The notes under the pieces: generated by a model
The model's database searches: none
What the model was told of the DNA's origin: nothing
The model's input: the letters and a program-made list of their open reading frames with translations, nothing else
Source of the DNA: Rhodopirellula bahusiensis
GTDB lineage: Bacteria > Planctomycetota > Planctomycetia > Pirellulales > Pirellulaceae
Assembly: GCF_002727185.1 (NCBI RefSeq)
Contig: NZ_NIZW01000012.1
Location: 124,001 to 188,000 of the forward strand
DNA length: 64,000 nt
Reading direction: 5' to 3'
In this document: in pieces, positions 1 through 64,000 of the stretch
Layout of the letters: every line of letters begins with the position of its first letter
How positions within the stretch are numbered: position 1 is the first letter of the stretch
Made by a program: the position numbers and the translations under genes

Positions 1-114
1 AGCCACTATTCCGAAGAGCAGCAACATCGGGATCAAGCGACGCCGATTTGCCCGCTCTGCCTCGAACGTGGACAGAAATAGGATCCGTGCCGCAACGTTG
101 TGACCCACGATCAT
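1..114 (-). CDS. Possible N-terminus of a membrane or exported protein, cut by the window edge
   Basis: An open frame on the minus strand starts at an ATG at 112-114 and runs off the left edge. It reads MIVGHNVAARILF, then a basic stretch (RANRRRL), then a hydrophobic run (MLLLFGIVA), which looks like the start of a membrane or secreted protein. An inner ATG at 25-27 is an alternative start. Only 38 codons are visible, so no family can be named and the gene itself is uncertain. Confidence 0.35.
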   Translation of the reverse strand, partial: MIVGHNVAARILFLSTFEAERANRRRLIPMLLLFGIVA

Positions 115-146
115 TCGATACATCATCGGTCTCATCACCGTTGGCC

Positions 147-193
147 CCAATCCAAAACAAAATGTTGCTCGGGCAGTTGACCCGAGCAACATT
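147..193 (-). terminator. Rho-independent terminator behind the DUF1559 gene
   Basis: A perfect 13-base stem (161-173 paired with 181-193) with a 7-base loop lies 35 bases past the stop of the minus-strand DUF1559 gene. Read on the minus strand the stem is followed by a T-rich tract (TTTTGTTTTGG), the classic arrangement of an intrinsic terminator. Confidence 0.7.
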
Positions 194-227
194 CATTCGT
201 TGCAAACGCAGAAGACCAAAGTCAGCT

Positions 228-1382
228 CTATTCGAGCGACTCCGTTTCTTTTCCTGCTTTGGTACCCAACGCACCCCATAATCCGTAGGGACTCTTTTCG
301 CCGGGCTGCCCCGCTTTTGGAAGCGTCGCGCGGTTTTGGTTACCAGCCTCGATGCTGTCGGTGATGAATTTCACCGCACCATCGGCCATCAGAATGTGGC
401 ACCCGCCTTGGTGGCGACTTCCCATGGTGTAGGTCCCGTCGGAACCATCCCCACCCCATAAACAGCTTTCTTTGTTAGGCGGACGCACTGTGTTCACACT
501 CGTGAACATTGGACGGCCATCCGCCCAACGTTTGCCACGACGTTGATCAGCTCCGCCTGTTTCATTGGCGTCGAGCCAAAACTGAGGACGCGCTGGGTCA
601 ACGTTGTCTCGATAGCACAACTCGGGATCGAAGAAGAACGGATCCCGCTGATTCATTTTGGGCTGCGAATTGATTTCCAAGTTCCCCGCATCGGTGACGA
701 TTTCACCGCAAGCGATCGTGTTGGAGGTACCGTCCAAAATGTCACGGAATCGAGTTGAGAAGTGGCTCTCGAAAACGCCGCGTTGGCGTGACTTGGCTCC
801 GGCATCCGCCACCGTGCCATCGTTGTTGATGCCGCCGGTGTGAGTTGTTTGAATCGAGTCGCCAACACATGCGGAGTAGTTGTTCAATCCCGTCTGCCCC
901 GCCGTTCCGATGGTTGGGTCGCTGGGACAACGGAACGTTCCGACGGTCGTTCGCCATGGGGTGTAATTGGTATCCCATGGCACGGGTCCCATCGCTTGGT
1001 AGGGAGGAGTCTTGGCACTACCGTCACCATTTAGAGCGAGCGGGTTGCTGATTTGCTCCCACAATCCTTGCTGCTCGATTTGCGGCAGGATACCAACCAA
1101 CCAACTCAGCAAATACGAATTGTCGCCTTGGGCCCCCGCACCGGTGCAGCAATACGTGCCGCCCATCTGCTGAGGAAACTGAGCAAACGCGGAATGATAA
1201 TTGTGCAGGCCCAAGCCGATTTGCTTGAAATTATTGCTGCAACTCATACGGCGTGCTGCTTCCCGGGCTGCTTGAACAGCCGGCAACAGCAAACCAACAA
1301 GAACACCGATGATCGCGATCACGACCAGGAGCTCCACCAAAGTAAAGCCTGTGCGGCTACGGCGGGCAAAGTTTGAATTCAT
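228..1382 (-). CDS. DUF1559 domain protein (type IV pilin-like, planctomycete family)
   Basis: The 384-residue product starts with a prepilin-type segment (RSRTGFTLVELLVVIAIIGV, residues 9-28): Gly-Phe cleavage site, Glu at +5 and a hydrophobic helix. The DUF1559 body follows (EAARRMSCSNNFKQIGLGLHNYH) and the C-terminus has the typical box HQGGCHILMADGAVKF. DUF1559 proteins are strongly expanded in planctomycetes and are thought to be pseudopilin-like surface proteins, but their individual roles are not established. A small lipoprotein gene lies 80 bases upstream in the same direction and may be co-transcribed. A strong terminator follows the stop codon. Confidence 0.93.
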   Translation of the reverse strand: MNSNFARRSRTGFTLVELLVVIAIIGVLVGLLLPAVQAAREAARRMSCSNNFKQIGLGLHNYHSAFAQFPQQMGGTYCCTGAGAQGDNSYLLSWLVGILPQIEQQGLWEQISNPLALNGDGSAKTPPYQAMGPVPWDTNYTPWRTTVGTFRCPSDPTIGTAGQTGLNNYSACVGDSIQTTHTGGINNDGTVADAGAKSRQRGVFESHFSTRFRDILDGTSNTIACGEIVTDAGNLEINSQPKMNQRDPFFFDPELCYRDNVDPARPQFWLDANETGGADQRRGKRWADGRPMFTSVNTVRPPNKESCLWGGDGSDGTYTMGSRHQGGCHILMADGAVKFITDSIEAGNQNRATLPKAGQPGEKSPYGLWGALGTKAGKETESLE

Positions 1383-1462
1383 ACGAACCTCTCAGAAAAG
1401 CTTCCAAAAACAGAAAAGAATCAGGAGCATCGCGACTCGCGTCGCAGCTGCTCCCGGGTAAA

Positions 1463-1672
1463 TCAACGACTGGAGTCCCGTTGCTGCATCTCTCGCTGTT
1501 GCTGTTGGTAGTCCTTGGCTTGAGCGTCGTAGGAAGCAGCCAACTCCTCCGCGGTCGGGACCTTCTCGGGTGGAGCCGCCACCGAGTTCTCAGCACCACC
1601 GCCGCAACCAGGCGACAAAAAGCAGCAGAACGCGACCAAGGCGGCCGCATAGACGATTTTTCCCATGGACAT
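1463..1672 (-). CDS. Small lipoprotein
   Basis: This 69-residue protein has a short basic N-terminus, a hydrophobic stretch (IVYAAALVAFCCF) and a lipobox (LSPGC) followed by GGGAENS, so it should be lipidated and held at a membrane. The rest is Gln/Glu-rich and probably helical (DAQAKDYQQQQREMQQRD). I chose the ATG at 1672 because GAAGG lies 8 bases upstream; an ATG two codons later is also possible, and longer in-frame starts lack a signal peptide. Small lipoproteins directly upstream of DUF1559 genes suggest a shared envelope role, which is inference from position. Confidence 0.75.
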   Translation of the reverse strand: MSMGKIVYAAALVAFCCFLSPGCGGGAENSVAAPPEKVPTAEELAASYDAQAKDYQQQQREMQQRDSSR

Positions 1673-2258
1673 ATTTATTACCTTCAAACGAGGGAGATAA
1701 TTGTGAGCTCTCGGGAAATGAAGAGGCCTAGTACGCAGCACTCGAACCACATCCTCCATTCACCGCAAAACACGAATGACGGGTCAGATACTGCCAATAG
1801 CCTAGCCTGCCGTCAATTGACAACATGTCTTATTGTTAAATTTTTCATGTGATTTTACACAGGGAATCCAATCGCACTCAGTTTGAACGCACGGGTTGAG
1901 CAACCGCCTGCTCAACCACACCGAAAGCTGGCCGTGATGACTCCTCAGCCGACGTCAAAACATTTGCAACTGCGTTCCATGCACCAGCTCACCAATGACT
2001 AACGGCGATGGGAGCTTGCAGTTCTGAACGCTTTCGCTTCCTTTGCCGTCACGAACAAAACTGAGGCTCAACCTCTTAAGTTCGCTAACCGTTCCGACCC
2101 ACCAAACAGACGCAAAATTCACTTGCGACTGTTCTGGCGGATGAAGCGATCGGGTGGCTCGTGCCGATCGCTGGGAGGGACGTCGCTTCGACGTGATCGC
2201 ATGGCATCGCTTTGGCGACCTAGCGTCTCGACCCGCCGCCATCGCTTGAGCCTATTTC
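1673..2258. other. Intergenic region between divergent genes
   Basis: This 586-base gap lies between the leftward lipoprotein gene and the rightward Cys-rich protein. It contains the candidate promoter at 1788-1816 and an AT-rich patch around 1815-1862. A 95-codon minus-strand frame at 1955-2242 has no recognisable features. I see no RNA gene. Confidence 0.6.
1788..1816 (-). promoter_or_regulatory. Candidate sigma70-type promoter for the lipoprotein/DUF1559 pair
   Basis: On the minus strand a TTGACG box (1811-1816) and a CAGTAT box (1788-1793) are separated by 17 bases, about 115 bases upstream of the lipoprotein start. The spacing is ideal, the -10 match moderate. Planctomycete promoters are poorly defined, so this is only a candidate. 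Confidence 0.35.
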
Positions 2259-3569
2259 ATGACATGGTTTTCAAAACCCACTGACGCGTCCGCCTCCAAC
2301 GCCCACGAAGCAACCGCCACGTGCACGACCGCTTTTGCAGTCCATCGCGTGGATCGCATGCTTCGACATCGTTGGACCTTCGCCGTCGCGCTCGGGTGCA
2401 CCATGTTATCGATCGGCCCAGGTTGGACCGGAACCAGTTCGGCTGGATTCCCCGAAATGGTTGAGCGGGTCGGACGCTTTTGTGGCTGCAGTTGGGGCGA
2501 CGGATACCACACGTGTCACAGCAGCGGCATGCGGCCGATGGCCAACCTGCCACCTCGCTCGTACCCAGCCCGCACTGGCAACTTGGGTGACAAAGTGATG
2601 GGGTGCCGCACCTGCCAATCCTCAACCTGTCAGGGAACCTGCCAGTCCAACTCGTCACTGGCAAGCGTCCATCGCGACGGCTTCAGCAGGTTGCGTCCGA
2701 CCTTGCTACCAGCGACCTCTCGACCAACGTTTTACGATCGGTTTGACGAGTACGCTCGCGAAGTCAGCTTCCAAGCAGCTGCCGCCGAAGTTGGCGCTCA
2801 TCCGGTCGACGCGATCCTGGATCACGAATCGATCGAAGGTCACTATCCCCAAACCAAGTCACCTCGATTCGAACTGCACTCCAACCACATCGATGACTTC
2901 ACTCATCATGGGTTCTCGGTCTTGGCCGGTGAGGATCCTCTCGCATCGTCGCAACTCGATCCAACGTCCGAAGACGCCGAAGCGACCAGCGACGCGTCCG
3001 CCGAAAGCGACCTGCTTCCCAAGCATCAATTGACCGAAGAAGAGATACAACGCTTTCGCGACTATCAAGAACACCAGCGACTGGAAAAGAAATACCAGAA
3101 GTACTTGATCGATCCAGAAGAAATCGAACCGCGTCAAACGTTTGGTGGCCCACCCGTCGGAAGCGAACAAAGACGCTTGCTCGACGAACACAAAGTCAAC
3201 GAACTGTTGAAACAAAAGACACAGCAATTGCTTCCACCTGCGAATCCAAAGAACGGCTCGCCTGAAGACTTGCTGCCTAGCCCAAGTGATCTGCTCGACT
3301 CGTCTCTGGAAGTGACCGAGCCAGATGACGCGTTGCCGCTCGAAGAACTCCTGCCACCTTATCCGGACGATCAATCGGACTCTTCAATCGATTCAGCCGG
3401 CCCGCTGCTTCGGCCGACACCTTTGGCGACGGATTCGTTGACACACTCAACCCGAAGTTTCATCCGGCAACCGTCCGACGAAACGAACGTTCCGCACTCA
3501 ACCGAAAGCAGTCCCGCCGAACGAGTCGCGGAAGTTCCGGTCCGGCACTTCATCCGCCAACCTCGCTGA
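2259..3569 (+). CDS. Cys-rich exported protein of unknown function
   Basis: The 436-residue product has a hydrophobic export-like segment at about 38-60 (WTFAVALGCTMLSIGPGW), followed by a cysteine block (FCGCSWGDGYHTC, then CRTCQSSTCQGTC, about 73-135). The remaining two thirds are acidic, Pro/Ser-rich and probably disordered, with a charged helical patch near 255-290. A second ATG at 2358 (MLRHRW) would give a more usual signal peptide and may be the true start. I do not recognise a family; the Cys block could bind metal or form disulphides after export. Confidence 0.6.
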   Translation: MTWFSKPTDASASNAHEATATCTTAFAVHRVDRMLRHRWTFAVALGCTMLSIGPGWTGTSSAGFPEMVERVGRFCGCSWGDGYHTCHSSGMRPMANLPPRSYPARTGNLGDKVMGCRTCQSSTCQGTCQSNSSLASVHRDGFSRLRPTLLPATSRPTFYDRFDEYAREVSFQAAAAEVGAHPVDAILDHESIEGHYPQTKSPRFELHSNHIDDFTHHGFSVLAGEDPLASSQLDPTSEDAEATSDASAESDLLPKHQLTEEEIQRFRDYQEHQRLEKKYQKYLIDPEEIEPRQTFGGPPVGSEQRRLLDEHKVNELLKQKTQQLLPPANPKNGSPEDLLPSPSDLLDSSLEVTEPDDALPLEELLPPYPDDQSDSSIDSAGPLLRPTPLATDSLTHSTRSFIRQPSDETNVPHSTESSPAERVAEVPVRHFIRQPR

Positions 3570-3726
3570 GCAGGTACGCAAGTGTCTTCGGGGATATCAG
3601 CCGTTTTGTGTTAGCCCCGGTTGTGCGCGGGAACCGTGGCCAAACAGCCAACGGGATCAAACCCGATCATTTCTGCCTAACTGCTTAGGCGCATTGTCCA
3701 CTCGATGCCTGGCATCCTCGCAACGT

Positions 3727-3945
3727 TTAGATGCGGCCGCCTTCGCAGCACGTTTCGCAAATGGTGTGACAGCGTTCACACTGCAACTTGCCGCGAATTT
3801 CAATCAAGGTTCGCCCCAAACAAACGGGACAAACTCCCTCCGTCGCATTCGCGGGTGAACACTGATTCCACTGGGCCCCAGTTTCATCTTGGGATGAATT
3901 CCCCGGGGTTTGCTGGGTCGATTCGGAAGCTTGCGGTTCATTCAT
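3727..3945 (-). CDS. Small zinc-ribbon-like protein
   Basis: A 72-residue protein with a low-complexity Ser/Gln-rich N-terminus and a C-terminal cysteine set: C39-x2-C42, C56-x2-C59, C63 and C66-C67. Two CxxC knuckles separated by 13 residues look like a zinc ribbon or rubredoxin-type knuckle. I chose ATG 3945; ATG 3957 is an alternative. It is divergent from the DUF2306 gene (60 bases between starts). No function can be given beyond likely metal binding. Confidence 0.6.
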   Translation of the reverse strand: MNEPQASESTQQTPGNSSQDETGAQWNQCSPANATEGVCPVCLGRTLIEIRGKLQCERCHTICETCCEGGRI

Positions 3946-4005
3946 GCTGCAATCCATTTGGTGCGGTGATTCCAGAGCGGTTAGACTCAAGCCGGAGGAT
4001 AACCG

Positions 4006-4740
4006 ATGGCTTCCGAGCATTCACTCTTCAAAAATTCCGATCGAGATGCGTTCGCAAATCTTGATCGAGCGAGACTGAACCGACTACTGCGAGTGGCAAC
4101 CGCCATGACCATCGTGCTCGGCGTGAGTGTTTTGGTTCAGTTGCTGATTCCATACCGCGGTTACTTTCCCGCCGACCTGCAAGACTCCGTGTTTTTGTCC
4201 GCACATCGAGGTCACTTCCACGGTTGGTATCGGTTCGCGTTCTACGTCCACATTGTTGCCGGACCAATTGCATTGGTTCAAGGTGCGGCGTTGTTCTTCA
4301 GCGGATCTCGGCGGAAACGCATTCCACCGTGGCACCGTGTTATCGGCCGAGTGCAAGCCGCAGTGGTTCTGTTTTTTCTGTTCCCCAGCGGTTTGGTGAT
4401 GGCTCAGTACGCCATGGCCGGTCCAACCGCTGAAGCAGCCTTCACGCTGTTGTCATTGGCAACAGCGGTCACGATGGCAATGGCCATCCGCAGTGCGATG
4501 GTTGGGCGAATGACCCAACATCGTCTTTGGGCAACTCGTTGCTTCTTGTTGCTGTGTTCACCCTTGCTGCTTCGAGTGGTGGTGGGGTTCACGATCGTCA
4601 CGGGTACCGAAACGGATTTTGCACACCGTCTTATCGCCTGGACCAGTTGGTTGGTCCCATGGTTCCTTTTCGAAGTCGGGAGAAAATGTCATGACGCTGC
4701 ACACCGCGAAACCAAGACGTCACGCCTTCACACTGCTTGA
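4006..4740 (+). CDS. DUF2306 family membrane protein
   Basis: The 244-residue product has about six hydrophobic segments and family-typical motifs: FYVHIVAGPIALVQGA near 75-92, PPWHRVIGRVQA near 104-115 and MTQHRLWATRCF near 168-180. Conserved His and Arg residues at helix ends are characteristic of DUF2306, a family of inner-membrane proteins of unknown function. Its 3' end overlaps the following DUF1559 gene by 50 bases, so the two are probably read from one transcript. Confidence 0.8.
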   Translation: MASEHSLFKNSDRDAFANLDRARLNRLLRVATAMTIVLGVSVLVQLLIPYRGYFPADLQDSVFLSAHRGHFHGWYRFAFYVHIVAGPIALVQGAALFFSGSRRKRIPPWHRVIGRVQAAVVLFFLFPSGLVMAQYAMAGPTAEAAFTLLSLATAVTMAMAIRSAMVGRMTQHRLWATRCFLLLCSPLLLRVVVGFTIVTGTETDFAHRLIAWTSWLVPWFLFEVGRKCHDAAHRETKTSRLHTA

Positions 4741-5875
4741 ACTTTTAGTGGTCATTATCATCCTCGGTGTCTTGGTTGGGTTGTTGATGCCTGCGATGCG
4801 CACGACCGGCGAAGCCGCCCGAAGAATGAGTTGCAGCTACAACTTCAAGCAGATCGGGCTCGCGCTGCACAACTATCACTCCGCCCACAAACATTTCCCA
4901 CCTGCCCAAGGAGGAACCCGGCAAGGTCCTTCCGAGCGAGACGGCAACTCACGCCGGCTCAACGGCCTGGTGGCATTGTTCCCGTTCATCGAGCAACCCG
5001 AGTTATGGAACACAATTTCCAACCCCGCTGAGTTCAACGGATCGTCGTACCCACCCATGGGCCCGGCTCCCTGGATCGAAACCTACGAACCTTGGACCAC
5101 ACAGATTCAGACATTGCAGTGTCCTTCTTCGGCAGCGTCACCCGGACCATTTGGATTGACAAGCTATGCCTTCTGCGTCGGTGACCAAGTCGACCAGTTG
5201 AATGTCGAACACACGTCGACACAAAACGTACGAGGCATCTTTGCCGGAACGCATGTTTCAAAGTTCCGAACGATCGTCGATGGCTTGTCCAACACCATCG
5301 CGATGTGTGAAATCGGCAACGACCTCGGTGATGGTCATGTGATCGGTCAAACGGCGATCCAACAGACACTGAGAATCCTCAAGTCACCCAGTCGGTGCAA
5401 AGAAACGTTGGACGTTGATCGCCCAAACTTCTACGAATCATCCGTCCCACTAGCCAGCGTCGGGCGGGGCGGTCGGTGGGCCGACGGCGTCGCTGCGATT
5501 GCTGCCGTCAACACCATCTTGCCGCCCAACTCACCGAGTTGTTCCGTCGGAAGTCAATTGACCGACCCGGGCATTCATTCCGCAGGCAGCTTTCATCAAG
5601 GTGGCGCACATGTGTTGATGGCCGACGGCGCGGTCAAGTTCATCACCGAATCGATCGACCATGGTGACTCAAGCGCCGCGGTCGTTCTGACAACAGAACC
5701 CAATGAGACGGCGACTGAGAACGCTTCTGAAACGGCTGACGTTGCGGATGACAACTCTTCCAACCAAACCGACTCGGAGTCGCCTACCTCACACACACAT
5801 CCGGAAAGCCCGTTTGGTGTCTGGGGCGCACTCGGAACCGCTCGCAGCCAGGAATTGGCGACCGCCGAATTTTGA
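4691..5875 (+). CDS. DUF1559 domain protein, second copy
   Basis: The product (394 residues from ATG 4691) has the pilin-like segment FTLLELLVVIIILGVLVGLL and the DUF1559 block EAARRMSCSYNFKQIGLALHNYH, with the C-terminal box HQGGAHVLMADGAVKF. The residue before the prepilin cleavage point is Ala (RRHAF), not the usual Gly. Compared with the copy at the left end it carries an extra Thr/Ser/Glu-rich segment of about 45 residues before the final GVWGALGT motif. The start lies inside the DUF2306 gene; longer in-frame starts would put 24 unlikely residues before the pilin segment. Confidence 0.9.
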   Translation: MTLHTAKPRRHAFTLLELLVVIIILGVLVGLLMPAMRTTGEAARRMSCSYNFKQIGLALHNYHSAHKHFPPAQGGTRQGPSERDGNSRRLNGLVALFPFIEQPELWNTISNPAEFNGSSYPPMGPAPWIETYEPWTTQIQTLQCPSSAASPGPFGLTSYAFCVGDQVDQLNVEHTSTQNVRGIFAGTHVSKFRTIVDGLSNTIAMCEIGNDLGDGHVIGQTAIQQTLRILKSPSRCKETLDVDRPNFYESSVPLASVGRGGRWADGVAAIAAVNTILPPNSPSCSVGSQLTDPGIHSAGSFHQGGAHVLMADGAVKFITESIDHGDSSAAVVLTTEPNETATENASETADVADDNSSNQTDSESPTSHTHPESPFGVWGALGTARSQELATAEF

Positions 5876-5945
5876 TTCGAGAAACCAATTGGCAACAAAA
5901 CAGCGGCCTTATCCATCAACGAAGCAATCCGATACGCTGGATGAC

Positions 5946-6692
5946 ATGAGTCCCGCGAACGATGGATTTCCCGAAAGTGCCGCTTCCCTGCGTCATCAAT
6001 TGATGCTGGTCCAGGATGCCGTCAGCGATTGTCCGTACATCGATGGCGAACCAGCCCGCATGCCGCTGTACTACCCGACGCCGCCGCGTCGCAGCGAAGA
6101 CACCGACACGCTGCTGGCCGCTGGCTTTCGTCGTAGCAGCCAATTCGTCTATCACACCAATTGCCCGCAGTGCAGTGCGTGCCAGCCAACTCGGTTGCGA
6201 GCGGCGGATTTCACACTGACCAAATCGCTGCGTCGTGTTCTCAAAAAAGCGGAGCGGGAACTGACATGGCGATGGCAAACCCCGCGAGTCGATGCGGATC
6301 GAGTTCGACTGTACAACGACCATCGCAACGTTCGAGGACTGGCCCACGATGGTGACATCAGCGCGTCCGACTACGAAACGTTTTTGATCGCAACCTGTTG
6401 GCCAACGCTTGAACTGGAGATCCGACATCAAGACCACCTGGTCGGCGTTTCGATCATGGACATCGGTCGAGAGAGCATCAGCGCGGTGTACACCCACTTT
6501 GATCCGATCGCATCCAAATTCAGCTTGGGCACGTTCGCGGTGCTGCAGCAAATTCAGTGGGCCAAAGACAACGGTCGCACCTGGGTCTACTTGGGTTTGT
6601 ACGTCGCCGCGAATCCTCACTTGAATTACAAATCGCGTTTCGTCCCCCAAGAACGTTTGATCGACGGGCAATGGCGTGCCTGCTTGGAGTAG
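5946..6692 (+). CDS. bpt: Aspartate/glutamate leucyltransferase (Bpt, ATE family)
   Basis: A 248-residue aminoacyl-tRNA-protein transferase that adds an amino acid from tRNA to N-terminal Asp/Glu, marking proteins for the N-degron pathway. Family features visible are the N-terminal C29-P-Y, the Cys cluster C73-x2-C76-x2-C79 and the C-terminal signature YLGLYVAANPHLNYKSRF near 210-230. The length fits bacterial Bpt. ATG 5946 is chosen because the domain begins right after it and upstream in-frame sequence overlaps the DUF1559 gene. Bacterial members usually transfer Leu; Arg transfer cannot be excluded from sequence. Confidence 0.85.
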   Translation: MSPANDGFPESAASLRHQLMLVQDAVSDCPYIDGEPARMPLYYPTPPRRSEDTDTLLAAGFRRSSQFVYHTNCPQCSACQPTRLRAADFTLTKSLRRVLKKAERELTWRWQTPRVDADRVRLYNDHRNVRGLAHDGDISASDYETFLIATCWPTLELEIRHQDHLVGVSIMDIGRESISAVYTHFDPIASKFSLGTFAVLQQIQWAKDNGRTWVYLGLYVAANPHLNYKSRFVPQERLIDGQWRACLE

Positions 6693-6736
6693 ACTCTGGC
6701 GTCACACATCCCTTCCCCACGCTGTGAGTAGAAACC

Positions 6737-8188
6737 TTGACGATTTGGTGGTTGGTCGCGCTCGCCGTGACGATGGTGCTGGTCTCGATCCTCGCATTTC
6801 GACTGCATCCGTTTTTGGCGTTGCTATCAACGGCGGTGATGGTGGCGATGCTGACCACACCGGCTCAGCTGTCGTCATTCGCATCCGCCCGAGTCGCCGA
6901 TGGCAAATTCACCAGCGCGGAAGCCGCTGCCTTCGTTGACCAAAGTGCATCGGCACGAGTGGCGGATGCGTTTGGTGCAACAGCGGGCTCGATTGGAATT
7001 GTGATCGCGTTGGCCAGCGTCATCGGCGGACTGCTGATGCAGTCCGGTGCCGCGGCGCGAATCGTCGACACCATGCTTCGTTGGACCGGGGAAGAACGTG
7101 CTCCCGAAGCGATGGCGGCGGCCTCGTTTGTGTTGGGAATCCCAGTGTTCTTCGACACCGTGTTCTACTTGATGCTGCCCCTGGCCCGGTCGCTACGACG
7201 CAAAACGGGTAAGAACTACGTGCTGTTCATCCTCGCGATTTTGGCCGGTGGATCGATCACGCACTCGTTGATCCCACCGACACCTGGACCGCTGCAGGTC
7301 GCGGCGTTCTTGGAAGTCGAAATCGGCGCGATGCTGATCGCCGGACTGGGAATTGGAAGCGTGACCAGCGTGATCGCGTTGGCCGCTGCCAGAGTGATCA
7401 ACCACTTCGTTGACTTGCCTCTTCGTGACGAAGACGGCGAGGAGATCCGCCCCGAAACCCAGCGATTGGCGTCGGCGGGTGACGGCACGACAGAAATCCC
7501 GCCCAAGCCACCATTGTGGCTCGCCCTGTTCCCGATCGCCTTGCCGGTGGTCTTGATCGCACTTGGTTCGACGATCAAATCGGTTTACGGAAGTGACGCC
7601 GTTGCCGAATCGGAATTGCTGGGATGGATCATCCGCTTGGGCGACAAAAACCTGGCGTTGGGACTGGGGTGTCTCGTCGCGTTTGGATTGATTCGCTGGG
7701 TCCCCAACGATCAACGCCGCAAAGTGGTGTCCGCCGCCATCGCCTCCGCGGGATCGATCATCCTGATCACTGCGGCGGGTGGAGCGATGGGCAAAATGCT
7801 TTATCACGCTGGCATTGCCGAAGTGGTCGGCTCCATCGCCAAAGGCTTCCCGGGTCTTTGGCTGTTGCCGCTGGCGTTTCTGGTCACGACTGCGATTCGA
7901 ACGATCCAAGGTTCCGCGACCATCGCGATGATCACATCGGCCAGCATCTTGCAATCGCTCGCCACCAGTGGCGAACTTCCCTTTCACCCGGTTTACCTCG
8001 CGATGGCAATTGGCGCGGGAAGTAAACCGATCTCGTGGATGACCGACAGTGCGTTTTGGATCATTTCGGAAATGACCGGCATGACCGAAAAAGAGGCGTT
8101 GCGGACGATCTCGCCGATGAGCGCCGCTTTGGGAGTTTCCGCATTGGTGGTCACCGTTGCTGCCGCGGCGATCTTTCCCGCTGTGTGA
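6737..8188 (+). CDS. GntP-family permease (gluconate/organic acid:H+ symporter)
   Basis: A 483-residue protein with roughly 12 hydrophobic segments and family motifs: FVLGIPVFFDTVFYLMLPL at about 135-153, ITHSLIPPTPGPLQVA near 173-188, and IRTIQGSATIAMIT near 390-403. GntP proteins import gluconate or related hydroxy acids with protons. The start is a TTG at 6737 immediately before the first helix. No sugar-acid kinase or dehydratase is adjacent, so the substrate is unknown. Confidence 0.88.
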   Translation: MTIWWLVALAVTMVLVSILAFRLHPFLALLSTAVMVAMLTTPAQLSSFASARVADGKFTSAEAAAFVDQSASARVADAFGATAGSIGIVIALASVIGGLLMQSGAAARIVDTMLRWTGEERAPEAMAAASFVLGIPVFFDTVFYLMLPLARSLRRKTGKNYVLFILAILAGGSITHSLIPPTPGPLQVAAFLEVEIGAMLIAGLGIGSVTSVIALAAARVINHFVDLPLRDEDGEEIRPETQRLASAGDGTTEIPPKPPLWLALFPIALPVVLIALGSTIKSVYGSDAVAESELLGWIIRLGDKNLALGLGCLVAFGLIRWVPNDQRRKVVSAAIASAGSIILITAAGGAMGKMLYHAGIAEVVGSIAKGFPGLWLLPLAFLVTTAIRTIQGSATIAMITSASILQSLATSGELPFHPVYLAMAIGAGSKPISWMTDSAFWIISEMTGMTEKEALRTISPMSAALGVSALVVTVAAAAIFPAV

Positions 8189-8325
8189 CCGCATTTTGAT
8201 TGGGCACCGACAATCGGATTGGCTGGGAAAGCCACTTATATACCGATGAACGGTTTCAAAATTCGAACCGAGCGATTTTAATGGGGCGTTCTAAATTGCC
8301 CGAAGATCGCCAGCAACAAACGTTC

Positions 8326-8790
8326 ATGGATACGACTCAACCCGATTTGATCAACGAACCACCCGCGGACGACTCCGCTCCAATTTCTGCCAATGGCACC
8401 GAAAAGTCAGCGAAGCCCGACGAGCCGACGATGAGCAAGAGCGAGCGAATTCGCCGCTACATCCAGGCTCATCCTGAGGCCCGAAACACTGAAATCGTCG
8501 CTGCACTGGAAGAACACGGCATCAAATACCAAGACGTCGGGAACGTTCGCTCGCAAGAAAAACGGAAAGCAGCAAAGAAAGCTGCCCCGGCGAAACGCCG
8601 ACGACCGGCCGTCGCAACGCCCGAAGTCGCTCCTCCAGCCAGCACACCTGCTGTCCCGCCCATGGCCACGGCGCCAGATGCTGTCAGCATGGAAACGCTA
8701 CAGGCGGGAGCAGAATTCGTGAAGCAAGCCGGCGGAATCGACCAGGCCCAAGCAATTCTCGATCTGATCCGGCAAATTCAGTCCGTCTGA
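8326..8790 (+). CDS. Small hypothetical protein with a possible winged-helix N-terminal domain
   Basis: The 154-residue product contains a helical domain at about 34-75 (SKSERIRRYIQAHPEARN, then EIVAALEEHGIKY) that resembles a winged-helix DNA-binding fold, then a Lys/Ala/Pro-rich linker with KKAAPAKRRRP, and a C-terminal amphipathic helix (QAGGIDQAQAILDLIRQIQ). The basic linker and helix arrangement suggest a nucleoid or DNA-binding role, which is inference. An upstream in-frame ATG at 8281 gives a longer product. Confidence 0.65.
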   Translation: MDTTQPDLINEPPADDSAPISANGTEKSAKPDEPTMSKSERIRRYIQAHPEARNTEIVAALEEHGIKYQDVGNVRSQEKRKAAKKAAPAKRRRPAVATPEVAPPASTPAVPPMATAPDAVSMETLQAGAEFVKQAGGIDQAQAILDLIRQIQSV

Positions 8791-8793
8791 GCC

Positions 8794-8830
8794 GCTGGCA
8801 AGATTCGCCACCTCGTTTCGGCTTGCCAGC
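8794..8830. terminator. Hairpin behind the small DNA-binding-like gene
   Basis: A perfect 9-base stem (GCTGGCAAG at 8794-8802 with CTTGCCAGC at 8822-8830) begins four bases after the stop codon. The loop is long (19 bases) and no T-run follows, so it may be a weak terminator or an mRNA 3' stabiliser. Confidence 0.4.
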
Positions 8831-8831
8831 A

Positions 8832-8860
8832 GGACGTACGATGGCCTTGGAAGGCCGTCC
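8832..8860. repeat. Short intergenic palindromic repeat, copy 1
   Basis: The core GGCCTTGGAAGGCC (8843-8856) is a palindrome apart from its two central bases and has outer arms GGAC/GTCC. Beside it is CGTACGAT. Read on the minus strand it matches the element at 13485-13506 in core layout and in the flanking ATCGTACG. Confidence 0.55.
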
Positions 8861-9009
8861 TCCAGGCGTCTCTTACCAGCATGCGATCCGCCGCACCCTG
8901 GCCAAACGCATGAACAAACGGTCACTCCAGCATCGCGGAACCACCCCGCGGGAGTGACACAGCCATCTCATCTCGGCGGTCTTCGGCAGTCCGAAAACCC
9001 CGAAAAACA

Positions 9010-9037
9010 TTGACTTCATTCGACAATTCAGTACTCT
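9010..9037 (+). promoter_or_regulatory. Candidate promoter for the secretin-N/EF-hand gene pair
   Basis: TTGACT (9010-9015) and TACTCT (9032-9037) are 16 bases apart, about 100 bases upstream of the ATG at 9141. The match to a sigma70 consensus is fair; there is no experimental support. Confidence 0.35.
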
Positions 9038-9140
9038 ACAAGTCCCCCCGGCGATCGCCCTTCTCGGCAAAATCATTGATCGCCCCCACCTCCCACCGAA
9101 TCAAAGCCGTTGGTTTGACCGCCACCGAGCTTCCAGCCTT

Positions 9141-11852
9141 ATGAACAATGCATTGAACTTCCCAAAGCGATGGGTCGCTTTGGATGGCTGCCCATCAACT
9201 TGCACCGCGACCGTTGGTCAAGAGACGAAAGCTCACGGTCGAGTCGCCGGCCAACGCAAACGTCGCGTTCGTGCTTCTCTCGTGATCGCGATTCTCGGTG
9301 GAATGTCGATCGGCAGTGGCACTTCCATATCGAGCCAATGCTTTGCTGACGACACGGCCGAGTCCGCGCCGGCAGTCGCGACTGAGAGTCCCGCCGCACC
9401 ATTGCCTACCGTTGCGGAACCAGCATCGGTTGCACCGGTCGCCTCACAAACTCCGGAGACATTGCGGTTCTCATTCAACGGGGTGCCATGGCGAGAAGTC
9501 ATTCAGTGGTTGGCCGATGAAGCCGACTTGGCGTTGCACATCAGCGAGTTGCCGTCCGGTAGTTTCACCTACACCGATAACAGTGAGTTCACCGTCCAAG
9601 AAGCGATCGACCGAGTCAATCTGTTCTTGATCTCCGAAGGCTTCACACTGGTCCGCAGCGGTCGCTTACTTTCGGTCATCGACCTGACCGATCCTCGTGG
9701 CGTGCAGCAACTGGAAACACTGGCCGAGTTCATTGACGCGGAACAACTCGCTGACCGAAAACCTCACGACGTTGTCAAATGCATCTTCTCCTTGGGCGAG
9801 ATCGATGGTGACGATGCCGTCCAAGAGCTGGCAGCGTTGAACCTGATGACCAACCCCACGGTCCTCAACAAAACCAACCAACTGATCGTCACCGATTCCG
9901 TTGCAAAACTGAGAAGCGTTCAGCGGGTTCTGTCCGCGTTCAAGATGGACGAAATGGACAACGGCACGATCGTTCAGTCGTTTCAACTGCAACACGTCAC
10001 TGCTGACGACGTCCTGACCGTTGCTCGCCCGCACTTGGGACTGGCCACCGATGAAATGATCGGCATCGACGTCAGCTTGTCGGCTGACCTGGGTGGCAAC
10101 AGCATCTTCGTCACCGGCATCGAAGACAAAGTGAAATTGCTGGAAGGCTTGGTCAAGGCGGTCGACCAACCCGACTCCGCCAAAGCCAGCTCGAACGAGC
10201 CAATGCAGCTTCGGTCTTACATGGTTCCCGGCGGCAACGTGCGAACCGTTTACAACGTCCTGCAAACCTTGCTGTCCGGCAAAACCGTTCGTCTTTCGAT
10301 GGACGACGATGCGGGCACGATCGTGGCACTGGCCTCAGCGGATACCCAAGCGGAAATCAGCCAAACGGTCCAGGAACTTCAAGCCGCCGACGACGAGTTC
10401 GAAGTCATCCAACTGAAATCCGTTGACCCGTCGTACGCAATCAGCTTGATCGACCAAATGCTGGACCTGCCCGACGAGTACGCCGACCCGGATGACATCG
10501 ACCCGGACACCCCTCGCATCGACGCTGATCCCGGCAACCGTCGCCTCTTTGTTCGAGGCAAACGTCATCGGATCGACCAAATCAAAGCCATTGTCGAGGG
10601 ACTCGAAGAAGGTGGCATTGCCAGCGAAGCTGATCAACTTCGCGTGCTTCCGTTCAAAGGCAAAAATGCGGTGCGTTTGCTGGAAACCGGCGCTAAGTTC
10701 TGGCAGTCAACCAACCCCGTGATTCTTTACCCCGGTCACGAATCAGGCACGCCCAACGTGCTCGAGCGAGTTCCGAACGAAGACGAAGCGGACGCCACTG
10801 AGAGCTCTGATCCCGGCGACAACCACGAGGCTCTCGAACTCACCAGTAAACGAAGTTTGACCGACGAACCCACCGAAGCACGGTTGCTAACAGCGGTCAC
10901 ACGTTCGCGATCCGAGCCCATCACTTGCCAAATCACCGAACGTGGACTGATCCTTCAATCCGAAGACACCTCGGCACTCGATGAGTTCGAACAGCATTTG
11001 CGATCGCTCGGCACATCGATGCAACCAACGTCGTCACCACCGATCGCGTTCTACCTGAAACACATTCGGCCCGACGACGCGTTGCGAATGCTGGCGGAAT
11101 TGCTTGAGGGCGGTGAAGCAGCCAAAGAAGGCGAAGCCGGAACCTTGATCAACGGAACGATGACCTCGGTTTCTTCCGGCAGTTACCTGGGAAGCTTCCT
11201 GACCACTCGCGACGGAACCATGACGTTGCTGTTCGGTTCGATCACGATCGTTTCCGATTCGCGATTGAATCGATTGATCGCGCAGGGATCCTCGGACGAC
11301 GTCGACTTGATCGAAAACTACCTGAAGATCATCGATAAAGACCGCAGCATCACGACCGTGCAAACCTATGGCACCTCGCAAGTCATTGAGCTGAAACACA
11401 CCCGTGCCGCGGACGTCGCCGAAGCTGTCCAGGCCGCCTACGCCGGACGCATGGCAGAAGGAGCCGGCAAAGCCAACGCGGCCGCCGGTGGTGGCAACGA
11501 TTCCGACGCACGCGACGCAGCTCGCAATGGAGACAATCGCGGCAACTCGAAAAACCCACCAAAGAAGTCAGCTTCTCAAGCCGCTCGCGACTTGGAACCC
11601 AAGATGACAGTGGCCGTTCACGAGGCCAGCAACTCGTTGATCATCACCGCTCCTCCACAATTGTTTGCCGAAGTGGAAACGCTTGTTCAAACAATCGATT
11701 CACGCGGCGAACAAGCGGTCGAAGTCATCATCCCCAGCAGCGATGAAGTCATGGGCGAAGTGCTTCAACAAGTGCTCGGCGCCTCAACAACGACCAGTCG
11801 CCGTCCGACCACTTCTTCCCGCGATCGTTCGCGAGACCGAGGAGGTCGATGA
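9141..11852 (+). CDS. Secretin N-domain repeat protein lacking the secretin barrel
   Basis: A 903-residue exported protein. A long basic N-region and hydrophobic core (about 36-69) form a signal peptide, followed by an Ala/Pro linker. Residues 105-180 resemble a secretin N0/STN domain (RFSFNGVPWREVIQWLADEA). Then come about six KH-like N1-type units near 205-270, 278-345, 355-415, 420-490, 635-735 and 745-855, each with pattern xxLKHxxADDV...NRLIxxG. GspD-type secretins end in a membrane barrel; here the protein ends in a Ser/Arg tail and no barrel is visible. It probably forms a periplasmic ring or scaffold. The next gene overlaps it by four bases. Confidence 0.8.
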   Translation: MNNALNFPKRWVALDGCPSTCTATVGQETKAHGRVAGQRKRRVRASLVIAILGGMSIGSGTSISSQCFADDTAESAPAVATESPAAPLPTVAEPASVAPVASQTPETLRFSFNGVPWREVIQWLADEADLALHISELPSGSFTYTDNSEFTVQEAIDRVNLFLISEGFTLVRSGRLLSVIDLTDPRGVQQLETLAEFIDAEQLADRKPHDVVKCIFSLGEIDGDDAVQELAALNLMTNPTVLNKTNQLIVTDSVAKLRSVQRVLSAFKMDEMDNGTIVQSFQLQHVTADDVLTVARPHLGLATDEMIGIDVSLSADLGGNSIFVTGIEDKVKLLEGLVKAVDQPDSAKASSNEPMQLRSYMVPGGNVRTVYNVLQTLLSGKTVRLSMDDDAGTIVALASADTQAEISQTVQELQAADDEFEVIQLKSVDPSYAISLIDQMLDLPDEYADPDDIDPDTPRIDADPGNRRLFVRGKRHRIDQIKAIVEGLEEGGIASEADQLRVLPFKGKNAVRLLETGAKFWQSTNPVILYPGHESGTPNVLERVPNEDEADATESSDPGDNHEALELTSKRSLTDEPTEARLLTAVTRSRSEPITCQITERGLILQSEDTSALDEFEQHLRSLGTSMQPTSSPPIAFYLKHIRPDDALRMLAELLEGGEAAKEGEAGTLINGTMTSVSSGSYLGSFLTTRDGTMTLLFGSITIVSDSRLNRLIAQGSSDDVDLIENYLKIIDKDRSITTVQTYGTSQVIELKHTRAADVAEAVQAAYAGRMAEGAGKANAAAGGGNDSDARDAARNGDNRGNSKNPPKKSASQAARDLEPKMTVAVHEASNSLIITAPPQLFAEVETLVQTIDSRGEQAVEVIIPSSDEVMGEVLQQVLGASTTTSRRPTTSSRDRSRDRGGR

Positions 11853-13414
11853 TGCGATCTCAATGGAACGCCAACCTGTTTTCGCAGTTCATTCCGACAC
11901 TGCGTCGCACCGTTTCTCGAGTCGCATTGCCTGTTTCGCTGGCAATGGTGACCGGCGCTGTGATCTCTGATGGCAACGTCGCCCAAGCACAATCCGGTCT
12001 TCGCGAATCGCTGGAACGACTCGACCGCGATCAAGATGGTGACATCGAACCCGAAGAAATCACGGCGCTCTCACGTCCTTATTTGGAACGAGTCGCCGAA
12101 GCACGGCGGATGGATCTGAACCGAGACAACTCGGTCGAACGTTGGCAAGAAGCGGTACGCATCTATCACGCTTTGCAGAACGGGGTTTCCGGCCGAGAGG
12201 TCGATCCCGAAACCAACATCACCGTGCGTCCCTTTGGCGCTCTCGATGATGACCCCATGGTTCCCGAGTTCGGCTTGGGCGAGATGAAGTTCCAATACAC
12301 TGCCGATGACTACCGCCAAGCCGAACGCACTCTCTCACGCAGCGATCGCAATCGGGACGGATTTCTCGATCGGCGTGAAGTGGAACGAGCCGACTGGAAA
12401 TTCCGGGATCCATTTGAAGAAGACTACGACAAAGACAACCGGCTGAGCACCATTGAATTGGCCCAGCGATACGCTCGCCGACGTCTGCTTTCCGATGCCT
12501 CAGGCGAGTTGATTCGGAAACGCCGGAGGGTTGGCAGCGAGGTTCGCGAACTGGAACGTTCTGGACGCGAAGACGATTCACGCTCGTGGCGTCGCGATCG
12601 TCGATATTACCTCGCGTCCACCGTCATGGAACGATTTGACACCAACCGCAACGGGCGACTGGAAGCCAGCGAAACCGTTGCGATGGGGATCCCGTTCGGC
12701 CGCATCGACCTCGATCGCGATGGCGAAATCTCTCGTGACGAGCTCAACGACCATCTTCTCGAAGTTCAAGAACGCGAAGATCAAGACGCGGAAGGGTTGC
12801 CGCCTTGGTTCTTCGAGCGTGACGCAGATGGCGACCAACAGATCTCGATGCCCGAATTCACGTCCGAATGGACATCAGAGCTTTTGGCCGAGTTCGAATC
12901 GTACGATCAGAACGCCGATGGACTGCTCACCAAGAGCGAACTGGCAGGATCAACCTCGCTGATGGGCGGCAACTACCGCAACGAAACCGCCTCCGCCTTG
13001 CCACCTCGCAAGACGATCGTTTCAGAGATTTTCATCGAAGAAGAGTATGTGATCGCCGACGTGAACGTTCAGCTTTCGATCACGCACACGCACGACGAAG
13101 CACTGGATGCTTACCTGGTCGGCCCTGACGAGACAAAGATCGAATTGTTCACCGGAGTCGGCGGGCATGATGATCACTTCGACCGAACACGTTTCGACGA
13201 CGATGCACGCTACCCGATTACCAAGGCTCGCCCACCGTTCGAAGGCACCTTCATTCCGGAGGGCCGCCTGAAGAACCAACCCAGCCTCAGCTCCTTCAAC
13301 GGTAAGAACGTTCAAGGAACTTGGCAATTGGTCATCGTCGGAACACGCAGCGAACGGTTCGGACTGCTCCACAATTGGAGCCTCGATATCACACCGGACA
13401 CGTCGAAGCCCTGA
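11849..13414 (+). CDS. EF-hand repeat protein with C-terminal proprotein convertase P-domain
   Basis: The 521-residue product has a signal peptide (about 18-48, ending AQAQS), then seven EF-hand-like calcium loops at about 59-70, 165-176, 192-203, 263-274, 287-298, 324-335 and 352-363 (for example DRDQDGDIEPEE and DTNRNGRLEASE). Residues 390-516 form a P-domain-like beta module (VNVQLSITHTHDEALDAYLVGP and GTWQLVIVGTRSERFGLLHNW). It probably acts outside the cytoplasm in a calcium-dependent way. The ATGA overlap with the secretin-N gene and the GAGGAGG ribosome site before it point to coupled translation and shared function. ATG 11852 is an equally good start. Confidence 0.85.
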   Translation: MMRSQWNANLFSQFIPTLRRTVSRVALPVSLAMVTGAVISDGNVAQAQSGLRESLERLDRDQDGDIEPEEITALSRPYLERVAEARRMDLNRDNSVERWQEAVRIYHALQNGVSGREVDPETNITVRPFGALDDDPMVPEFGLGEMKFQYTADDYRQAERTLSRSDRNRDGFLDRREVERADWKFRDPFEEDYDKDNRLSTIELAQRYARRRLLSDASGELIRKRRRVGSEVRELERSGREDDSRSWRRDRRYYLASTVMERFDTNRNGRLEASETVAMGIPFGRIDLDRDGEISRDELNDHLLEVQEREDQDAEGLPPWFFERDADGDQQISMPEFTSEWTSELLAEFESYDQNADGLLTKSELAGSTSLMGGNYRNETASALPPRKTIVSEIFIEEEYVIADVNVQLSITHTHDEALDAYLVGPDETKIELFTGVGGHDDHFDRTRFDDDARYPITKARPPFEGTFIPEGRLKNQPSLSSFNGKNVQGTWQLVIVGTRSERFGLLHNWSLDITPDTSKP

Positions 13415-13446
13415 AGACTGAACACTCAGGTTCTAGTTGGCCGTGC

Positions 13447-13506
13447 GACCGACCTCCAAGTCGGTCAAGAACGCTGCCATCGACGGACTTGGAAGTCCAT
13501 CGTACG
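13447..13506. repeat. Short intergenic palindromic repeat, copy 2, with an adjacent hairpin
   Basis: Two structures lie between convergent genes. GACCGAC (13447-13453) pairs with GTCGGTC (13460-13466). GGACTTGGAAGTCC (13485-13498) is followed by ATCGTACG (13499-13506). The second matches the minus strand of the element at 8832-8860. It may double as a bidirectional terminator. Confidence 0.55.
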
Positions 13507-13541
13507 GGTGTACTAACCCAGAAATCGTGTTGCGGGATGCA

Positions 13542-13946
13542 TCAGAAGCTTCGCTTTGACGGGTCATCCACTGCGTAAGCTTCGATCTCGAAGGGGTTGC
13601 CGCGATACGCGTCGCGACCCATCAGCTTCAACACCAACGAAGCACCGAGATAAGCGGGCAAGAAGAAGGGGCCCCACCGTTCGTACTGCTGCACGTGAAC
13701 TCGTTCATGCAGCCGAGTTCGATCTAAATCGGCGGGCGTGCAACCCAGCACAACGTGGCCGAGCGTCATGGCCGCGGCGGGAACAGGCATCGATCGCAGC
13801 CCTCGGGCAATCCAGCGTCCGTGGATTTCAGCTACGCCCGAAACCCAGACGATGCGTCCGCCCAACAACAATCCGATCGTGATTCCGATCAGGGTGTTCG
13901 GGGCGGCCCAGAGATATTGCAGCCAACGAAACCGCAGCCAACGCAA
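13542..13946 (-). CDS. Small membrane protein with an HExxH motif
   Basis: The 134-residue product has a hydrophobic N-terminal segment (about 11-36), then HERVH at 80-84, a hydrophobic segment near 92-108, and E120/E122 in GNPFEIEAYA. HExxH plus a downstream Glu is the ligand pattern of zinc metallopeptidases, though the protein is very short for an enzyme. The frame begins with a TTG directly after the sdhB stop codon, so it may be translated by coupling in the sdh transcript; an internal ATG would remove the first helix. I do not recognise a named family. Confidence 0.6.
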   Translation of the reverse strand: MRWLRFRWLQYLWAAPNTLIGITIGLLLGGRIVWVSGVAEIHGRWIARGLRSMPVPAAAMTLGHVVLGCTPADLDRTRLHERVHVQQYERWGPFFLPAYLGASLVLKLMGRDAYRGNPFEIEAYAVDDPSKRSF

Positions 13947-14801
13947 TTACTTGTCAAACCACTTCTTAATCGCGTGCAGCGTCGTTGCTCGCCCGGCTCG
14001 TGCGATGGACGTGGTCAGCGGAATTTCCTTCGGGCAAACTGCGACGCAGTTCTGAGCGTTCCCACACGATGCTAAACCGCCAGGTCCTTCCAACGCATCC
14101 AAACGTTCGCCAGCCAATGATTTCCCGGTGGGATGGTTGTTGAACAGCATTGCCTGCGAGATCGCGTGCGGCCCAACAAACGCTTCGGAGTGGGCCGCCT
14201 GCTTCCGAGCCTCGAACTCCTGGTCCGTTTCGCCTGGCTTCTGCGTCAATTCAATCTTGGTGTATTGCGGACATGCTTCCAAGCAGCAACCACAGCTCAT
14301 GCATTGGCTGAGCGGGTAGTTGCGTTCTTGGTCCTCTCGCAGAATCCGCTCGCCGGACCCCATGTTGTAATAGCTGTCGACAGGCACCCAGGCTTTGACT
14401 CGTTCCAGCCCTTGAAACAACCGAGCACGATCGACAACCAAGTCGCGAACCACGGGGAATTTGCTCATCGGCTCCAGAACGACTTCGTCGGGATTGTCCG
14501 CGAGAAGACGATCAACCAACGCACTGCAGCTTTGACGAACTCGGCCGTTGATAACCATCGTGCATGAACCACAAACCTCTTCCAAGCAACCACAATCCCA
14601 AGCGACCGGAGTGACCTTCTTTCCGTCGCGGTTGGTCGACTGAGCTGCGATCCGCTGCAGAACGCTGATCACGTTCATTTCCGGCTCATACTTGATCTTG
14701 TGCAGTTCCCAGTACGGAGCTTCTCCGGGAGCGTCCTGACGGCGCACACGAACGTTGATGAACTCGGGTCGTTTCTTCGTCGAAGGGTCGAGAGCAATCA
14801 T
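13947..14801 (-). CDS. sdhB: Succinate dehydrogenase iron-sulfur subunit
   Basis: The 284-residue electron-transfer subunit of complex II passes electrons from the flavoprotein to quinone via three Fe-S clusters. The [2Fe-2S] site (WDCGCLEEVCGSC with a further Cys at NGRVRQSC), the [4Fe-4S] site (CMSCGCCLEACP) and the third cluster (CGNAQNCVAVCPKEI) are all present. It is the third gene of sdhC-sdhA-sdhB, 83 bases behind sdhA. It is longer than the E. coli protein (about 238 residues). Confidence 0.95.
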   Translation of the reverse strand: MIALDPSTKKRPEFINVRVRRQDAPGEAPYWELHKIKYEPEMNVISVLQRIAAQSTNRDGKKVTPVAWDCGCLEEVCGSCTMVINGRVRQSCSALVDRLLADNPDEVVLEPMSKFPVVRDLVVDRARLFQGLERVKAWVPVDSYYNMGSGERILREDQERNYPLSQCMSCGCCLEACPQYTKIELTQKPGETDQEFEARKQAAHSEAFVGPHAISQAMLFNNHPTGKSLAGERLDALEGPGGLASCGNAQNCVAVCPKEIPLTTSIARAGRATTLHAIKKWFDK

Positions 14802-14884
14802 CGGATCAAGAATTCAAAAGGTGGTTGAGTGGCGGTGCGGTGGACAAAGCGATCGGTCGAAAGCGACTGGCTACAAACAAGAAC

Positions 14885-16894
14885 TCAGTTGGCTCCCACC
14901 AACCCGGACCCTGATTTCGACTGAGCCAACTTTTTCGCGGCTCGTTCGTTCCAGACTTCTTCGATCGCCTCGGCACCAACCAATCCGTACAAACGCGGGC
15001 GTGGTGGAATCAGTGTCGTGTCAACATCTTCGTACGCAAGATCGGGCTGATTGGTGCTGGCATTCCAGGTTGCAACGGTGCTCTTGAGGTACTTCTCGTT
15101 GTTGGCCTCGAACTCGTCGCACCAAGCTTCCGCTTGACGACGGCGTTCAACGGGATCTTCGGACGTCAGCGATGGCTTTTTAAAGTCCGGCTTGAAGTGA
15201 GCCCCGCGGCATTCGTCACGCTGCAAAGCCCCTTTCAGCAACGCCTTCGCCAGCGGGAACATGTCCTGCAGCGATTTCGCGAAAATCACGTTTTGGTTGG
15301 TCCACGATCCGGTATCGGCAAGCGAAACCTTCATCGCTCGTTCGTGCAGTTCGTCGACCTTTTTGATGGCTTCTTCCAACTGGTCGTTGCGACGAACCAC
15401 GGTCGCGACGCGAGTCATCAAATCGCCCAACTCTTGGTGAATCAGGTAAGGATTCTCATCGCTTCCCGCGTTGCCATTGAGCAGATGATCGTGGCGATCT
15501 TGTTCGGCCTTCACCGCGGAATCAAGCAACGATTGAGGCACGTCGTCCGCGCCGGATTTCTGCGACGCCGAGTAGTTCATGATCGACGAACCGGTGAACA
15601 ACCCGGTGAAGATGCACGACAACAACGAGTTTGCACCCAAACGGTTTGCGCCGTGATAGTGGTAGTCGCACTCACCGATTGCGTACAAACCATCGATGCT
15701 GGTCATGTGGTTGCGAGGTGCCCCCGCTTCCAAACCGCCGTCTTCGCCCTTGACGTAATCCGCCCACAAACCGCCCATGCTGTAGTGAACAGCCGGGAAA
15801 ATCTTCATGGGTTCGTCGCGTGGGTCGACGCCTTGGAACTTCTCGTAGATTTCCAAGATGCCCCCGAGCTTGCGATCCAGCTCGTGACGCGGGATGTGCG
15901 TCAGATCGAGGTACACGCACATGCGATCGTCTTCGACGCTGAGCCCTTCGTTGACGCAGATGTCAAAGATTTCACGGGTCGCAATGTCGCGAGGGACGAG
16001 GTTCCCGTACTCGGGATAGCGTTCTTCCAAGAAGTAGTAGCGATCCGCTTCGGGAATGTCGCGAGGACCGCGAGAATCCTGAGGCGTGCGTGGAACCCAA
16101 ACGCGTCCGCCTTCACCACGAGCCGATTCGCTCATCAAACGCAGCTTGTCAGCACCTGGAATCGCCGTTGGGTGAACCTGAATGAATTCCGCGTTGGCAT
16201 ACTTGGCTCCGACTTGGAAACAACGACTTGCTGCGCTGCCCGTGCAGAACACGCTCATCGTGCTACGGCCGTAGATCAGGCCGCATCCGCCGGTGGCGAC
16301 CACAACCGCGTCGGCTGGGAAAGCTTTGATTTCCATCGACACCATGTCTTGAGCGACCACGCCGCGGCAACGACCAGTTTCATCTTGGATGGGTCCGAGG
16401 AAATCCCAGAATTCAAATTTGCGGACGTTGCCTTCTGCTTCTTGGCGACGGACTTGTTCGTCCAAGGCGTACAACAACTGTTGCCCCGTCGTCGCTCCCG
16501 CGAATGCGGTTCGTTTGTAAAGTGTTCCGCCGAATCGTCGACGATCGATGAAACCTTCGCCTGTGCGGTTGAACGGCACGCCCAAACGGTCCATCAACTC
16601 GATGACCTTGGGTGCCCAATATGCCATCTCTTTGACGGGCGGCTGGTGATTCAAAAAGTCACCACCGTAGACCGTGTCGTCGAGGTGCTTCCACTCATCG
16701 TCGCCCAGTTGCCGAGTCGCGTCGTTGCAGCTGTTGATGCCGCCCTGCGCGCACACGCTGTGCGAACGTTTGACGGGTGTCAAACTGATCAAGTCGACTT
16801 GGGCGCCCAGCTCGGTCAACTTCATTGTCGACGCCAAACCGGCCAAACCACCCCCAACGACAACCACGCGGGTGGGCGAGTTGGATTGTGCCAT
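14885..16894 (-). CDS. sdhA: Succinate dehydrogenase flavoprotein subunit
   Basis: This 669-residue subunit oxidises succinate to fumarate with covalently bound FAD. Visible features are the N-terminal FAD fold (VVVGGGLAGLAS), the FAD-linking His45 in HSVCAQGG, the substrate-site segments HPTAIPGADKL and SESARGEGGR, and YHGANRLGANSL. The order C-A-B, without a separate sdhD, resembles the Bacillus/epsilonproteobacterial b558-type enzymes. A 631-codon frame lies antisense to it and is a shadow. Confidence 0.96.
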   Translation of the reverse strand: MAQSNSPTRVVVVGGGLAGLASTMKLTELGAQVDLISLTPVKRSHSVCAQGGINSCNDATRQLGDDEWKHLDDTVYGGDFLNHQPPVKEMAYWAPKVIELMDRLGVPFNRTGEGFIDRRRFGGTLYKRTAFAGATTGQQLLYALDEQVRRQEAEGNVRKFEFWDFLGPIQDETGRCRGVVAQDMVSMEIKAFPADAVVVATGGCGLIYGRSTMSVFCTGSAASRCFQVGAKYANAEFIQVHPTAIPGADKLRLMSESARGEGGRVWVPRTPQDSRGPRDIPEADRYYFLEERYPEYGNLVPRDIATREIFDICVNEGLSVEDDRMCVYLDLTHIPRHELDRKLGGILEIYEKFQGVDPRDEPMKIFPAVHYSMGGLWADYVKGEDGGLEAGAPRNHMTSIDGLYAIGECDYHYHGANRLGANSLLSCIFTGLFTGSSIMNYSASQKSGADDVPQSLLDSAVKAEQDRHDHLLNGNAGSDENPYLIHQELGDLMTRVATVVRRNDQLEEAIKKVDELHERAMKVSLADTGSWTNQNVIFAKSLQDMFPLAKALLKGALQRDECRGAHFKPDFKKPSLTSEDPVERRRQAEAWCDEFEANNEKYLKSTVATWNASTNQPDLAYEDVDTTLIPPRPRLYGLVGAEAIEEVWNERAAKKLAQSKSGSGLVGAN

Positions 16895-16935
16895 GGAACG
16901 TTTCCTTCAGAGAATCAAAATGGGTGGTTGCAAAC

Positions 16936-17826
16936 TTATTCGGTGATCGCGTCTTCGCTCGAATCCGATGCACTCGCGGCTTCGGCATCGGCGTCTTCGA
17001 CGGGGGTTCGTTTTTCTGGCATGTCGTAGGCCAATCCAGTTTCCTTGGCCGCTTCGTACATGATCGCCTCATCGGCTTGTGCCTGAGCAATGTCATCGGC
17101 GTCCATGCGAACCGCACCCCACCAAGCCGCAGTTCCAACCACTGCCAAAATCACACCGAAAACCGTGCAAACCTTGGTGGCACGTTGTTGAGCCTGTGGC
17201 GAAACCCAAAATCCCCAGGTGATTCCTGCGGTCCAAATGCCATTGGCCAAGTGATAAACCGTCGCCAGGACACCAGCCAAGTAAAACGCCGGCCAGACGT
17301 AACCCTGCATCGCTTCGCCCAAAGAGGACGCGGCGTTGTAAGGGTGGAAACTCGCGAACCCGAGCGGCTCCACAATGGCCAACCAGAATCCGGCATGGAA
17401 CCAACCGTGAAGGTGCAACACATGGCTCATCAAGAACACCAGAGCAATTAAACCGGTCCAGCGCTGCCAGACATAACGTCGGTTGCCCGTGAACTGATAG
17501 TTTCCCAGGTTCGATTTGCCCGTTCGGATGATCCAAACGCCCAAAATGGCGTGGAACAGCAACGGAGCGAAGATCCCGCCCCATTCCACCACGGGGAGCA
17601 AATTCCCCAGGCTGTGAATCATGAATACCGCCCGCTGGAACGTTTCCGTCCCGTTGAGCAGGCTGGCGTTGGTGGTCAAGTGAATGACCATGTACAAGCC
17701 CAGCGGCACGATCCCGGTCAGCGAGTGCAGTCGTCGAATGGCAAATTCGTGACGCAGGAAAAACGATTGCGAACGAGTGAGTTCAGACACGTGGGTCCAG
17801 GTCTTCTTGAGGTGGAAACTGGCCAA
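16936..17826 (-). CDS. sdhC: Succinate dehydrogenase cytochrome b558 subunit
   Basis: The 296-residue membrane anchor has about five hydrophobic helices and likely haem-ligand histidines in RRLHSLTG, VIHLTTN, LLFHAILG and MSHVLHLHGW. This is the single-subunit Bacillus-type anchor that binds haem b and quinone, which explains the absence of sdhD. It carries an unusual C-terminal tail of about 60 acidic, Ala/Ser-rich residues. The full frame starts with TTG at 17826; a GTG 12 codons later (VSELTRSQ) is a plausible alternative start. It is first in the sdh operon. Confidence 0.9.
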   Translation of the reverse strand: MASFHLKKTWTHVSELTRSQSFFLRHEFAIRRLHSLTGIVPLGLYMVIHLTTNASLLNGTETFQRAVFMIHSLGNLLPVVEWGGIFAPLLFHAILGVWIIRTGKSNLGNYQFTGNRRYVWQRWTGLIALVFLMSHVLHLHGWFHAGFWLAIVEPLGFASFHPYNAASSLGEAMQGYVWPAFYLAGVLATVYHLANGIWTAGITWGFWVSPQAQQRATKVCTVFGVILAVVGTAAWWGAVRMDADDIAQAQADEAIMYEAAKETGLAYDMPEKRTPVEDADAEAASASDSSEDAITE

Positions 17827-18302
17827 TCTGAGAACCGTGATTCACCGTCTCAGGCAACACGCTGAAGCGTCCTCCCCACCGGTTGAATCGGCTCAACCCT
17901 CGAAGTTTACGCCTTTGGGACAGTTCAGCCTAGAGAGCCGCGGGATTGGTTCCACTCAACTGCGACCATCTGTCGCGAAAGTGTCCCCCATAGCCGATCC
18001 CGCGTTTTCGCAAATGCGATCAAACCGTCACGCCAGCCTGATAGGTCCGGCAAACTGCGGATTGTCGTAGGTAAGCTGCCCATAGCGTCGCTCACGGGCT
18101 TTCGGGAACGAAAAGAACGACTCGAAACGGCCAGGTGCGGGAAGCAACGAATGATTTTTTCGTGAATTGATTTCTTCTTTCGAATCATTGGGACTCGACT
18201 TTTGACATCAGTGGTTATCCTGACGAGGAACACGTTGACCTTCGTTTGGCCCGATGGACCACCCTGTTGATCACTTTTTTGCCCAACCAATCGTCCACCG
18301 TC
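17827..18302. promoter_or_regulatory. Divergent control region of the sdh operon and a phosphoesterase gene
   Basis: This 476-base gap must hold the sdh promoter (leftward) and that of the phosphoesterase (rightward). It contains an inverted repeat AATGATT (18150-18156) / AATCATT (18183-18189) in an AT-rich stretch, a possible operator. No clear promoter pair or RNA gene is visible. Confidence 0.4.
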
Positions 18303-19262
18303 ATGCCCCCTCGCCGCCGGCGAACGGGACCTTTTGCGCGATCCAGCGCGGCAGCCGCGCCTGCGAACTCAGCGGAAGATCGCTCAGCAACACGGACGGT
18401 TCGCTCGATTTTCATCAGTGACGTCCACCTCGGTCTGCGACACGCCCAAGTCGACCGTCTGCTGAACTTTCTCAACAGCCATTCGCCTGAACACTTGTAT
18501 CTCGTCGGCGATTTCATCGACGCTCGCGTGCTGCACATGCAGCCGTATTGGCCGCCGATCTACGACCGGTTGCTGAACCGACTGGCTGAATTGGCTGCCG
18601 AAGGAACGTCGATTCACTACACACCCGGGAACCACGACGATTACCTACGGCACGTCGATTGGCCCGAAACCGCCGAATCAGACGACGTGACCGTCGGTGA
18701 GCAATTCGTCCACGAAACCGTTGACGGCCGCCGAGTGGTGGTGCTTCACGGTGACCAATTTGACAAGGTCGAGCGGAAGGCCCACTGGCTCTCACTGATT
18801 GGCACCTTCCTTTACACAATGCTGCTGACCGCTGATCGGGCAATCAATCGTGTGTTGAAGCTGCTTCGGATGAAGCCCCGCCGAATCAGTCGCTATTTGA
18901 AGCAAACCACCAAACGAATCGTGCAGTGGGTCAGCGGATTCAAATCAAAGGTTCGCCAACACGCTTGCGAAAACGACTGCGACGCAATCGTTTGCGGTCA
19001 CATCCACATTCCGACCGTGCGACGCCTCAGTCCGACATCGGACAATCCCGACGCCAAACGACCGCTGTACTTCAACCTGGGCGACTGGGTCGAAAACGCC
19101 ACCGCGATGGTCGAATACGGAAACGGCGAGTTGGAGTTGATCGACTTCGACCAATCCGATCGCACCCCACCGGCTTCTGCAAAATCCCAAACGCAAGCCA
19201 CCGACCAACTCACCCCAAGAGCCGCCGCCATCAAACGCCACCTCTTCACCGGCATGGCCTGA
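18303..19262 (+). CDS. Calcineurin-like metallophosphoesterase, LpxH-like
   Basis: A 319-residue protein with all five metallophosphoesterase motifs: SDVHLG (D40, H42), GDFID (D70), GNHD (N110, H111), LHGDQFD and GHIHIP. The fold and order match the LpxH/UDP-2,3-diacylglucosamine diphosphatase branch. A basic Ala-rich N-terminus of about 30 residues precedes the domain; ATG 18303 is chosen because upstream sequence adds nothing conserved. LpxI, a non-homologous enzyme for the same lipid A step, is encoded at 31655, so this protein may act on another phosphodiester or pyrophosphate. Confidence 0.75.
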   Translation: MPPRRRRTGPFARSSAAAAPANSAEDRSATRTVRSIFISDVHLGLRHAQVDRLLNFLNSHSPEHLYLVGDFIDARVLHMQPYWPPIYDRLLNRLAELAAEGTSIHYTPGNHDDYLRHVDWPETAESDDVTVGEQFVHETVDGRRVVVLHGDQFDKVERKAHWLSLIGTFLYTMLLTADRAINRVLKLLRMKPRRISRYLKQTTKRIVQWVSGFKSKVRQHACENDCDAIVCGHIHIPTVRRLSPTSDNPDAKRPLYFNLGDWVENATAMVEYGNGELELIDFDQSDRTPPASAKSQTQATDQLTPRAAAIKRHLFTGMA

Positions 19263-19468
19263 GCGGCTCCCTCTTGGTGTCAGCATGATTGAACTGGCAC
19301 GCAAAACCGTTACCTTGAGCGGCAAATTCACCCTCCGCAGGACATGCGGATCGATCAGTTGATGATCGACCCCCTTTCCCGCGCCGCCACATGGCATTCG
19401 CAGGCGGAACGATCGACATGTCCGTCGTGACTCTTGGTGAATCATCCAGGATGGACCGCCGGAAACTC

Positions 19469-20032
19469 ATGACCAATCGCTTTCAGATTCAAACCACGCC
19501 ACTCAAGGACTTGATTGTTCTTGAGCGACAGCCGATCGGCGATCACCGTGGTTTCTTGGAGCGAATGCACTGCGACGCAGACCTCGGCGAATTGCTGGAC
19601 GGCTCTTCAATCGTTCAAATCAATCGGACTTTGACGCAGCAGCGTGGCACTGTCCGAGGAATGCATTTCCAACAGCCACCGCATTGTGAAAAGAAGATCG
19701 TCAGCTGTTTGCGTGGTGAGATCTTCGATGTGGCAGTCGACTTGCGTCCCGGCTCCCAATCGTATTTGCAATGGCACGGTGCCACACTCAGTGAATCCAA
19801 TCATCGCACCATGTTCATTCCCGAGGGGTTTGCACATGGTTTTCAAACACTCACTGATGACTGTGAATTGCTGTACTTGCACACTGCGTTCTACAACGCG
19901 GAATCAGAAGCAGGTTTGGATGCAACAGACTCTGGTCTAGCGATTCAATGGCCCCTGGAAATCTCGCAACGCTCTGACCGCGACAACCGCCATCCGAAAC
20001 TCGAGGACGGTTTCAACGGAATCCAACTATGA
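19469..20032 (+). CDS. dTDP-4-dehydrorhamnose 3,5-epimerase-like protein
   Basis: The 187-residue cupin-fold product matches RmlC/RfbC: DHRGFLERMHCD near the N-terminus, GTVRGMHFQQPPHCEKK with the catalytic His, GEIFDVAVDLR, and FIPEGFAHGFQTL. RmlC enzymes epimerise C3 and C5 of 4-keto-6-deoxy nucleotide sugars. With a cytidylyltransferase and a 4,6-dehydratase nearby, a CDP-linked substrate is more likely than dTDP. ATG 19469 starts at the conserved domain. The next gene overlaps the stop codon by four bases (ATGA). Confidence 0.82.
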   Translation: MTNRFQIQTTPLKDLIVLERQPIGDHRGFLERMHCDADLGELLDGSSIVQINRTLTQQRGTVRGMHFQQPPHCEKKIVSCLRGEIFDVAVDLRPGSQSYLQWHGATLSESNHRTMFIPEGFAHGFQTLTDDCELLYLHTAFYNAESEAGLDATDSGLAIQWPLEISQRSDRDNRHPKLEDGFNGIQL

Positions 20033-21255
20033 AATGCCGACATTGCCATCATCCGCTGACACTCCCATTTGTGGAGCTTGGAAGTGCTCCGCCGTCCAAC
20101 GCCTACCTCACACAAGAATCACTGCTGTCCCCTGAAAAATGGTTCCCGCTGCGTGTCCTTGTGTGCGAGCAATGTTGGCTTGTCCAAACCGAGGACTTTT
20201 CCAACGCAGAAGAATTGTTTGATTCGCAGTATGCATACTTCAGTGGCTTTTCAACCAGTTGGCTGACCCACAGCGAAAAGTACGTGCATGAAATGATCGA
20301 GCGGTTCTCACTCGATCAAAGCAGTCATGTCGTAGAAGTCGCTGCCAATGACGGATATTTGCTTCAGTACGTTCAGGCAGCCGGCGTCCCTTGCCTCGGC
20401 ATCGAACCCACGGCGAGTACAGCCCAAGCCGCTCGCGAAAAGGGAATCGAAGTCGTCGAACAATTCTTCGGTGTTGCCTTGGCGACCGAACTCGTTGAAC
20501 AAGGCAAACGAGCGGACCTCACCGCCGCCAACAATGTTCTCGCGCACGTCCCTGACATCAACGATTTTGTTCGCGGCTTCAGCATTTTGCTTCGGGACGA
20601 TGGTGTTGCCACATTTGAATTTCCACACTTGGTGAAGCTGGTCCAGGAAAGCCAGTTTGACACGATTTACCATGAACACTTTTCGTACCTATCACTGACC
20701 GCGGTAAAAGCGGTGTTCGAATCCAACGGATTGCAAGTGTTCGATGTTCAACCATTGAACACTCATGGCGGCAGCCTCCGCGTGTTCGCCCAACGCACCG
20801 AAACCGGGCAAAGAGCCGCGACTTCCGGTGTTAATGAAGTACTTCAGTCAGAAGCAAGCCTCGGACTAACCACCACCGACTTTTACCTTGGGTTTCAGAA
20901 AAAGACAAACAAAGTCAAAGACGAGTTCATCCGCTTTCTCATCGACGCTAAGAAAGCGGGAAAGAGCGTGGCGGCCTATGGTGCTGCGGCCAAGGGAAAC
21001 ACGCTTCTCAACTATGCCGGCATCCGTCCCGACTTGATCCAATTTGTGGTCGATCGCAACCCTGCGAAGCAAGACAAGTACATGCCTGGCAGCCGAATTC
21101 CGATCGTCAATGAGGACGAATTGCGTTTGAAGCAACCCGACTACATCGTGGTTCTTCCTTGGAACCTCCTCGATGAAATCGCGAACCAACTCGACTACAC
21201 ACGACAGTGGAACGCCCAACTGGTGAGCGCTATCCCAAGCCTGAAGATCTTATGA
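20029..21255 (+). CDS. Zinc-binding sugar C-methyltransferase
   Basis: The 408-residue product has the three-part structure of nucleotide-sugar C-methyltransferases: an N-terminal zinc site (MKCRHC and VCEQCW), a SAM-binding fold (HVVEVAANDGYLL near 104-116), and a C-terminal domain with GAAAKGNTLLNYAG and VVDRNPAKQDKYMPG. Relatives such as TylC3 and NovU methylate C3 or C5 of 4-keto-6-deoxy sugars, producing branched sugars. It lies between the epimerase and the aminotransferase with four-base overlaps on both sides, so the five genes from 19469 to 23861 are one transcription unit. Confidence 0.85.
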   Translation: MKCRHCHHPLTLPFVELGSAPPSNAYLTQESLLSPEKWFPLRVLVCEQCWLVQTEDFSNAEELFDSQYAYFSGFSTSWLTHSEKYVHEMIERFSLDQSSHVVEVAANDGYLLQYVQAAGVPCLGIEPTASTAQAAREKGIEVVEQFFGVALATELVEQGKRADLTAANNVLAHVPDINDFVRGFSILLRDDGVATFEFPHLVKLVQESQFDTIYHEHFSYLSLTAVKAVFESNGLQVFDVQPLNTHGGSLRVFAQRTETGQRAATSGVNEVLQSEASLGLTTTDFYLGFQKKTNKVKDEFIRFLIDAKKAGKSVAAYGAAAKGNTLLNYAGIRPDLIQFVVDRNPAKQDKYMPGSRIPIVNEDELRLKQPDYIVVLPWNLLDEIANQLDYTRQWNAQLVSAIPSLKIL

Positions 21256-22370
21256 AACCCAGGATTCACTACACCAAACCATCCATCACGGACCTCGAGG
21301 TCCGTTACGCAACAGACGCTGCCGAAAACGGATGGGGTGCGAAGTGCTATGAATACATCGGCCGCTTTGAACAAGCGTTCCGAGAACACCTCGGTGTTGA
21401 CCATGCCATCGCGACCTCCAGTTGCACTGGCGCGATCCACATGGGACTGGCCGCACTAGGAATTGGACCAGGCGACGAAGTGATCCTGGCCGACACCAAC
21501 TGGATCGCGACTGCAGCACCCATCGTTCACTTGGGTGCAACACCGGTATTTGTCGACGTCCTGAAAGATTCATGGTGCATTGATCCGGAAAAAGCCGAGG
21601 CGGCGATCACTAGCAAGACAAAAGCCATCATTGCCGTCCACCTGTACGGCAATGTTTGTGACATGCAGTCTCTGTGCGATTTGGGGGAACGCAAGAACCT
21701 GCCGATCATCGAAGACTCAGCCGAAGCGATTGGTTCGGAACACCATGGACGGCGAGCCGGAAGCATCGGCCGCTTCGGAACATTCTCGTTCCACGGCACA
21801 AAGACACTGACCACCGGTGAAGGCGGCATGTTCGTGACCAATGACGCTGAGCTGTATGAGACTGTTTTGACGCTTTCCAATCATGGTCGTGCTCGGTCTC
21901 AGACGAAACAGTTTTGGCCAGACATGGTTGGCTTCAAATACAAAATGTCGAACATCCAAGCTGCGATTGGATGCGCGCAAATGGAACGCATCGACTCGCT
22001 CATCAGCCGCAAACGCGAAATCATGTCAGCCTACCGATCTGAATTGTCGGACCTTGACTGGATCTCGTTGAATCCAGAAGACGAAGGCACAGTCAACGGA
22101 GCCTGGATGCCATCTATCGTCTGTTCTCCAGACTCTGGCATCACCAGCGACACACTCGCCGAACGATTCCGGTCCGAAAACGTTGATGCCAGAGTGTTCT
22201 TCCACCCGCTGAGCAGCCTCGACTTTTTCGATAGCAAACCTGAGAACGTCAATTCATACGACTTGCCCAAACGCTCCTTCAATCTGCCCAGCTATCACGA
22301 CATAGAAGACTCTGACATTCACCGTGTTGCAGCCATTGTCCGAGATCTGAAACCGACTGGGAGCTTTTGA
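21252..22370 (+). CDS. DegT/DnrJ/EryC1/StrS family sugar aminotransferase
   Basis: A 372-residue PLP enzyme. Lys184 (FSFHGTKTLTTGEGG) is the expected Schiff-base residue and Asp155 (IIEDSAEA) contacts the PLP ring nitrogen; SSCTGAIHMGL near 56-66 binds the phosphate. Such enzymes transfer an amino group to keto-sugars attached to nucleotides. ATG 21252 overlaps the previous stop codon (ATGA). It is followed after one base by a formyltransferase, so the amino group is probably formylated. Confidence 0.88.
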   Translation: MKPRIHYTKPSITDLEVRYATDAAENGWGAKCYEYIGRFEQAFREHLGVDHAIATSSCTGAIHMGLAALGIGPGDEVILADTNWIATAAPIVHLGATPVFVDVLKDSWCIDPEKAEAAITSKTKAIIAVHLYGNVCDMQSLCDLGERKNLPIIEDSAEAIGSEHHGRRAGSIGRFGTFSFHGTKTLTTGEGGMFVTNDAELYETVLTLSNHGRARSQTKQFWPDMVGFKYKMSNIQAAIGCAQMERIDSLISRKREIMSAYRSELSDLDWISLNPEDEGTVNGAWMPSIVCSPDSGITSDTLAERFRSENVDARVFFHPLSSLDFFDSKPENVNSYDLPKRSFNLPSYHDIEDSDIHRVAAIVRDLKPTGSF

Positions 22371-22371
22371 A

Positions 22372-23115
22372 ATGAAACTTGCTCTCTTTGCCGATGGACA
22401 CGTTGGGACTCAAATCGCCGACTGGCTGCTGCAGCACTACGCAGACGATCTTTGCCTCGTTGTTACGACACAAGAAAACAGCATTACTGAAGCGGCTAAG
22501 CAGCACGATGTTCCGGCGGTTGCATTTCGTTCCGAGCAACAGGTTCTCGATTTTGCCGGGACAAGGTCAATCGCACCAGACTTGGGCATTTTGGCCTGGT
22601 GGCCCCAACTGATTCGTCAGGCGTTCCTCGACTTTCCACGGCACGGCTTCATAAACACCCACCCCAGTTTGCTGCCATTCAACCGAGGCAAACACTACAA
22701 CTTTTGGGCCATCGTCGAAAAAGCACCCTTCGGAGTCACACTTCACATGGTCGAACAAGGGGTCGACAACGGTGACATCGTGGCTCAGCGCCAAATCGCC
22801 TACGATTGGGAAGATAATGGTGAATCACTTTTTCACCGAGCTCAATCGACGATGCTCGATCTATTTCGGGAGACCTACCCGAAAATTCGGTCACTTCAAT
22901 TCGCCAGAACACCACAAGATTTAAGCAAGGGCAGCTTCCATCATTCATCGGAACTGGAGCCTGCTAGCCAAGTTTTTCTCAAGCAAACGTACCAGGCGGA
23001 AGAGCTACTCAATCGTTTGCGTGCCCGTACATTTGACGAACACCCGTCATGCTGGTTCGAAGCAGACGGAACTAAATACGAAGTAAGAATTAACATTAGG
23101 AAAGCCGACTCATGA
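22372..23115 (+). CDS. Formyltransferase-family protein (probable sugar N-formyltransferase)
   Basis: The 247-residue product shows the formyltransferase active-site triad: N95 and H97 in FINTHPSLLPFNRG and D132 in HMVEQGVDNGDI. The protein is shorter than methionyl-tRNA formyltransferase, lacks its tRNA-binding C-domain, and sits directly behind a sugar aminotransferase. The likely job is transfer of formyl from N10-formyl-tetrahydrofolate to an amino sugar, as in WlaRD or VioF. The specific substrate is inferred from context. Confidence 0.78.
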   Translation: MKLALFADGHVGTQIADWLLQHYADDLCLVVTTQENSITEAAKQHDVPAVAFRSEQQVLDFAGTRSIAPDLGILAWWPQLIRQAFLDFPRHGFINTHPSLLPFNRGKHYNFWAIVEKAPFGVTLHMVEQGVDNGDIVAQRQIAYDWEDNGESLFHRAQSTMLDLFRETYPKIRSLQFARTPQDLSKGSFHHSSELEPASQVFLKQTYQAEELLNRLRARTFDEHPSCWFEADGTKYEVRINIRKADS

Positions 23116-23861
23116 CACCATACGAAGAATTCAAATCGGAATGTGACAAAGAAGTCCAACTGCAGGGCAAGTCACAAGATCTACAAGACGCCACAAAGAA
23201 TTGGATCAACGAGGCAAACGCCCACAAGTATTCGTATCACTTTGAGTGGCTGGGTCGTCCGATCATCCAGTACCCACAAGACATCGTTGCGGTTCAAGAA
23301 TTGATCTGGGCAACCCAACCTGAGCTGATCATCGAAACAGGGATCGCTCACGGCGGATCGTTGATTCTTTCAGCTTCCTTGCTGGAACTGAACGCCGCGT
23401 GTGGCGGAAGCCAGGATGCAAAAGTGGTGGGAGTCGACATCGATATTCGCGACCACAATCGCCAAGCGATCGAAGACCACCCAATGTCAAAACGCATTGA
23501 AATGATCCAAGGCTCGAGCATCGCCCCCGAGATCGTCGCCCAGATTGCCGAACTCGCCAGCGGAAAGAGTCGGGTGCTGGTGTTTCTGGACAGTAACCAC
23601 ACCCACGACCATGTCTTGGCTGAGCTAAAAGCCTACGCCCCGATGACAACCGTGGGCAGCTACTGCGTTGTCTTCGACACAATCATTGAAGACCTTCCTG
23701 AAGGAATGTTTCCCGACCGACCATGGGGCAAAGGCGACAATGCGAAAACAGCCGTTCACCAATACATTGGCGACAACGATAACTTCTCGATCGACAAAAC
23801 CTACAACGACAAGCTGTTGATCACCGTCGCTCCAGATGGATTCCTAAAGCGAACGAAGTGA
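23112..23861 (+). CDS. CmcI-family (cephalosporin hydroxylase-like) methyltransferase
   Basis: The 249-residue protein has the CmcI/rhamnosyl O-methyltransferase pattern: LIIETGIAHGGSLILSAS near 75-92 (SAM binding), VVGVDIDIRDHN, VLVFLDSNHTHDHVLAELKAY and YCVVFDTIIEDLP. Despite the historical name, members usually O-methylate sugars or small molecules. It overlaps the formyltransferase gene by four bases and is the last gene of the rightward sugar unit. Confidence 0.82.
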   Translation: MTPYEEFKSECDKEVQLQGKSQDLQDATKNWINEANAHKYSYHFEWLGRPIIQYPQDIVAVQELIWATQPELIIETGIAHGGSLILSASLLELNAACGGSQDAKVVGVDIDIRDHNRQAIEDHPMSKRIEMIQGSSIAPEIVAQIAELASGKSRVLVFLDSNHTHDHVLAELKAYAPMTTVGSYCVVFDTIIEDLPEGMFPDRPWGKGDNAKTAVHQYIGDNDNFSIDKTYNDKLLITVAPDGFLKRTK

Positions 23862-23917
23862 CTCGTGCTGGCAGGTTTGCATGGGCGAATTCAGGGATGG
23901 CTTGAAACCTGGATCGA

Positions 23918-24979
23918 TCAGGCCGCGGCGGTTGACCGAGAGACTCTCGCAATCGCGGGACTCTGCCTTTGATGATTTTCAAAGTAATTTTGATACCACT
24001 GAATCGTTCGAGCTAATCCCTCGTTCAAGGCAAAATCGGGCTTCCAGCTCAGCATTTCCCGAGCTTTGCTGGCGTCCAAGTATTGGTGCTGGATCTCGTT
24101 GGACGCTTCGCCCAATACCTTTGGCTGAAGCGCCGACCCCATCGTCTCGAGAACTTGATCGACCAGCTCCAAAACAGAGACTTGAATCTCAGTAGAAAGG
24201 TTGAATGCTTCGCCGTTGAGCTCGGGTCGCTCCGCCATCTGTTCTGCCAAGTGCATGTAGGCGGTGGCACCGTCTTCCACGTAAAAATAATCGCGGACAA
24301 ACGAACCATCGGATCGAATGACCGGGGCTTCGTCACGCAAAACCGAGCGAATGGTCCCGGGAATAATGCGGTTCCAATTCAAATCGCCGCCACCGTAGAA
24401 GTTCCCACAGCGTGTCACGCAGACTGGTAAATCGTAAGTGTTCGCATAGGTCTGAGCAATCAAATCGCCGCAAGACTTACTGACATCATACGGATGCATT
24501 CCTGCCAAAGGAGTGTCTTCGGTGTACGGCAATACTTTCGCGTCGCCATAGGCTTTATCCGAGGATGCAACAACGACTTGCTCTACCTTCGGGCTGCGCC
24601 GACAGGCTTCCATCAACTTCCAGGTGCCACCGATGTTGGCTTCAAAGGTCGAAACAGGATTTCGATTGGCAATGCCGACGATCGTTTGAGCCGCCAAATG
24701 CATCACGGTCGACACTTCGTGTTCACCTAAGACACGCTCCAGGCACTCTTGATCGCAGATGTCTCCGCGTACGACGGTCACTCGATCAATGTCACCGCAA
24801 CGAACAATCTCTGCGTTCGGTGTCCAATCCCGAATGAGACAAATGACGTCGGCTTCAGCTTCGAGCAACCGCTTCACCAACCAGCCACCTACCAATCCGG
24901 TCGCGCCAGTCACCAGTACCGAACGATCTCTCCAAAAGCTTGGTTGAAAAGTTGCTTTGCTGGTGCTGGAAACATCCAT
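23918..24979 (-). CDS. rfbG: NAD-dependent sugar dehydratase, probably CDP-glucose 4,6-dehydratase
   Basis: The 353-residue SDR enzyme has the nucleotide motif [12 protein letters not shown] (21-32), the catalytic YDVSK (Y164, K168) and SSDKAYG (139-145), an arrangement shared by sugar-nucleotide 4,6-dehydratases. It converts an NDP-hexose to the 4-keto-6-deoxy form. The gene downstream of its promoter side, 83 bases upstream in the same direction, is a glucose-1-phosphate cytidylyltransferase, which points to CDP-glucose as the substrate. It converges on the rightward sugar genes. Confidence 0.78.
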
Positions 24980-25062
24980 GATCTGCTCGTAATAATTGAG
25001 ACGGTTGAGATTTCGGAAACGAAGGTGGAGATTGCTGACGGTGGTCCCGCCAAGCTCGGGCC

Positions 25063-25887
25063 CTAAGCCGCTCTGGCTTTAGTGGGACCAATTCGCAGAC
25101 GTGGTTCTTGCACATCCCGATCCCAAGTACGCCACGGAGCCCGGTCCTCATCCCACAAACGCTGCAGATAGTGCTTGTCACGAAGAGTGTCCATGCACTG
25201 CCAAAAGCCATCGTGGCGATACGCGGCCAGTTGGCCATCCGCCGCAACCCGCTCAAGCGCATCCGCTTCCAAGCTGTCGCGGTCGCATGACAAGTAGTCG
25301 AAAATCCCCGGCTCGAGAACCAAGAACCCGCCGTTGATCCAGCCTTCGCCTGAAACGGGTTTTTCGGTGAAGTGATCCACGAAATCGCCATTCATGATCA
25401 GCCCACCAAAACGTGCTGGTGGACGGACGGCGGTGACCGTTGCCAATCTTCCGTGCGAACGATGGAAATCAAGCAAGGCTTCCACATCGACGTCACTGAC
25501 ACCGTCGCCGTAGGTCAGCATAAATGTGCCGGAGTCCAATCGCGACTTCAGACGCAACAATCGACCACCAGTCTGAGTGTCGATCCCAGTGTCAAACAAA
25601 TTGACACGCCAGCTTTCCGCTTCGGTTTCCTTGCGGGCAACCACGTTGCGACCGAAATCAATCGATAAATCACCGGACAAGTTGTACTGGTCGAGGAAAT
25701 AGTTCTTGATGAAGTCGCCCATGTAGCCACACGCGACATTGAACTCATCTTGGCCATGGTGGGCGAAGTGCTTCATGATATGCCACAAGATCGGACGCCC
25801 TCCGATCTCGACCATGGGCTTGGGCCGACTGGTGGTTTCTTCCTGCAATCTTGTGCCGAGTCCACCGGCAAGCAATACAATCGACAT
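25063..25887 (-). CDS. rfbF: Glucose-1-phosphate cytidylyltransferase
   Basis: A 274-residue nucleotidyltransferase making CDP-glucose from CTP and glucose-1-phosphate. It begins with the signature [21 protein letters not shown] (4-24) and has YGDGVSDVD near 155-163 (metal site) and the family's [12 protein letters not shown] segment. The length matches RfbF (about 257 residues). It is the entry step for the CDP-sugar route and is divergent from the glycosyltransferase to its right. Confidence 0.9.
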
Positions 25888-26152
25888 TGACCATTCCTTT
25901 AGTCATTGAAGCACGAGTGAGTTCCACGCCTTTGGGCACTCGAAGTGCGTGAAACCTTACCGTTTCTTACATTTGCCAACAATACCGAAACATGAATTGC
26001 ATCTCGGAGGCCTCACTCGACATTGACCGCTCCCGCATAGGGTTGCTAATGAAGTCTGATCCATCCCAGCGTTTTGCTCGGGTGTTTCCCTTCGCGCCCT
26101 TCCCAACCGGGCAGTCCCACTCCCGCAACTCCATCATCATTGAGAGCTCGCC

Positions 26153-27412
26153 GTGATCATTAGCCTCATCATCCCAACTCGGGAACGCGCTGATTACCTC
26201 AAAGAATCTTTGCAAACGGGGCTGCAGATCGAAGACGACCAGTTCGAACTCATCGTTAGCGACAATGCTAGCAATGACCATACCCGCGAAGTTGCCAACG
26301 AGATCAATGACAATCGCTTCAAGTACATCAATACTGGAGAGCGAATTTCGATGCGTCAAAACTTCGAATTCGCGTTGCAACATTGCAGCGGTGACTACGT
26401 CATCTACATCGGTGACGATGATTGCATTTTGCCCGGTCAATTTCGCTTTCTTCGGCAGATCCTCGAGCAACATCGCCCCGACTCATTGAGCTGGGACCGA
26501 CCTACGTATGGTTGGCCCGTCAACGGATATGGGAAACGCACTGGCAGCCTGAAGTTTCAACGCAACAGCCTGTACGGCGAAGTGGAAACCGTTGACAGCG
26601 ATCACTCCAGACAACAATTGCTTGATTGCAACCTTGGGGCACTTGGCCCAAAACCGGCCATTTACCATGGATGCATTTCAAGGCAGTTTCTGCGTAGCAT
26701 CGAGACGGAGGATGGAATCTGCTTTGCAAGCAGCAACCCGGATGTCTACGTCACGTACCAAGCAGTCTTGAGGAACGCTCACGCCCTGCACGTAGCTCAC
26801 CCCTTCACACTCAATGGCTATAGCCCCGTCAGCACAGGCGGAGCCCACCATGCTTACAAAGCGGGCGACCCTCGCTGCAAACCTGCTCAGATGTTTCAAC
26901 AAGAAAACAAGCAGGATTTTCTGTGTGATGCGATTGGTTATGCAGTGACCGTCCCTCACGCATTCTTCTCGACGCTCGAAACGATCCGCGAGATTTCGCC
27001 GCAACAAATTGAACGTCCCGACTACCGTGCTTGGTATCACTACGTGCTCAACTCAGCCCGTCCCGGAGATCATGAAACAGCGAAAAAGCTCTCCGATCAA
27101 ATGGCGGAATATGCAGAAAAGACCGGGACTCAAACGGAACTCGCTGAGGCGGATGATGCGAGCGTTGCTGTCGCCGGAAAGATCAAAAAATACAGTCAGC
27201 GAATTGAGAAGCTACGCACCATGATGCATCGCAAGCGAATCACGGCCGCAATCGACGGGAAGAACGATGCACTGACCGCTGCCTTGACTTACGATCGCGT
27301 GCTCGGGGAGGACTATGCAGGAATTCTCGACGGAAGCCGCTCGAGAAATATTTGCTGGAAATCCGCGATGCAACGTACTCGCCAATCACAGTTCGTCGCT
27401 CGCGCAGCCTGA
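26153..27412 (+). CDS. Family 2 glycosyltransferase
   Basis: A 419-residue GT-A protein with a GTG start at 26153. It opens with IISLIIPTRERADYLKESL, has VSDNASNDHT near 35-44 and the metal-binding DDD at 88-90 (YIGDDDCILPGQF). The N-terminal 250 residues are the catalytic domain; the C-terminal part is charged and helical. It probably adds a sugar, perhaps the one made by the neighbouring CDP-sugar genes, to a surface glycan. Confidence 0.83.
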   Translation: MIISLIIPTRERADYLKESLQTGLQIEDDQFELIVSDNASNDHTREVANEINDNRFKYINTGERISMRQNFEFALQHCSGDYVIYIGDDDCILPGQFRFLRQILEQHRPDSLSWDRPTYGWPVNGYGKRTGSLKFQRNSLYGEVETVDSDHSRQQLLDCNLGALGPKPAIYHGCISRQFLRSIETEDGICFASSNPDVYVTYQAVLRNAHALHVAHPFTLNGYSPVSTGGAHHAYKAGDPRCKPAQMFQQENKQDFLCDAIGYAVTVPHAFFSTLETIREISPQQIERPDYRAWYHYVLNSARPGDHETAKKLSDQMAEYAEKTGTQTELAEADDASVAVAGKIKKYSQRIEKLRTMMHRKRITAAIDGKNDALTAALTYDRVLGEDYAGILDGSRSRNICWKSAMQRTRQSQFVARAA

Positions 27413-27490
27413 TCGGGCAAACACTGCATTCCAAAGGTGGCACACCAAAAAGCGGCGGCGCGCCTGACGATGAGCACTCAGAGCCGACCA

Positions 27491-27515
27491 GCAGTCAAAA
27501 CGGGATTTTGACTGC
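27491..27515. terminator. Hairpin between convergent genes
   Basis: A perfect 10-base stem (GCAGTCAAAA / TTTTGACTGC) with the five-base loop CGGGA lies between the ends of the glycosyltransferase and glycyl-tRNA synthetase genes. The A4/T4 base of the stem gives each strand a short T-run at the stem, consistent with a weak bidirectional terminator. Confidence 0.5.
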
Positions 27516-27555
27516 ATCTAGTTCGTCGTGAATTCGATCCGATCATCGGACTGGA

Positions 27556-29175
27556 TCAGGTGGAGGCCTTCATTCGCGACTGGATTTCGGAAACGACGTC
27601 GTCGATTTTGACTCGGGTTTGTTCCAGGGTGTCTCGGTCGCGGATGGTGACGGTTTTGTCCGTCAGGGAATCGCCATCGACGGTGATGCAGTAAGGCGTT
27701 CCGGCTTCGTCTTGGCGACGGTAACGTCGACCCACCGCACCTTTGGCGTCGTAGAAGACGTTGTAATGCTCTTTGAGCGCACCGTAGATCTCTTGCGCGA
27801 CTTCCGGCATCCCGTCCTTCTTAACGAGCGGGAATACGGCGGCTTTGATCGGTGCCAAACGCGGGTCCAATTTCATGACCGTTCGAGTTTGCATCTTGCC
27901 GTTTTCGTCGGGCGCTTCGTCTTCCGTGTACGCTTCGCAGAGGAACGCGAGTGCAGCACGGTCCGCACCTGCAGAAGGCTCGATCACGTGCGGGACGAAC
28001 TTTTCGTTCGTGATGTCGTCCCGGTAAGCGAGGTCCTTGCCGCTGCCGCGATACTTGGGTTTTCCGTGCTCATTCAGTTCCACGGTCATTGGATTGGTTG
28101 ACGGATCAAGCTTGCCTTCCATGTGGCTGCGGAGGTCGAAATCGCCGCGGTGCGCGATCCCTTCCAGCTCGCCATATTCGCCTTCGGGCAGGAACGGGAA
28201 CGCGTACTCGATGTCGGCGGTTCCGACGCTGTAGTGAGCCAGTTCCTCGGTGTGGTGCTCCCGCATGATCAATGATTCGTCGGACAAACCGAGTTTGGTG
28301 TACCAAGCCATCCGGCGATCTCGCCAGTACCGGTACCACTCCTGCGACTGATCAGGATGGCAGAAAAACTCAATTTCCATTTGCTCGAATTCGCGAGAGC
28401 GGAACGTGAAGTTTCGCGGCGTAATCTCATTGCGGAAGCTCTTGCCGGTTTGGCCAATTCCGAACGGGATGCGAACGCGAGAGCTGTCGACGACGTTTTT
28501 GAAGTTGACAAAAATTCCCTGCGCGGTCTCTGGACGGAGGAAGGTTGTGTCCTCTTCGCCGCCCAACGCACCCAAGGTGGTTTTGAACATCAAGTTGAAT
28601 TCACGAGGCTCGGTCAACGTTCCGAGTGCCTTCGCGTCGGGCGCCAAAACGTTCTCAGTCGAGTCGAGCTTGTCCAGCGTCAGCGATTCTTTTTCGATGG
28701 TCAGTTCATCTGCGTTTTTCGCGCGAAGTTTGAAGTACTTCAGTCCGCGGCGACGCACTTCGTCTTCTTCTTGCTCAATTTCGGCAAGCGTCGAAACGAA
28801 AATTTTCGTGCCTTGGTATTCCACAAAACGTCCGCGAACTTGGTCAAAGCGGTAACGCTTTTTCGACTCGCGACAATCGACCATGTGATCGTGGAACAGG
28901 TCGTAGTGGCCGCTGCACTTCCAGACTTGCGGGTGCATGATGATCGTGCAATCCAGGCCCACCATTTCAAAGGTGGACGGAGCACCGGCGGGCGGCACCA
29001 ATTCGTTGTGCCCGGAGATCATGTCGTGCCACCACGCATCCTTCAGGTTGCGTTTCAGCTCCACGCCCAACGGCCCGTAGTCCCAGAAGCCTTGGACACC
29101 GCCGTAAATTTCGCTGGATTGGAAAAGAAAACCGCGTCGTTTGCACAACGACACCAAGGCGTCCATTGATTTCAT
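27556..29175 (-). CDS. glyQS: Glycyl-tRNA synthetase, homodimeric type
   Basis: The 539-residue class II synthetase charges tRNA-Gly. It is the single-chain (alpha2) type: SSEIYGGVQGFWDYGPLGVELK at 20-41, motif 2 region IPFGIGQTGKSFRNEITPR near 238-256, EMEFFCHP-type segment (MEIEFFCHP), and motif 3 in HVIEPSAGADRAALAFL. A C-terminal anticodon-binding domain follows (APIKAAVFPLVKKDG). An ATG three codons later is an alternative start. Confidence 0.95.
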   Translation of the reverse strand: MKSMDALVSLCKRRGFLFQSSEIYGGVQGFWDYGPLGVELKRNLKDAWWHDMISGHNELVPPAGAPSTFEMVGLDCTIIMHPQVWKCSGHYDLFHDHMVDCRESKKRYRFDQVRGRFVEYQGTKIFVSTLAEIEQEEDEVRRRGLKYFKLRAKNADELTIEKESLTLDKLDSTENVLAPDAKALGTLTEPREFNLMFKTTLGALGGEEDTTFLRPETAQGIFVNFKNVVDSSRVRIPFGIGQTGKSFRNEITPRNFTFRSREFEQMEIEFFCHPDQSQEWYRYWRDRRMAWYTKLGLSDESLIMREHHTEELAHYSVGTADIEYAFPFLPEGEYGELEGIAHRGDFDLRSHMEGKLDPSTNPMTVELNEHGKPKYRGSGKDLAYRDDITNEKFVPHVIEPSAGADRAALAFLCEAYTEDEAPDENGKMQTRTVMKLDPRLAPIKAAVFPLVKKDGMPEVAQEIYGALKEHYNVFYDAKGAVGRRYRRQDEAGTPYCITVDGDSLTDKTVTIRDRDTLEQTRVKIDDVVSEIQSRMKAST

Positions 29176-29345
29176 GAGAATCGGGCAGGCAATCGGGGGA
29201 GTGAAGGGAAATCCAACCCAACATTGTCCCCAAATTCGTTCGCTAGCCTATCCCACTGTTCCAGACGCGAAGGGCCGCGGTTCTCGCTCGAGTTGAGGTC
29301 TGGAAACGCCGATCGCTGGATTCACGGAGAAAACCGAGGGGGAAC

Positions 29346-30335
29346 TCAATAGCGAGACGAGCCGAATCCGGCCGGAGCGGCCATTTGGGTGCCACCCGCA
29401 TTGAACGACGCCGCATCGCGGGTCGAGTTGATTTGGCGGCTGAGGGCGGCCACTCGCTCGCTGACCATCGCACCGTTGGGTCCCAAAACACCTCCGCCAA
29501 GGGCGAGAGCACGCTGGTAGTTTTGCAGTGCCTGGACCGGATCGTTGCTGGCTTCTCGCAAGCGAGCCAGAGCCAACCACGCCCGAGCGTTGTTGGCGTC
29601 TTGTTGCACGGCGTCTTCCAAGTACTTCAGTGCGGTTTGTGGTTCGCCGTGTTCTTCGTAAAGGCGAGCCAGTTCGATACGTGGTTCGGCCAAGGCAGGG
29701 TTTTGGGCGGCCCAGTTCTTCAGCAGCGTGAAGGCTCGGTCAGGACGTCCGGAATCGACCAGCAAAACCGCCAAACCGCGATGACAGTCGACGTGATTGG
29801 GGTCGTGGTCCAAGCATTGGTTGTAAAGAGCTTCGCTTTGACGAATCAAATTCGGGTCTTGTCGCTGGTTTCCCAATCGATGCGTCGTCGCGGCCAAATT
29901 GTAGTAACCGTCCGAGTCCGTCGGATCCGACGCAATTGCTTTTTGGAATTGCTCCATCGCCGCTGTGTATTGACCTTGGTTGTACAGAGCCGCACCCTGA
30001 GTGTTCTGACTTCCCGCGGCCCACTGGCACCCGGTCAGCGTGGCGAAAATGGTGCCGGCAATCAGCGAGGCGGTCAAACAGCTCCAAATCGTCCATCGAC
30101 TTTGGCGAACCGGCTGAATCGCCGATCCCGCTGCTGCATTCTCGTTTGGATTGAAAATCCGCAGGCCATTTGGGTTCTCAGTGGACGCATCGTTGGCGTG
30201 CGACGGCGAGCCGACCGAAACCGGGGAGGCGGGCGAAAGATAAGAATCGTTGCGAAGAGCAGGGCTGGGCATCGTTAGCGACTGGGTGCTGGAGCCATTC
30301 GGAAAACGCGCAGGTTGAACACCAACGCGCGTCAT
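29346..30335 (-). CDS. TPR-repeat protein with membrane or lipid anchor
   Basis: The 329-residue product has a Ser/Pro/Asn-rich N-terminal region of about 80 residues, a hydrophobic segment (about 82-102) ending in a lipobox-like LTGC, and then four to five tetratricopeptide units (for example [25 protein letters not shown] and [23 protein letters not shown]). TPRs mediate protein contacts; the domain is probably outside the cytoplasmic membrane. The long N-extension before the lipobox is odd and no good internal start is visible. It is divergent from lpxD. Confidence 0.75.
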
Positions 30336-30478
30336 GCAGCCCTGTACTAGTCCTTTCTGACGAACCGTCGCAAGACCGACGATTCACGTTGCGTCAATTT
30401 ATGGGTTGCCGCTACAAAGAAGTCACCCACAGTCTCGCACCGCACCCCGACACACGTCACGAAAAAAGGATTTTTCAA

Positions 30479-31621
30479 ATGGCGTCTTCCAATGGACTGT
30501 CACTGCAAGAGATCGCCGACTTGGTTGGTGGTCGACTGCTCGACTTCAGCGATTGCCCTCCCAACGCCACCGATTCGTCCGGCGACGCGGTCCAAGGAAA
30601 ATCTCTGAGCGCTGAATCGTTGGCAACAGTTTGCACCGGCGCCGCGCCTCCGGCCGAAGCGGGACCTCAAGAAATCACGTTGATCGACCAAGCCAACCAC
30701 GTGGGTCAATTGTCGAAAAGCAAAGCCATCGCGGTGATCGCGCCCGAATACGTGGCTGAATCGCCGATTCGATTGCAAATCCTGGTCGACGATCCTCATG
30801 CGGCGTTCACACAATTGGTCGGGCACTTTCGCCCGGCTCTCGATGACGCGATGACAGTCAGCGGAATCGACCCGACCGCCAAAGTTCATCCGAGCAGCCA
30901 AGTGCATCCTTCGGCCAATGTTGGTGCCAATGTTGAAATCGGTCCTGGATGCACCATCGCAGCGGGAGTCACGATCGCGGCTGGTTGCCAAATCGATGCG
31001 GACTGCACACTGCATCCGAATGTGACTCTGTACGCCTATTGCCAACTCGGCGAGCGAGTCACCTTGCATGCCGGCACCGTCGTGGGTGCTCATGGTTTTG
31101 GATACAAGATGATCGATGGACGACATGTTCCCACAGCACAACTGGGCTACGTCGTGATCGAAAATGATGTGGAAGTGGGAGCCAGTTCGACGATCGATCG
31201 CGGCACCTATGGAGCCACCCGAATCGGCGAGGGCACCAAGATCGACAACCAAGTCATGATCGCCCACAACTGTCAAATCGGTCGACACAACCTTCTGTGC
31301 AGCCAAGTTGGAATCGCGGGAAGTTGCACGACCGGCGACTATGTCGTGTTGGCCGGCCAAGTCGGATTGAAAGACCACATCGCATTGGCCGACGGCGTCA
31401 TCGTCGGTGCTCAAGCCGGAGTGATGGACGATTTGGCGCCCAATCAGGTTTACTTGGGTTCGCCCGCGACACCGCAACGCGATCAAATGCAGATCATGGC
31501 CGTCCAACGCAAACTGCCCGAGATGCGTCGCGATCTAAAACGTCTGACTCAACAAGTTGCTCGGATGAACGCTGCATCAGAAGAACAAGCGGCCGACACC
31601 AACCGCCGGAAAGCGGCCTGA
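30479..31621 (+). CDS. lpxD: UDP-3-O-acylglucosamine N-acyltransferase
   Basis: A 380-residue left-handed beta-helix acyltransferase of lipid A synthesis, which N-acylates UDP-3-O-acyl-glucosamine. The N-terminal uridine-binding domain ([16 protein letters not shown]) is followed by hexapeptide repeats ([20 protein letters not shown]), then [27 protein letters not shown] and the catalytic-His segment [13 protein letters not shown] 30479 has AGGA upstream and starts at the domain. It is about 40 residues longer than E. coli LpxD. It is followed by lpxI. Confidence 0.93.
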
Positions 31622-31654
31622 ACGAACCTCGGTTCCCGCAACGTTGCGATTGCC

Positions 31655-32635
31655 ATGACACAAGCTCCTCCTATTCCAAACGCTGATCGGGTTGGCCTAG
31701 CCAACCGCGATCATGAAAGCGAATCGCCCCTTCGCGATGTGCCTCAAGGTGCACCGATTGGCTTGATCGCCGGATGGGGACGCTTTCCAATTTGCGTGGC
31801 CGAGAAACTGAAGGCTCTCGGGCATTCGGTTCACTGCGTGGCAATCACTGGTCACGCAGGTGAAGAGCTCAATGAAATTTGCGACAGTGTGCTGTGGTCA
31901 GGCGTCGGACGGTTTGGCGGTCACCTTCGATACTTCAAACGCAATGACGTCGAACATGTGACCATGGCGGGCAAGCTGTTTAAATCCGACTTACTTTACA
32001 GCGGTTCGGTTTGGATTCGCCACACGCCGGATTGGACTTGCATCAAAACTTTTTGGCCGTGCTTGTTTGGTGCTCGCCGAGACGCACGCGACGACCGTTT
32101 GCTCGGAGCGGTCATCGATACTTATGAGAGTCACACCATGAAGATTTGTTCTGCCACGGAGTTGGCTCCTGAGTTGCTCGCGAAAACGGGTCAATTGACT
32201 CGTCGCAAACCTTCTTCGGTGGTTCAGTCCGACATTGCCGCTGGTTGGCAAATTGCGAAGACGATGGGCGGGCTGGACATTGGCCAAGCCATCACGATCA
32301 AAGATGGCACCATCATCGCTGTGGAAGCCATCGAAGGCACCGACGCCTGCATCGCACGAACCGGCGAATTGTGCCGTCGCGGCGGTTGGACCCTGGTCAA
32401 AGTCAGCAAACCAGAACAAGACATGAGGTTCGACGTTCCAACGATCGGTCCACAAACAGTGCAGCGTGTGCATGAAGCGGGCGGTGCCGCGATCGCGATC
32501 GAAGCCAATAAAACGATCTTGCTCGACAGCGACGAAACCATCGCACTCGCCGACCGACTCGGGATCGCTTTGGTGGCAATGGCGTCTGCCGATACGATGA
32601 AAGACCAATTGCCGTCTTCTCGAAAAGCAGCCTGA
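31655..32635 (+). CDS. lpxI: UDP-2,3-diacylglucosamine pyrophosphatase LpxI
   Basis: The 326-residue product matches LpxI (formerly DUF1009), which hydrolyses UDP-2,3-diacylglucosamine to lipid X and UMP. Motifs are GLIAGWGRFPICVAEKLKALGH near 36-57, GRFGGHLRYFKRNDVEHVTMAGK near 87-109, DDRLLGAV, and GLDIGQAITIKDGTIIAVEAIEGTDACI near 205-232. It sits 33 bases behind lpxD, so both belong to one lipid A unit, and ispE follows after four bases. Confidence 0.92.
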   Translation: MTQAPPIPNADRVGLANRDHESESPLRDVPQGAPIGLIAGWGRFPICVAEKLKALGHSVHCVAITGHAGEELNEICDSVLWSGVGRFGGHLRYFKRNDVEHVTMAGKLFKSDLLYSGSVWIRHTPDWTCIKTFWPCLFGARRDARDDRLLGAVIDTYESHTMKICSATELAPELLAKTGQLTRRKPSSVVQSDIAAGWQIAKTMGGLDIGQAITIKDGTIIAVEAIEGTDACIARTGELCRRGGWTLVKVSKPEQDMRFDVPTIGPQTVQRVHEAGGAAIAIEANKTILLDSDETIALADRLGIALVAMASADTMKDQLPSSRKAA

Positions 32636-32639
32636 ACAC

Positions 32640-33629
32640 GTGACTGAATCCCGCTGGTATTCCACATCGCCTCCCGCCAAACTCAATTTGTTCTTGGAAC
32701 TCCTGGCGCGTCGCGACGACGGTTTCCACGAGCTGGATACCGTGATGATCGCGATCGATTGGCGTGATGAACTTCGCGTTCGACGCACCAGCAAACCTGG
32801 CGTTCAATTGTCGGTTGATTGGTCAGCGGGACGAGAGTCGATTGCCAAAGAACTGCAAGTCACCGATGACCACGAACTGCTGCTTGTTCCAACTGACGAT
32901 AAGAATCTCGTCGTTCGTGCTCTCAATCGTCTCACGCAAACGCTGAATCTAGACGGTGGATGGGAAGTCCAACTGAACAAAAACATCCCCAGTGGTGCTG
33001 GGATGGGCGGCGCAAGCAGTGATGCCGCCTCGGCGTTGCGATTGGGGTGGGAAGCGGCTTACGAAACCTCTTCCGCAACATTCTCGCCGCTCAAACACGA
33101 GATGCTTCCGCTGTTGGCGGCGGAAATTGGTAGCGACGTTCCGTTTTTCTTAGGAGAACTGGAAAGCGAACGTGACGTCGAATGCGCACAAGCAACGGGA
33201 CGCGGCGAGAAACTAAGCTTCTTCACATTAGCCAATCCGTTGCACGCAGTTGTTATCTATCCGGCCGCGAGTGTTTCGACCGCACAAGTCTATTCACACT
33301 GCCAAGTCCCCGATTCTCCCCAATCTAGCAATGATTTAGTACGTGCTTTGCAAGGAATAAGGGCGGAATCCGAGTTTTCATTGCATAACGCCTTGCAAGC
33401 GCCCGCACGCGGGCTTTCATCGCGCATCGATCCCGCCCTAGAATGTCTGTCGAAGGCTGGACTGACACATTGCCGCATGACGGGCAGCGGTTCGGCTTGC
33501 TTCGCATTGGCAGACTCGTCGCAACAGGCAGCAATCGCCGCCGAAACATTGCGTTCGACTTTTCCGGGCGGCGCATTGATCCGACCGGTTGTGAGTTGTG
33601 TGGTGCCGTCGGAGATCCACATCGCATAG
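32640..33629 (+). CDS. ispE: 4-diphosphocytidyl-2-C-methyl-D-erythritol kinase
   Basis: A 329-residue GHMP kinase of the MEP isoprenoid pathway. SPPAKLNLFLELLARRDDGFHELD near 10-33 is the family N-terminus with the conserved Lys; the ATP motif IPSGAGMGGASSDAAS lies near 115-130, and GSDVPFFLG is the third GHMP segment. The C-terminal MTGSGSACFAL motif is present. The start is GTG at 32640. It is nine bases upstream of spoVG, an arrangement reminiscent of ispE near spoVG in Bacillus. Confidence 0.93.
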   Translation: MTESRWYSTSPPAKLNLFLELLARRDDGFHELDTVMIAIDWRDELRVRRTSKPGVQLSVDWSAGRESIAKELQVTDDHELLLVPTDDKNLVVRALNRLTQTLNLDGGWEVQLNKNIPSGAGMGGASSDAASALRLGWEAAYETSSATFSPLKHEMLPLLAAEIGSDVPFFLGELESERDVECAQATGRGEKLSFFTLANPLHAVVIYPAASVSTAQVYSHCQVPDSPQSSNDLVRALQGIRAESEFSLHNALQAPARGLSSRIDPALECLSKAGLTHCRMTGSGSACFALADSSQQAAIAAETLRSTFPGGALIRPVVSCVVPSEIHIA

Positions 33630-33638
33630 GGGTACGTC

Positions 33639-34346
33639 GTGGAAATTACCGAGATTCGCATCAAGCTGATGGAAAGTTCGGAGGATCGTCTACGGGCGTT
33701 TTGCTCGATCACCATTGATCAATCATTCGTTGTCCGTGATTTAAAAATCATTGATGGCACGAGTGGTCCCTTTGTCGCAATGCCCAGTCGAAAGTTGACC
33801 GGCCACTGCGGACGCTGCAGTTCGAAGAACCACCTGCGAGCGACCTACTGCAACCACTGCGGTGCGAAGCTGAGCGGTCACAACGCAAACTCGCCGCAGA
33901 AGCTCTACGCGGATGTTGCTCACCCGATCAACAGTGAGTGCCGTGAAATGATTCAGCAGGCGGTGATCGAAGAATTCGAGGCTGAACTCGATCGATCGCA
34001 GCAACCCGGTTACCGAAGTCGATACGAAGACGACTTTGATGCGGGAGACTACGACGAAGCGGACTACGCAAGCTCCTCATCGAATGACTCCGAGAAATCA
34101 TCGAACAACGTTTCTGACACCCGTTCAGTAACCAAAGATGGTTCGGAAACTTTGCTCGTACGTGGTGAGCAAGGCGACGAGCAACGCATTCCACAACCGC
34201 ACCTTCATCGCCGTGGTGGCGGATCTCGCGGATCGACCGTGTCAAACTCTCCGAACCGCGACGCCGGAGGAGCAAACCCCGACCACTCATCGCAAGAGAG
34301 CTCGGATCCATTCGACGATTTCGGGTCTGGCATCTTCAATGACTGA
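33639..34346 (+). CDS. spoVG: SpoVG-family protein with an inserted zinc ribbon
   Basis: The 235-residue protein starts (GTG 33639) with the SpoVG fold: [26 protein letters not shown] and [19 protein letters not shown]. Where typical SpoVG continues into the DIAHPIN motif, an insertion of about 30 residues carries C57-x2-C60 and C71-x2-C74; [20 protein letters not shown] then resumes. A disordered acidic C-tail of about 110 residues follows, versus a total of about 97 residues in Bacillus. SpoVG proteins bind nucleic acid and influence gene expression and division. The next gene starts inside its last eight bases. Confidence 0.88.
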
Positions 34347-34656
34347 AGCCGATCCTGCCTCCCCGTCCGTTTCAAGGACCTCCTCGCCCGGCGTCCCTCG
34401 CCCACAAGTCAGCATTGCGATCTCGCTGCTGTTGGTCCTGATCAGCGCCTTGTTCTTGGCGGGTTTGTTCTACGCGTCGCGAGTCCCCAGCGTCCAAACC
34501 GACATCGCGATTTGGGTGGGGGCACCGCCTCCGGAAGATGAATCCGGCAGTCTTTCGCAGGTGCTATTCATCATGTTCACATTCACCTCGCCACTCGTGA
34601 TCGCGATGATGCTGTCGCTGGTCATGTCCGTTTGGAACAAGATCACACGAACGTGA
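34339..34656 (+). CDS. Small two-helix membrane protein
   Basis: A 105-residue product with a Ser/Pro-rich N-terminus and two hydrophobic helices (about 25-47, [17 protein letters not shown], and about 75-97, [18 protein letters not shown]). It overlaps spoVG by eight bases and its stop overlaps the next gene's GTG, so it is a genuine member of the unit. I do not recognise the family. Confidence 0.7.
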
Positions 34657-36185
34657 GTCGATCTCGAAAAGGCTCGAAAAAAGCTAGCCGCAAATCCTCG
34701 GCATCTTCCAAACCATCCACTAATCGCAAACCAGTGGAGTTGGACGCGGAACAAGTTTCGGCGGCAATCACGCCGATTGAATTGCCACACGATGAACTGG
34801 AACGTCTCGCCGCGGCGATGAGCCAGCGTCATTCGAACGTGATGCGAATTCGCCGAGACCGATCCAAGTTAAATGCGAGCGAAGCCGTATCGGGCACGCA
34901 ATTCGATGTGCCGTGGTACCCGCCCGCCGTCGCGATTCCAAATGACTATCGCGCTTCGCGCTCGATCGACTTCGCCGCGGGAGAATACTACCTGCAAGAC
35001 GCCGGTTCGCTGCTCGCACTCGCGGCAGCGGAGGCGCACACCGATTCGCTGTCAGGACAACTGGTTTGCGATCTGTGTGCAGCACCCGGTGGGAAAGCGA
35101 CTGGAGTGTTGGAAGCCATCGGCAGTGATGGTTTCTTACTCGCAAACGAACCCATCCGATCGCGAGTCGCTCCGCTGGCTTACAACTTGTCTCGCACCGG
35201 CTCGGACCGTTACGCAATCAGCAGCGAAGACCCAGACGCTCTCTCGCAAAAATTGCCGGGCGTCTTTGACACAATTCTGATTGATGCTCCCTGCAGTGGA
35301 CAAGCGTTGCTTTCGCGCGGCCGGCAATCCAAAGGTGCCGTCAACGAATCCATGGTGGCCACGAACGCCGCACGCCAGCAACGCATTCTGGCGGCCGCTC
35401 ACAAGCTTCTGCGTCCCGGCGGCACGATCATCTACAGCACATGCACTTTCGCGGTCGCGGAGAACGAAGACCAAGTGCAGTGGATGAAGGACGAACTGAA
35501 CATGCAACCTTCTCCGATCGAAGCATTGAGCGACTACCAAAGCCCGCTCGCTGATTGTGGCTATCGAGTTTGGCCACACCGCGATGGTTGCGCCGGTGCC
35601 TTCGCGGCTCGACTTACGAAACCAATCGCCGAGGAACCGTCGGAAGAGACGGCAGAGTTTTCGGAAGATCCTTGGTTGCTTCGCCGCGGCGTTCTGCAAT
35701 CGGAGCAGCCACTGGATTCTGGTTGTGATGAACTGATTCAGTCCGTCTTTGGCATTTCTTCAACAGAAGCACGCACCGACGAAGAATCGGTGCTCTTGCG
35801 GCAACGAGACTGGATCGCCGAAGCGTTCTGCGAAGGTGCTCCTGAATGGGTCAAGCAAGACTGGACCATCGGCCCCGAAGTGGCCCACCGAACCGGGCAA
35901 ACCTGGAAACCATCTCACGCCTGTGCACTGCGACACCCGGACGACCCATTCACGACGAACGCCGAACGCATCGAACTGAATGATGCCGAAGCGGCGACCT
36001 ATTTGGCGGGAGGCACGGTTCCGACGGATCAACGTGGTTGGCTGATCGTCCAGCACCGCGATCGCCCGTTGGGATGGGTCAAAGCCGATGGCCGAATCGG
36101 CAAGAACCACTTGCCGACTCACGCTCGCATGCAGGTCGTCGCAGAGGTGTCAAAAGACAAGGGCCGCGAAAAAGTGGTCGACTGA
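34653..36185 (+). CDS. NOL1/NOP2/Sun-family RNA m5C methyltransferase (RsmF/RsmB-like)
   Basis: The 510-residue product has a basic Ser/Lys-rich N-terminus, then the SAM motif CDLCAAPGGKA (about 139-149) and two catalytic cysteines: C214 in DAPCSGQ and C264 in YSTCTF. These enzymes methylate C5 of cytosine in rRNA or tRNA. A C-terminal region of about 200 residues resembles the RsmF accessory/PUA-like part (GWLIVQHRDRPLGWVKADGRIGKNHLP). The GTG at 34653 overlaps the upstream stop (GTGA); an ATG seven codons earlier is an alternative. Confidence 0.86.
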   Translation: MSRSRKGSKKASRKSSASSKPSTNRKPVELDAEQVSAAITPIELPHDELERLAAAMSQRHSNVMRIRRDRSKLNASEAVSGTQFDVPWYPPAVAIPNDYRASRSIDFAAGEYYLQDAGSLLALAAAEAHTDSLSGQLVCDLCAAPGGKATGVLEAIGSDGFLLANEPIRSRVAPLAYNLSRTGSDRYAISSEDPDALSQKLPGVFDTILIDAPCSGQALLSRGRQSKGAVNESMVATNAARQQRILAAAHKLLRPGGTIIYSTCTFAVAENEDQVQWMKDELNMQPSPIEALSDYQSPLADCGYRVWPHRDGCAGAFAARLTKPIAEEPSEETAEFSEDPWLLRRGVLQSEQPLDSGCDELIQSVFGISSTEARTDEESVLLRQRDWIAEAFCEGAPEWVKQDWTIGPEVAHRTGQTWKPSHACALRHPDDPFTTNAERIELNDAEAATYLAGGTVPTDQRGWLIVQHRDRPLGWVKADGRIGKNHLPTHARMQVVAEVSKDKGREKVVD

Positions 36186-36217
36186 ATCAGCCACACGGCC
36201 TTCGCTGCAGATGCGGC

Positions 36218-36715
36218 TTAGGATGTCGAGCTTTTGGCGGAGTACATCTCGGCGTACTCGATTGCCCATGAATCGATCAATTGGCTGAAGTCTTCCGACT
36301 CCACTTCCGCGATCTTGGTGTAGTGGGTGCGATTGAAAAGCTCGCGGTTCATGACCGTGCCTTTGCCCTTCAGATCCAACACTCGCAGATCACTGTACGG
36401 CCGAATGACCAATTCCAACCGGCTGTACAGGTTCGTGCGACGTCCGGCATCGAGCCGCAGATCATCGCGGTAGCAGGCGGCGCCCCAGCCTTCTTCGCCG
36501 AAGACTGATTCGTAGCGGAAGCCGGGAAAATGATCCGCCACGCGACGCACGGCGGCTTCGATTTGTTCCGACAGCGACAGACGATACGACGTATGAAGTC
36601 GTTTCAGCTCTTCCTCGGACATCTCCTTTTGCCGTTCCTGCGAAGCTTCATGCTCCGCGCGCCGACGTCCACGAGCGATGGCCGATTCCAATCGAGACTG
36701 AAAGTCGTCGCTCAT
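36218..36715 (-). CDS. Conserved hypothetical protein coupled to tex
   Basis: A 165-residue protein, charged and helical at the N-terminus (RGRRRAEHEASQERQKEMSEEELKRLH), with a mixed alpha/beta C-terminal part (LELVIRPYSDLRVLDLKGKG). There is no signal peptide. Its ATG overlaps the tex stop codon by four bases (ATGA), so the two are co-translated and it may act with the Tex homologue. No family recognised. Confidence 0.75.
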   Translation of the reverse strand: MSDDFQSRLESAIARGRRRAEHEASQERQKEMSEEELKRLHTSYRLSLSEQIEAAVRRVADHFPGFRYESVFGEEGWGAACYRDDLRLDAGRRTNLYSRLELVIRPYSDLRVLDLKGKGTVMNRELFNRTHYTKIAEVESEDFSQLIDSWAIEYAEMYSAKSSTS

Positions 36716-39700
36716 TCGTCTCCCTCGGGAGCCGTTGGCGTGGAAGCTTCGGCTGCGGGAGCCTCTGCTTTCGGTGCCGCGGGTGGGTCCGCTGGAGGTG
36801 TTTCAGCAGGCTTCGCTTCCGCTGGTTTTTCACCGACGGGCTTCTCAGCGGCAGGTGGTTTCGCAGCCGGTTTCTTGTCCGCAGGAGGAGTCGTTTGGCC
36901 TTTCTCCTTGCTGAACATTTGCATCAGATCGCCGAAGGATCGCATCGGCTCATCGCCTTTGGCCATCGCATCGCTGATCTTTGGCTTTTCGGGATCCTTA
37001 CCGATCACTTCGTAAACTTCTGGTTTCTTCGGTCCACGACCGCGACCGCCTCGGCCACCATCGCGTCCTCCGGGACGACCACCTGGTTTGCCGCCGCGGC
37101 CGCCTTGTGCACCTCGGCCTTGGCCCTGGCCACCACGACCTTGACCGCCGCGTTGACCACCTTGGCCCGAGCGACCATCGCCACCGGACTGTCCGCCCCG
37201 ACCACGTGGTGCCGAATCCGATCGTTGACCTTGCCCAGCGTTTTGTCCTCCGCCTTGGCCGCCTTGCCCACCACGTTGACCGCGACCGCCTTGGCCACGA
37301 CCACCGCGTCCGCCACGTTCGTTCTGTCGACGAGTTTCCATCGCAGCTTCGCGTTCCGGCGAGATCGCACTCAAAGCAACCCGACGACGTTTCGCATCCG
37401 TCCCGGTCACCCAAGCGGTGATGACGTCACCAACTTGAACCGCTTCGTGCAAGTCTTCGACATAGCTGTCTGAGATACGGCTGACGTGAATCAAGCCACT
37501 GCAATCGGGCGACAACTCGATGAACACGCCGAACGGCATCACGCCGACGACCACACCGATGACTTGGTCACCCTGTTTCAGTTCGGCCAACGATGGCATC
37601 GCGGTCATGACGGCGGGTGATTCGCCCTCGGAGGCTCCTTCGCCGAACGGATCGCACAACCAACGAACCAATTGATGCGAGCGTCGCTTTCCGATTTGCC
37701 ATTCTTTGATGAGTTTGTCGACAGCAGCACGTTCTGGCATCGGGCGGCGAACGGGCTCCGGTGCGGCGGGTGCCGCGGGAGCATCCGCTTCGGCCGAATC
37801 ACCATCGGACGCAGCAGCCTCTTCGCTGCTGGCCTCAGGACTGCTGGACTCGCCATCGCTCGGGACCGCGTCGCCTGAGTCGGCGGCGGCTTCCGGTGAG
37901 GCGGCTTCCGAATCAGCAGCAGGGGTCTCTTCGGACGCAGTTTCGTCCGATGCAGTCGCTTCCGCTGGCGTTTCTTCCGCGGCAGCTTCGTCAGAAGCGG
38001 GAGCCTCGGGCGATTCCGCGGCAGCTTCCGCCGACAACTCGGCGGTCGTGTCGCTGTCGGCTACTTCTGAATCAGTGTTTTCGGATTCAGCACCTTCGGA
38101 TGCAGCGGCTTCAATGGTCGCTTCCGCGGGAGCTTCGACGGCGGCTACGGGAGCCGGCGCAGGCTCGCTGTAGTCAGGCAATTCGTAGGCGGGCGGGCGA
38201 TCCGGCGGCAATTCAACGCTCAGCGCGGTGGCCAGCTTCTTCGCGAGCGGATAGTCGTCCGGATGAATCAACGTTCCGTCGAGTGTTTCTTCACTGGCGA
38301 AAACGCGAAGGAACGGCATCGCTTGACGAGAGTTGACCACGGAAGGCCACTCAACCGCGGTCGCCAAATCCTCGCGAGAGGCAATCAGTTTTTCACGACG
38401 ACGTCCTTCGATGGCCTGCGAAATCTCAGGCGTGATGCCTGGCAAACGCTGCATCCAGGTGGTCGCGGTCGAGTTGACGTCGACACCGCCGCGGGCTGCT
38501 CCGCTGACCATCACGTCTTCGAGTGCCGACAAAACGGCATCGTCGGAAAGTTCTCGCTGGAACGAACCCAGACGCAATTTCAGTGGGTCGACTTTGACCA
38601 AGGCTTGAGCGGGCTGCATCGCCGAGAACGCAATCCACGCGGCCGCACGGAAACGACGCGGAGTCGACTTCATCTCTTGGTCACCGGCCGGTCCGCCAGC
38701 GTAAGCATCCGCACCGCTGCGGTCTGCCAACGTCCAACGCACTGACTTGTCGGCCGATTGTTTGATCAATTCGCCTACCGCGATCATGCAAGCCCGACGC
38801 GCGGGTCCGTTGCTGATCACGATCAGATCGACGTGGTGAGCGTGAATCAGCTCACCCATCTTGGTCACAGCCAACGTCCGCATTGCCGCCGATAATTGAC
38901 ACGGAATGTCTTCGCTGTGAAGCAGACGCCCATCCGCCGAGACGATCGAAGTCGCAGCGGTCCGAGGCCCGACGGCGTCGATCGACATCACGACTTTGGC
39001 TTCGACGCCACCGCGGTTGATTTGCGAGTGGAGGTTGTCGGCGGCAATCGCGACCAATCGTGCCGAAGCCTGCTCCTGCAACTCGTCCCACCAAGCGGCT
39101 TCGGCGGCGTCACGAATGATGGCTTCGTTTTCGAGCACCAAACCAGACAGACGATCCGCCAGCGGACGATTGAATCCGGCTGTTGTTTTCTGAAGCTCAG
39201 CGACCAACTTCGCTGCGTCGTAATCGAATGCACACTGGGCGACCTGGCTTCGCAGGGCACGCCCGAGCATCACCAATTGGAACGAGCTCAGCTTGTTCGC
39301 GGGCATGCTTTTGCCGGCCAACGGTTTGAGCGTGCTGACCAGCCAACGACGACGGCGTTGTCGCGGAGAAATCTTCTTCGACTTTTTGGCCTTCGCTTTC
39401 GCGGGAGCCGCTTTGGCAGCCGGAGCTTGCTTGGTCACCGACTCCGCGGGTTTGCCAGCGGCAGCAGGTTCGTCCGATGCAGCGGGCTTGTCCGCAGCAG
39501 GTTGCTCGGTCGATTCCGTTGCTTCAGCGGATGTGGCGGCTTCAGATGTCGCAGTTTCCGATACCCCAGAATCTGCTGCGGGGGTTTCAGTCGCGGGTGC
39601 TTCCGCAGCAGCGGCAGGCTCAGCTGCAGCCGGCTCGGCCGGAGCCGCTTGTTCGGCCGGTGCGGTTTCAGCGACGGGCTCGCTGGCTGGCGTCTCAGCG

Positions 39701-40566
39701 GGTTCCGCTGCCGGAGTCTCTGGGCTGCTGGTTGTCTCGGTGCTGCTCGCTTCGGGTGCGGAGGTTTCGGCGGCAGGTGTTTCCGCAACTGGCGTGGCCG
39801 CGGCCGCTTCAGTTGAAGTTTCCGCAGCGGGAGTTTCCGGCGGGGCTTCTGCAGCGGCCGCTGACTTCTTCGATTTGGGCTGAGAATCGGACGAATCCGC
39901 TGGCTCGTCCCCGGATTGAATGTGCGGGTCGTGAACTTCCATCACGCGAATTTTCGCGTTCCGAGAAAGCCAACGGACCGCTGCGCCAACGATTCGTGGG
40001 TCGCCGATCAAACGTTTGGCGATCGTCGCGTCCAGTTTCGCCAGGGCTCCATCGACATCGTTCGAAGCCGACTCCGGTGCGGCAACTTCGCCTTCGGTGG
40101 CGGTTTCAGCTGCCGCAGGCTCAGCCGAAGCGGACTCGGCAGCCAAGGCTTCTGCCAAAGCTTTTAGATCTTCCCCGTCGCCTTTTTGCGGGTTCAGCGT
40201 ACGAACAGCCAAACGTTGGGCCAGGTTCGCCGATTCACCGGTTTCTAGTTTGACGCGGCGACTCAGGCGGTCGAGCAGACGTTTGGACTGGGCATTCCCA
40301 ATCGCTCGGCCGATGGCAGGGTCCGCCAGCGGAGTTTGCTTCCAAGCGTCTTGCAGATCCGATCGATACTCGTCGAGTTTTTTCTGCGTTCGCACCGCAT
40401 GGGCGAGGTTCCAAAGACTGGCCTCGTCAATGTCTCCGAGTTCGTCACGCCGATATCGCGAGAGGAACGGGGGCGTGTAACCTTGCTCAATCAGTGGCAG
40501 GGCCAGGCGTAAACTCGAGACCTCGCATCGCCCGCGTTGGGCGATTGCGTCCAGATCAACAGTCAT
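36712..40566 (-). CDS. tex: Tex-like S1 RNA-binding protein with very large low-complexity insertions
   Basis: The 1284-residue product carries the Tex architecture in order: Tex N-terminal helices (about 1-210; PPFLSRYRRDELGDIDE), YqgF/RNase H-like domain (about 522-625; SIDAVGPRTAATSI), helix-hairpin-helix (about 690-735; GVDVNSTATTWMQRLPGI) and S1 domain (about 995-1065; GVVVGVMPFGVFIELSPDCSGLIHVSRI). Two Ala/Glu/Pro/Ser-rich segments (about 215-390 and 800-940), a Gly/Arg/Gln-rich segment (about 1078-1185) and a Pro/Ala/Lys-rich tail (about 1220-1284) enlarge it from the usual size of about 770. Tex is implicated in transcription and RNA quality control. Confidence 0.87.
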   Translation of the reverse strand: MTVDLDAIAQRGRCEVSSLRLALPLIEQGYTPPFLSRYRRDELGDIDEASLWNLAHAVRTQKKLDEYRSDLQDAWKQTPLADPAIGRAIGNAQSKRLLDRLSRRVKLETGESANLAQRLAVRTLNPQKGDGEDLKALAEALAAESASAEPAAAETATEGEVAAPESASNDVDGALAKLDATIAKRLIGDPRIVGAAVRWLSRNAKIRVMEVHDPHIQSGDEPADSSDSQPKSKKSAAAAEAPPETPAAETSTEAAAATPVAETPAAETSAPEASSTETTSSPETPAAEPAETPASEPVAETAPAEQAAPAEPAAAEPAAAAEAPATETPAADSGVSETATSEAATSAEATESTEQPAADKPAASDEPAAAGKPAESVTKQAPAAKAAPAKAKAKKSKKISPRQRRRRWLVSTLKPLAGKSMPANKLSSFQLVMLGRALRSQVAQCAFDYDAAKLVAELQKTTAGFNRPLADRLSGLVLENEAIIRDAAEAAWWDELQEQASARLVAIAADNLHSQINRGGVEAKVVMSIDAVGPRTAATSIVSADGRLLHSEDIPCQLSAAMRTLAVTKMGELIHAHHVDLIVISNGPARRACMIAVGELIKQSADKSVRWTLADRSGADAYAGGPAGDQEMKSTPRRFRAAAWIAFSAMQPAQALVKVDPLKLRLGSFQRELSDDAVLSALEDVMVSGAARGGVDVNSTATTWMQRLPGITPEISQAIEGRRREKLIASREDLATAVEWPSVVNSRQAMPFLRVFASEETLDGTLIHPDDYPLAKKLATALSVELPPDRPPAYELPDYSEPAPAPVAAVEAPAEATIEAAASEGAESENTDSEVADSDTTAELSAEAAAESPEAPASDEAAAEETPAEATASDETASEETPAADSEAASPEAAADSGDAVPSDGESSSPEASSEEAAASDGDSAEADAPAAPAAPEPVRRPMPERAAVDKLIKEWQIGKRRSHQLVRWLCDPFGEGASEGESPAVMTAMPSLAELKQGDQVIGVVVGVMPFGVFIELSPDCSGLIHVSRISDSYVEDLHEAVQVGDVITAWVTGTDAKRRRVALSAISPEREAAMETRRQNERGGRGGRGQGGRGQRGGQGGQGGGQNAGQGQRSDSAPRGRGGQSGGDGRSGQGGQRGGQGRGGQGQGRGAQGGRGGKPGGRPGGRDGGRGGRGRGPKKPEVYEVIGKDPEKPKISDAMAKGDEPMRSFGDLMQMFSKEKGQTTPPADKKPAAKPPAAEKPVGEKPAEAKPAETPPADPPAAPKAEAPAAEASTPTAPEGDE

Positions 40567-40852
40567 CGGATGTCGGTCGCTTTGCTAGCATCGTGGGACA
40601 ATTCGAATGCGCGCGTGACACATCTCTCTTACGAGTGACAAGCCATCGGTCAAAACATTGCGGCGATCGAATCGAAAGAAACGGTTGAGATTGAGTCGTA
40701 AGCGTCATTCACCATCGCAGTGAAAGCCACATGGAGCGGATCGAAACACCGCCGCCAAGTCAGCGTCGCGAGGACCTTCGGTGAATAGCCACCAACGGAG
40801 GCTTGGAACCAAGGCGGGAGAATAGCGCCGTAGGACCGAACTGTCAACCTTC

Positions 40853-42010
40853 TCAGATCCTCGATACATACTGGCCGCTCAAGCGGCGAACAAACCGTTT
40901 CATCTCCAAAATGCTGACAATCGCGTTCACCCGGGACGCAGGTAGCCCACTGCTGAGCGTCACCTCGTCAATGGCCGTACCAGATGTCCCCACCGCAGCC
41001 AAAACCTGACGTTCAACGTCATTGAGCGTCATTTCACGGCCATCCCGAACCGCTTCCCCCCCGTCGACCGCGGTGGCCTCCGACACGTTTCCGCTCAGCG
41101 GCCCGAGCAATTCCAGCACGTCGTCAGCGTGCTGAACCAGCGTCGCACCGTCTCGAATCAGGTGGTGACACCCTTGCGACGCCCGACTATTCACCTGACC
41201 AGGTAGAGCACCGACAGACCGGCCCAATTCCGATGCCAAACGTGCCGTGATCAGCGATCCACTCCGCATGGGAGCCTCGATCACAAGGGTTGCTTGTCCC
41301 AAAGCCGCGATGATTCGGTTGCGTTGCGGAAACATCCCGCCACGAGGTTGGGCCATCGGTGCATATTCGCTGATCACAGCCCCCTGCTGAGAAATTTCGT
41401 CGGCCAACGGTGCATTTTCAGCGGGATAAATCTTCCCCAGCCCTCCGCCCAGCACAGCGATCGTTCGCCCGTCAGCTTCGAGAGCCGCACGATGAGCCGC
41501 CGTGTCGACTCCGCGAGCCAACCCGCTGACGATCGTCACACCAGCCCGAGCGAGATCCATTGCGATTCGGCGAGTTTGCTGCAATCCGTACGCGGTCGCG
41601 TGCCGGGTTCCGACAATCGCCACCGAAATCGTGTCCCTCGGCAAAAACGAACCGCGACAAAACATCAATGGCGGAGCGTCCTCCAGCTCTTCCATCGCCG
41701 CCGGATAAGACGACTGCCCCCGACGCAGAATATTGACATCCTTCGCCGCACACCAAGCGAACACGTCCTCGATGTCGACATGATCGTCCGCCGTGTCAAT
41801 CACGTGAGCCATCTTCGGCCCCACACCATGCACCGACGCAAGCGAGTTTTTGTCCGCGCTTAAAATGGAACGTGCCGACCCAAAGGCGTCCATCAATGAC
41901 GTCAACGTCCGCGGCCCCAGACCAGGAAGCATGCACAATTGAACCAACTCACGAGTCGTGTCTTCGCCCCCAGCGACATCCTGATTCGGAATCGATCGAC
42001 TGTCATTCAT
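40853..42010 (-). CDS. dprA: DNA processing protein DprA
   Basis: The 385-residue product loads RecA on incoming single-stranded DNA during transformation. It has an N-terminal helix-hairpin-helix region (LCMLPGLGPRTLTSLMDAF and LASVHGVGPKMAHVID), the DprA Rossmann domain (VAIVGTRHATAYG, VSGLARGVDTAAHRAAL, VLGGGLGKIYPAEN) and a C-terminal winged helix (LSSGLPASRVNAIVSILEMKRFVRRLSGQYV). Length and order are standard. It implies possible natural competence, although no other competence genes are nearby. Confidence 0.94.
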   Translation of the reverse strand: MNDSRSIPNQDVAGGEDTTRELVQLCMLPGLGPRTLTSLMDAFGSARSILSADKNSLASVHGVGPKMAHVIDTADDHVDIEDVFAWCAAKDVNILRRGQSSYPAAMEELEDAPPLMFCRGSFLPRDTISVAIVGTRHATAYGLQQTRRIAMDLARAGVTIVSGLARGVDTAAHRAALEADGRTIAVLGGGLGKIYPAENAPLADEISQQGAVISEYAPMAQPRGGMFPQRNRIIAALGQATLVIEAPMRSGSLITARLASELGRSVGALPGQVNSRASQGCHHLIRDGATLVQHADDVLELLGPLSGNVSEATAVDGGEAVRDGREMTLNDVERQVLAAVGTSGTAIDEVTLSSGLPASRVNAIVSILEMKRFVRRLSGQYVSRI

Positions 42011-42358
42011 CAGTTGTCCACCATGGATTTGGTTCGCATGAATCCTCTCGCCCCAGCATCATTTCACCTGATCAGGGCGAAAGAGTCTCCCCTTCAAGTT
42101 TCTCGTTCTTACTACGCAGCTGTGTGCTCAAGATGCAAGTTGCCCACAACACCCATGCCGACTCAAACGCGATTGAGTCGAACAAAACCGAAAGCAGCAA
42201 CAACGAGAAGCCCACCCGCCTCGCCGTTCAACGCGGGCATGCCCCACCCCTGCAGATCAGGCCGATAGAAAAGGAAACTCCGAGCCACTAGCATAGCAGT
42301 CCTCCTCCGACGTCTTCTTCGTTCCTTCTTCCTTCGCTCACGATTCACGGTCGACCAT
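42011..42358. other. Divergent intergenic region between dprA and the moxR unit
   Basis: This 348-base gap must contain the promoters of dprA (leftward) and the moxR unit (rightward). I see no convincing promoter pair, hairpin or RNA gene. Frames crossing it lack family features. Confidence 0.5.
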
Positions 42359-43303
42359 ATGTCATTTCGGGCCGCGTCCGACTTATGTCAAAACCTCTGC
42401 GATAACTTGGCAAAGGTCGTTTTGGGCAAAGACGAACTTGTTGACTTGCTGGTGGTCGCTTTGCTGGCCGGCGAACACGTCTTGCTGGAAGACGTTCCCG
42501 GAGTCGGCAAAACGCTAACCGCCAAAGCACTCGCTCGAAGCCTGGATGCCAAGTTCACGCGGCTGCAATTCACTCCTGACTTGCTGCCCAGCGACATCAC
42601 CGGCAGCATGATCTACCGGACCGACACCAGCCAATTTGAATTCGCACCCGGACCGATCTTCGCCAACATCGTGCTGGCCGATGAAATCAACCGCGCCCCA
42701 CCACGGACTCAATCGGCGTTACTCGAAGCAATGAGCGAAGGGCAGGTCACCGTCGATGGCGTGACTCATGAATTACCAAAACCGTTCATGGTGGTCGCCA
42801 CCCAAAACCCATTTGAATACGAAGGCACCTACGCGTTGCCCGAGAGTCAGCTGGACCGCTTCCTTTTACGAACATCCATCGGTTACCCATCGCGAAACGT
42901 TGAACGCGATATTTTGACGACGCACAAGTCAGGCGAACCCGTCGATGAGCTTCAATCAATTGTCGGCGCGGCAGAGGTGTCCTCGGCCCAGGCCAATGTT
43001 GGACAAGTCCGCATGGACGAATCGTTGGTGGACTACTTGCTGGACATCGTGGAAGCGACACGTCATCACGACGCGTTTCAAGTCGGTGTCAGCACGCGAG
43101 GGTTGATCAGTTTTCACCGAGGTTGCCAAGCGATGGCGATCCGGCGTGGTCGCGACTACGTCACACCCGACGACATCAAACAAATGGCCGTTCCATCGCT
43201 GGCCCACCGAGTCTTGGCCGAAGGCATCTTCCAAGGCGGCAACCGATCCGTGGTCGAGCAACAGCTGGCCGATTTGATCGAACCCATTCCCGTGCCGGTT
43301 TAA
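42359..43303 (+). CDS. MoxR-family AAA+ ATPase
   Basis: A 314-residue AAA+ protein with Walker [10 protein letters not shown] (43-51), Walker [12 protein letters not shown] (about 104-114), the sensor region [24 protein letters not shown] and a C-terminal lid. MoxR ATPases act as chaperones that activate partner proteins, often VWA or DUF58 proteins. It is six bases upstream of a DUF58 gene and starts a five-gene unit. Confidence 0.92.
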
Positions 43304-43309
43304 ATCACG

Positions 43310-44578
43310 ATGTCCCTGCAGCGACGCAACACTCGCAATCGCCTGACGCGGCTCGGTTGGCAATTCATGCTGATCGGTATGTTTGGACTTCTCGGCGGGT
43401 CGCTCAACGGATTGAACCTACTGATCGTTGTTGCTGCGATGACTCTTGCGGTGCTGTTGGCTCAGTGGCGAGTCAGCCGGTCCACGATCGAATCCGTTCG
43501 CGTCGATCGGCGGGTCCCCAGCGAAGTGTTCGCTGGCAAACCCGCGAGAATCCGATATCAAGTCAGCAACCGCCATCGATTGATGCCGCTGTGGTTGATC
43601 TGCCTCAGCGATCAAATCATGCGGACCGGTGCGGACTCCCAGGCCATCGGATCGAGCAGCAACGCATCGACTCCCGCCATCGAATCCCGTTCGATCCACA
43701 CCGGCGTCGGGCTGCTGCTTCCTTCGAAAGCCACCAGCGCCTACCTCGATCTCACGTTTGAACGACGCGGGCGATATCGCTTGGGAAGATGGCGAGTTTC
43801 CACAACCGCGCCGTTTGCTTTATCGACCGCATGGCGTGAATCGACAGACGAAGAAGAATTTGTGGACGTCTACCCACGTCTGTTGAACCTGCCTCGATCC
43901 TGGCGACAACGTCTGCCCACCAAGGTCGGCAACGTCTCCTCCTCGGCTCACCGGCAAGGCCATGCCGACGAAGTCTTCTTCGGTCTTCGCGAATATCGCC
44001 GGGGCGACAGTCGACGACACATCCACTGGCGTACCACGGCACGAATCGGTGACTTGGTTGTGCGTCAATTCGAACAACAACGTCGATTGGACATCTGCTT
44101 TTTGGTCGATGCATACTGTCCAGCTTCAGCGGGCGAGAATGATCCTGCTTATGAAAGCGTCGAAACCGCAATCAGTTTGGCCGCTTCATTGGTGGTTCAG
44201 CTGTTCGGTGGATCGGGCAGCCAAATCATGCTGAGTGTCGCGGGCCAGCAAAACGAAACCTGCGGCGGCGGCCTGTCCCGCGAAGCTTTGAGACGGATGC
44301 TGCAAATTCTCGCTCGCGTGCAAACCACCGCCGCTCCAGACTTGGACCAATCTCTGGAACAAGTCGCCGGAGCGGTCAAGCATCTGCCCGACCTGGTCGT
44401 ACTCAGCCCGAGACCATTGTCAGAAGTTTTGGCTTCGGATGACAACCAATCCTCATTGCTGCGACAATGGCAACAACGTGGGCGATTGAACTGGGTCAAC
44501 CTGTCCGGCCGAGACGCCACAACCTGGATCGCCGAAGGCTCGTCTTCCAAATCATCCGCCGAGGCACTGCATGAGTGA
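43310..44578 (+). CDS. DUF58 domain protein
   Basis: The 422-residue product has two N-terminal hydrophobic helices (FMLIGMFGLLGGSLNGLNLLIVVAAM, about 18-45) and the DUF58 signature FFGLREYRRGDSRRHIHW (about 222-239), followed by a VWA-like domain (DICFLVDAYCPAS). DUF58 proteins typically pair with MoxR and a transglutaminase, as here. The exact function is unknown, but the set is linked to cell-envelope functions. Confidence 0.9.
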   Translation: MSLQRRNTRNRLTRLGWQFMLIGMFGLLGGSLNGLNLLIVVAAMTLAVLLAQWRVSRSTIESVRVDRRVPSEVFAGKPARIRYQVSNRHRLMPLWLICLSDQIMRTGADSQAIGSSSNASTPAIESRSIHTGVGLLLPSKATSAYLDLTFERRGRYRLGRWRVSTTAPFALSTAWRESTDEEEFVDVYPRLLNLPRSWRQRLPTKVGNVSSSAHRQGHADEVFFGLREYRRGDSRRHIHWRTTARIGDLVVRQFEQQRRLDICFLVDAYCPASAGENDPAYESVETAISLAASLVVQLFGGSGSQIMLSVAGQQNETCGGGLSREALRRMLQILARVQTTAAPDLDQSLEQVAGAVKHLPDLVVLSPRPLSEVLASDDNQSSLLRQWQQRGRLNWVNLSGRDATTWIAEGSSSKSSAEALHE

Positions 44579-47240
44579 CGCTTCGATTGCCGACGACGAA
44601 ATGAGCCGCACCGACGCACTCAATCTGCGTGAGTTGCAGGCGATCACCGAGACCATTCCGGACTCGCCGCTTCGCCTGCGAACAAAACTTGCGTTCGCGT
44701 TGGTGACGATGTTGTCTGGACTGGTGATCGGCAGCAGTGGACAAACTGAATCGCTGCCAATCATCGTGGTGTTCTTCAGTGTGGTCGGATTCCTATTTGT
44801 CGACTGGATGAAACTGTTTGCGTTGCCCTCCGTGATCGCCTACGCCGCCATGGCGATCGCAGCGATCTACTGCGTCACGGGCTTCATGCAAGACGACATG
44901 CAAGTCGGCAACAAGATGGAAGCCGTTGCGGAACTGTTGATCATCGCTCAGTCAATCTTGATGCTGCAGGAAAAGACGTCGCGACTGTTTGAACAACTCA
45001 TGATTTTCGCGTTGCTCAATTGCGTGGTCGCGGCAGTTTTCAATGATGCGTTTGCCTATGCGATCTTCTTCATCCCGCTGGCGATCTGCGGTGGCATGGC
45101 CATCACCTTGCTCGCGGCTGACAACGTAGTCGAGCAATCCCAGTCACCAGACCAGAACGCTAGCCTTGCGGCGCGTCCTTCAGCTTTAAACACGGAACCC
45201 GATCATTCCAATATCAAGTGGAACAACTCAGCCGCGGTGGATTCGTTTGCACGAGCGGGCGTGAACCTGCCGTGGATGATCGGGGTGATTTTGTTCCCCG
45301 CGGTTCTACTGTTCTCCGCCTTGTTCTTCTTTGGCCTGCCAAGACGCGTGGATGCCTCTCGAGGCAGCTCGCAAGGCGTTGCCTTGGTTGGGTTCAGCGA
45401 GGAACTGCGTCTGGGCGCGATCCAGCAGATGCAACAGAGCACTCAACGTGCTTTGCGAGTCGACTTGATCGATCGAGAAACCAAGAAACCTTACCCGGTC
45501 ATCAATGATCTGTATCTTCGCGGGGCGGTGCTGGAACAATACATGGTCGAAGCATCGACAACCTGGCGAGCGACTTCGGTGTCCATGTCACCACCGCGGC
45601 CATTGCCTCCCGAATATGTTCCACAACGCGCCAGCGACTCAAACTTTTACGACCGTGTGAATGTTCGCATCGGATGCGAATCAATGAACACCGAGAAGCT
45701 TTTCGCGATCGCGCCGTATCACTGGTCTCCCGGCAGTGATGACTTGGTGGAACTCAGCGGAAAATGGACCTTCGCCCGTCGCAACACCTCCGGCGGATCA
45801 GTCTCCGCTGGCGCGTTGGGCACGCCGTGGTACCCGCCCGTCAAATATCACTTCGGGACACACGCGTTTCGCAACGGTGCTCAAAGCCGATGGCTGGCGT
45901 ATCAAACACCTATGCTCGAAAGGTCCGTCAAGCCAGACGAACCTTCGGCGGATCTTACCGCCAACGACCTGAACTACATGGACCAGTTGCTTGAGTACCC
46001 TCAGGTCCTGATTCCCAGCGCCGAGATCTTGGCGAATTCACTCGTTGAAGACTTGCCAAGCAACAAAAAAACTGCCGCCGGGATCGCCGACGCTTTCGAG
46101 AAACACTTGGCGTTCAGCAGAGAATTTCGATACTCGCTGCAACCCAATCCATCGGCCACGGTGGGTGTTGATCCGATCGAACAATTCCTTTCAACCGACC
46201 GACGTGGTCACTGTCAATTTTTCGCGTCGGCGTTGGTGATGATGCTGCGTAGCCAGAACATCCCGGCTCGATTGGTTGTCGGCTATCACACCGACGAATT
46301 CAGCGAACTGGGCCAGTACTTCATCGTTCGACAAAACCACGCTCACGTTTGGGTCGAGGCATTGATCAATCGCGAGGACATCCCGGTCGGAACGTCGGTG
46401 TACGGGCAACCCGAGTCCGAATTCTATTGGCTGCGTTTGGATCCAACCCCGGGTGGCGGCGGAGTTGCCGGGGCCGAAGCCGGCAGCAACCAAATGCTCG
46501 ATCTGGCACAGGATCTTTGGGACGACTACGTCATTGAAATGGATTCGAAACGCCAGGAGACCGCCCTGATGTCCACACCAGGGCTGGCTCCGATGACGGC
46601 CTCTTATCGATCATGGATCGACCGAACACGAGAACTCGCCATGCGAATCAACGCCGGCGATGTGGAAGGCCTCGGCGGAGGCAAACTATTCTCGTGGCAG
46701 GGTGCCGTGATAGCAATCGTGCTCGGCATCCTCGCATTGGTCGGCCTGAAAATTCGCTTCCCACGTTGGTTGCGCAGCAAACTCGGCAAGAATGGCCAGC
46801 AAAAAGCCCCCCGGCCGACGATCCCGTTCTATGCCGAAGCACTCGATCTGCTTTCGAATCTTGGCATCGAACGACGACCAGGCCAAACGCCCGAAGAACT
46901 CACCCGGCAGCTTGCGGTTGCCAGCTCATCTTCTGGCTCCACCTCAACGCTGAATTCAAACGAGCCGTCTTCTGCGGAACCGAATCAAAACGATGAACGT
47001 GTGCAGGCCCTCGGACCGATGCGTCGTTTGACCGACGCCTTTTACGCATTACGGTATGGTCAGGATTCAGCGGCACCTGGAGCAGCTCACCAAGCTTCCG
47101 GCGATAGCACTGCAAAGCCCCACGCGGATTCCACTTCGTCGGGTGCTTCCGCCAAATCGGACCCGGCCATTTCTTCGCGTCCTGACATCGAAGATGCACT
47201 GAACACCCTTCGCCAAATTGCAAAGCGTTCAACCTCATGA
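44571..47240 (+). CDS. TgpA-like transglutaminase membrane protein
   Basis: The 889-residue product has a multi-helix N-terminal membrane domain (about 40-270), a periplasmic transglutaminase domain with the Cys-His-Asp triad at C548 (DRRGHCQFFASALVMML), H592 (HAHVWVEAL) and D624 (LRLDPTP), another helix near 700-722 (GAVIAIVLGILALVGL) and a C-terminal DUF4129-like region rich in Ser. It overlaps the DUF58 gene by eight bases and cmk by four. The substrate is unknown. Confidence 0.9.
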   Translation: MSDASIADDEMSRTDALNLRELQAITETIPDSPLRLRTKLAFALVTMLSGLVIGSSGQTESLPIIVVFFSVVGFLFVDWMKLFALPSVIAYAAMAIAAIYCVTGFMQDDMQVGNKMEAVAELLIIAQSILMLQEKTSRLFEQLMIFALLNCVVAAVFNDAFAYAIFFIPLAICGGMAITLLAADNVVEQSQSPDQNASLAARPSALNTEPDHSNIKWNNSAAVDSFARAGVNLPWMIGVILFPAVLLFSALFFFGLPRRVDASRGSSQGVALVGFSEELRLGAIQQMQQSTQRALRVDLIDRETKKPYPVINDLYLRGAVLEQYMVEASTTWRATSVSMSPPRPLPPEYVPQRASDSNFYDRVNVRIGCESMNTEKLFAIAPYHWSPGSDDLVELSGKWTFARRNTSGGSVSAGALGTPWYPPVKYHFGTHAFRNGAQSRWLAYQTPMLERSVKPDEPSADLTANDLNYMDQLLEYPQVLIPSAEILANSLVEDLPSNKKTAAGIADAFEKHLAFSREFRYSLQPNPSATVGVDPIEQFLSTDRRGHCQFFASALVMMLRSQNIPARLVVGYHTDEFSELGQYFIVRQNHAHVWVEALINREDIPVGTSVYGQPESEFYWLRLDPTPGGGGVAGAEAGSNQMLDLAQDLWDDYVIEMDSKRQETALMSTPGLAPMTASYRSWIDRTRELAMRINAGDVEGLGGGKLFSWQGAVIAIVLGILALVGLKIRFPRWLRSKLGKNGQQKAPRPTIPFYAEALDLLSNLGIERRPGQTPEELTRQLAVASSSSGSTSTLNSNEPSSAEPNQNDERVQALGPMRRLTDAFYALRYGQDSAAPGAAHQASGDSTAKPHADSTSSGASAKSDPAISSRPDIEDALNTLRQIAKRSTS

Positions 47241-47926
47241 TCATTACCATCGACGGCCCAGCCGGAGCAGGCAAAAGCAGCATCGCAAGACGCGTCGCGA
47301 GCGAACTTGGATTTGAGTTCCTTGATACCGGAGCGATGTATCGCGCCGTGACTTGGGGCGTCATGCAGCGTGGAATCGCCTGGGATGACGTCGAAGCGTT
47401 GGTTCAATTTGCCGACGCGGCTTGCTTGGTTTGGCAAGACGATCGCATCTACCTCGACGACCAAGACATCTCCGAAGAAATTCGTACGCCACAGGTCACC
47501 AGCCACATTCGACACCTGGCGGACCCACCCAAAATTCGCGAACGGATCACAGCTCAACAACGACGCATCGCCACGGGTCGCGACATCGTGACCGAAGGGC
47601 GTGACCAAGGCACCGAGGTATTCCCCGATGCACACTGCAAGATTTTCCTGACTGCGTCACCAGAAGAACGTGCCCGACGCCGGCAACAACAACTCGCTCA
47701 AAACGGACGAGCGATGACGGTGGAAGAAATCTTGACCGCGCAGAACCAACGTGATCTCGAAGACCGAATGCGTCCGGTCGGACGATTGCGAGCGGCCAGC
47801 GACGCAATCGTTCTCCAGACGGATGGCATGACTCCCGACGAAGTCCGCTTGGAAGTCCTGCGGTTGGTTCGCGAACGTCTGGAAGCCTCCGCAACCAACT
47901 CCGCTTCGGGCGGAACGTCCGCATGA
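47237..47926 (+). CDS. cmk: Cytidylate kinase
   Basis: The 229-residue enzyme phosphorylates CMP and dCMP. The P-loop is DGPAGAGKSSIARR (6-19); FLDTGAMYRAVTWG, VTEGRDQGTEVFPDA and the LID segment SPEERARRRQQQL are present. Its ATG overlaps the transglutaminase stop codon. The arrangement makes a housekeeping kinase depend on translation of an envelope operon. Confidence 0.93.
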   Translation: MIITIDGPAGAGKSSIARRVASELGFEFLDTGAMYRAVTWGVMQRGIAWDDVEALVQFADAACLVWQDDRIYLDDQDISEEIRTPQVTSHIRHLADPPKIRERITAQQRRIATGRDIVTEGRDQGTEVFPDAHCKIFLTASPEERARRRQQQLAQNGRAMTVEEILTAQNQRDLEDRMRPVGRLRAASDAIVLQTDGMTPDEVRLEVLRLVRERLEASATNSASGGTSA

Positions 47927-48462
47927 CCGCCTCTGGTGATCAACTGACCGAGCCTAGTGATCCTCGCGTGGTTGCATCCAACTTGATCACGCAACTGAAA
48001 CAATCGCAGCACCGTTTGATCCTGGCCGAAAGCTGCACCTGCGGCGCGGCCGCGGCCGCAATCGGAAGCGTCCCCGGTGCGTCCAACGTCTTTTGCGGCA
48101 GCGCGGTGACCTACCGAGAAACCACCAAGCAAGCGTGGCTGGGAATCACCGCAGCCGAATTGAAACAGCACACCGCCGAAAGCCAAGCCATCACGAACGC
48201 CATGGCAACCTCAGTTTTTGAGCGTACCCCCGACGCAACCATCTCCGCCGCCATCACAGGCCACCTCGGTCCCGACGCTCCACCCGCAGTGAACGGCATC
48301 ATCTTCATCGCCGTCCTTCAACGAGGTCGCGAACTCGAGCCGCAACGACTCGTCCTTCGCAGCTCCACCCGCCAGTCCCGACAAGCTGAAGCAACCGCCA
48401 ACCTCCTCATTGCAATCCAACGCCATTTGTCGTTGCCTGGACACATCCCGGTCAACGAATAG
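47923..48462 (+). CDS. pncC: CinA C-terminal domain protein (PncC-type nicotinamide-nucleotide amidase)
   Basis: A 179-residue stand-alone CinA-C domain, a family that deamidates nicotinamide mononucleotide. Conserved segments are LAESCTCGAAAAAIGSVPGAS (34-54), GSAVTYRETTKQAWLGI and ITGHLGPDAPPAVNGIIFIAV. The usual ESCTGG motif reads ESCTCG here, with Cys40 instead of Gly. The N-terminal MoCF domain of full CinA is absent. It overlaps cmk by four bases and ends the unit. Confidence 0.85.
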   Translation: MTASGDQLTEPSDPRVVASNLITQLKQSQHRLILAESCTCGAAAAAIGSVPGASNVFCGSAVTYRETTKQAWLGITAAELKQHTAESQAITNAMATSVFERTPDATISAAITGHLGPDAPPAVNGIIFIAVLQRGRELEPQRLVLRSSTRQSRQAEATANLLIAIQRHLSLPGHIPVNE

Positions 48463-48483
48463 CTGCTTCCCGATGACTCCTGC

Positions 48484-49011
48484 TTAGCGAAGCCGATGCT
48501 TCATCACTCGAAGCCCTGGGCCTCGGGTAACAACAGGAATCAGCTCAAAGTCAAAGCGTGCATAAAGCTTCACTGCCGCTTCGTTGGTTTCATCCACTAA
48601 CAGCAACAAGTATTCAGCCGGTTTCTTACGTTCACAATTGAGCTGATGTGCTTCAGAGATCAGATGATTCATGATTTGACGTGAGTATCGCCACTGCGCG
48701 TCCGGAGGCTGACCCTGAAACCGCTGGTCAATTCCCAGCATCGGAATGTAAAGCAGACTCGCATAACCACCGTCGGGCAATGGCCAACGCCACCGGACAG
48801 TCCCCACGGAACCGTAACCGACTACCTGGCCAGTCGCGTTTCGAAAGATCCAAACCTTGGTGCCATAGTTCGCGATGGACTCCATCGCGTCTGGCCCGAG
48901 AATCCACTCCGTGCAATATCGTCCGTGCTTGGTGTCACCACAAGAGAAGCCGACCAAGTCAACTTGGTCGGCTTCACAGAATTCGTCGGCATAAAGTTGG
49001 AACTCACTCAC
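48484..49011 (-). CDS. GNAT-family N-acetyltransferase
   Basis: The 175-residue product (GTG at 49011) shows a GNAT fold: FRNATGQVVGYGSVGTVRW (beta strands), an acetyl-CoA loop LGIDQRFQGQPP, and the C-terminal LLLVDETNEAAVKLYARFDFELIP. The GTG lies eight bases inside the upstream XRE regulator gene; a longer in-frame start at 49083 lies deeper in that gene and lacks conserved sequence. As the last gene of an operon with an XRE regulator it could be a toxin-type or modifying acetyltransferase; the substrate is unknown. Confidence 0.75.
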   Translation of the reverse strand: MSEFQLYADEFCEADQVDLVGFSCGDTKHGRYCTEWILGPDAMESIANYGTKVWIFRNATGQVVGYGSVGTVRWRWPLPDGGYASLLYIPMLGIDQRFQGQPPDAQWRYSRQIMNHLISEAHQLNCERKKPAEYLLLLVDETNEAAVKLYARFDFELIPVVTRGPGLRVMKHRLR

Positions 49012-49705
49012 CGTTTTGCTTTGCTTCCTTCCATGAAGGCAAACGCTTGCCGCGACTGGCCGATTGAGACTGCGAGTCATCACGCAAAGCGTTCGCCATT
49101 TCTTCGCTCATCACTTGCCCATCGCGACCAAAATCGACAACGGAATCCAAGTAATCAACGACTTCAATGTCCGGCCACAATTCGCGTATATCAACCTGCA
49201 ACGCGACTGCAATCTTCTCAAGCGTTACACGCTGCGGGCGACACTTACGATTCAGCATCTGAGAGATCGCTGGCTGGGTGCATTCGATACGTTCGGCAAG
49301 TTGTTTTTGAGTGATGTGCTTGGCCTTCATGATTGCTCGAAGTCGATCAGCGAACTGAGCCTCTTGTGAATCCATCTTCTCGACTTCGGCTTGCAGAACA
49401 GGAAACTTCTCTGCGGCCCCCGCTTCGGACTGCGCAAGGTCCATGCCGTAGCGGCCCTCTGTGTCGGGCAACAAACGAAACTGATCCAACAGCGTGTGCC
49501 ATGCTCGGCCCTTGTCACCAGAAAGAGACTCAGGGTCTTCAATGATCGCCATCAGCCGTTCCGAATTGGCCCGAAGCTGATCGCTGCACTCGGTCAGCGC
49601 AGCAATGAACGCTTGCTGTTGGGTCCCGTGCAGCGAAAGGATCATCCGCATCAGAGACGTGTTCGTGTTTTCGAGTGGCGCGTCGGGAGTTTCAGTTGTG
49701 CTCAT
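49004..49705 (-). CDS. XRE-family transcriptional regulator with a helical N-terminal extension
   Basis: The 233-residue protein has a helix-turn-helix of the Cro/CI type at about 117-175 (FADRLRAIMKAKHITQKQLAERI and TQPAISQMLNRK). The first 115 residues are helical and unrelated to simple XRE proteins, and a Ser-rich tail follows. It sits between a 103-residue gene (four-base overlap) and the GNAT gene (eight-base overlap). It likely autoregulates this operon and may also influence the divergent ABC-3C genes, which is inference. Confidence 0.82.
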   Translation of the reverse strand: MSTTETPDAPLENTNTSLMRMILSLHGTQQQAFIAALTECSDQLRANSERLMAIIEDPESLSGDKGRAWHTLLDQFRLLPDTEGRYGMDLAQSEAGAAEKFPVLQAEVEKMDSQEAQFADRLRAIMKAKHITQKQLAERIECTQPAISQMLNRKCRPQRVTLEKIAVALQVDIRELWPDIEVVDYLDSVVDFGRDGQVMSEEMANALRDDSQSQSASRGKRLPSWKEAKQNGE

Positions 49706-50013
49706 GATGTCGTCTCCACTTCAGGCAATCCAAACGGGTTGTCGTGGCGAATGTGCATCCGCTCCAGCGCGACGTTCAATCGCATCTGACGGATTTCAAT
49801 CAAAATGTCGGTCACTGGTTCGCCAATTCGGCGAACGTTGTGGTCAAACACACGATCCTCACCAGGCTCCCACCACTGCAACTTCAACGCCTTCCGCCGC
49901 AATCGTGCTCGCCCAGTCAGGCGTGGCAAGATCCCATGGGCATCACGGAAAGCAGACAAACAAATCCGCACTTCGTGCCGCGGAGGAATTTCAGGAGGTC
50001 GCAAATCTTCCAT
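49702..50013 (-). CDS. Small hypothetical protein, first gene of the XRE-GNAT operon
   Basis: A 103-residue, Arg-rich protein (for example LTGRARLRRKALKLQWW and NVALERMHIRHDN) with no signal peptide. ATG 50013 is chosen because a candidate promoter lies just upstream; longer in-frame starts would extend through that promoter. Its stop overlaps the XRE start by four bases. No family recognised. Confidence 0.6.
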   Translation of the reverse strand: MEDLRPPEIPPRHEVRICLSAFRDAHGILPRLTGRARLRRKALKLQWWEPGEDRVFDHNVRRIGEPVTDILIEIRQMRLNVALERMHIRHDNPFGLPEVETTS

Positions 50014-50028
50014 CGGCTTGATATAACA

Positions 50029-50057
50029 AAAATATAAGATGAAGTTCCGTTTGGCAA
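50029..50057 (-). promoter_or_regulatory. Candidate promoter of the 103-aa/XRE/GNAT operon
   Basis: On the minus strand TTGCCA (50052-50057) and TATTTT (50029-50034) are 17 bases apart. The short AT-rich patch is unusual for this region. The -10 box is only about 16 bases before the ATG at 50013, so the transcript would have a very short leader. Confidence 0.4.
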
Positions 50058-50276
50058 GGTGTTTTTCCGCCTTTTGCAATGAACTCGCCGTCGCGATAGC
50101 AGTTACAGCGAAGAATTTGCTCGAATGCGAGTTGGCTGAACGGCTAGTCAGTCGCGGAATCTTAGAAACGTGTCGCTTTGTAAGAGGCAGACCGGCAATG
50201 CACAGCGACAGCGGCTGGTTGACCAGTGGTGTCAGCCGCAAGCCTCAAGATGAGTTCATGAACCAGGAATCACTCG

Positions 50277-51188
50277 ATGGATCGTTATCAACGAAACTAC
50301 CTCCGACTGATGGCACGAGATGACTATCGGGAAAAGAAACGACAGGTGTTTCAAGATTGGGTTGGGCAATTGTTGAAGAAAGCGCTCAAAGGTGACTACG
50401 AGAATATCCGTCTAACGCAGGGCGACGGCGGCTTAGACGGAATCATCCTAAGCGAGTCGGCTGTCGTCGCTGTGTTCGCACCGCGAAGGGCCACGCAATC
50501 TGAACTGGAGAAGAAGATTGCGTCCGACTTCGCAGCGGCAGAACAAACCCTGAAGGAACGTAAGGTCGTATTGAAAAAATTGGTTTTTGTCCACAACGAT
50601 GAGGGGCTGACCAAGGGTGTGGGGACGCTGATGATGCAGCTTCAGCAAGACAAGCCGGGAGTGAAGATCGAAATCTGGACGTTTGAAAACCTCTGGACAC
50701 TGATGCAATCGCTTTCCGAAGATGAGATCCAGGACCTGCTTGGCCTGGCCCCAACCTCCCAAATGTTAGAGAAACTGGAGATGCCTTCGATTCGGGAGGT
50801 GATCGAACATCTGGTGTCCGTTCAAGCCGAACCGCCCGCAGTGGGAGAGCTGACAATACCTGACCCCGGCAAGCTGCAATACAATGAACTGAGTGAAACG
50901 TGTCGGGATTTGCTTCGTGTTGGCCGTTCCAAGCACGCTTTAGTAGCACGCTACTTGGAAGGGATGACGGATTTGCGGACTGGCGAGGCAATCGCCGAAG
51001 GATTCCGCCGGAAATACGCGTCCTGCCGAGCGGGCGGGATGCTGCCGGATGACACCTTCGAGACACTGTGGCATTTCGCTGGCGGTGACCACTTCACGAC
51101 ACCATTCCAGCATGCGGCGGTCACTGCCGTGCTGTCCCACTTTTTCCACACCTGCGACATCTTTGAAAACGCACGCGATTCCTCATGA
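50277..51188 (+). CDS. ABC-three-component system effector: nuclease-like N-domain plus C-terminal helical domain
   Basis: The 303-residue product begins with a helix (REKKRQVFQDWVGQLLKKAL) and the motif LTQGDGGLDGIIL (46-58) followed by a strand VVAVFAPRR (63-71). This layout is that of restriction-endonuclease-like folds (Mrr/Vsr type), but the second half of the catalytic motif, usually Q/E-x-K or a Tyr-Ala-Pro variant, is changed to VFAP. Residues about 195-300 form a helical domain typical of ABC-3C effector C-termini. Ribosome site AGGA lies eight bases upstream. The next gene overlaps by four bases. Assignment rests on motif and gene order. Confidence 0.75.
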   Translation: MDRYQRNYLRLMARDDYREKKRQVFQDWVGQLLKKALKGDYENIRLTQGDGGLDGIILSESAVVAVFAPRRATQSELEKKIASDFAAAEQTLKERKVVLKKLVFVHNDEGLTKGVGTLMMQLQQDKPGVKIEIWTFENLWTLMQSLSEDEIQDLLGLAPTSQMLEKLEMPSIREVIEHLVSVQAEPPAVGELTIPDPGKLQYNELSETCRDLLRVGRSKHALVARYLEGMTDLRTGEAIAEGFRRKYASCRAGGMLPDDTFETLWHFAGGDHFTTPFQHAAVTAVLSHFFHTCDIFENARDSS

Positions 51189-51430
51189 TCCTTCCAACGA
51201 AACATCTGCCGACCGAACGTTCGCTGATTGCAATTGGCGCAGACATTGTTGGTCTATTGGATGAACCAAAATCGGTTTCCAAGCTTTGGCTGGATTTTCA
51301 GAAACTGAATGAGCAACGGAATCTGCGTCTAACTTTCGATTGGTTCACCTTGGCTATCGCGATGCTCTACGCAATTGACGCGGTTGAGCAATCGGATCAT
51401 CGCCTGCTCCGGCGCGAGGTGACGCAGTGA
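51185..51430 (+). CDS. ABC-three-component system middle component
   Basis: This 81-residue protein starts MILPTKHLPTERSLIAIGADI and has a helical, winged-helix-like body (LDEPKSVSKLWLDFQKLNE, then FDWFTLAIAMLYAIDAVE). The N-terminal LPTKHLPxxRSL pattern fits the middle-component 6 (MC6) family found between effector and ATPase in ABC-3C loci. It overlaps both neighbours by four bases. It probably bridges the effector to the ATPase. Confidence 0.72.
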   Translation: MILPTKHLPTERSLIAIGADIVGLLDEPKSVSKLWLDFQKLNEQRNLRLTFDWFTLAIAMLYAIDAVEQSDHRLLRREVTQ

Positions 51431-53178
51431 TCCATCAAGTGACCAGCTCACTGGACACTTTCAAGTCCATTCGCCTGAAACCAGGGCTAAACTTGATCGT
51501 TGCAGAGAAGAGCAAGGGAGCGACTGAACGACAGACGCGAAATGGTTCGGGAAAAACAAGTCTCGTTCGAATCATCGACTTCTTGCTAGGGTCAAAATGC
51601 GATGGCGATTCAATTTTTCGATCGCAGTCGCTCGCGGACGAACAATTCACATTGTCTTTTGACCTCGGTGGTCACCGTACTTCAGCAACTCGTACGGGCA
51701 ACGAAAAGAACCGAATCGTTGTTGACGGGGTGTACGATGATTGGCCGATCGAGCCGAAACTCCACAAGGAAAGCGGAGAGTATCGGATCAGTAAGACGAA
51801 CTGGTGCAGTGTCCTCGGATCGCTGATGTTCGATTTGCCGGTTGATATCGAATCCTACGGGCCGACCTTTCGCGCCATGATCTCTTATTTCGTCCGACGC
51901 GAATCGAGCGGTGCTTTCCAAGAGGCTCAGAAGCAATCTTCTCAACAGCAGAACTGGGATGTCCAAACCAATCTTTCCTATTTATTCGGGCTCGATTGGG
52001 AAATCCCGCACGCCTTGCAACAGGTACGTTTGAAAGAAAAGTCTCTTGCGACATTGAGGAAGGAAGCGAAAGGCGGTGCATTGGGCGCGCTAATCGGAAA
52101 CATTGGTGAGTTGCGTACTCGCTTGGCGGTTGCTGAAAAAGAAGCGAACCGATTGAAATCGGAGCTAGAGGGATTTCAGGTCCTGCCGGAGTATCACGAA
52201 CTTGAAAAAGAAGCCTCAGCGCTTGCGATCCGTATCTCCGAGTTGACAAGTGAGAATACGCTCGACCTGGAACGAGTGGAGTCGCTGACAAGCCAATTGG
52301 AGGTGGAACGATCAACCGATGACTCCTTGCTAGAAAGCGTTTACCGCGAGGTTGGGATTGTACTTCCAGAATTGGTAACCAAACGCTTGGACGATGTGAG
52401 AAAATTTCATGCGGCGATCATTCAAAATCGACGCATCCACCTTCAGAGCGAAATCGACGACGCAAAGGCTTCAATTGATCGTCGTGATGCCGAGAAAGAA
52501 CAACTGGATGATCGTCGCCTCGAAATCATGACGACCTTAAATAGCCATGGAGCCCTTGATCAATTCTCGAAGCTGCAGGAGGAATTGTCTCGCCAGCAGG
52601 CAACAGTTGAAGAACTGAAGAAGAAGGTCGCATTGGCGAGACAGCTTGATTCCGAAACGACCGAACTGACGATCGAACGAGCGAAGATCAAGCAGCGTCT
52701 TACGACGGACCTCGACGAGAAAGCTGATACACTCAACGACTCGATTGTGATCTTCGAGGAATTCTCGAAGCTGATTTCAGACCACGAAGGAAGTCTCGTC
52801 ATCGAACCGAAGGAAAATGGCCCTGAATTCGCGGTCAACGTCGAGGGCAAAGAGAGCAAGGGAATTCGTAGTATGCAAATCTTCTGCTTCGATATGACGC
52901 TTGCAGTGCTTTGGTCGAAGCGAAATGCGGGGCCAGGTTTCCTGGTTCACGACAGTCATTTGTTTGATGGAATGGACAGTCGACAGGTTGCTCGTGCCAT
53001 CGAAATCGGAGCCAGTCAGTCCAAACAGCATGGCTTCCAATACATAATTTGCATTAACTCCGACCAGCTGGAAGCAGCGGAATTCGCAAACGAATTCGAT
53101 CCCGCACCATACCGAAACTCAGTTGAGATCACTGACGCATCGGAGACAGGTGGGCTCTTTGGAATGAGGATCAAGTGA
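51427..53178 (+). CDS. DUF2326-type coiled-coil ABC ATPase of an ABC-3C system
   Basis: The 583-residue product (GTG start, GTGA overlap) is an SMC/RecN-like ATPase. Walker A is NGSGKTS (39-45, K43), a long coiled coil spans about 200-435, and the C-terminal DUF2326 half carries the Walker B region GFLVHDSHLFDGMD (504-517, D509) and the core IICINSDQLE. DUF2326 ATPases are the motor of ABC-3C conflict systems, thought to sense invading nucleoprotein and activate the partner effector. No transmembrane segment is present, so it acts in the cytoplasm. Confidence 0.85.
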   Translation: MIHQVTSSLDTFKSIRLKPGLNLIVAEKSKGATERQTRNGSGKTSLVRIIDFLLGSKCDGDSIFRSQSLADEQFTLSFDLGGHRTSATRTGNEKNRIVVDGVYDDWPIEPKLHKESGEYRISKTNWCSVLGSLMFDLPVDIESYGPTFRAMISYFVRRESSGAFQEAQKQSSQQQNWDVQTNLSYLFGLDWEIPHALQQVRLKEKSLATLRKEAKGGALGALIGNIGELRTRLAVAEKEANRLKSELEGFQVLPEYHELEKEASALAIRISELTSENTLDLERVESLTSQLEVERSTDDSLLESVYREVGIVLPELVTKRLDDVRKFHAAIIQNRRIHLQSEIDDAKASIDRRDAEKEQLDDRRLEIMTTLNSHGALDQFSKLQEELSRQQATVEELKKKVALARQLDSETTELTIERAKIKQRLTTDLDEKADTLNDSIVIFEEFSKLISDHEGSLVIEPKENGPEFAVNVEGKESKGIRSMQIFCFDMTLAVLWSKRNAGPGFLVHDSHLFDGMDSRQVARAIEIGASQSKQHGFQYIICINSDQLEAAEFANEFDPAPYRNSVEITDASETGGLFGMRIK

Positions 53179-53415
53179 AAGTGCTTTGCAGCTCGACTGT
53201 CGGATGGAGCGGAAATTGGAAACCTCGCTACGAGCGTGAAACCAGTTCAACCAGGTCTCACGTAAATTTCGACCACCGTTTCGGCAGAACAGCCAAAAGT
53301 CCAGGGCACATGTTCGAACAATGAATGGCATTCCTGAGACGACCCGTTGAATCGCTTTCGGCTGACGCGGCCATCCTTCATGCCAACGAGCGTCCGGAGT
53401 TTGCTCAGACGTCGT

Positions 53416-55260
53416 TCACATCGGCGAAATCATGATCGCGCATCCGCCTCCAGCACCCATGGTCGCCGTCAACTTGCTGTTCGAGGTGACCTGGCGCGAC
53501 TGGATGATCACCTGCTTTTTATCGTCTGGATCTTCCGCGTAGATTTTGGCGACAAACTCCCCTGGGCCCAGGAAATCGAGCGGGATGTCGAGGCTTCGAG
53601 CTTCGTTGACAATCGATCCAACGAACCACCGATCACCCTTTCGTCTGGCGACCGTCATGTAGCTCCCGATGGATCCCTGGACCACCTTCGAGTCATCCCA
53701 CGTCGTCGGCATCTCCTTCCAGAATTCAAGTTCAGGATAACGATTCTCAGGATATCGATCGGCCTGGTCGTACCAATGCAGATATTGCAGCGGACTGTAG
53801 AAGACGACTCCCAAAGCAAGCTGGAACGAACGGCTGACGACACGCCCATTCAAATAACAGGGCGTGTAGTCGCCAGCCCCAGCGATCATGCGAGCAAACG
53901 AGGTGGTCAAAACATTCTTCGGAGGATTCCCCTTCTCTGGCAATTCCTCATTCCCAAGGATCCCTTCGACCGTCAGCACATGTGGGTAGGTGCGCTCGAT
54001 CCCGGTCAACCGAAAGTTGTCATGGATATCAACGATCAGTTTGTATTTCGCGGCTTTCTCGATCGCATCGTACAAGAATTCCATGTCAGACTGGCTCTTC
54101 CAATCAACAAACCCCATCTTGACCCCGCGAATCCCCCATTCCTGATACGTCTGAAATGTTTTATCCAGGTCGTATCCTGACATGGCAATTTTGTTGATGT
54201 AACAGATCAGCCCAATGCCATGTTCGTTTGCGTAGCGAATCGTTTCCTGCATGTCGATCGAAGCAATGACCGTCAGAGGGTTCGAATCGGCGTCGCGTTC
54301 CGGTCCATACCAGCCGGCGTCATAGTGCACATATTGGTACTTGTTCGCCGCGGCGTAGTCGACAATCGCTTTTGCACCCTTTGTCGTCAGGCTGCTTCGC
54401 CATACCTTCCCAGGTTGGATCCATGCCGTGTCGCTCAGTTTAGACGGCGGCGAAAGATTCTGAAGCAAGTAGTGATTCTCAACCAAGGTCCCGGGATGTT
54501 CCGCCACCATGATCACTCGCCAAGGAGTCGTCAGTGACTTGTTCGCCGATACGGTCCCGCTTCGAAACCGCGTGACCAGTTGATTTTCACCGGATCGATT
54601 CAGCATCATGGGAGCGTAGCGCCCAATGCTTCCTGCTTCTGCGATCGCCACAAAATGCGATCCGGTTTCGACCAGCAGCGGACGAACGGAATGGCCCGGC
54701 ATCTCAGAGAGTCGCAGTTTGGAATACCGTGCCTGCGGATAGTCATCCCAGTAGACAAAGTGATCGCCGGTGAACTGAAAGTGTGTGTCTTCTGATTTCA
54801 GTTCCAACTCATCGATCCCTTCCTGCGGCGGAATCGCGTAGCGAAAAGCGACCCCTTCGTCGTACGCCCGGAATGTCAATTCGAGCCTTTGTGTTTCGTC
54901 GGTTGCCCCGCGAAGTTGAATCACACACCCATTGTACGAATCAGGGTAGGAAGCTCTTGAACCGACCACGGGAACCCAACTCCCGTTTTCAGATTCGGTC
55001 CGCTTGCTGTCGACAACGAACCGATCACCGAGTTGGTCCCCATCAAGGACCAAGGCAAGCCTGGAGTTGACAAGAATGGCGACGTCTCGAAACGCGACGC
55101 TGTAGTGCGGCACACCTTCCAGGAGTGAAAACTGAATCGAATGATCTCCGGATGGAGACACGATCGTCATCTCTTCGGCGGCCCAATTGCAGTTCGACGC
55201 AGAGAGAAGCAACCAAAACGCGATCGGAAAGGAAGCCAGCTTTGGTATTGAGATCATCAT
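53416..55260 (-). CDS. Glycoside hydrolase family 97 (alpha-glucosidase/alpha-galactosidase type)
   Basis: The 614-residue product has a signal peptide (about 1-27), an N-terminal beta-sandwich (about 30-270, IVSPSGDHSIQFSLLEG) and a TIM barrel with YQYVHYDAGWYGPERD near 312-327, GVKMGFVDWKSQSDMEFLYDA near 374-394, and IHDNFRLTGIERTYPHVLTVEGILGNE near 407-433. GH97 includes SusB-like alpha-glucosidases and retaining alpha-galactosidases; the Asp in GFVDWK is the likely nucleophile of a retaining member. It acts outside the cytoplasm. No other glycan-use genes adjoin it. Confidence 0.9.
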   Translation of the reverse strand: MMISIPKLASFPIAFWLLLSASNCNWAAEEMTIVSPSGDHSIQFSLLEGVPHYSVAFRDVAILVNSRLALVLDGDQLGDRFVVDSKRTESENGSWVPVVGSRASYPDSYNGCVIQLRGATDETQRLELTFRAYDEGVAFRYAIPPQEGIDELELKSEDTHFQFTGDHFVYWDDYPQARYSKLRLSEMPGHSVRPLLVETGSHFVAIAEAGSIGRYAPMMLNRSGENQLVTRFRSGTVSANKSLTTPWRVIMVAEHPGTLVENHYLLQNLSPPSKLSDTAWIQPGKVWRSSLTTKGAKAIVDYAAANKYQYVHYDAGWYGPERDADSNPLTVIASIDMQETIRYANEHGIGLICYINKIAMSGYDLDKTFQTYQEWGIRGVKMGFVDWKSQSDMEFLYDAIEKAAKYKLIVDIHDNFRLTGIERTYPHVLTVEGILGNEELPEKGNPPKNVLTTSFARMIAGAGDYTPCYLNGRVVSRSFQLALGVVFYSPLQYLHWYDQADRYPENRYPELEFWKEMPTTWDDSKVVQGSIGSYMTVARRKGDRWFVGSIVNEARSLDIPLDFLGPGEFVAKIYAEDPDDKKQVIIQSRQVTSNSKLTATMGAGGGCAIMISPM

Positions 55261-55565
55261 TCAGGCGAAACACTGGTTAACAAATTTTTCTGAGCGCTCG
55301 CCCGACAGCGGCGAGCGAGGCGAAGACCAAATCGGAACAGGCAAACTTGATCTTACCGTGACGCCAAACGGCGACACTTTGTGATTCAGCCGTTTCACAA
55401 GATTGGTTTCGTGATCGGCTTCGCAATCCAAACACTGTTGGCTCAGAAAACCAGCCCGCGCTGGTCGTATGTAGCGAGACTCCCCAAGAACCCCGGATCT
55501 TGGTGAATCCGGGGTTTTGGGGCACGGCGTTTTGATCGCAGGCTGAAAGCCTATGCCACTTTGGC
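55261..55565. other. Hairpin-rich spacer between two leftward genes
   Basis: This 305-base gap contains three inverted repeats: 55295-55317 (8-base stem CGCTCGCC/GGCGAGCG), 55450-55465 (6-base stem ACCAGC/GCTGGT) and 55482-55522 (long hairpin). The rest shows no coding or RNA-gene signal. Confidence 0.6.
55482..55522. terminator. Long GC-rich hairpin, possible terminator of the oxidoreductase gene
   Basis: The left arm (55482-55498) pairs with the right arm (55507-55522) in a 16-base-pair stem (CCCCAA + AACCCCGGAT with one bulged G) around an eight-base loop. It lies 43 bases past the stop of the leftward oxidoreductase gene. There is no T-run, so it may act as a processing or stability element instead. 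Confidence 0.45.
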
Positions 55566-56918
55566 TCAGACCAATTTGGTCTTGCCGGGGATCGCGTGAG
55601 CGGGCTCGGGGAGCGACGCCTTCATGTCCAGATTCTCGGGGAACAGGTTCAACGTCGATTCGTTCACGGCGAAGTCCCACGTCACCAGCTTGCCGGAGTA
55701 AGCCGCCATGCGGCCGAGCACGGCGGTTAGCGAACTGTCGGCTGTTTCTTTGAATTCGACGATTGGTTTACCCGAACGCACGCTGTCGATCAGGTCCTTG
55801 TGTTCTTGCTTGTAGGCAGCTCCCAAGTCGCCCTTCATCGACCAAACCTCGTTTCCATCGCGATCATGAATCATGGCACCACGATTGATTCCGTAGATCG
55901 TGCAGATGCCTTTGCTTCCATAGATGATGTTGGAGTTGTCACCTTGAGCATTCGGGATTTGGCGGCACTTGAATGAAACGGTTCGGTTGCCGGGATAGAG
56001 GTAATCGATGCTCATGCTGTCCCACATCTCGCTGCCTTCGGGACGAGTGAAACGACCGCCACTGCCATAGGCTGACTCAGGTGGACCGCCCATGATCCAG
56101 TTGATCGCATCGATGTTGTGCACCGCTTGCTCAGCAATCTGATCGCCGGACAACCAGATGAAGTGCATCCAGTTGTAGATCTGAAACTCGGTGTCGCTCA
56201 TGCCTTCCTTGCGAGTCTTGTTCCAAATCCCGTTGCTGCAATAGCGAGCCGTCGCGGAGATGATGTCGCCAATCGCACCATCGTGCAGTCGTTTGATCGC
56301 TTCGACATAATTCGCTTGCCGACGATACTGGGTGCCGGTCACGATCGATGTGTTGTTGGCGATGGCTTTGTCGTTCGCTTCGACGCAGACACGGTAGCCG
56401 GCTGGATCAACGCAGGTTGGCTTTTCGGCGAAGACATGCTTTCCCGCATCGACGGCATCCAAGACATATTGAGGCCGAAATCCGGGCGGTGTCGCGAACA
56501 ACACCACATCGACATCGGGATCATCGAGAACCTTTTTGTAAGCATCGATGCCGCCATGCATTTTGGCCGTTTCGACCGCGACCTTGTCGCCGTGACGCTT
56601 GGTGAGTGACTCGCAAATTTTCCCGAGCTTGTCGCCTTCCAAGTCAGCGATCGCGGCAAGCGAAACATTGTCATTGATGGTGAGCGAATCGTTGATCGCT
56701 CCCGTTCCACGACCGCCAGCTCCGACCAATGCCAATCGAATGTGTGAATTGGGTGAACTGCTGACGGACTCGGCGGGCTCAGCCCCTCGAATCGGACGAG
56801 CGGCTGCGGTGGCGGCAACGCCCGCAGTCAACGCGGCCCCCGTGCCCATGAAATGGCGACGGGTGGAAGAGTCGCCGGTGACCGGCGAGGAGTTGTCTGA
56901 AAAGTTGTTTTTTGGCAT
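55566..56918 (-). CDS. Tat-exported Gfo/Idh/MocA-family oxidoreductase
   Basis: A 450-residue NAD(P)-dependent oxidoreductase with a Tat signal (STRRHFMGTGAALTAG, R20-R21), the dinucleotide motif LALVGAGGRGTGAI (62-75) and the family's EKP (165-167). Planctomycetes encode many such proteins, generally tied to sugar or inositol derivatives. Export suggests the cofactor is bound before secretion. GH97 lies downstream in the same direction across a hairpin-rich spacer. Confidence 0.9.
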   Translation of the reverse strand: MPKNNFSDNSSPVTGDSSTRRHFMGTGAALTAGVAATAAARPIRGAEPAESVSSSPNSHIRLALVGAGGRGTGAINDSLTINDNVSLAAIADLEGDKLGKICESLTKRHGDKVAVETAKMHGGIDAYKKVLDDPDVDVVLFATPPGFRPQYVLDAVDAGKHVFAEKPTCVDPAGYRVCVEANDKAIANNTSIVTGTQYRRQANYVEAIKRLHDGAIGDIISATARYCSNGIWNKTRKEGMSDTEFQIYNWMHFIWLSGDQIAEQAVHNIDAINWIMGGPPESAYGSGGRFTRPEGSEMWDSMSIDYLYPGNRTVSFKCRQIPNAQGDNSNIIYGSKGICTIYGINRGAMIHDRDGNEVWSMKGDLGAAYKQEHKDLIDSVRSGKPIVEFKETADSSLTAVLGRMAAYSGKLVTWDFAVNESTLNLFPENLDMKASLPEPAHAIPGKTKLV

Positions 56919-57084
56919 GGTCGGCGGGCTCCTGATGGAGAATGCACGGGAGGGAAGAACACGAATGTTCTCCCCAGTTTAATGCAATCCCGCCACCAAT
57001 TCCGAAAACCGGCCGAGATCGAGCAGCTCTCGCCACTCCGCGACTTTTAAGTCCCTGCAGTCAGCCCTAAGAACGCAGCTCGAC

Positions 57085-58278
57085 TCAGGCTTCGTCGAGC
57101 AGATCGACGGCTGCGAAGGCTTGGCCTTCCAACATTGCCAGGCTGGCTCCACCACCGGTGCTGACGTGGCTGACATCATCAGCGAATCCGAGTTGATCAA
57201 CCGCAGCGGCACTGTCACCACCGCCGATGATGCTGACGGCATCGCCATCAGCGATCGCTTGTGCAACGGCTTTGGTGCCTTCGTCCATTGGTGGTTTTTC
57301 AAACACGCCCATCGGTCCGTTCCAAACGATGGTCTTGGCCGACTTGATGACATCGGCGTACTTCTTCGCAGTTTCAGGACCGATGTCCAAACCTTCCATG
57401 TCGTCCGGAATCTCACCCGCAGTAACGACCTTCTTGTTGCAACCAGCGATGTTGCCGAAGTCGTCTCCGCAATGCGTGTCGGAAGGAAGGAGCAGCTTGT
57501 CGCCACCCTTTGCCATCAACTCCTTTGCCAATTCGACTTTGTCCTTTTCGACCAAGGAGTTGCCAACTTTGCCGCCGCTGGCCAACGAGAACGTGTAAGC
57601 CATCGCGCCGCCGATCAAGACCGAGTCGCAGATGCCCAACAGATTGTTGATCACGTTGATCTTGTCGCTGACTTTTGCTCCGCCAAGGATGGCGACGAAA
57701 GGTCGCTCAGGGTTGCCGATCGCATCGGCGAGATACTGGATTTCTTTGGCTACCAAGTGGCCGACCACGCGTGGTTTTCCAGCCATGGCTTCGGGAACAG
57801 CGACCATCGACGCGTCTTTGCGGTGGCAAGTCCCAAACGCGTCGTTGCAGTAAGCGTCGGCCATCGCCGCCAACTTGCCAGCGAACTCCACGTCGCCTTT
57901 CTTTTCGCCTGGATTGAAACGCAGGTTTTCCAAAACCAGGACTTCGCCCGAGGCTAGCGAGCCAGCTTTGGCGGCGGCATCTTCACCAACGGTGTCGCTC
58001 GCAAAGTGAACGGTGCTGCCGAGCAATTCGCCCAATCTTTTCGCGGCCGGAGCCAGCGAGTACTTCTCGTCGCCTTCACCACCGGTTGGTCGACCCAAGT
58101 GGCTCATCAAGATCACCTTGCCGCCACGATCGAGGACGCTTTTGATGCTGGGCAAAGCCATGCGAATGCGTCGGTCATCGGTGATGGCGAGTGAATCGTC
58201 CAACGGCACGTTGAAGTCGACTCGCATGAGGACGGTTTTGTCTTGAACGTCAATTTGATCAATGGTTTTCTTGGCCAT
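57085..58278 (-). CDS. pgk: Phosphoglycerate kinase
   Basis: The 397-residue glycolytic kinase interconverts 1,3-bisphosphoglycerate and 3-phosphoglycerate with [16 protein letters not shown] (about 18-27), [32 protein letters not shown] and [13 protein letters not shown] are standard. ATG 58276-58278 (MAKKTID) is chosen; a much longer frame upstream has no family sequence. A GGAG ribosome site lies about 13 bases upstream. Confidence 0.96.
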
Positions 58279-58782
58279 CTGCCGGGAAACTCCGAGGTGG
58301 TGTTGAGTGGGGTCGATTTCAGCGGACAAGTATCGGCCAGCGACCCAATTTCGCGAAGGGGACCGGCAGAACCCCGGTTTTTTCGCGACTTGACGCGGTC
58401 CCCCCACCGGGAACGTCACGTTGAGCCTTCTTTTTCTCACGTCGCGCCATCGTCACAACCGAAACAAAGGGAGCGGTGACGAATCGCTTGCGGCTCGTCA
58501 ACAGCACCGGTCCGCCGTGAGTTTTGGTGGAACTGACACACGTTGACCGGGTCAATTTGGACGATCATTCACACGAGTGATCTTTTTCGCGACGAGAAGT
58601 GCCCCGAACCAAAAACTCAGGGCCAATCTTGATCGCAGCCGATACCAGCGGGGGTGGTGCGAGTGAGAGCTTGCATCGGGATTGCAATGCGCCATGGCCA
58701 AACGGTCACATCATCGCGAGACACCCTGGTTCGAGACCCCGCGGCCACCGATGCCTTTGATCGATCTCTCGTCGGAGCCTGC
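58279..58782. promoter_or_regulatory. Divergent control region of pgk and an exported-protein gene
   Basis: This 504-base gap lies between the leftward pgk and the rightward exported protein. It should hold both promoters, but no convincing -35/-10 pair stands out. No RNA gene or repeat is visible. Possible longer N-termini of both neighbours would lie here and look non-coding. Confidence 0.45.
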
Positions 58783-59703
58783 GTGACAAACGATCCGTGC
58801 CAGAAGAGCCGCGTTTCGGTGAATTCGCGACGCGTCAATCGACATCGCGTTGCTTGCATGCAAATCGTGGGTGCATTGATGCTGGCCATTGTTTGCACCG
58901 ACGCCTCGGCACAGTCACCCACTGACTCCGCACCGCGTCGTTTTTCGTTCCTTCCTGGTTCCGGAACTCCACGCGTGGGTTCGATCGCACATCGCGAGCA
59001 GATCCTCGAATCCTTGCCGATGGAACGGCTCACTGACGAAGCCAAACAACGGATTCTGGGCATCGCGGAAAAGCCGACATTGTTTCGTCGGCTGCCATCG
59101 CAGATCGTTCCTTGTGACCGAGACATGTTCCTGTTCTTGACCCGCAACCCCGATGTCTTGGTCGGGCTTTGGGACTTGATGGGAATCACCCAAGTCCAAT
59201 CGACTCGAACGGGTCCCTATCAACTCGATGCCAGCGACGGAGTGGGAACACTTTGCCGAGTGGACCTGGTCTACGGCGATGCCAACAAACACATCTTTGT
59301 CGTCGACGGATCTTACGATGGAAAAATGACTCCAACCGAAATTCGCGGCAAAGGTGTCTTCGTGCTCGAGTCCACTTACACGGTTGGCGAAGACGGACGC
59401 ACGCGTGTTTCAGGGACCCTCGATTGCTTTGTGCAACTCGACAGTCTGGGCATCGACTTGATCGCTCGAACGATGAGCCCCATCATCGGGCGTTCCGCGG
59501 ACAGCAACTTCGAGCAGACCGCACAGTTCATCGCACAGGTCAGCGAAGCGAGCGAACGAAACCCATCTGCCATGCTGGACATCGCGTCACGTTTGCCGCA
59601 AGTCAATCAGCAGACGCGAGACGATTTTTCAAAAACAATTTTGGCCGTCGCACGTCGCGGACAACAAGTCGCCGCTCGTGCTCGCGAAATTCCGACGCAG
59701 TAA
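58783..59703 (+). CDS. Exported protein of unknown function
   Basis: The 306-residue product begins with a GTG at 58783 (GGAG five bases upstream), a basic region (SRRVNRHRVAC) and a hydrophobic core ending ASAQ near residue 43, a typical signal peptide. The mature part has a compact mixed domain (VDLVYGDANKHIFVVDGSYDG near 165-185) and a helical C-terminus. ATG 58858 is an alternative that shortens the signal peptide. No family recognised. Confidence 0.7.
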   Translation: MTNDPCQKSRVSVNSRRVNRHRVACMQIVGALMLAIVCTDASAQSPTDSAPRRFSFLPGSGTPRVGSIAHREQILESLPMERLTDEAKQRILGIAEKPTLFRRLPSQIVPCDRDMFLFLTRNPDVLVGLWDLMGITQVQSTRTGPYQLDASDGVGTLCRVDLVYGDANKHIFVVDGSYDGKMTPTEIRGKGVFVLESTYTVGEDGRTRVSGTLDCFVQLDSLGIDLIARTMSPIIGRSADSNFEQTAQFIAQVSEASERNPSAMLDIASRLPQVNQQTRDDFSKTILAVARRGQQVAARAREIPTQ

Positions 59704-59773
59704 CCTGCGGTCGAGACTTTGCCATTCACGGTGAAGTCAACGTGAATTCTTCGGGTCGCGACCGGCCGACGCG

Positions 59774-61042
59774 TCAGTTCAGCGGGGCTTCCCACAATCC
59801 CAACGCGGGATTCTGCACGAAGTAGAACTCGGATCCATCCACATCAGTGTGGAAACCGTCCTGGAGCGAATGAACGTCGTATCGTTTCATCAACGCGTCC
59901 AGGTCACCCGGTGTGAATCCGACCGAAGCGATTTCTTCATCCGTCAATTTCCCAGCCGCGTAAACCACTTCAAATCGATTCTCTGGTGAGCCATGAACCA
60001 AGTGAGCCGCTGCGGAAGGATCGTTTGCTAGGTCTTCGTTCTCGGCCACCAACTGCATCACTTCGGCTTTCGTTCGATAGCCATACTTGCGAATCAGTTG
60101 GTCAATTCGAGGGTCTTCGCCAAACTCTTCGACCGCGGGACCGATGACGGTCAATCGCCCGCCCGTCGCGATTGCCTTTCGTGTTCGGTAGATCGCTTTG
60201 TTGCCCAACCAAGTGCTTTTGAATTCATCGGGGTCCAAGTAAGCAACCACATGCGTGGGAGCCTTTGGCAGGTGCGTGATGTTGACCTTGCGAGCCAGCT
60301 CGGCCGCCTTGAAGAATGTTTCGTGATCGTCGCCGATGTACAGACCTCGCGTGTGCTTCGTTCCGTCTTTCATCTGCTGAATCACGGTCAAGGCGTACAG
60401 CAGCGGCATGTCATCGCAGAAGTGATCCGAGGCGTAGTTCAGAATCTTTCGCAGCGGCGTGTCGGCGAGACCGAGTGTCTCATCGATTCCGACCATTGCG
60501 CTGAGATAGTGACTCTCGTTGATGCCTGAGACACCTCCCGTGCCAACGAACACATTCTTGTTGTAGTTCGCCATCCCGATGACTTCGTGGGGCACGACTT
60601 GTCCCAACGAGAAGATCAAATCGTGGCCGCCATCTCGCAGCATCTTGTTCACCTGAGCAGGCCAACTTTGCGTGTAGATGCCGCCAGTGACTTCGCTGAC
60701 GAATTCCGCTGGGACTTGCCCCAACTCCACGACGTCCTCTCGCCAACGGTGTGGGCGGAACAAATCGTGGGGCACACCAGGAAACATGTGGTCGAGCTGA
60801 GCAGGTTTCATCGGCGTGTGCGTGCCAAGCGCCGGCATGATGTCTTTGACCCGGTCGCCCAACAATTCGTGACAAAGCACCGTCAGTTCGCCTGCACGGC
60901 TGAACAATCGCGTCGCGTCAGGAGGCAGCAACAGCACGCGTTCGGGCCGTTTGATCGCGTCAAACGTCTGCTTCAGAGCGTCACGCAAGTCGCCTGTTGT
61001 CAGCGATGTGGTTTCCGATCCAACAGAGAAATAGAGAGTCAT
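59774..61042 (-). CDS. LarA-family (DUF2088) racemase-like protein
   Basis: The 422-residue product matches LarA: ALGTHTPM with H75, VVPHEVIGMANYNKNVFVG with H152 and K162, and NESHYLS with H178. In lactate racemase the corresponding His and Lys residues hold the nickel-pincer nucleotide. All four positions are kept, so catalysis by the same cofactor is plausible. No larB, larC or larE lies nearby. The substrate may be lactate or another 2-hydroxy acid. Confidence 0.8.
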   Translation of the reverse strand: MTLYFSVGSETTSLTTGDLRDALKQTFDAIKRPERVLLLPPDATRLFSRAGELTVLCHELLGDRVKDIMPALGTHTPMKPAQLDHMFPGVPHDLFRPHRWREDVVELGQVPAEFVSEVTGGIYTQSWPAQVNKMLRDGGHDLIFSLGQVVPHEVIGMANYNKNVFVGTGGVSGINESHYLSAMVGIDETLGLADTPLRKILNYASDHFCDDMPLLYALTVIQQMKDGTKHTRGLYIGDDHETFFKAAELARKVNITHLPKAPTHVVAYLDPDEFKSTWLGNKAIYRTRKAIATGGRLTVIGPAVEEFGEDPRIDQLIRKYGYRTKAEVMQLVAENEDLANDPSAAAHLVHGSPENRFEVVYAAGKLTDEEIASVGFTPGDLDALMKRYDVHSLQDGFHTDVDGSEFYFVQNPALGLWEAPLN

Positions 61043-61171
61043 TCGGCTCGCTCCAGCGACAATTTTGAAGGGGATGGCACACGCTCCCCGCCATTAGCCC
61101 TAAGATTAGGGGTGGTTCCTTCACCAGAACCACGCCTGTCCTGCTTGCTCAATACGAAAGAGGTAGATGCG

Positions 61172-62101
61172 ATGGCCAAGATCTTACTCGTCGAGGACAG
61201 TGCAACCCAGGCGGTAGAAATGACGATGCTGCTTCAGGCAGCCGACCACGAAGTCGTCCACGTCGCCAACGGGCAACTCGGCCTTTCGCACTTGAAAGAC
61301 CAAGCCCCCGATCTCGTCATCACCGACCTGGAGATGCCCGAAATCAATGGACTTCAGCTGGTGGAAAGCATGCGAGCCAATTTCTCGCACATTCCCAGCA
61401 TCTTGGTCACCAGCCACGGCAGCGAAGAACTCGCCGCAGAAGCGCTCCGTCGCGGCGCGGCTGGCTACGTTCCGAAGACTCGCATGTCCGACTTGCTCAA
61501 TGACACCATTGTCGATGTGCTGGGGGTCATTCGCAGCGACGCTTCTTATGCGAAGTTGATTTCGACGCTGAAGAAAAACGTGTTTGTCTTCGACCTCCCA
61601 TCGGATCCCGAACTGATCTCGCCGTTGGTCGGTTTGTTGATGCAGGTCAGTGCGGGAATGGAGCTTCTGCCCAGTATCGAGATGGTCCGACTGGGTGTCG
61701 CCGTTGAACATTCCCTGACCAATGCCATGCTGCACGGCAACTTAGAAATCCCACGCGACAAACAACCCAGCCATGGCCAGCTCGCCCGTGAAGGCGTCAT
61801 CAACGACGCGATGAAAGAACGGTTGTCGCAGGAACCGTACAAGAGCCGCGTGACCCACGTGGAAGCCACCGCCTCGGAACATGCCATTCGCATCGTCATC
61901 ACCGATCAAGGCCCCGGCTTTGACACATCCAATGTGCCGCAGGCCGGTGAGCTCGACGCCAGTTCACTCGCCGCCAGCGCCGATGGAGTCAGCCAGGGTG
62001 ACAAGCAGGGTCTGCTGTTGATCGCCAGCTTCGTTGACCAAATGTGGTTCAACGACCAAGGCAATCAAATCACATTGGTCAAACGATGCGGTGCCGAGTG
62101 A
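61172..62101 (+). CDS. Response regulator fused to an anti-sigma-type HATPase domain
   Basis: The 309-residue protein has an N-terminal receiver domain (phosphoacceptor D52 in LVITDLEMPEING, K102 in GYVPK) and a C-terminal ATP-binding domain with N-box EHSLTNAMLHGN (N184), G-box ITDQGPGFD and GLLLIASFVD. No His phosphorylation site or DNA-binding domain is present. The C-terminal domain resembles HATPase_c_2 (RsbW-type) modules of partner-switching kinases. The ATG at 61172 is preceded by AAAGAGG. It is four bases upstream of a hybrid kinase and probably works with it. Confidence 0.85.
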   Translation: MAKILLVEDSATQAVEMTMLLQAADHEVVHVANGQLGLSHLKDQAPDLVITDLEMPEINGLQLVESMRANFSHIPSILVTSHGSEELAAEALRRGAAGYVPKTRMSDLLNDTIVDVLGVIRSDASYAKLISTLKKNVFVFDLPSDPELISPLVGLLMQVSAGMELLPSIEMVRLGVAVEHSLTNAMLHGNLEIPRDKQPSHGQLAREGVINDAMKERLSQEPYKSRVTHVEATASEHAIRIVITDQGPGFDTSNVPQAGELDASSLAASADGVSQGDKQGLLLIASFVDQMWFNDQGNQITLVKRCGAE

Positions 62102-62105
62102 ACCG

Positions 62106-64000
62106 ATGAGTAGCGTCTCCGAGTTCCAAACGTCCTCAACCTATCGTGCGCTCGCCAACGCGTTGCCGCTGAATCTGTTGATCAAGGCGGCCGATGGACG
62201 GCGTGTCTTTGCCAACGACTCGTATCTCAAATGGCGAGACGTCACTTGGCAAGAACTCGCCGGCAAACACGATGAAGAGCTGTTCCCGCCCGAGATCGCT
62301 CGCCAGTACCGCGAGGACGATCAGAAGGTGATGCAGACAGGCGAATCGCTGCATAGCGTCGAATCCGCGAAATTGGCGGACAACTCCATCGGCTGGATCG
62401 AGCGTGTCAAAACGGCGGTGCATGATCACCATGGCAACCTCCTGGGCGTGCAGGTTTTGTTCTGGGACGTGACTGCGAAAGTCGAGAAGGAAAAGGCGAC
62501 TCAGTTCGAACAATCGCTCTTGAAAACGCTGCTGGCCAACATCCCTGATTCGATCTATTTCAAAGACATCGACAGTCGCTTCATTCGTGTCAGCCATGCG
62601 ATGGCGATGAAGTTCGGACGGTCCAGCGTCGACGAAGTTCATGGCCGAACGGACGCGGATATCTTCACCCCCGAACACGCCGAGGGGGCTCGCCTGGATG
62701 AACTGCAAGTCATCGAAACCGGCGAAGCACTCGTCGATCGAGTCGAACGCGAAACGTGGCCGGATCGAGAAGACACGTGGTGCATGACCACCAAGATGCC
62801 GCTTCGGACTGACGCCGGCGAGATCATCGGCACGTTCGGAATTTCCCGCGACATCACGGACCTCAAACGTTCCGAAGCCGCACTCCATGAAGCGGTTCGA
62901 ATGGCGGACGCGGCGAACCGTTCCAAGAGCGAATTCCTGGCAAACATGAGCCACGAAATTCGCACGCCGATGAACGCGTTGATCGGAATGGCGGACCTGC
63001 TGTCGCAAACAAAGCTCGACCCTGATCAACAGGACTACGTTCAAATCATCCAGGAATCGTCCAACGGTCTGCTGCGACTGATCAACGATATCCTCGATTT
63101 TTCAAAGATCGAAGCACGCCGACTCGAATTGGAATCGGTTCCATTTTCGCTCAGTAAAACGGTTGAATCAACACTCCGATCATTCTCGTTCAAAGCGTCC
63201 GAAAAAGGCCTGGAACTACAACGCGACATCTCGCCGGAACTGCCCGATCGATTGATCGGTGACCCGGGACGAGTCCGCCAAGTGCTGACCAATCTGATTG
63301 GCAACGCGATCAAGTTCACCGACCACGGTGGCGTTCGCGTCCGAGTCGAAGTGCTTCGACGCGATCACCCGGACAACAGCGACCTCGCCGCGGCGTCAAA
63401 CGGCAGAGAGTCACCCAGTCGTGATGACATGATCGAACTGCGTTTGAGTGTTTGCGATTCTGGCATTGGGATTCCTCCCGCGCAGCAAGACGCCGTTCTC
63501 AATCCATTCACACAAGCCGATGCTTCCACCACGCGTCGTTTTGGTGGAACCGGGCTGGGCCTCAGCATCAGTCGCCAGCTTGTCGAATTGATGGGTGGAG
63601 AGTTGGAACTGAAAAGCGAAGTCGGCGTCGGCACCACGTTTTCGTTTGAGCTGAAGATACCGGTTTGCCCGGCCTCGATGCCAAACGAAGACGACGATGA
63701 AGAAGAAGACCTCGGCGGCCCGACCCGCCAACGTCTGGCACCACTTCACGTTCTTGTCGCTGAAGACGGCGTCACCAACCAGCATGTGATCTCTGGTTTG
63801 CTGCGTTCGCTTGGGCACAAGTGTTCGATCGCCAGCGACGGTCGCGAAACGCTGACGAAATGGCGATCAGAATCGTACGACGTCGTGCTGATGGACATGC
63901 ACATGCCCGTGATGGATGGACTGGAAGCGACCCGTGCCATCCGGCAAGAAGAGTGGGGCACCGAGCGACACACGCCCATCATCGCACTGACCGCCGCGGC
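62106..64000 (+). CDS. Hybrid sensor histidine kinase with two PAS domains, truncated by the window edge
   Basis: The frame is open from ATG 62106 to the end (631 codons visible). Order: PAS (about 12-125), PAS (about 138-262, DSIYFKDIDSRFIRVSHAMAMKFG), HisKA with H283 (SHEIRTPMNALIGM), HATPase (about 390-520, DSGIGIPPAQQ and GTGLGLSISRQLVELMGG) and the start of a receiver domain (VLVAEDGVTNQHVI, D597 in LMDMHMP). No transmembrane segment is seen, so it is a cytoplasmic sensor. Its C-terminus, perhaps with another receiver or an Hpt domain, lies beyond the window. Confidence 0.92.
   Translation, partial: MSSVSEFQTSSTYRALANALPLNLLIKAADGRRVFANDSYLKWRDVTWQELAGKHDEELFPPEIARQYREDDQKVMQTGESLHSVESAKLADNSIGWIERVKTAVHDHHGNLLGVQVLFWDVTAKVEKEKATQFEQSLLKTLLANIPDSIYFKDIDSRFIRVSHAMAMKFGRSSVDEVHGRTDADIFTPEHAEGARLDELQVIETGEALVDRVERETWPDREDTWCMTTKMPLRTDAGEIIGTFGISRDITDLKRSEAALHEAVRMADAANRSKSEFLANMSHEIRTPMNALIGMADLLSQTKLDPDQQDYVQIIQESSNGLLRLINDILDFSKIEARRLELESVPFSLSKTVESTLRSFSFKASEKGLELQRDISPELPDRLIGDPGRVRQVLTNLIGNAIKFTDHGGVRVRVEVLRRDHPDNSDLAAASNGRESPSRDDMIELRLSVCDSGIGIPPAQQDAVLNPFTQADASTTRRFGGTGLGLSISRQLVELMGGELELKSEVGVGTTFSFELKIPVCPASMPNEDDDEEEDLGGPTRQRLAPLHVLVAEDGVTNQHVISGLLRSLGHKCSIASDGRETLTKWRSESYDVVLMDMHMPVMDGLEATRAIRQEEWGTERHTPIIALTAA

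Follow-up and report, generated by a model that had tools for sequence, protein, structure and literature searches.

A candidate ABC-three-component conflict system (DUF2326/MC6/CTD10 branch) in Rhodopirellula bahusiensis

Introduction

A review (PMC10586767) assigns the ABC-three-component (ABC-3C) systems to the Lamassu superfamily, to which DdmABC, a system active against both phages and plasmids, also belongs. The Lamassu/DdmABC systems (LmuA-LmuC-LmuB) consist of an effector, a small protein, and an SMC-like ATPase, and structures of Lamassu complexes have been solved. One kind, catalogued as the candidate system PDC-M68, combines the middle component MC6 ("ABC-three component system middle component 6") with CTD10 and DUF2326 domains and has members on plasmids of Phaeobacter gallaeciensis (pP63_f), Polaromonas, and Sphingomonas; effectors elsewhere in the MC6/DUF2326 branch bear HNH or PNP domains. 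Another relative is yydBCD of Bacillus subtilis, which, according to PMC8894471, is repressed by the foreign-DNA silencer Rok, and for which the structure entry 9a6c ("Integrative model of YYDD-YYDB") exists. We found no publication on this model, and the main text of PMC10090944 contains neither protein name. In the literature searched, we found no defence test of yydBCD and no test of the MC6/DUF2326 branch. The original description of ABC-3C systems as little tested no longer holds for ABC-3C overall, given the DdmABC work covered in PMC10586767 and the Lamassu structures.

Here, we describe a member of this branch in the planctomycete Rhodopirellula bahusiensis, within a stretch of 64,000 nucleotides (contig NZ_NIZW01000012.1, positions 124,001 to 188,000; hereafter the window, whose numbering is used throughout).

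Results

The cassette comprises three open reading frames (ORFs) on the forward strand: gene 1 encodes the effector (50277-51188, 303 aa, ATG start), gene 2 the middle component MC6 (51185-51430, 81 aa, ATG start), and gene 3 a DUF2326 coiled-coil ABC ATPase (51427-53178, 583 aa, GTG start). Neighbouring ORFs share 4 bp each (ATGA between genes 1 and 2, GTGA between genes 2 and 3), exactly as first read from the letters. The ORFs are real genes, because all 303, 81, and 583 codons align with the copies in Stieleria tagensis (L008) and in L009 and the mismatches concentrate at third codon positions; against Stieleria tagensis, mismatches at codon positions 1/2/3 number 28/17/116 in the effector, 6/2/29 in MC6, and 45/28/248 in the ATPase. 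The genome has one DUF2326 match and one MC6 match, and the system is thus single-copy.

All three proteins match their Pfam models well above cut-off: the small protein MC6 (residues 3-76, 54.1 bits, cut-off 27.2, E 1.6e-14), the 583-aa protein DUF2326 (residues 449-581, 128.7 bits, cut-off 28.7, E 1.7e-37), and the effector CTD10 (residues 172-297, 50.6 bits, cut-off 28.1, E 3.7e-13). PADLOC files the effector (PDC-M68A, E 2.1e-21) and the ATPase (PDC-M68B, residues 1-581, 534.8 bits, E 6.3e-161) under PDC-M68. The original prediction had named gene 2 as MC6-like and set the middle-component search beforehand as its refuting test, and it had assigned gene 3 to DUF2326 rather than to the RecN/SbcC repair ATPases; both assignments stand, the latter with a Pfam SMC_N match of 14.4 bits (E 0.025) that lies under the cut-off of 40 and disfavours a RecN/SbcC repair type. 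We rejected Lamassu sensu stricto (LmuABC), since the PADLOC LmuB model reaches 31.9 bits (E 2e-8), far below PDC-M68B, and the coiled coil has no CxxC. The cassette does have the SMC-like ATPase fold, small middle protein, and variable effector that mark the broad Lamassu superfamily. It almost certainly belongs to the ABC-three-component kind and, within it, to the DUF2326/MC6/CTD10 branch (PDC-M68). This is a known kind already in the catalogues; what is new is this copy, not the class.

The same trio occurs on plasmids of several phyla, where its NCBI name is "ABC-three component system". Matches were found in 47 of 72,556 plasmid records, and in all 12 regions opened from these 47 the trio is contiguous, in the canonical order effector, middle component, ATPase, as in the window, with the exact 4-bp overlap between effector and middle component in 9 and between middle component and ATPase in 10. 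Components, order, sizes, and most overlaps are therefore shared with the plasmid kin of PDC-M68, from which the window's cassette differs only in host, insertion site, and sequence divergence (ATPase identity to the pP63_f copy is 47.7%), with one effector motif glutamine replaced by alanine in its lineage. At the DNA level, the whole operon matched one plasmid record (5% covered), the ATPase had no match in E. coli genomes, and a tblastn search with the ATPase gave none among 50,697 phage records. Presence in the phylum is patchy: MC6 was found in 12 of the 391 other genomes sampled (13/392 with the genome itself), and within the class CTD10 was found in 9 of 197 others (10/198 with the genome itself). 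Of 59 other related genomes, 6 have an ATPase relative at E <= 0.001, as do 2 of the 12 other genomes of the genus, both distant (E 2.5e-39 and 2.4e-14). The tree requires at least 6 host changes. In G015, from the window's own family, the ATPase shares 86% identity with the one on an Enterobacter plasmid; the contig that carries the G015 copy is 9.4 kb long and may be a contaminant.

Comparison with congeners delimits a foreign segment of about 3.3 kb (50039-53345). On the left, homology stops at 50038 against G006 and at 49788 against G011; on the right, it restarts at 53346 against G011 and at 53412 against G004. Congeners that have the flanking genes without the cassette exist, and the same site is empty in one congener, carries another candidate defence gene in a second (G006), and a remnant of that gene in a third. 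The cassette has no integrase of its own, no target-site duplication was seen at it, and counts of promoter, terminator, and repeat signatures at its borders were not above those in shuffles. Its GC content (about 0.50-0.53 in windows) is equal to or slightly under that of the flanks, a weak signal. We propose that the cassette is foreign DNA, acquired naked at a site of defence-gene turnover. In Stieleria tagensis, a DrmMI-like methylase and SIR2-HerA flank the cassette on either side, and the chromosomal copy in L009 is likewise among defence genes; the argument from defence neighbourhoods is uneven, because none of 10 proteins scanned among the neighbours of five other copies in the phylum matched PADLOC at 1e-5.

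A minimal cassette that travels without an integrase, is found on plasmids (47 records), and, in 4 of the 12 opened plasmid regions, has a recombinase or integrase gene for its nearest annotated upstream neighbour could also be an addiction or plasmid-stabilising (toxin-antitoxin-like) module, whose effector would be a toxin held by the ATPase and MC6 and selected for its own spread. The chromosomal copies amid defence genes in L008 and L009 and the sharing of a site with another candidate defence gene argue against this, as does the action of related Lamassu systems on both phages and plasmids that PMC10586767 describes, and we regard it as unlikely. Addiction and defence are not exclusive, since abortive defence and addiction can be one device.

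The effector has two predicted domains. The N-domain (approximately residues 1-160; 50277-50756, forward strand) is predicted by AF2 and Foldseek to have a PD-(D/E)XK (REase) fold, and the C-terminal CTD10 domain (residues 172-297; 50790-51167, forward strand), recognised by Pfam and by an effector-only HMM, is helical in the AF2 model and presumably serves in docking. The model has a mean pLDDT of 84.2 and a pTM of 0.80. Its best Foldseek match is Nt.BspD6I (E 0.11, prob 0.97); among the 50 rows listed, 9 have a prob above 0.5 (BspD6I enzymes, EcoT38I, and Avs4), all with E >= 0.1, and none reaches E 0.001. By our own comparison, the order of helices and strands in the N-domain model is that of REases, with weak fold E-values and a non-canonical third motif. 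We thus treat the N-domain as an REase-fold candidate that, on weak statistics, resembles PD-(D/E)XK nucleases. The original prediction of a GDGGLDG nuclease-like protein with a helical C-domain is upheld for the motif (residues 49-55) and for the helical domain of the model, with the N-domain a putative nuclease.

Residues G49, D50, D54, G55, and K80 are invariant in all 21 effectors of alignment A1, from which two of 22 matches, with other heads, had been excluded beforehand, and D50, D54, and K80 are invariant also in the 12 effectors of alignment A4. Neither alignment was picked by motif. A further set of 30 REase-type effectors was chosen from 33 by the D50/D54 motif, so its D50/D54 counts hold by construction. 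In 6 of these 30, the window's effector included, the glutamine of the [FY]Q.YAP motif is alanine, and the residue two positions further along is not lysine, which makes the nuclease activity of the effector uncertain. Together with the weak fold statistics, this replacement would suit an N-domain whose REase fold has lost catalysis or been re-purposed, a binding domain in a system that acts without cleaving DNA. The invariance of D50, D54, and K80 in both alignments points the other way, and the position looks tolerant of change, not decayed, because the replacement also occurs outside the window's clade (L066 and L080); we find this alternative improbable, and we did not adopt the view that the replacement by itself makes the effector catalytically dead.

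The Pfam CTD10 model (PF20275) matches not only the effector but also a part of the ATPase made up of coiled coil and hinge (residues 284-395; 52276-52611, forward strand). Homology between the two regions, which the double match suggested, was rejected: hhalign gave a probability of 0.3%, the best E-value of an effector-domain HMM against 39 ATPases was 0.16, and the reverse search, in which the middle part of the ATPase supplied the HMM, gave 0.035 at best over 23 effectors. In a set of 59 sequences, the effector-only HMM recovered all 10 effectors that had not been used to train it (E <= 3.6e-21), with 0.76 as the best of 49 ATPases, a control that is not wholly independent because the tested effectors came from similarity to the window's effector. 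On these sequence comparisons, the match on the ATPase is probably a model artefact, and PF20275 appears to mix two things. This is an annotation trap, which may explain why effector and ATPase share one NCBI name on many plasmids.

The ATPase model (mean pLDDT 85.5) has as its best solved Foldseek match 9a6c_A (586 residues, E 6.5e-25), followed by LmuB (9ux7, 9hqu, 9hqx, and 9nyg), SMC, and Rad50; the title of 9hqu refers to a "nuclease sequestration state". Sequence searches against solved structures gave nothing usable. From its length, chain A of 9a6c should be YydD. The B. subtilis genome has an MC6 match above cut-off, and the DUF2326 search lists B. subtilis and Bacteroides ihuae, one of which is above cut-off. 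CTD10 was found in none of 14 control genomes, so the effector end of the yyd system is either different or too distant.

We aligned 49 ATPases, omitting two viral loci that duplicate others (L082, a copy of L079, and L085, a copy of L084); 38 of 39 loci scanned had given an ATPase at E <= 1e-8, the other being L055 (G441), which has MC6 only. Walker A (residues 36-44; 51532-51558, forward strand, as are the following) has G42 and K43 in 49/49, and Walker B (residues 505-510; 52939-52956), preceded by a model strand at 505-508, has D509 in 49/49. Residues 477-483 (52855-52875; S477 in 40/49, G479 in 48/49) would, by position, be a degenerate ABC signature. The residue after D509 is S in 40 ATPases, the window's included, G in 5, N in 2, and Q and K in 1 each, and never E; for LmuB, PMC10586767 reports Gln. 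None of the 49 has a CxxC in its coiled coil, in contrast to many, not all, LmuB proteins as described in that source; in the two CxxC-bearing rows, the motif (frame residue 11 or 13) precedes the chosen start and lies outside the coiled coil. Relative to Rad50, SbcC, and SMC, with which it shares an ABC head and a coiled coil, the window's ATPase has short coils, no CxxC, and no Walker-B glutamate, and it is patchy and mobile. The absence of this glutamate from all 49 suggests that ATP in the DUF2326 branch is probably a slow or one-shot switch, not motor fuel. A housekeeping, end-processing repair complex of a Rad50/RecN-like ATPase and a nuclease, to which the likeness to SMC and Rad50 heads could point, is very improbable given the patchy relatives (6/59 genomes, and 2/12 in the genus, both distant), the Pfam assignment to DUF2326 and not RecN, the horizontal exchange of the cassette, and the missing glutamate.

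Discussion

The model matches show that the cassette is a member of the DUF2326/MC6/CTD10 branch. We think it somewhat more likely than not that it is a complete, single-copy ABC-3C conflict system, carried as a naked cassette at a defence-exchange site and working by a Lamassu-like mechanism. A defence function is what the combined analysis suggests, and extending the Lamassu mechanism to it is reasoning by analogy, because similarity to the LmuB model is weak (31.9 against 534.8 bits). In such a mechanism, the ATPase would dimerise via its heads and its coiled coils, which are short and lack a hook, and, together with MC6, would grip the effector by its C-terminal domain, keeping the REase-like nuclease inactive. 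ATP-bound heads would then meet an aberrant structure of invader DNA (an end, a hairpin, or a replication intermediate), the effector would be freed or multimerised and cut DNA, and the invader or the infected cell would die, with ATP probably serving to switch the complex, slowly or only once, and not to drive a motor.

The cassette adds a clean member to a catalogued class of defence systems of which this branch, in the literature searched, has apparently had no test, and it ties this member to a tractable relative, yydBCD of B. subtilis. The site, with its three natural states (empty, ABC-3C, or another candidate defence gene), makes cargo exchange visible. More speculatively, the whole DUF2326 branch might be a hydrolysis-poor, hook-less, SMC-like, ATP-gated clamp, with serine or another residue in place of the catalytic glutamate, in which capture of an invader's DNA structure would commit the complex a single time and free a nuclease whose REase active site is non-canonical. 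If this tentative reading is true, the branch would have an irreversible trigger, mechanistically unlike Rad50 and Wadjet.

A three-gene cassette belongs to the ABC-3C class

The cassette comprises three plus-strand genes encoding an effector (303 aa; 50277-51188), the middle component MC6 (81 aa; 51185-51430), and a DUF2326 ATPase (583 aa; 51427-53178). The junctions are 4-base overlaps, ATGA between the first two genes and GTGA between the last two, and re-inspection of the sequence reproduced the predicted positions and overlaps of these open reading frames exactly. Mismatches to the two closest relatives, from Stieleria tagensis (L008; ATPase identity 91%) and a Planctomycetaceae MAG (L009; 87%), counted by codon position, show that all three genes code for protein and are under purifying selection.

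Screening with Pfam identified ABC-3C C-terminal domain 10 (CTD10, PF20275) at effector residues 172-297 (E 3.7e-13), MC6 in the second protein (E 1.6e-14), and DUF2326 at ATPase residues 449-581 (E 1.7e-37), all above the curated cut-offs. The PADLOC candidate-system models PDC-M68A and PDC-M68B matched the effector (E 2.1e-21) and the ATPase (E 6.3e-161; the Lamassu ATPase LmuB reached merely 2e-8), respectively; no PADLOC model matched the MC6 protein, and no NCBIfam model matched any of the three at its cut-off. By these Pfam and PADLOC matches, the cassette falls into the MC6/CTD10/DUF2326 branch of the ABC-three component (ABC-3C) systems. The original prediction had named this class correctly, including a small protein that matches a middle-component model and a 583-residue protein that falls with DUF2326 rather than with SMC-type repair ATPases (SMC_N E only 0.025). 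ABC-3C systems were reportedly first described by Krishnan and others in 2020, and as a member of an already known, catalogued class the cassette is ordinary as a discovery. In the window's own genome, DUF2326 and MC6 each match once.

PF20275 also matches the hinge region of the ATPase (residues 284-395; window 52276-52611), and seven of the ten genomes with CTD10 have two such matches. This common match is poor evidence of a domain shared by effector and ATPase, because an HMM built from effector C-domains alone found 10/10 effectors outside its training set (E <= 3.6e-21) and reached a best E of merely 0.76 against ATPases, profile-profile comparison of the effector C-domain with the ATPase middle gave a probability of 0.3%, and the reverse search of the ATPase region against effectors gave a best E of 0.035. 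PF20275 probably mixes two kinds of sequence, so that proteins are misnamed, and the double match may explain why NCBI names both proteins 'ABC-three component system protein'.

Conserved features of the ATPase and the effector

The AlphaFold2 model of the ATPase (mean pLDDT 85.5) had 9a6c_A, a YydD-YydB integrative model, as its top Foldseek match (E 6.5e-25), followed by Lamassu LmuB complexes, SMC, and Rad50. All 49 aligned ATPases, the window's included, retain the Walker A G and K and the Walker B D. The residue after this D is S in 40, G in five, N in two, Q in one, and K in one, and E in none, whereas LmuB is reported to have Q in place of the Walker B glutamate, with low ATP hydrolysis suggested as a consequence (PMC10586767). 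The coiled coil of the ATPase lacks CxxC.

The effector was modeled with AlphaFold2 from a 12-row alignment (mean pLDDT 84.2, pTM 0.80), and we read the helix/strand order of the predicted structure as a REase core. Foldseek against the PDB gave no match with an E below 0.001; among the best 50 of 477 matches, each of the nine with a probability > 0.5 was a nuclease protein of the restriction type (the nickase and small subunit of BspD6I, EcoT38I, or Avs4), which we take to be PD-(D/E)XK proteins. G49, D50, D54, G55, and K80 are invariant in 21/21 effectors chosen by overall similarity, two of 22 matches bearing other heads having been omitted beforehand, and in 12/12 rows of a second alignment that has three rows in common with the first. 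At the third motif, [FY]Q.YAP stands in place of (D/E)xK, and its Q is replaced by A in 6/30 effectors, including the window's. Of ten other effectors of the branch, seven have HNH matches (two slightly below cut-off), two have phosphorylase-like matches, and one has no match for a head domain. Pfam CTD10 is above cut-off in just four of these ten; the effector-only HMM matched strongly in all nine scanned, a set that L090, a single locus, lies outside.

The cassette occupies a variable site

The insertion site differs among congeners. In G004, the stretches that match the GH97 and CinA genes on either side are just ~40 bases apart, and G011 keeps the CinA, GNAT, and HTH genes with ~380 bases versus the window's 3.56 kb. 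Homology to G006 extends to 50038 and diverges beyond, where G006 carries a candidate defence gene (L119:6151-9000 / L120:2151-6785; syntenic with window ~50039), a PDC-M54A-like 1,545-residue open frame (E 2.4e-24) with HEAT repeats and a weak STAND-NTPase match. The short G011 stretch has 88% identity with the start region of this gene and is a remnant of it. This position next to the HTH gene resembles a small site of exchange for defence genes. G011 has both the HTH and GNAT genes (48484-49705) without the system, and we do not count them as parts of it.

When window 44001-58000 was compared, homology was confined to 50276-53181 in L008 and to 50277-53162 in L009, so the common unit is essentially the first to last codon of the cassette. 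In S. tagensis, a DrmMI-like methylase gene ends within the start codon of the cassette, with which its stop overlaps, and genes for SIR2 and HerA lie downstream. This cassette sits in a dense defence island (L008:169-13011), which also includes a DrmMI/DrmD-tail match and a PDC-M03A (HipA-like) protein. In the MAG, an upstream ORF resembles that methylase by eye and is separated from the cassette by a DUF3800 gene; a YhcG/DUF1016 nuclease (PDC-S02) lies downstream. PADLOC matched 0/10 neighbours of five other copies of the phylum, which counts against a defence-context reading.

Distribution and host changes

ATPase relatives (E <= 0.001) occur in 7/60 related genomes, MC6 in 13/392 sampled genomes of the phylum (12 above cut-off), and CTD10 in 10/198 genomes of the class, each count including the window's own genome. 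Matches were found in 47 of 72,556 plasmid records, from Streptomyces to Hymenobacter, and effector, MC6, and ATPase are adjacent in all 12 of the regions inspected. The ATPase had no match among 50,697 phage records. Searches of viral contigs gave no locus with the ATPase as a single sequence, two with the ATPase alignment, and ten with the effector alignment.

In a quick tree built from 49 ATPases, in which some branches are long, the window's protein clusters with L008, L009, and genome G042, and next with G041. This tree implies at least six host changes between the phylum and plasmid hosts, viral contigs uncounted. The type of effector head (REase, HNH, PNP) switches at least twice in a count that leaves out 11 rows without a firm head, including locus L053; therefore, heads follow ATPase lineages. 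The ATPase of G015, a genome of the window's family, is 86% identical to an Enterobacter kobei plasmid copy and 45% to the window's, which points to either a recent transfer across phyla or contamination in the form of its 9.4 kb contig. This copy (L041; 9,378-base contig) shares 84-95% identity with a viral contig and with copies on Polaromonas and Enterobacter plasmids. In four of the 12 inspected plasmid regions (L060, L064, L069, and L070), the first annotated gene upstream of the cassette encodes a recombinase or integrase; in the Enterobacter and Polaromonas plasmids (L062 and L063), it encodes a RelB/DinJ antitoxin.

Proposed mechanism and a model-organism relative

The data show the components, gene order, exchange, conserved and missing motifs, and predicted folds; beyond these, we infer a mechanism by analogy with Lamassu, drawing on a review (PMC10586767), on the PDB titles of Lamassu complexes among the ATPase Foldseek matches, and on a 2026 PLoS Pathogens review that treats the sensing of DNA ends and hairpins (PMC12904381). 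The three proteins would form one complex in which CTD10 would dock the effector; an invader's DNA would trigger its release, and the released effector would cut DNA.

Both DUF2326 and MC6 also match in the control genome of Bacillus subtilis, whose yydBCD operon (PDB 9a6c) is silenced by Rok (PMC8894471). A full-text search of open-licence literature yielded no experimental test of the MC6/CTD10/DUF2326 branch, which is not proof of absence; the branch is apparently untested so far. The cassette is useful as a test case for its class, and B. subtilis yydBCD, as a model-organism relative, offers a handy test bed.
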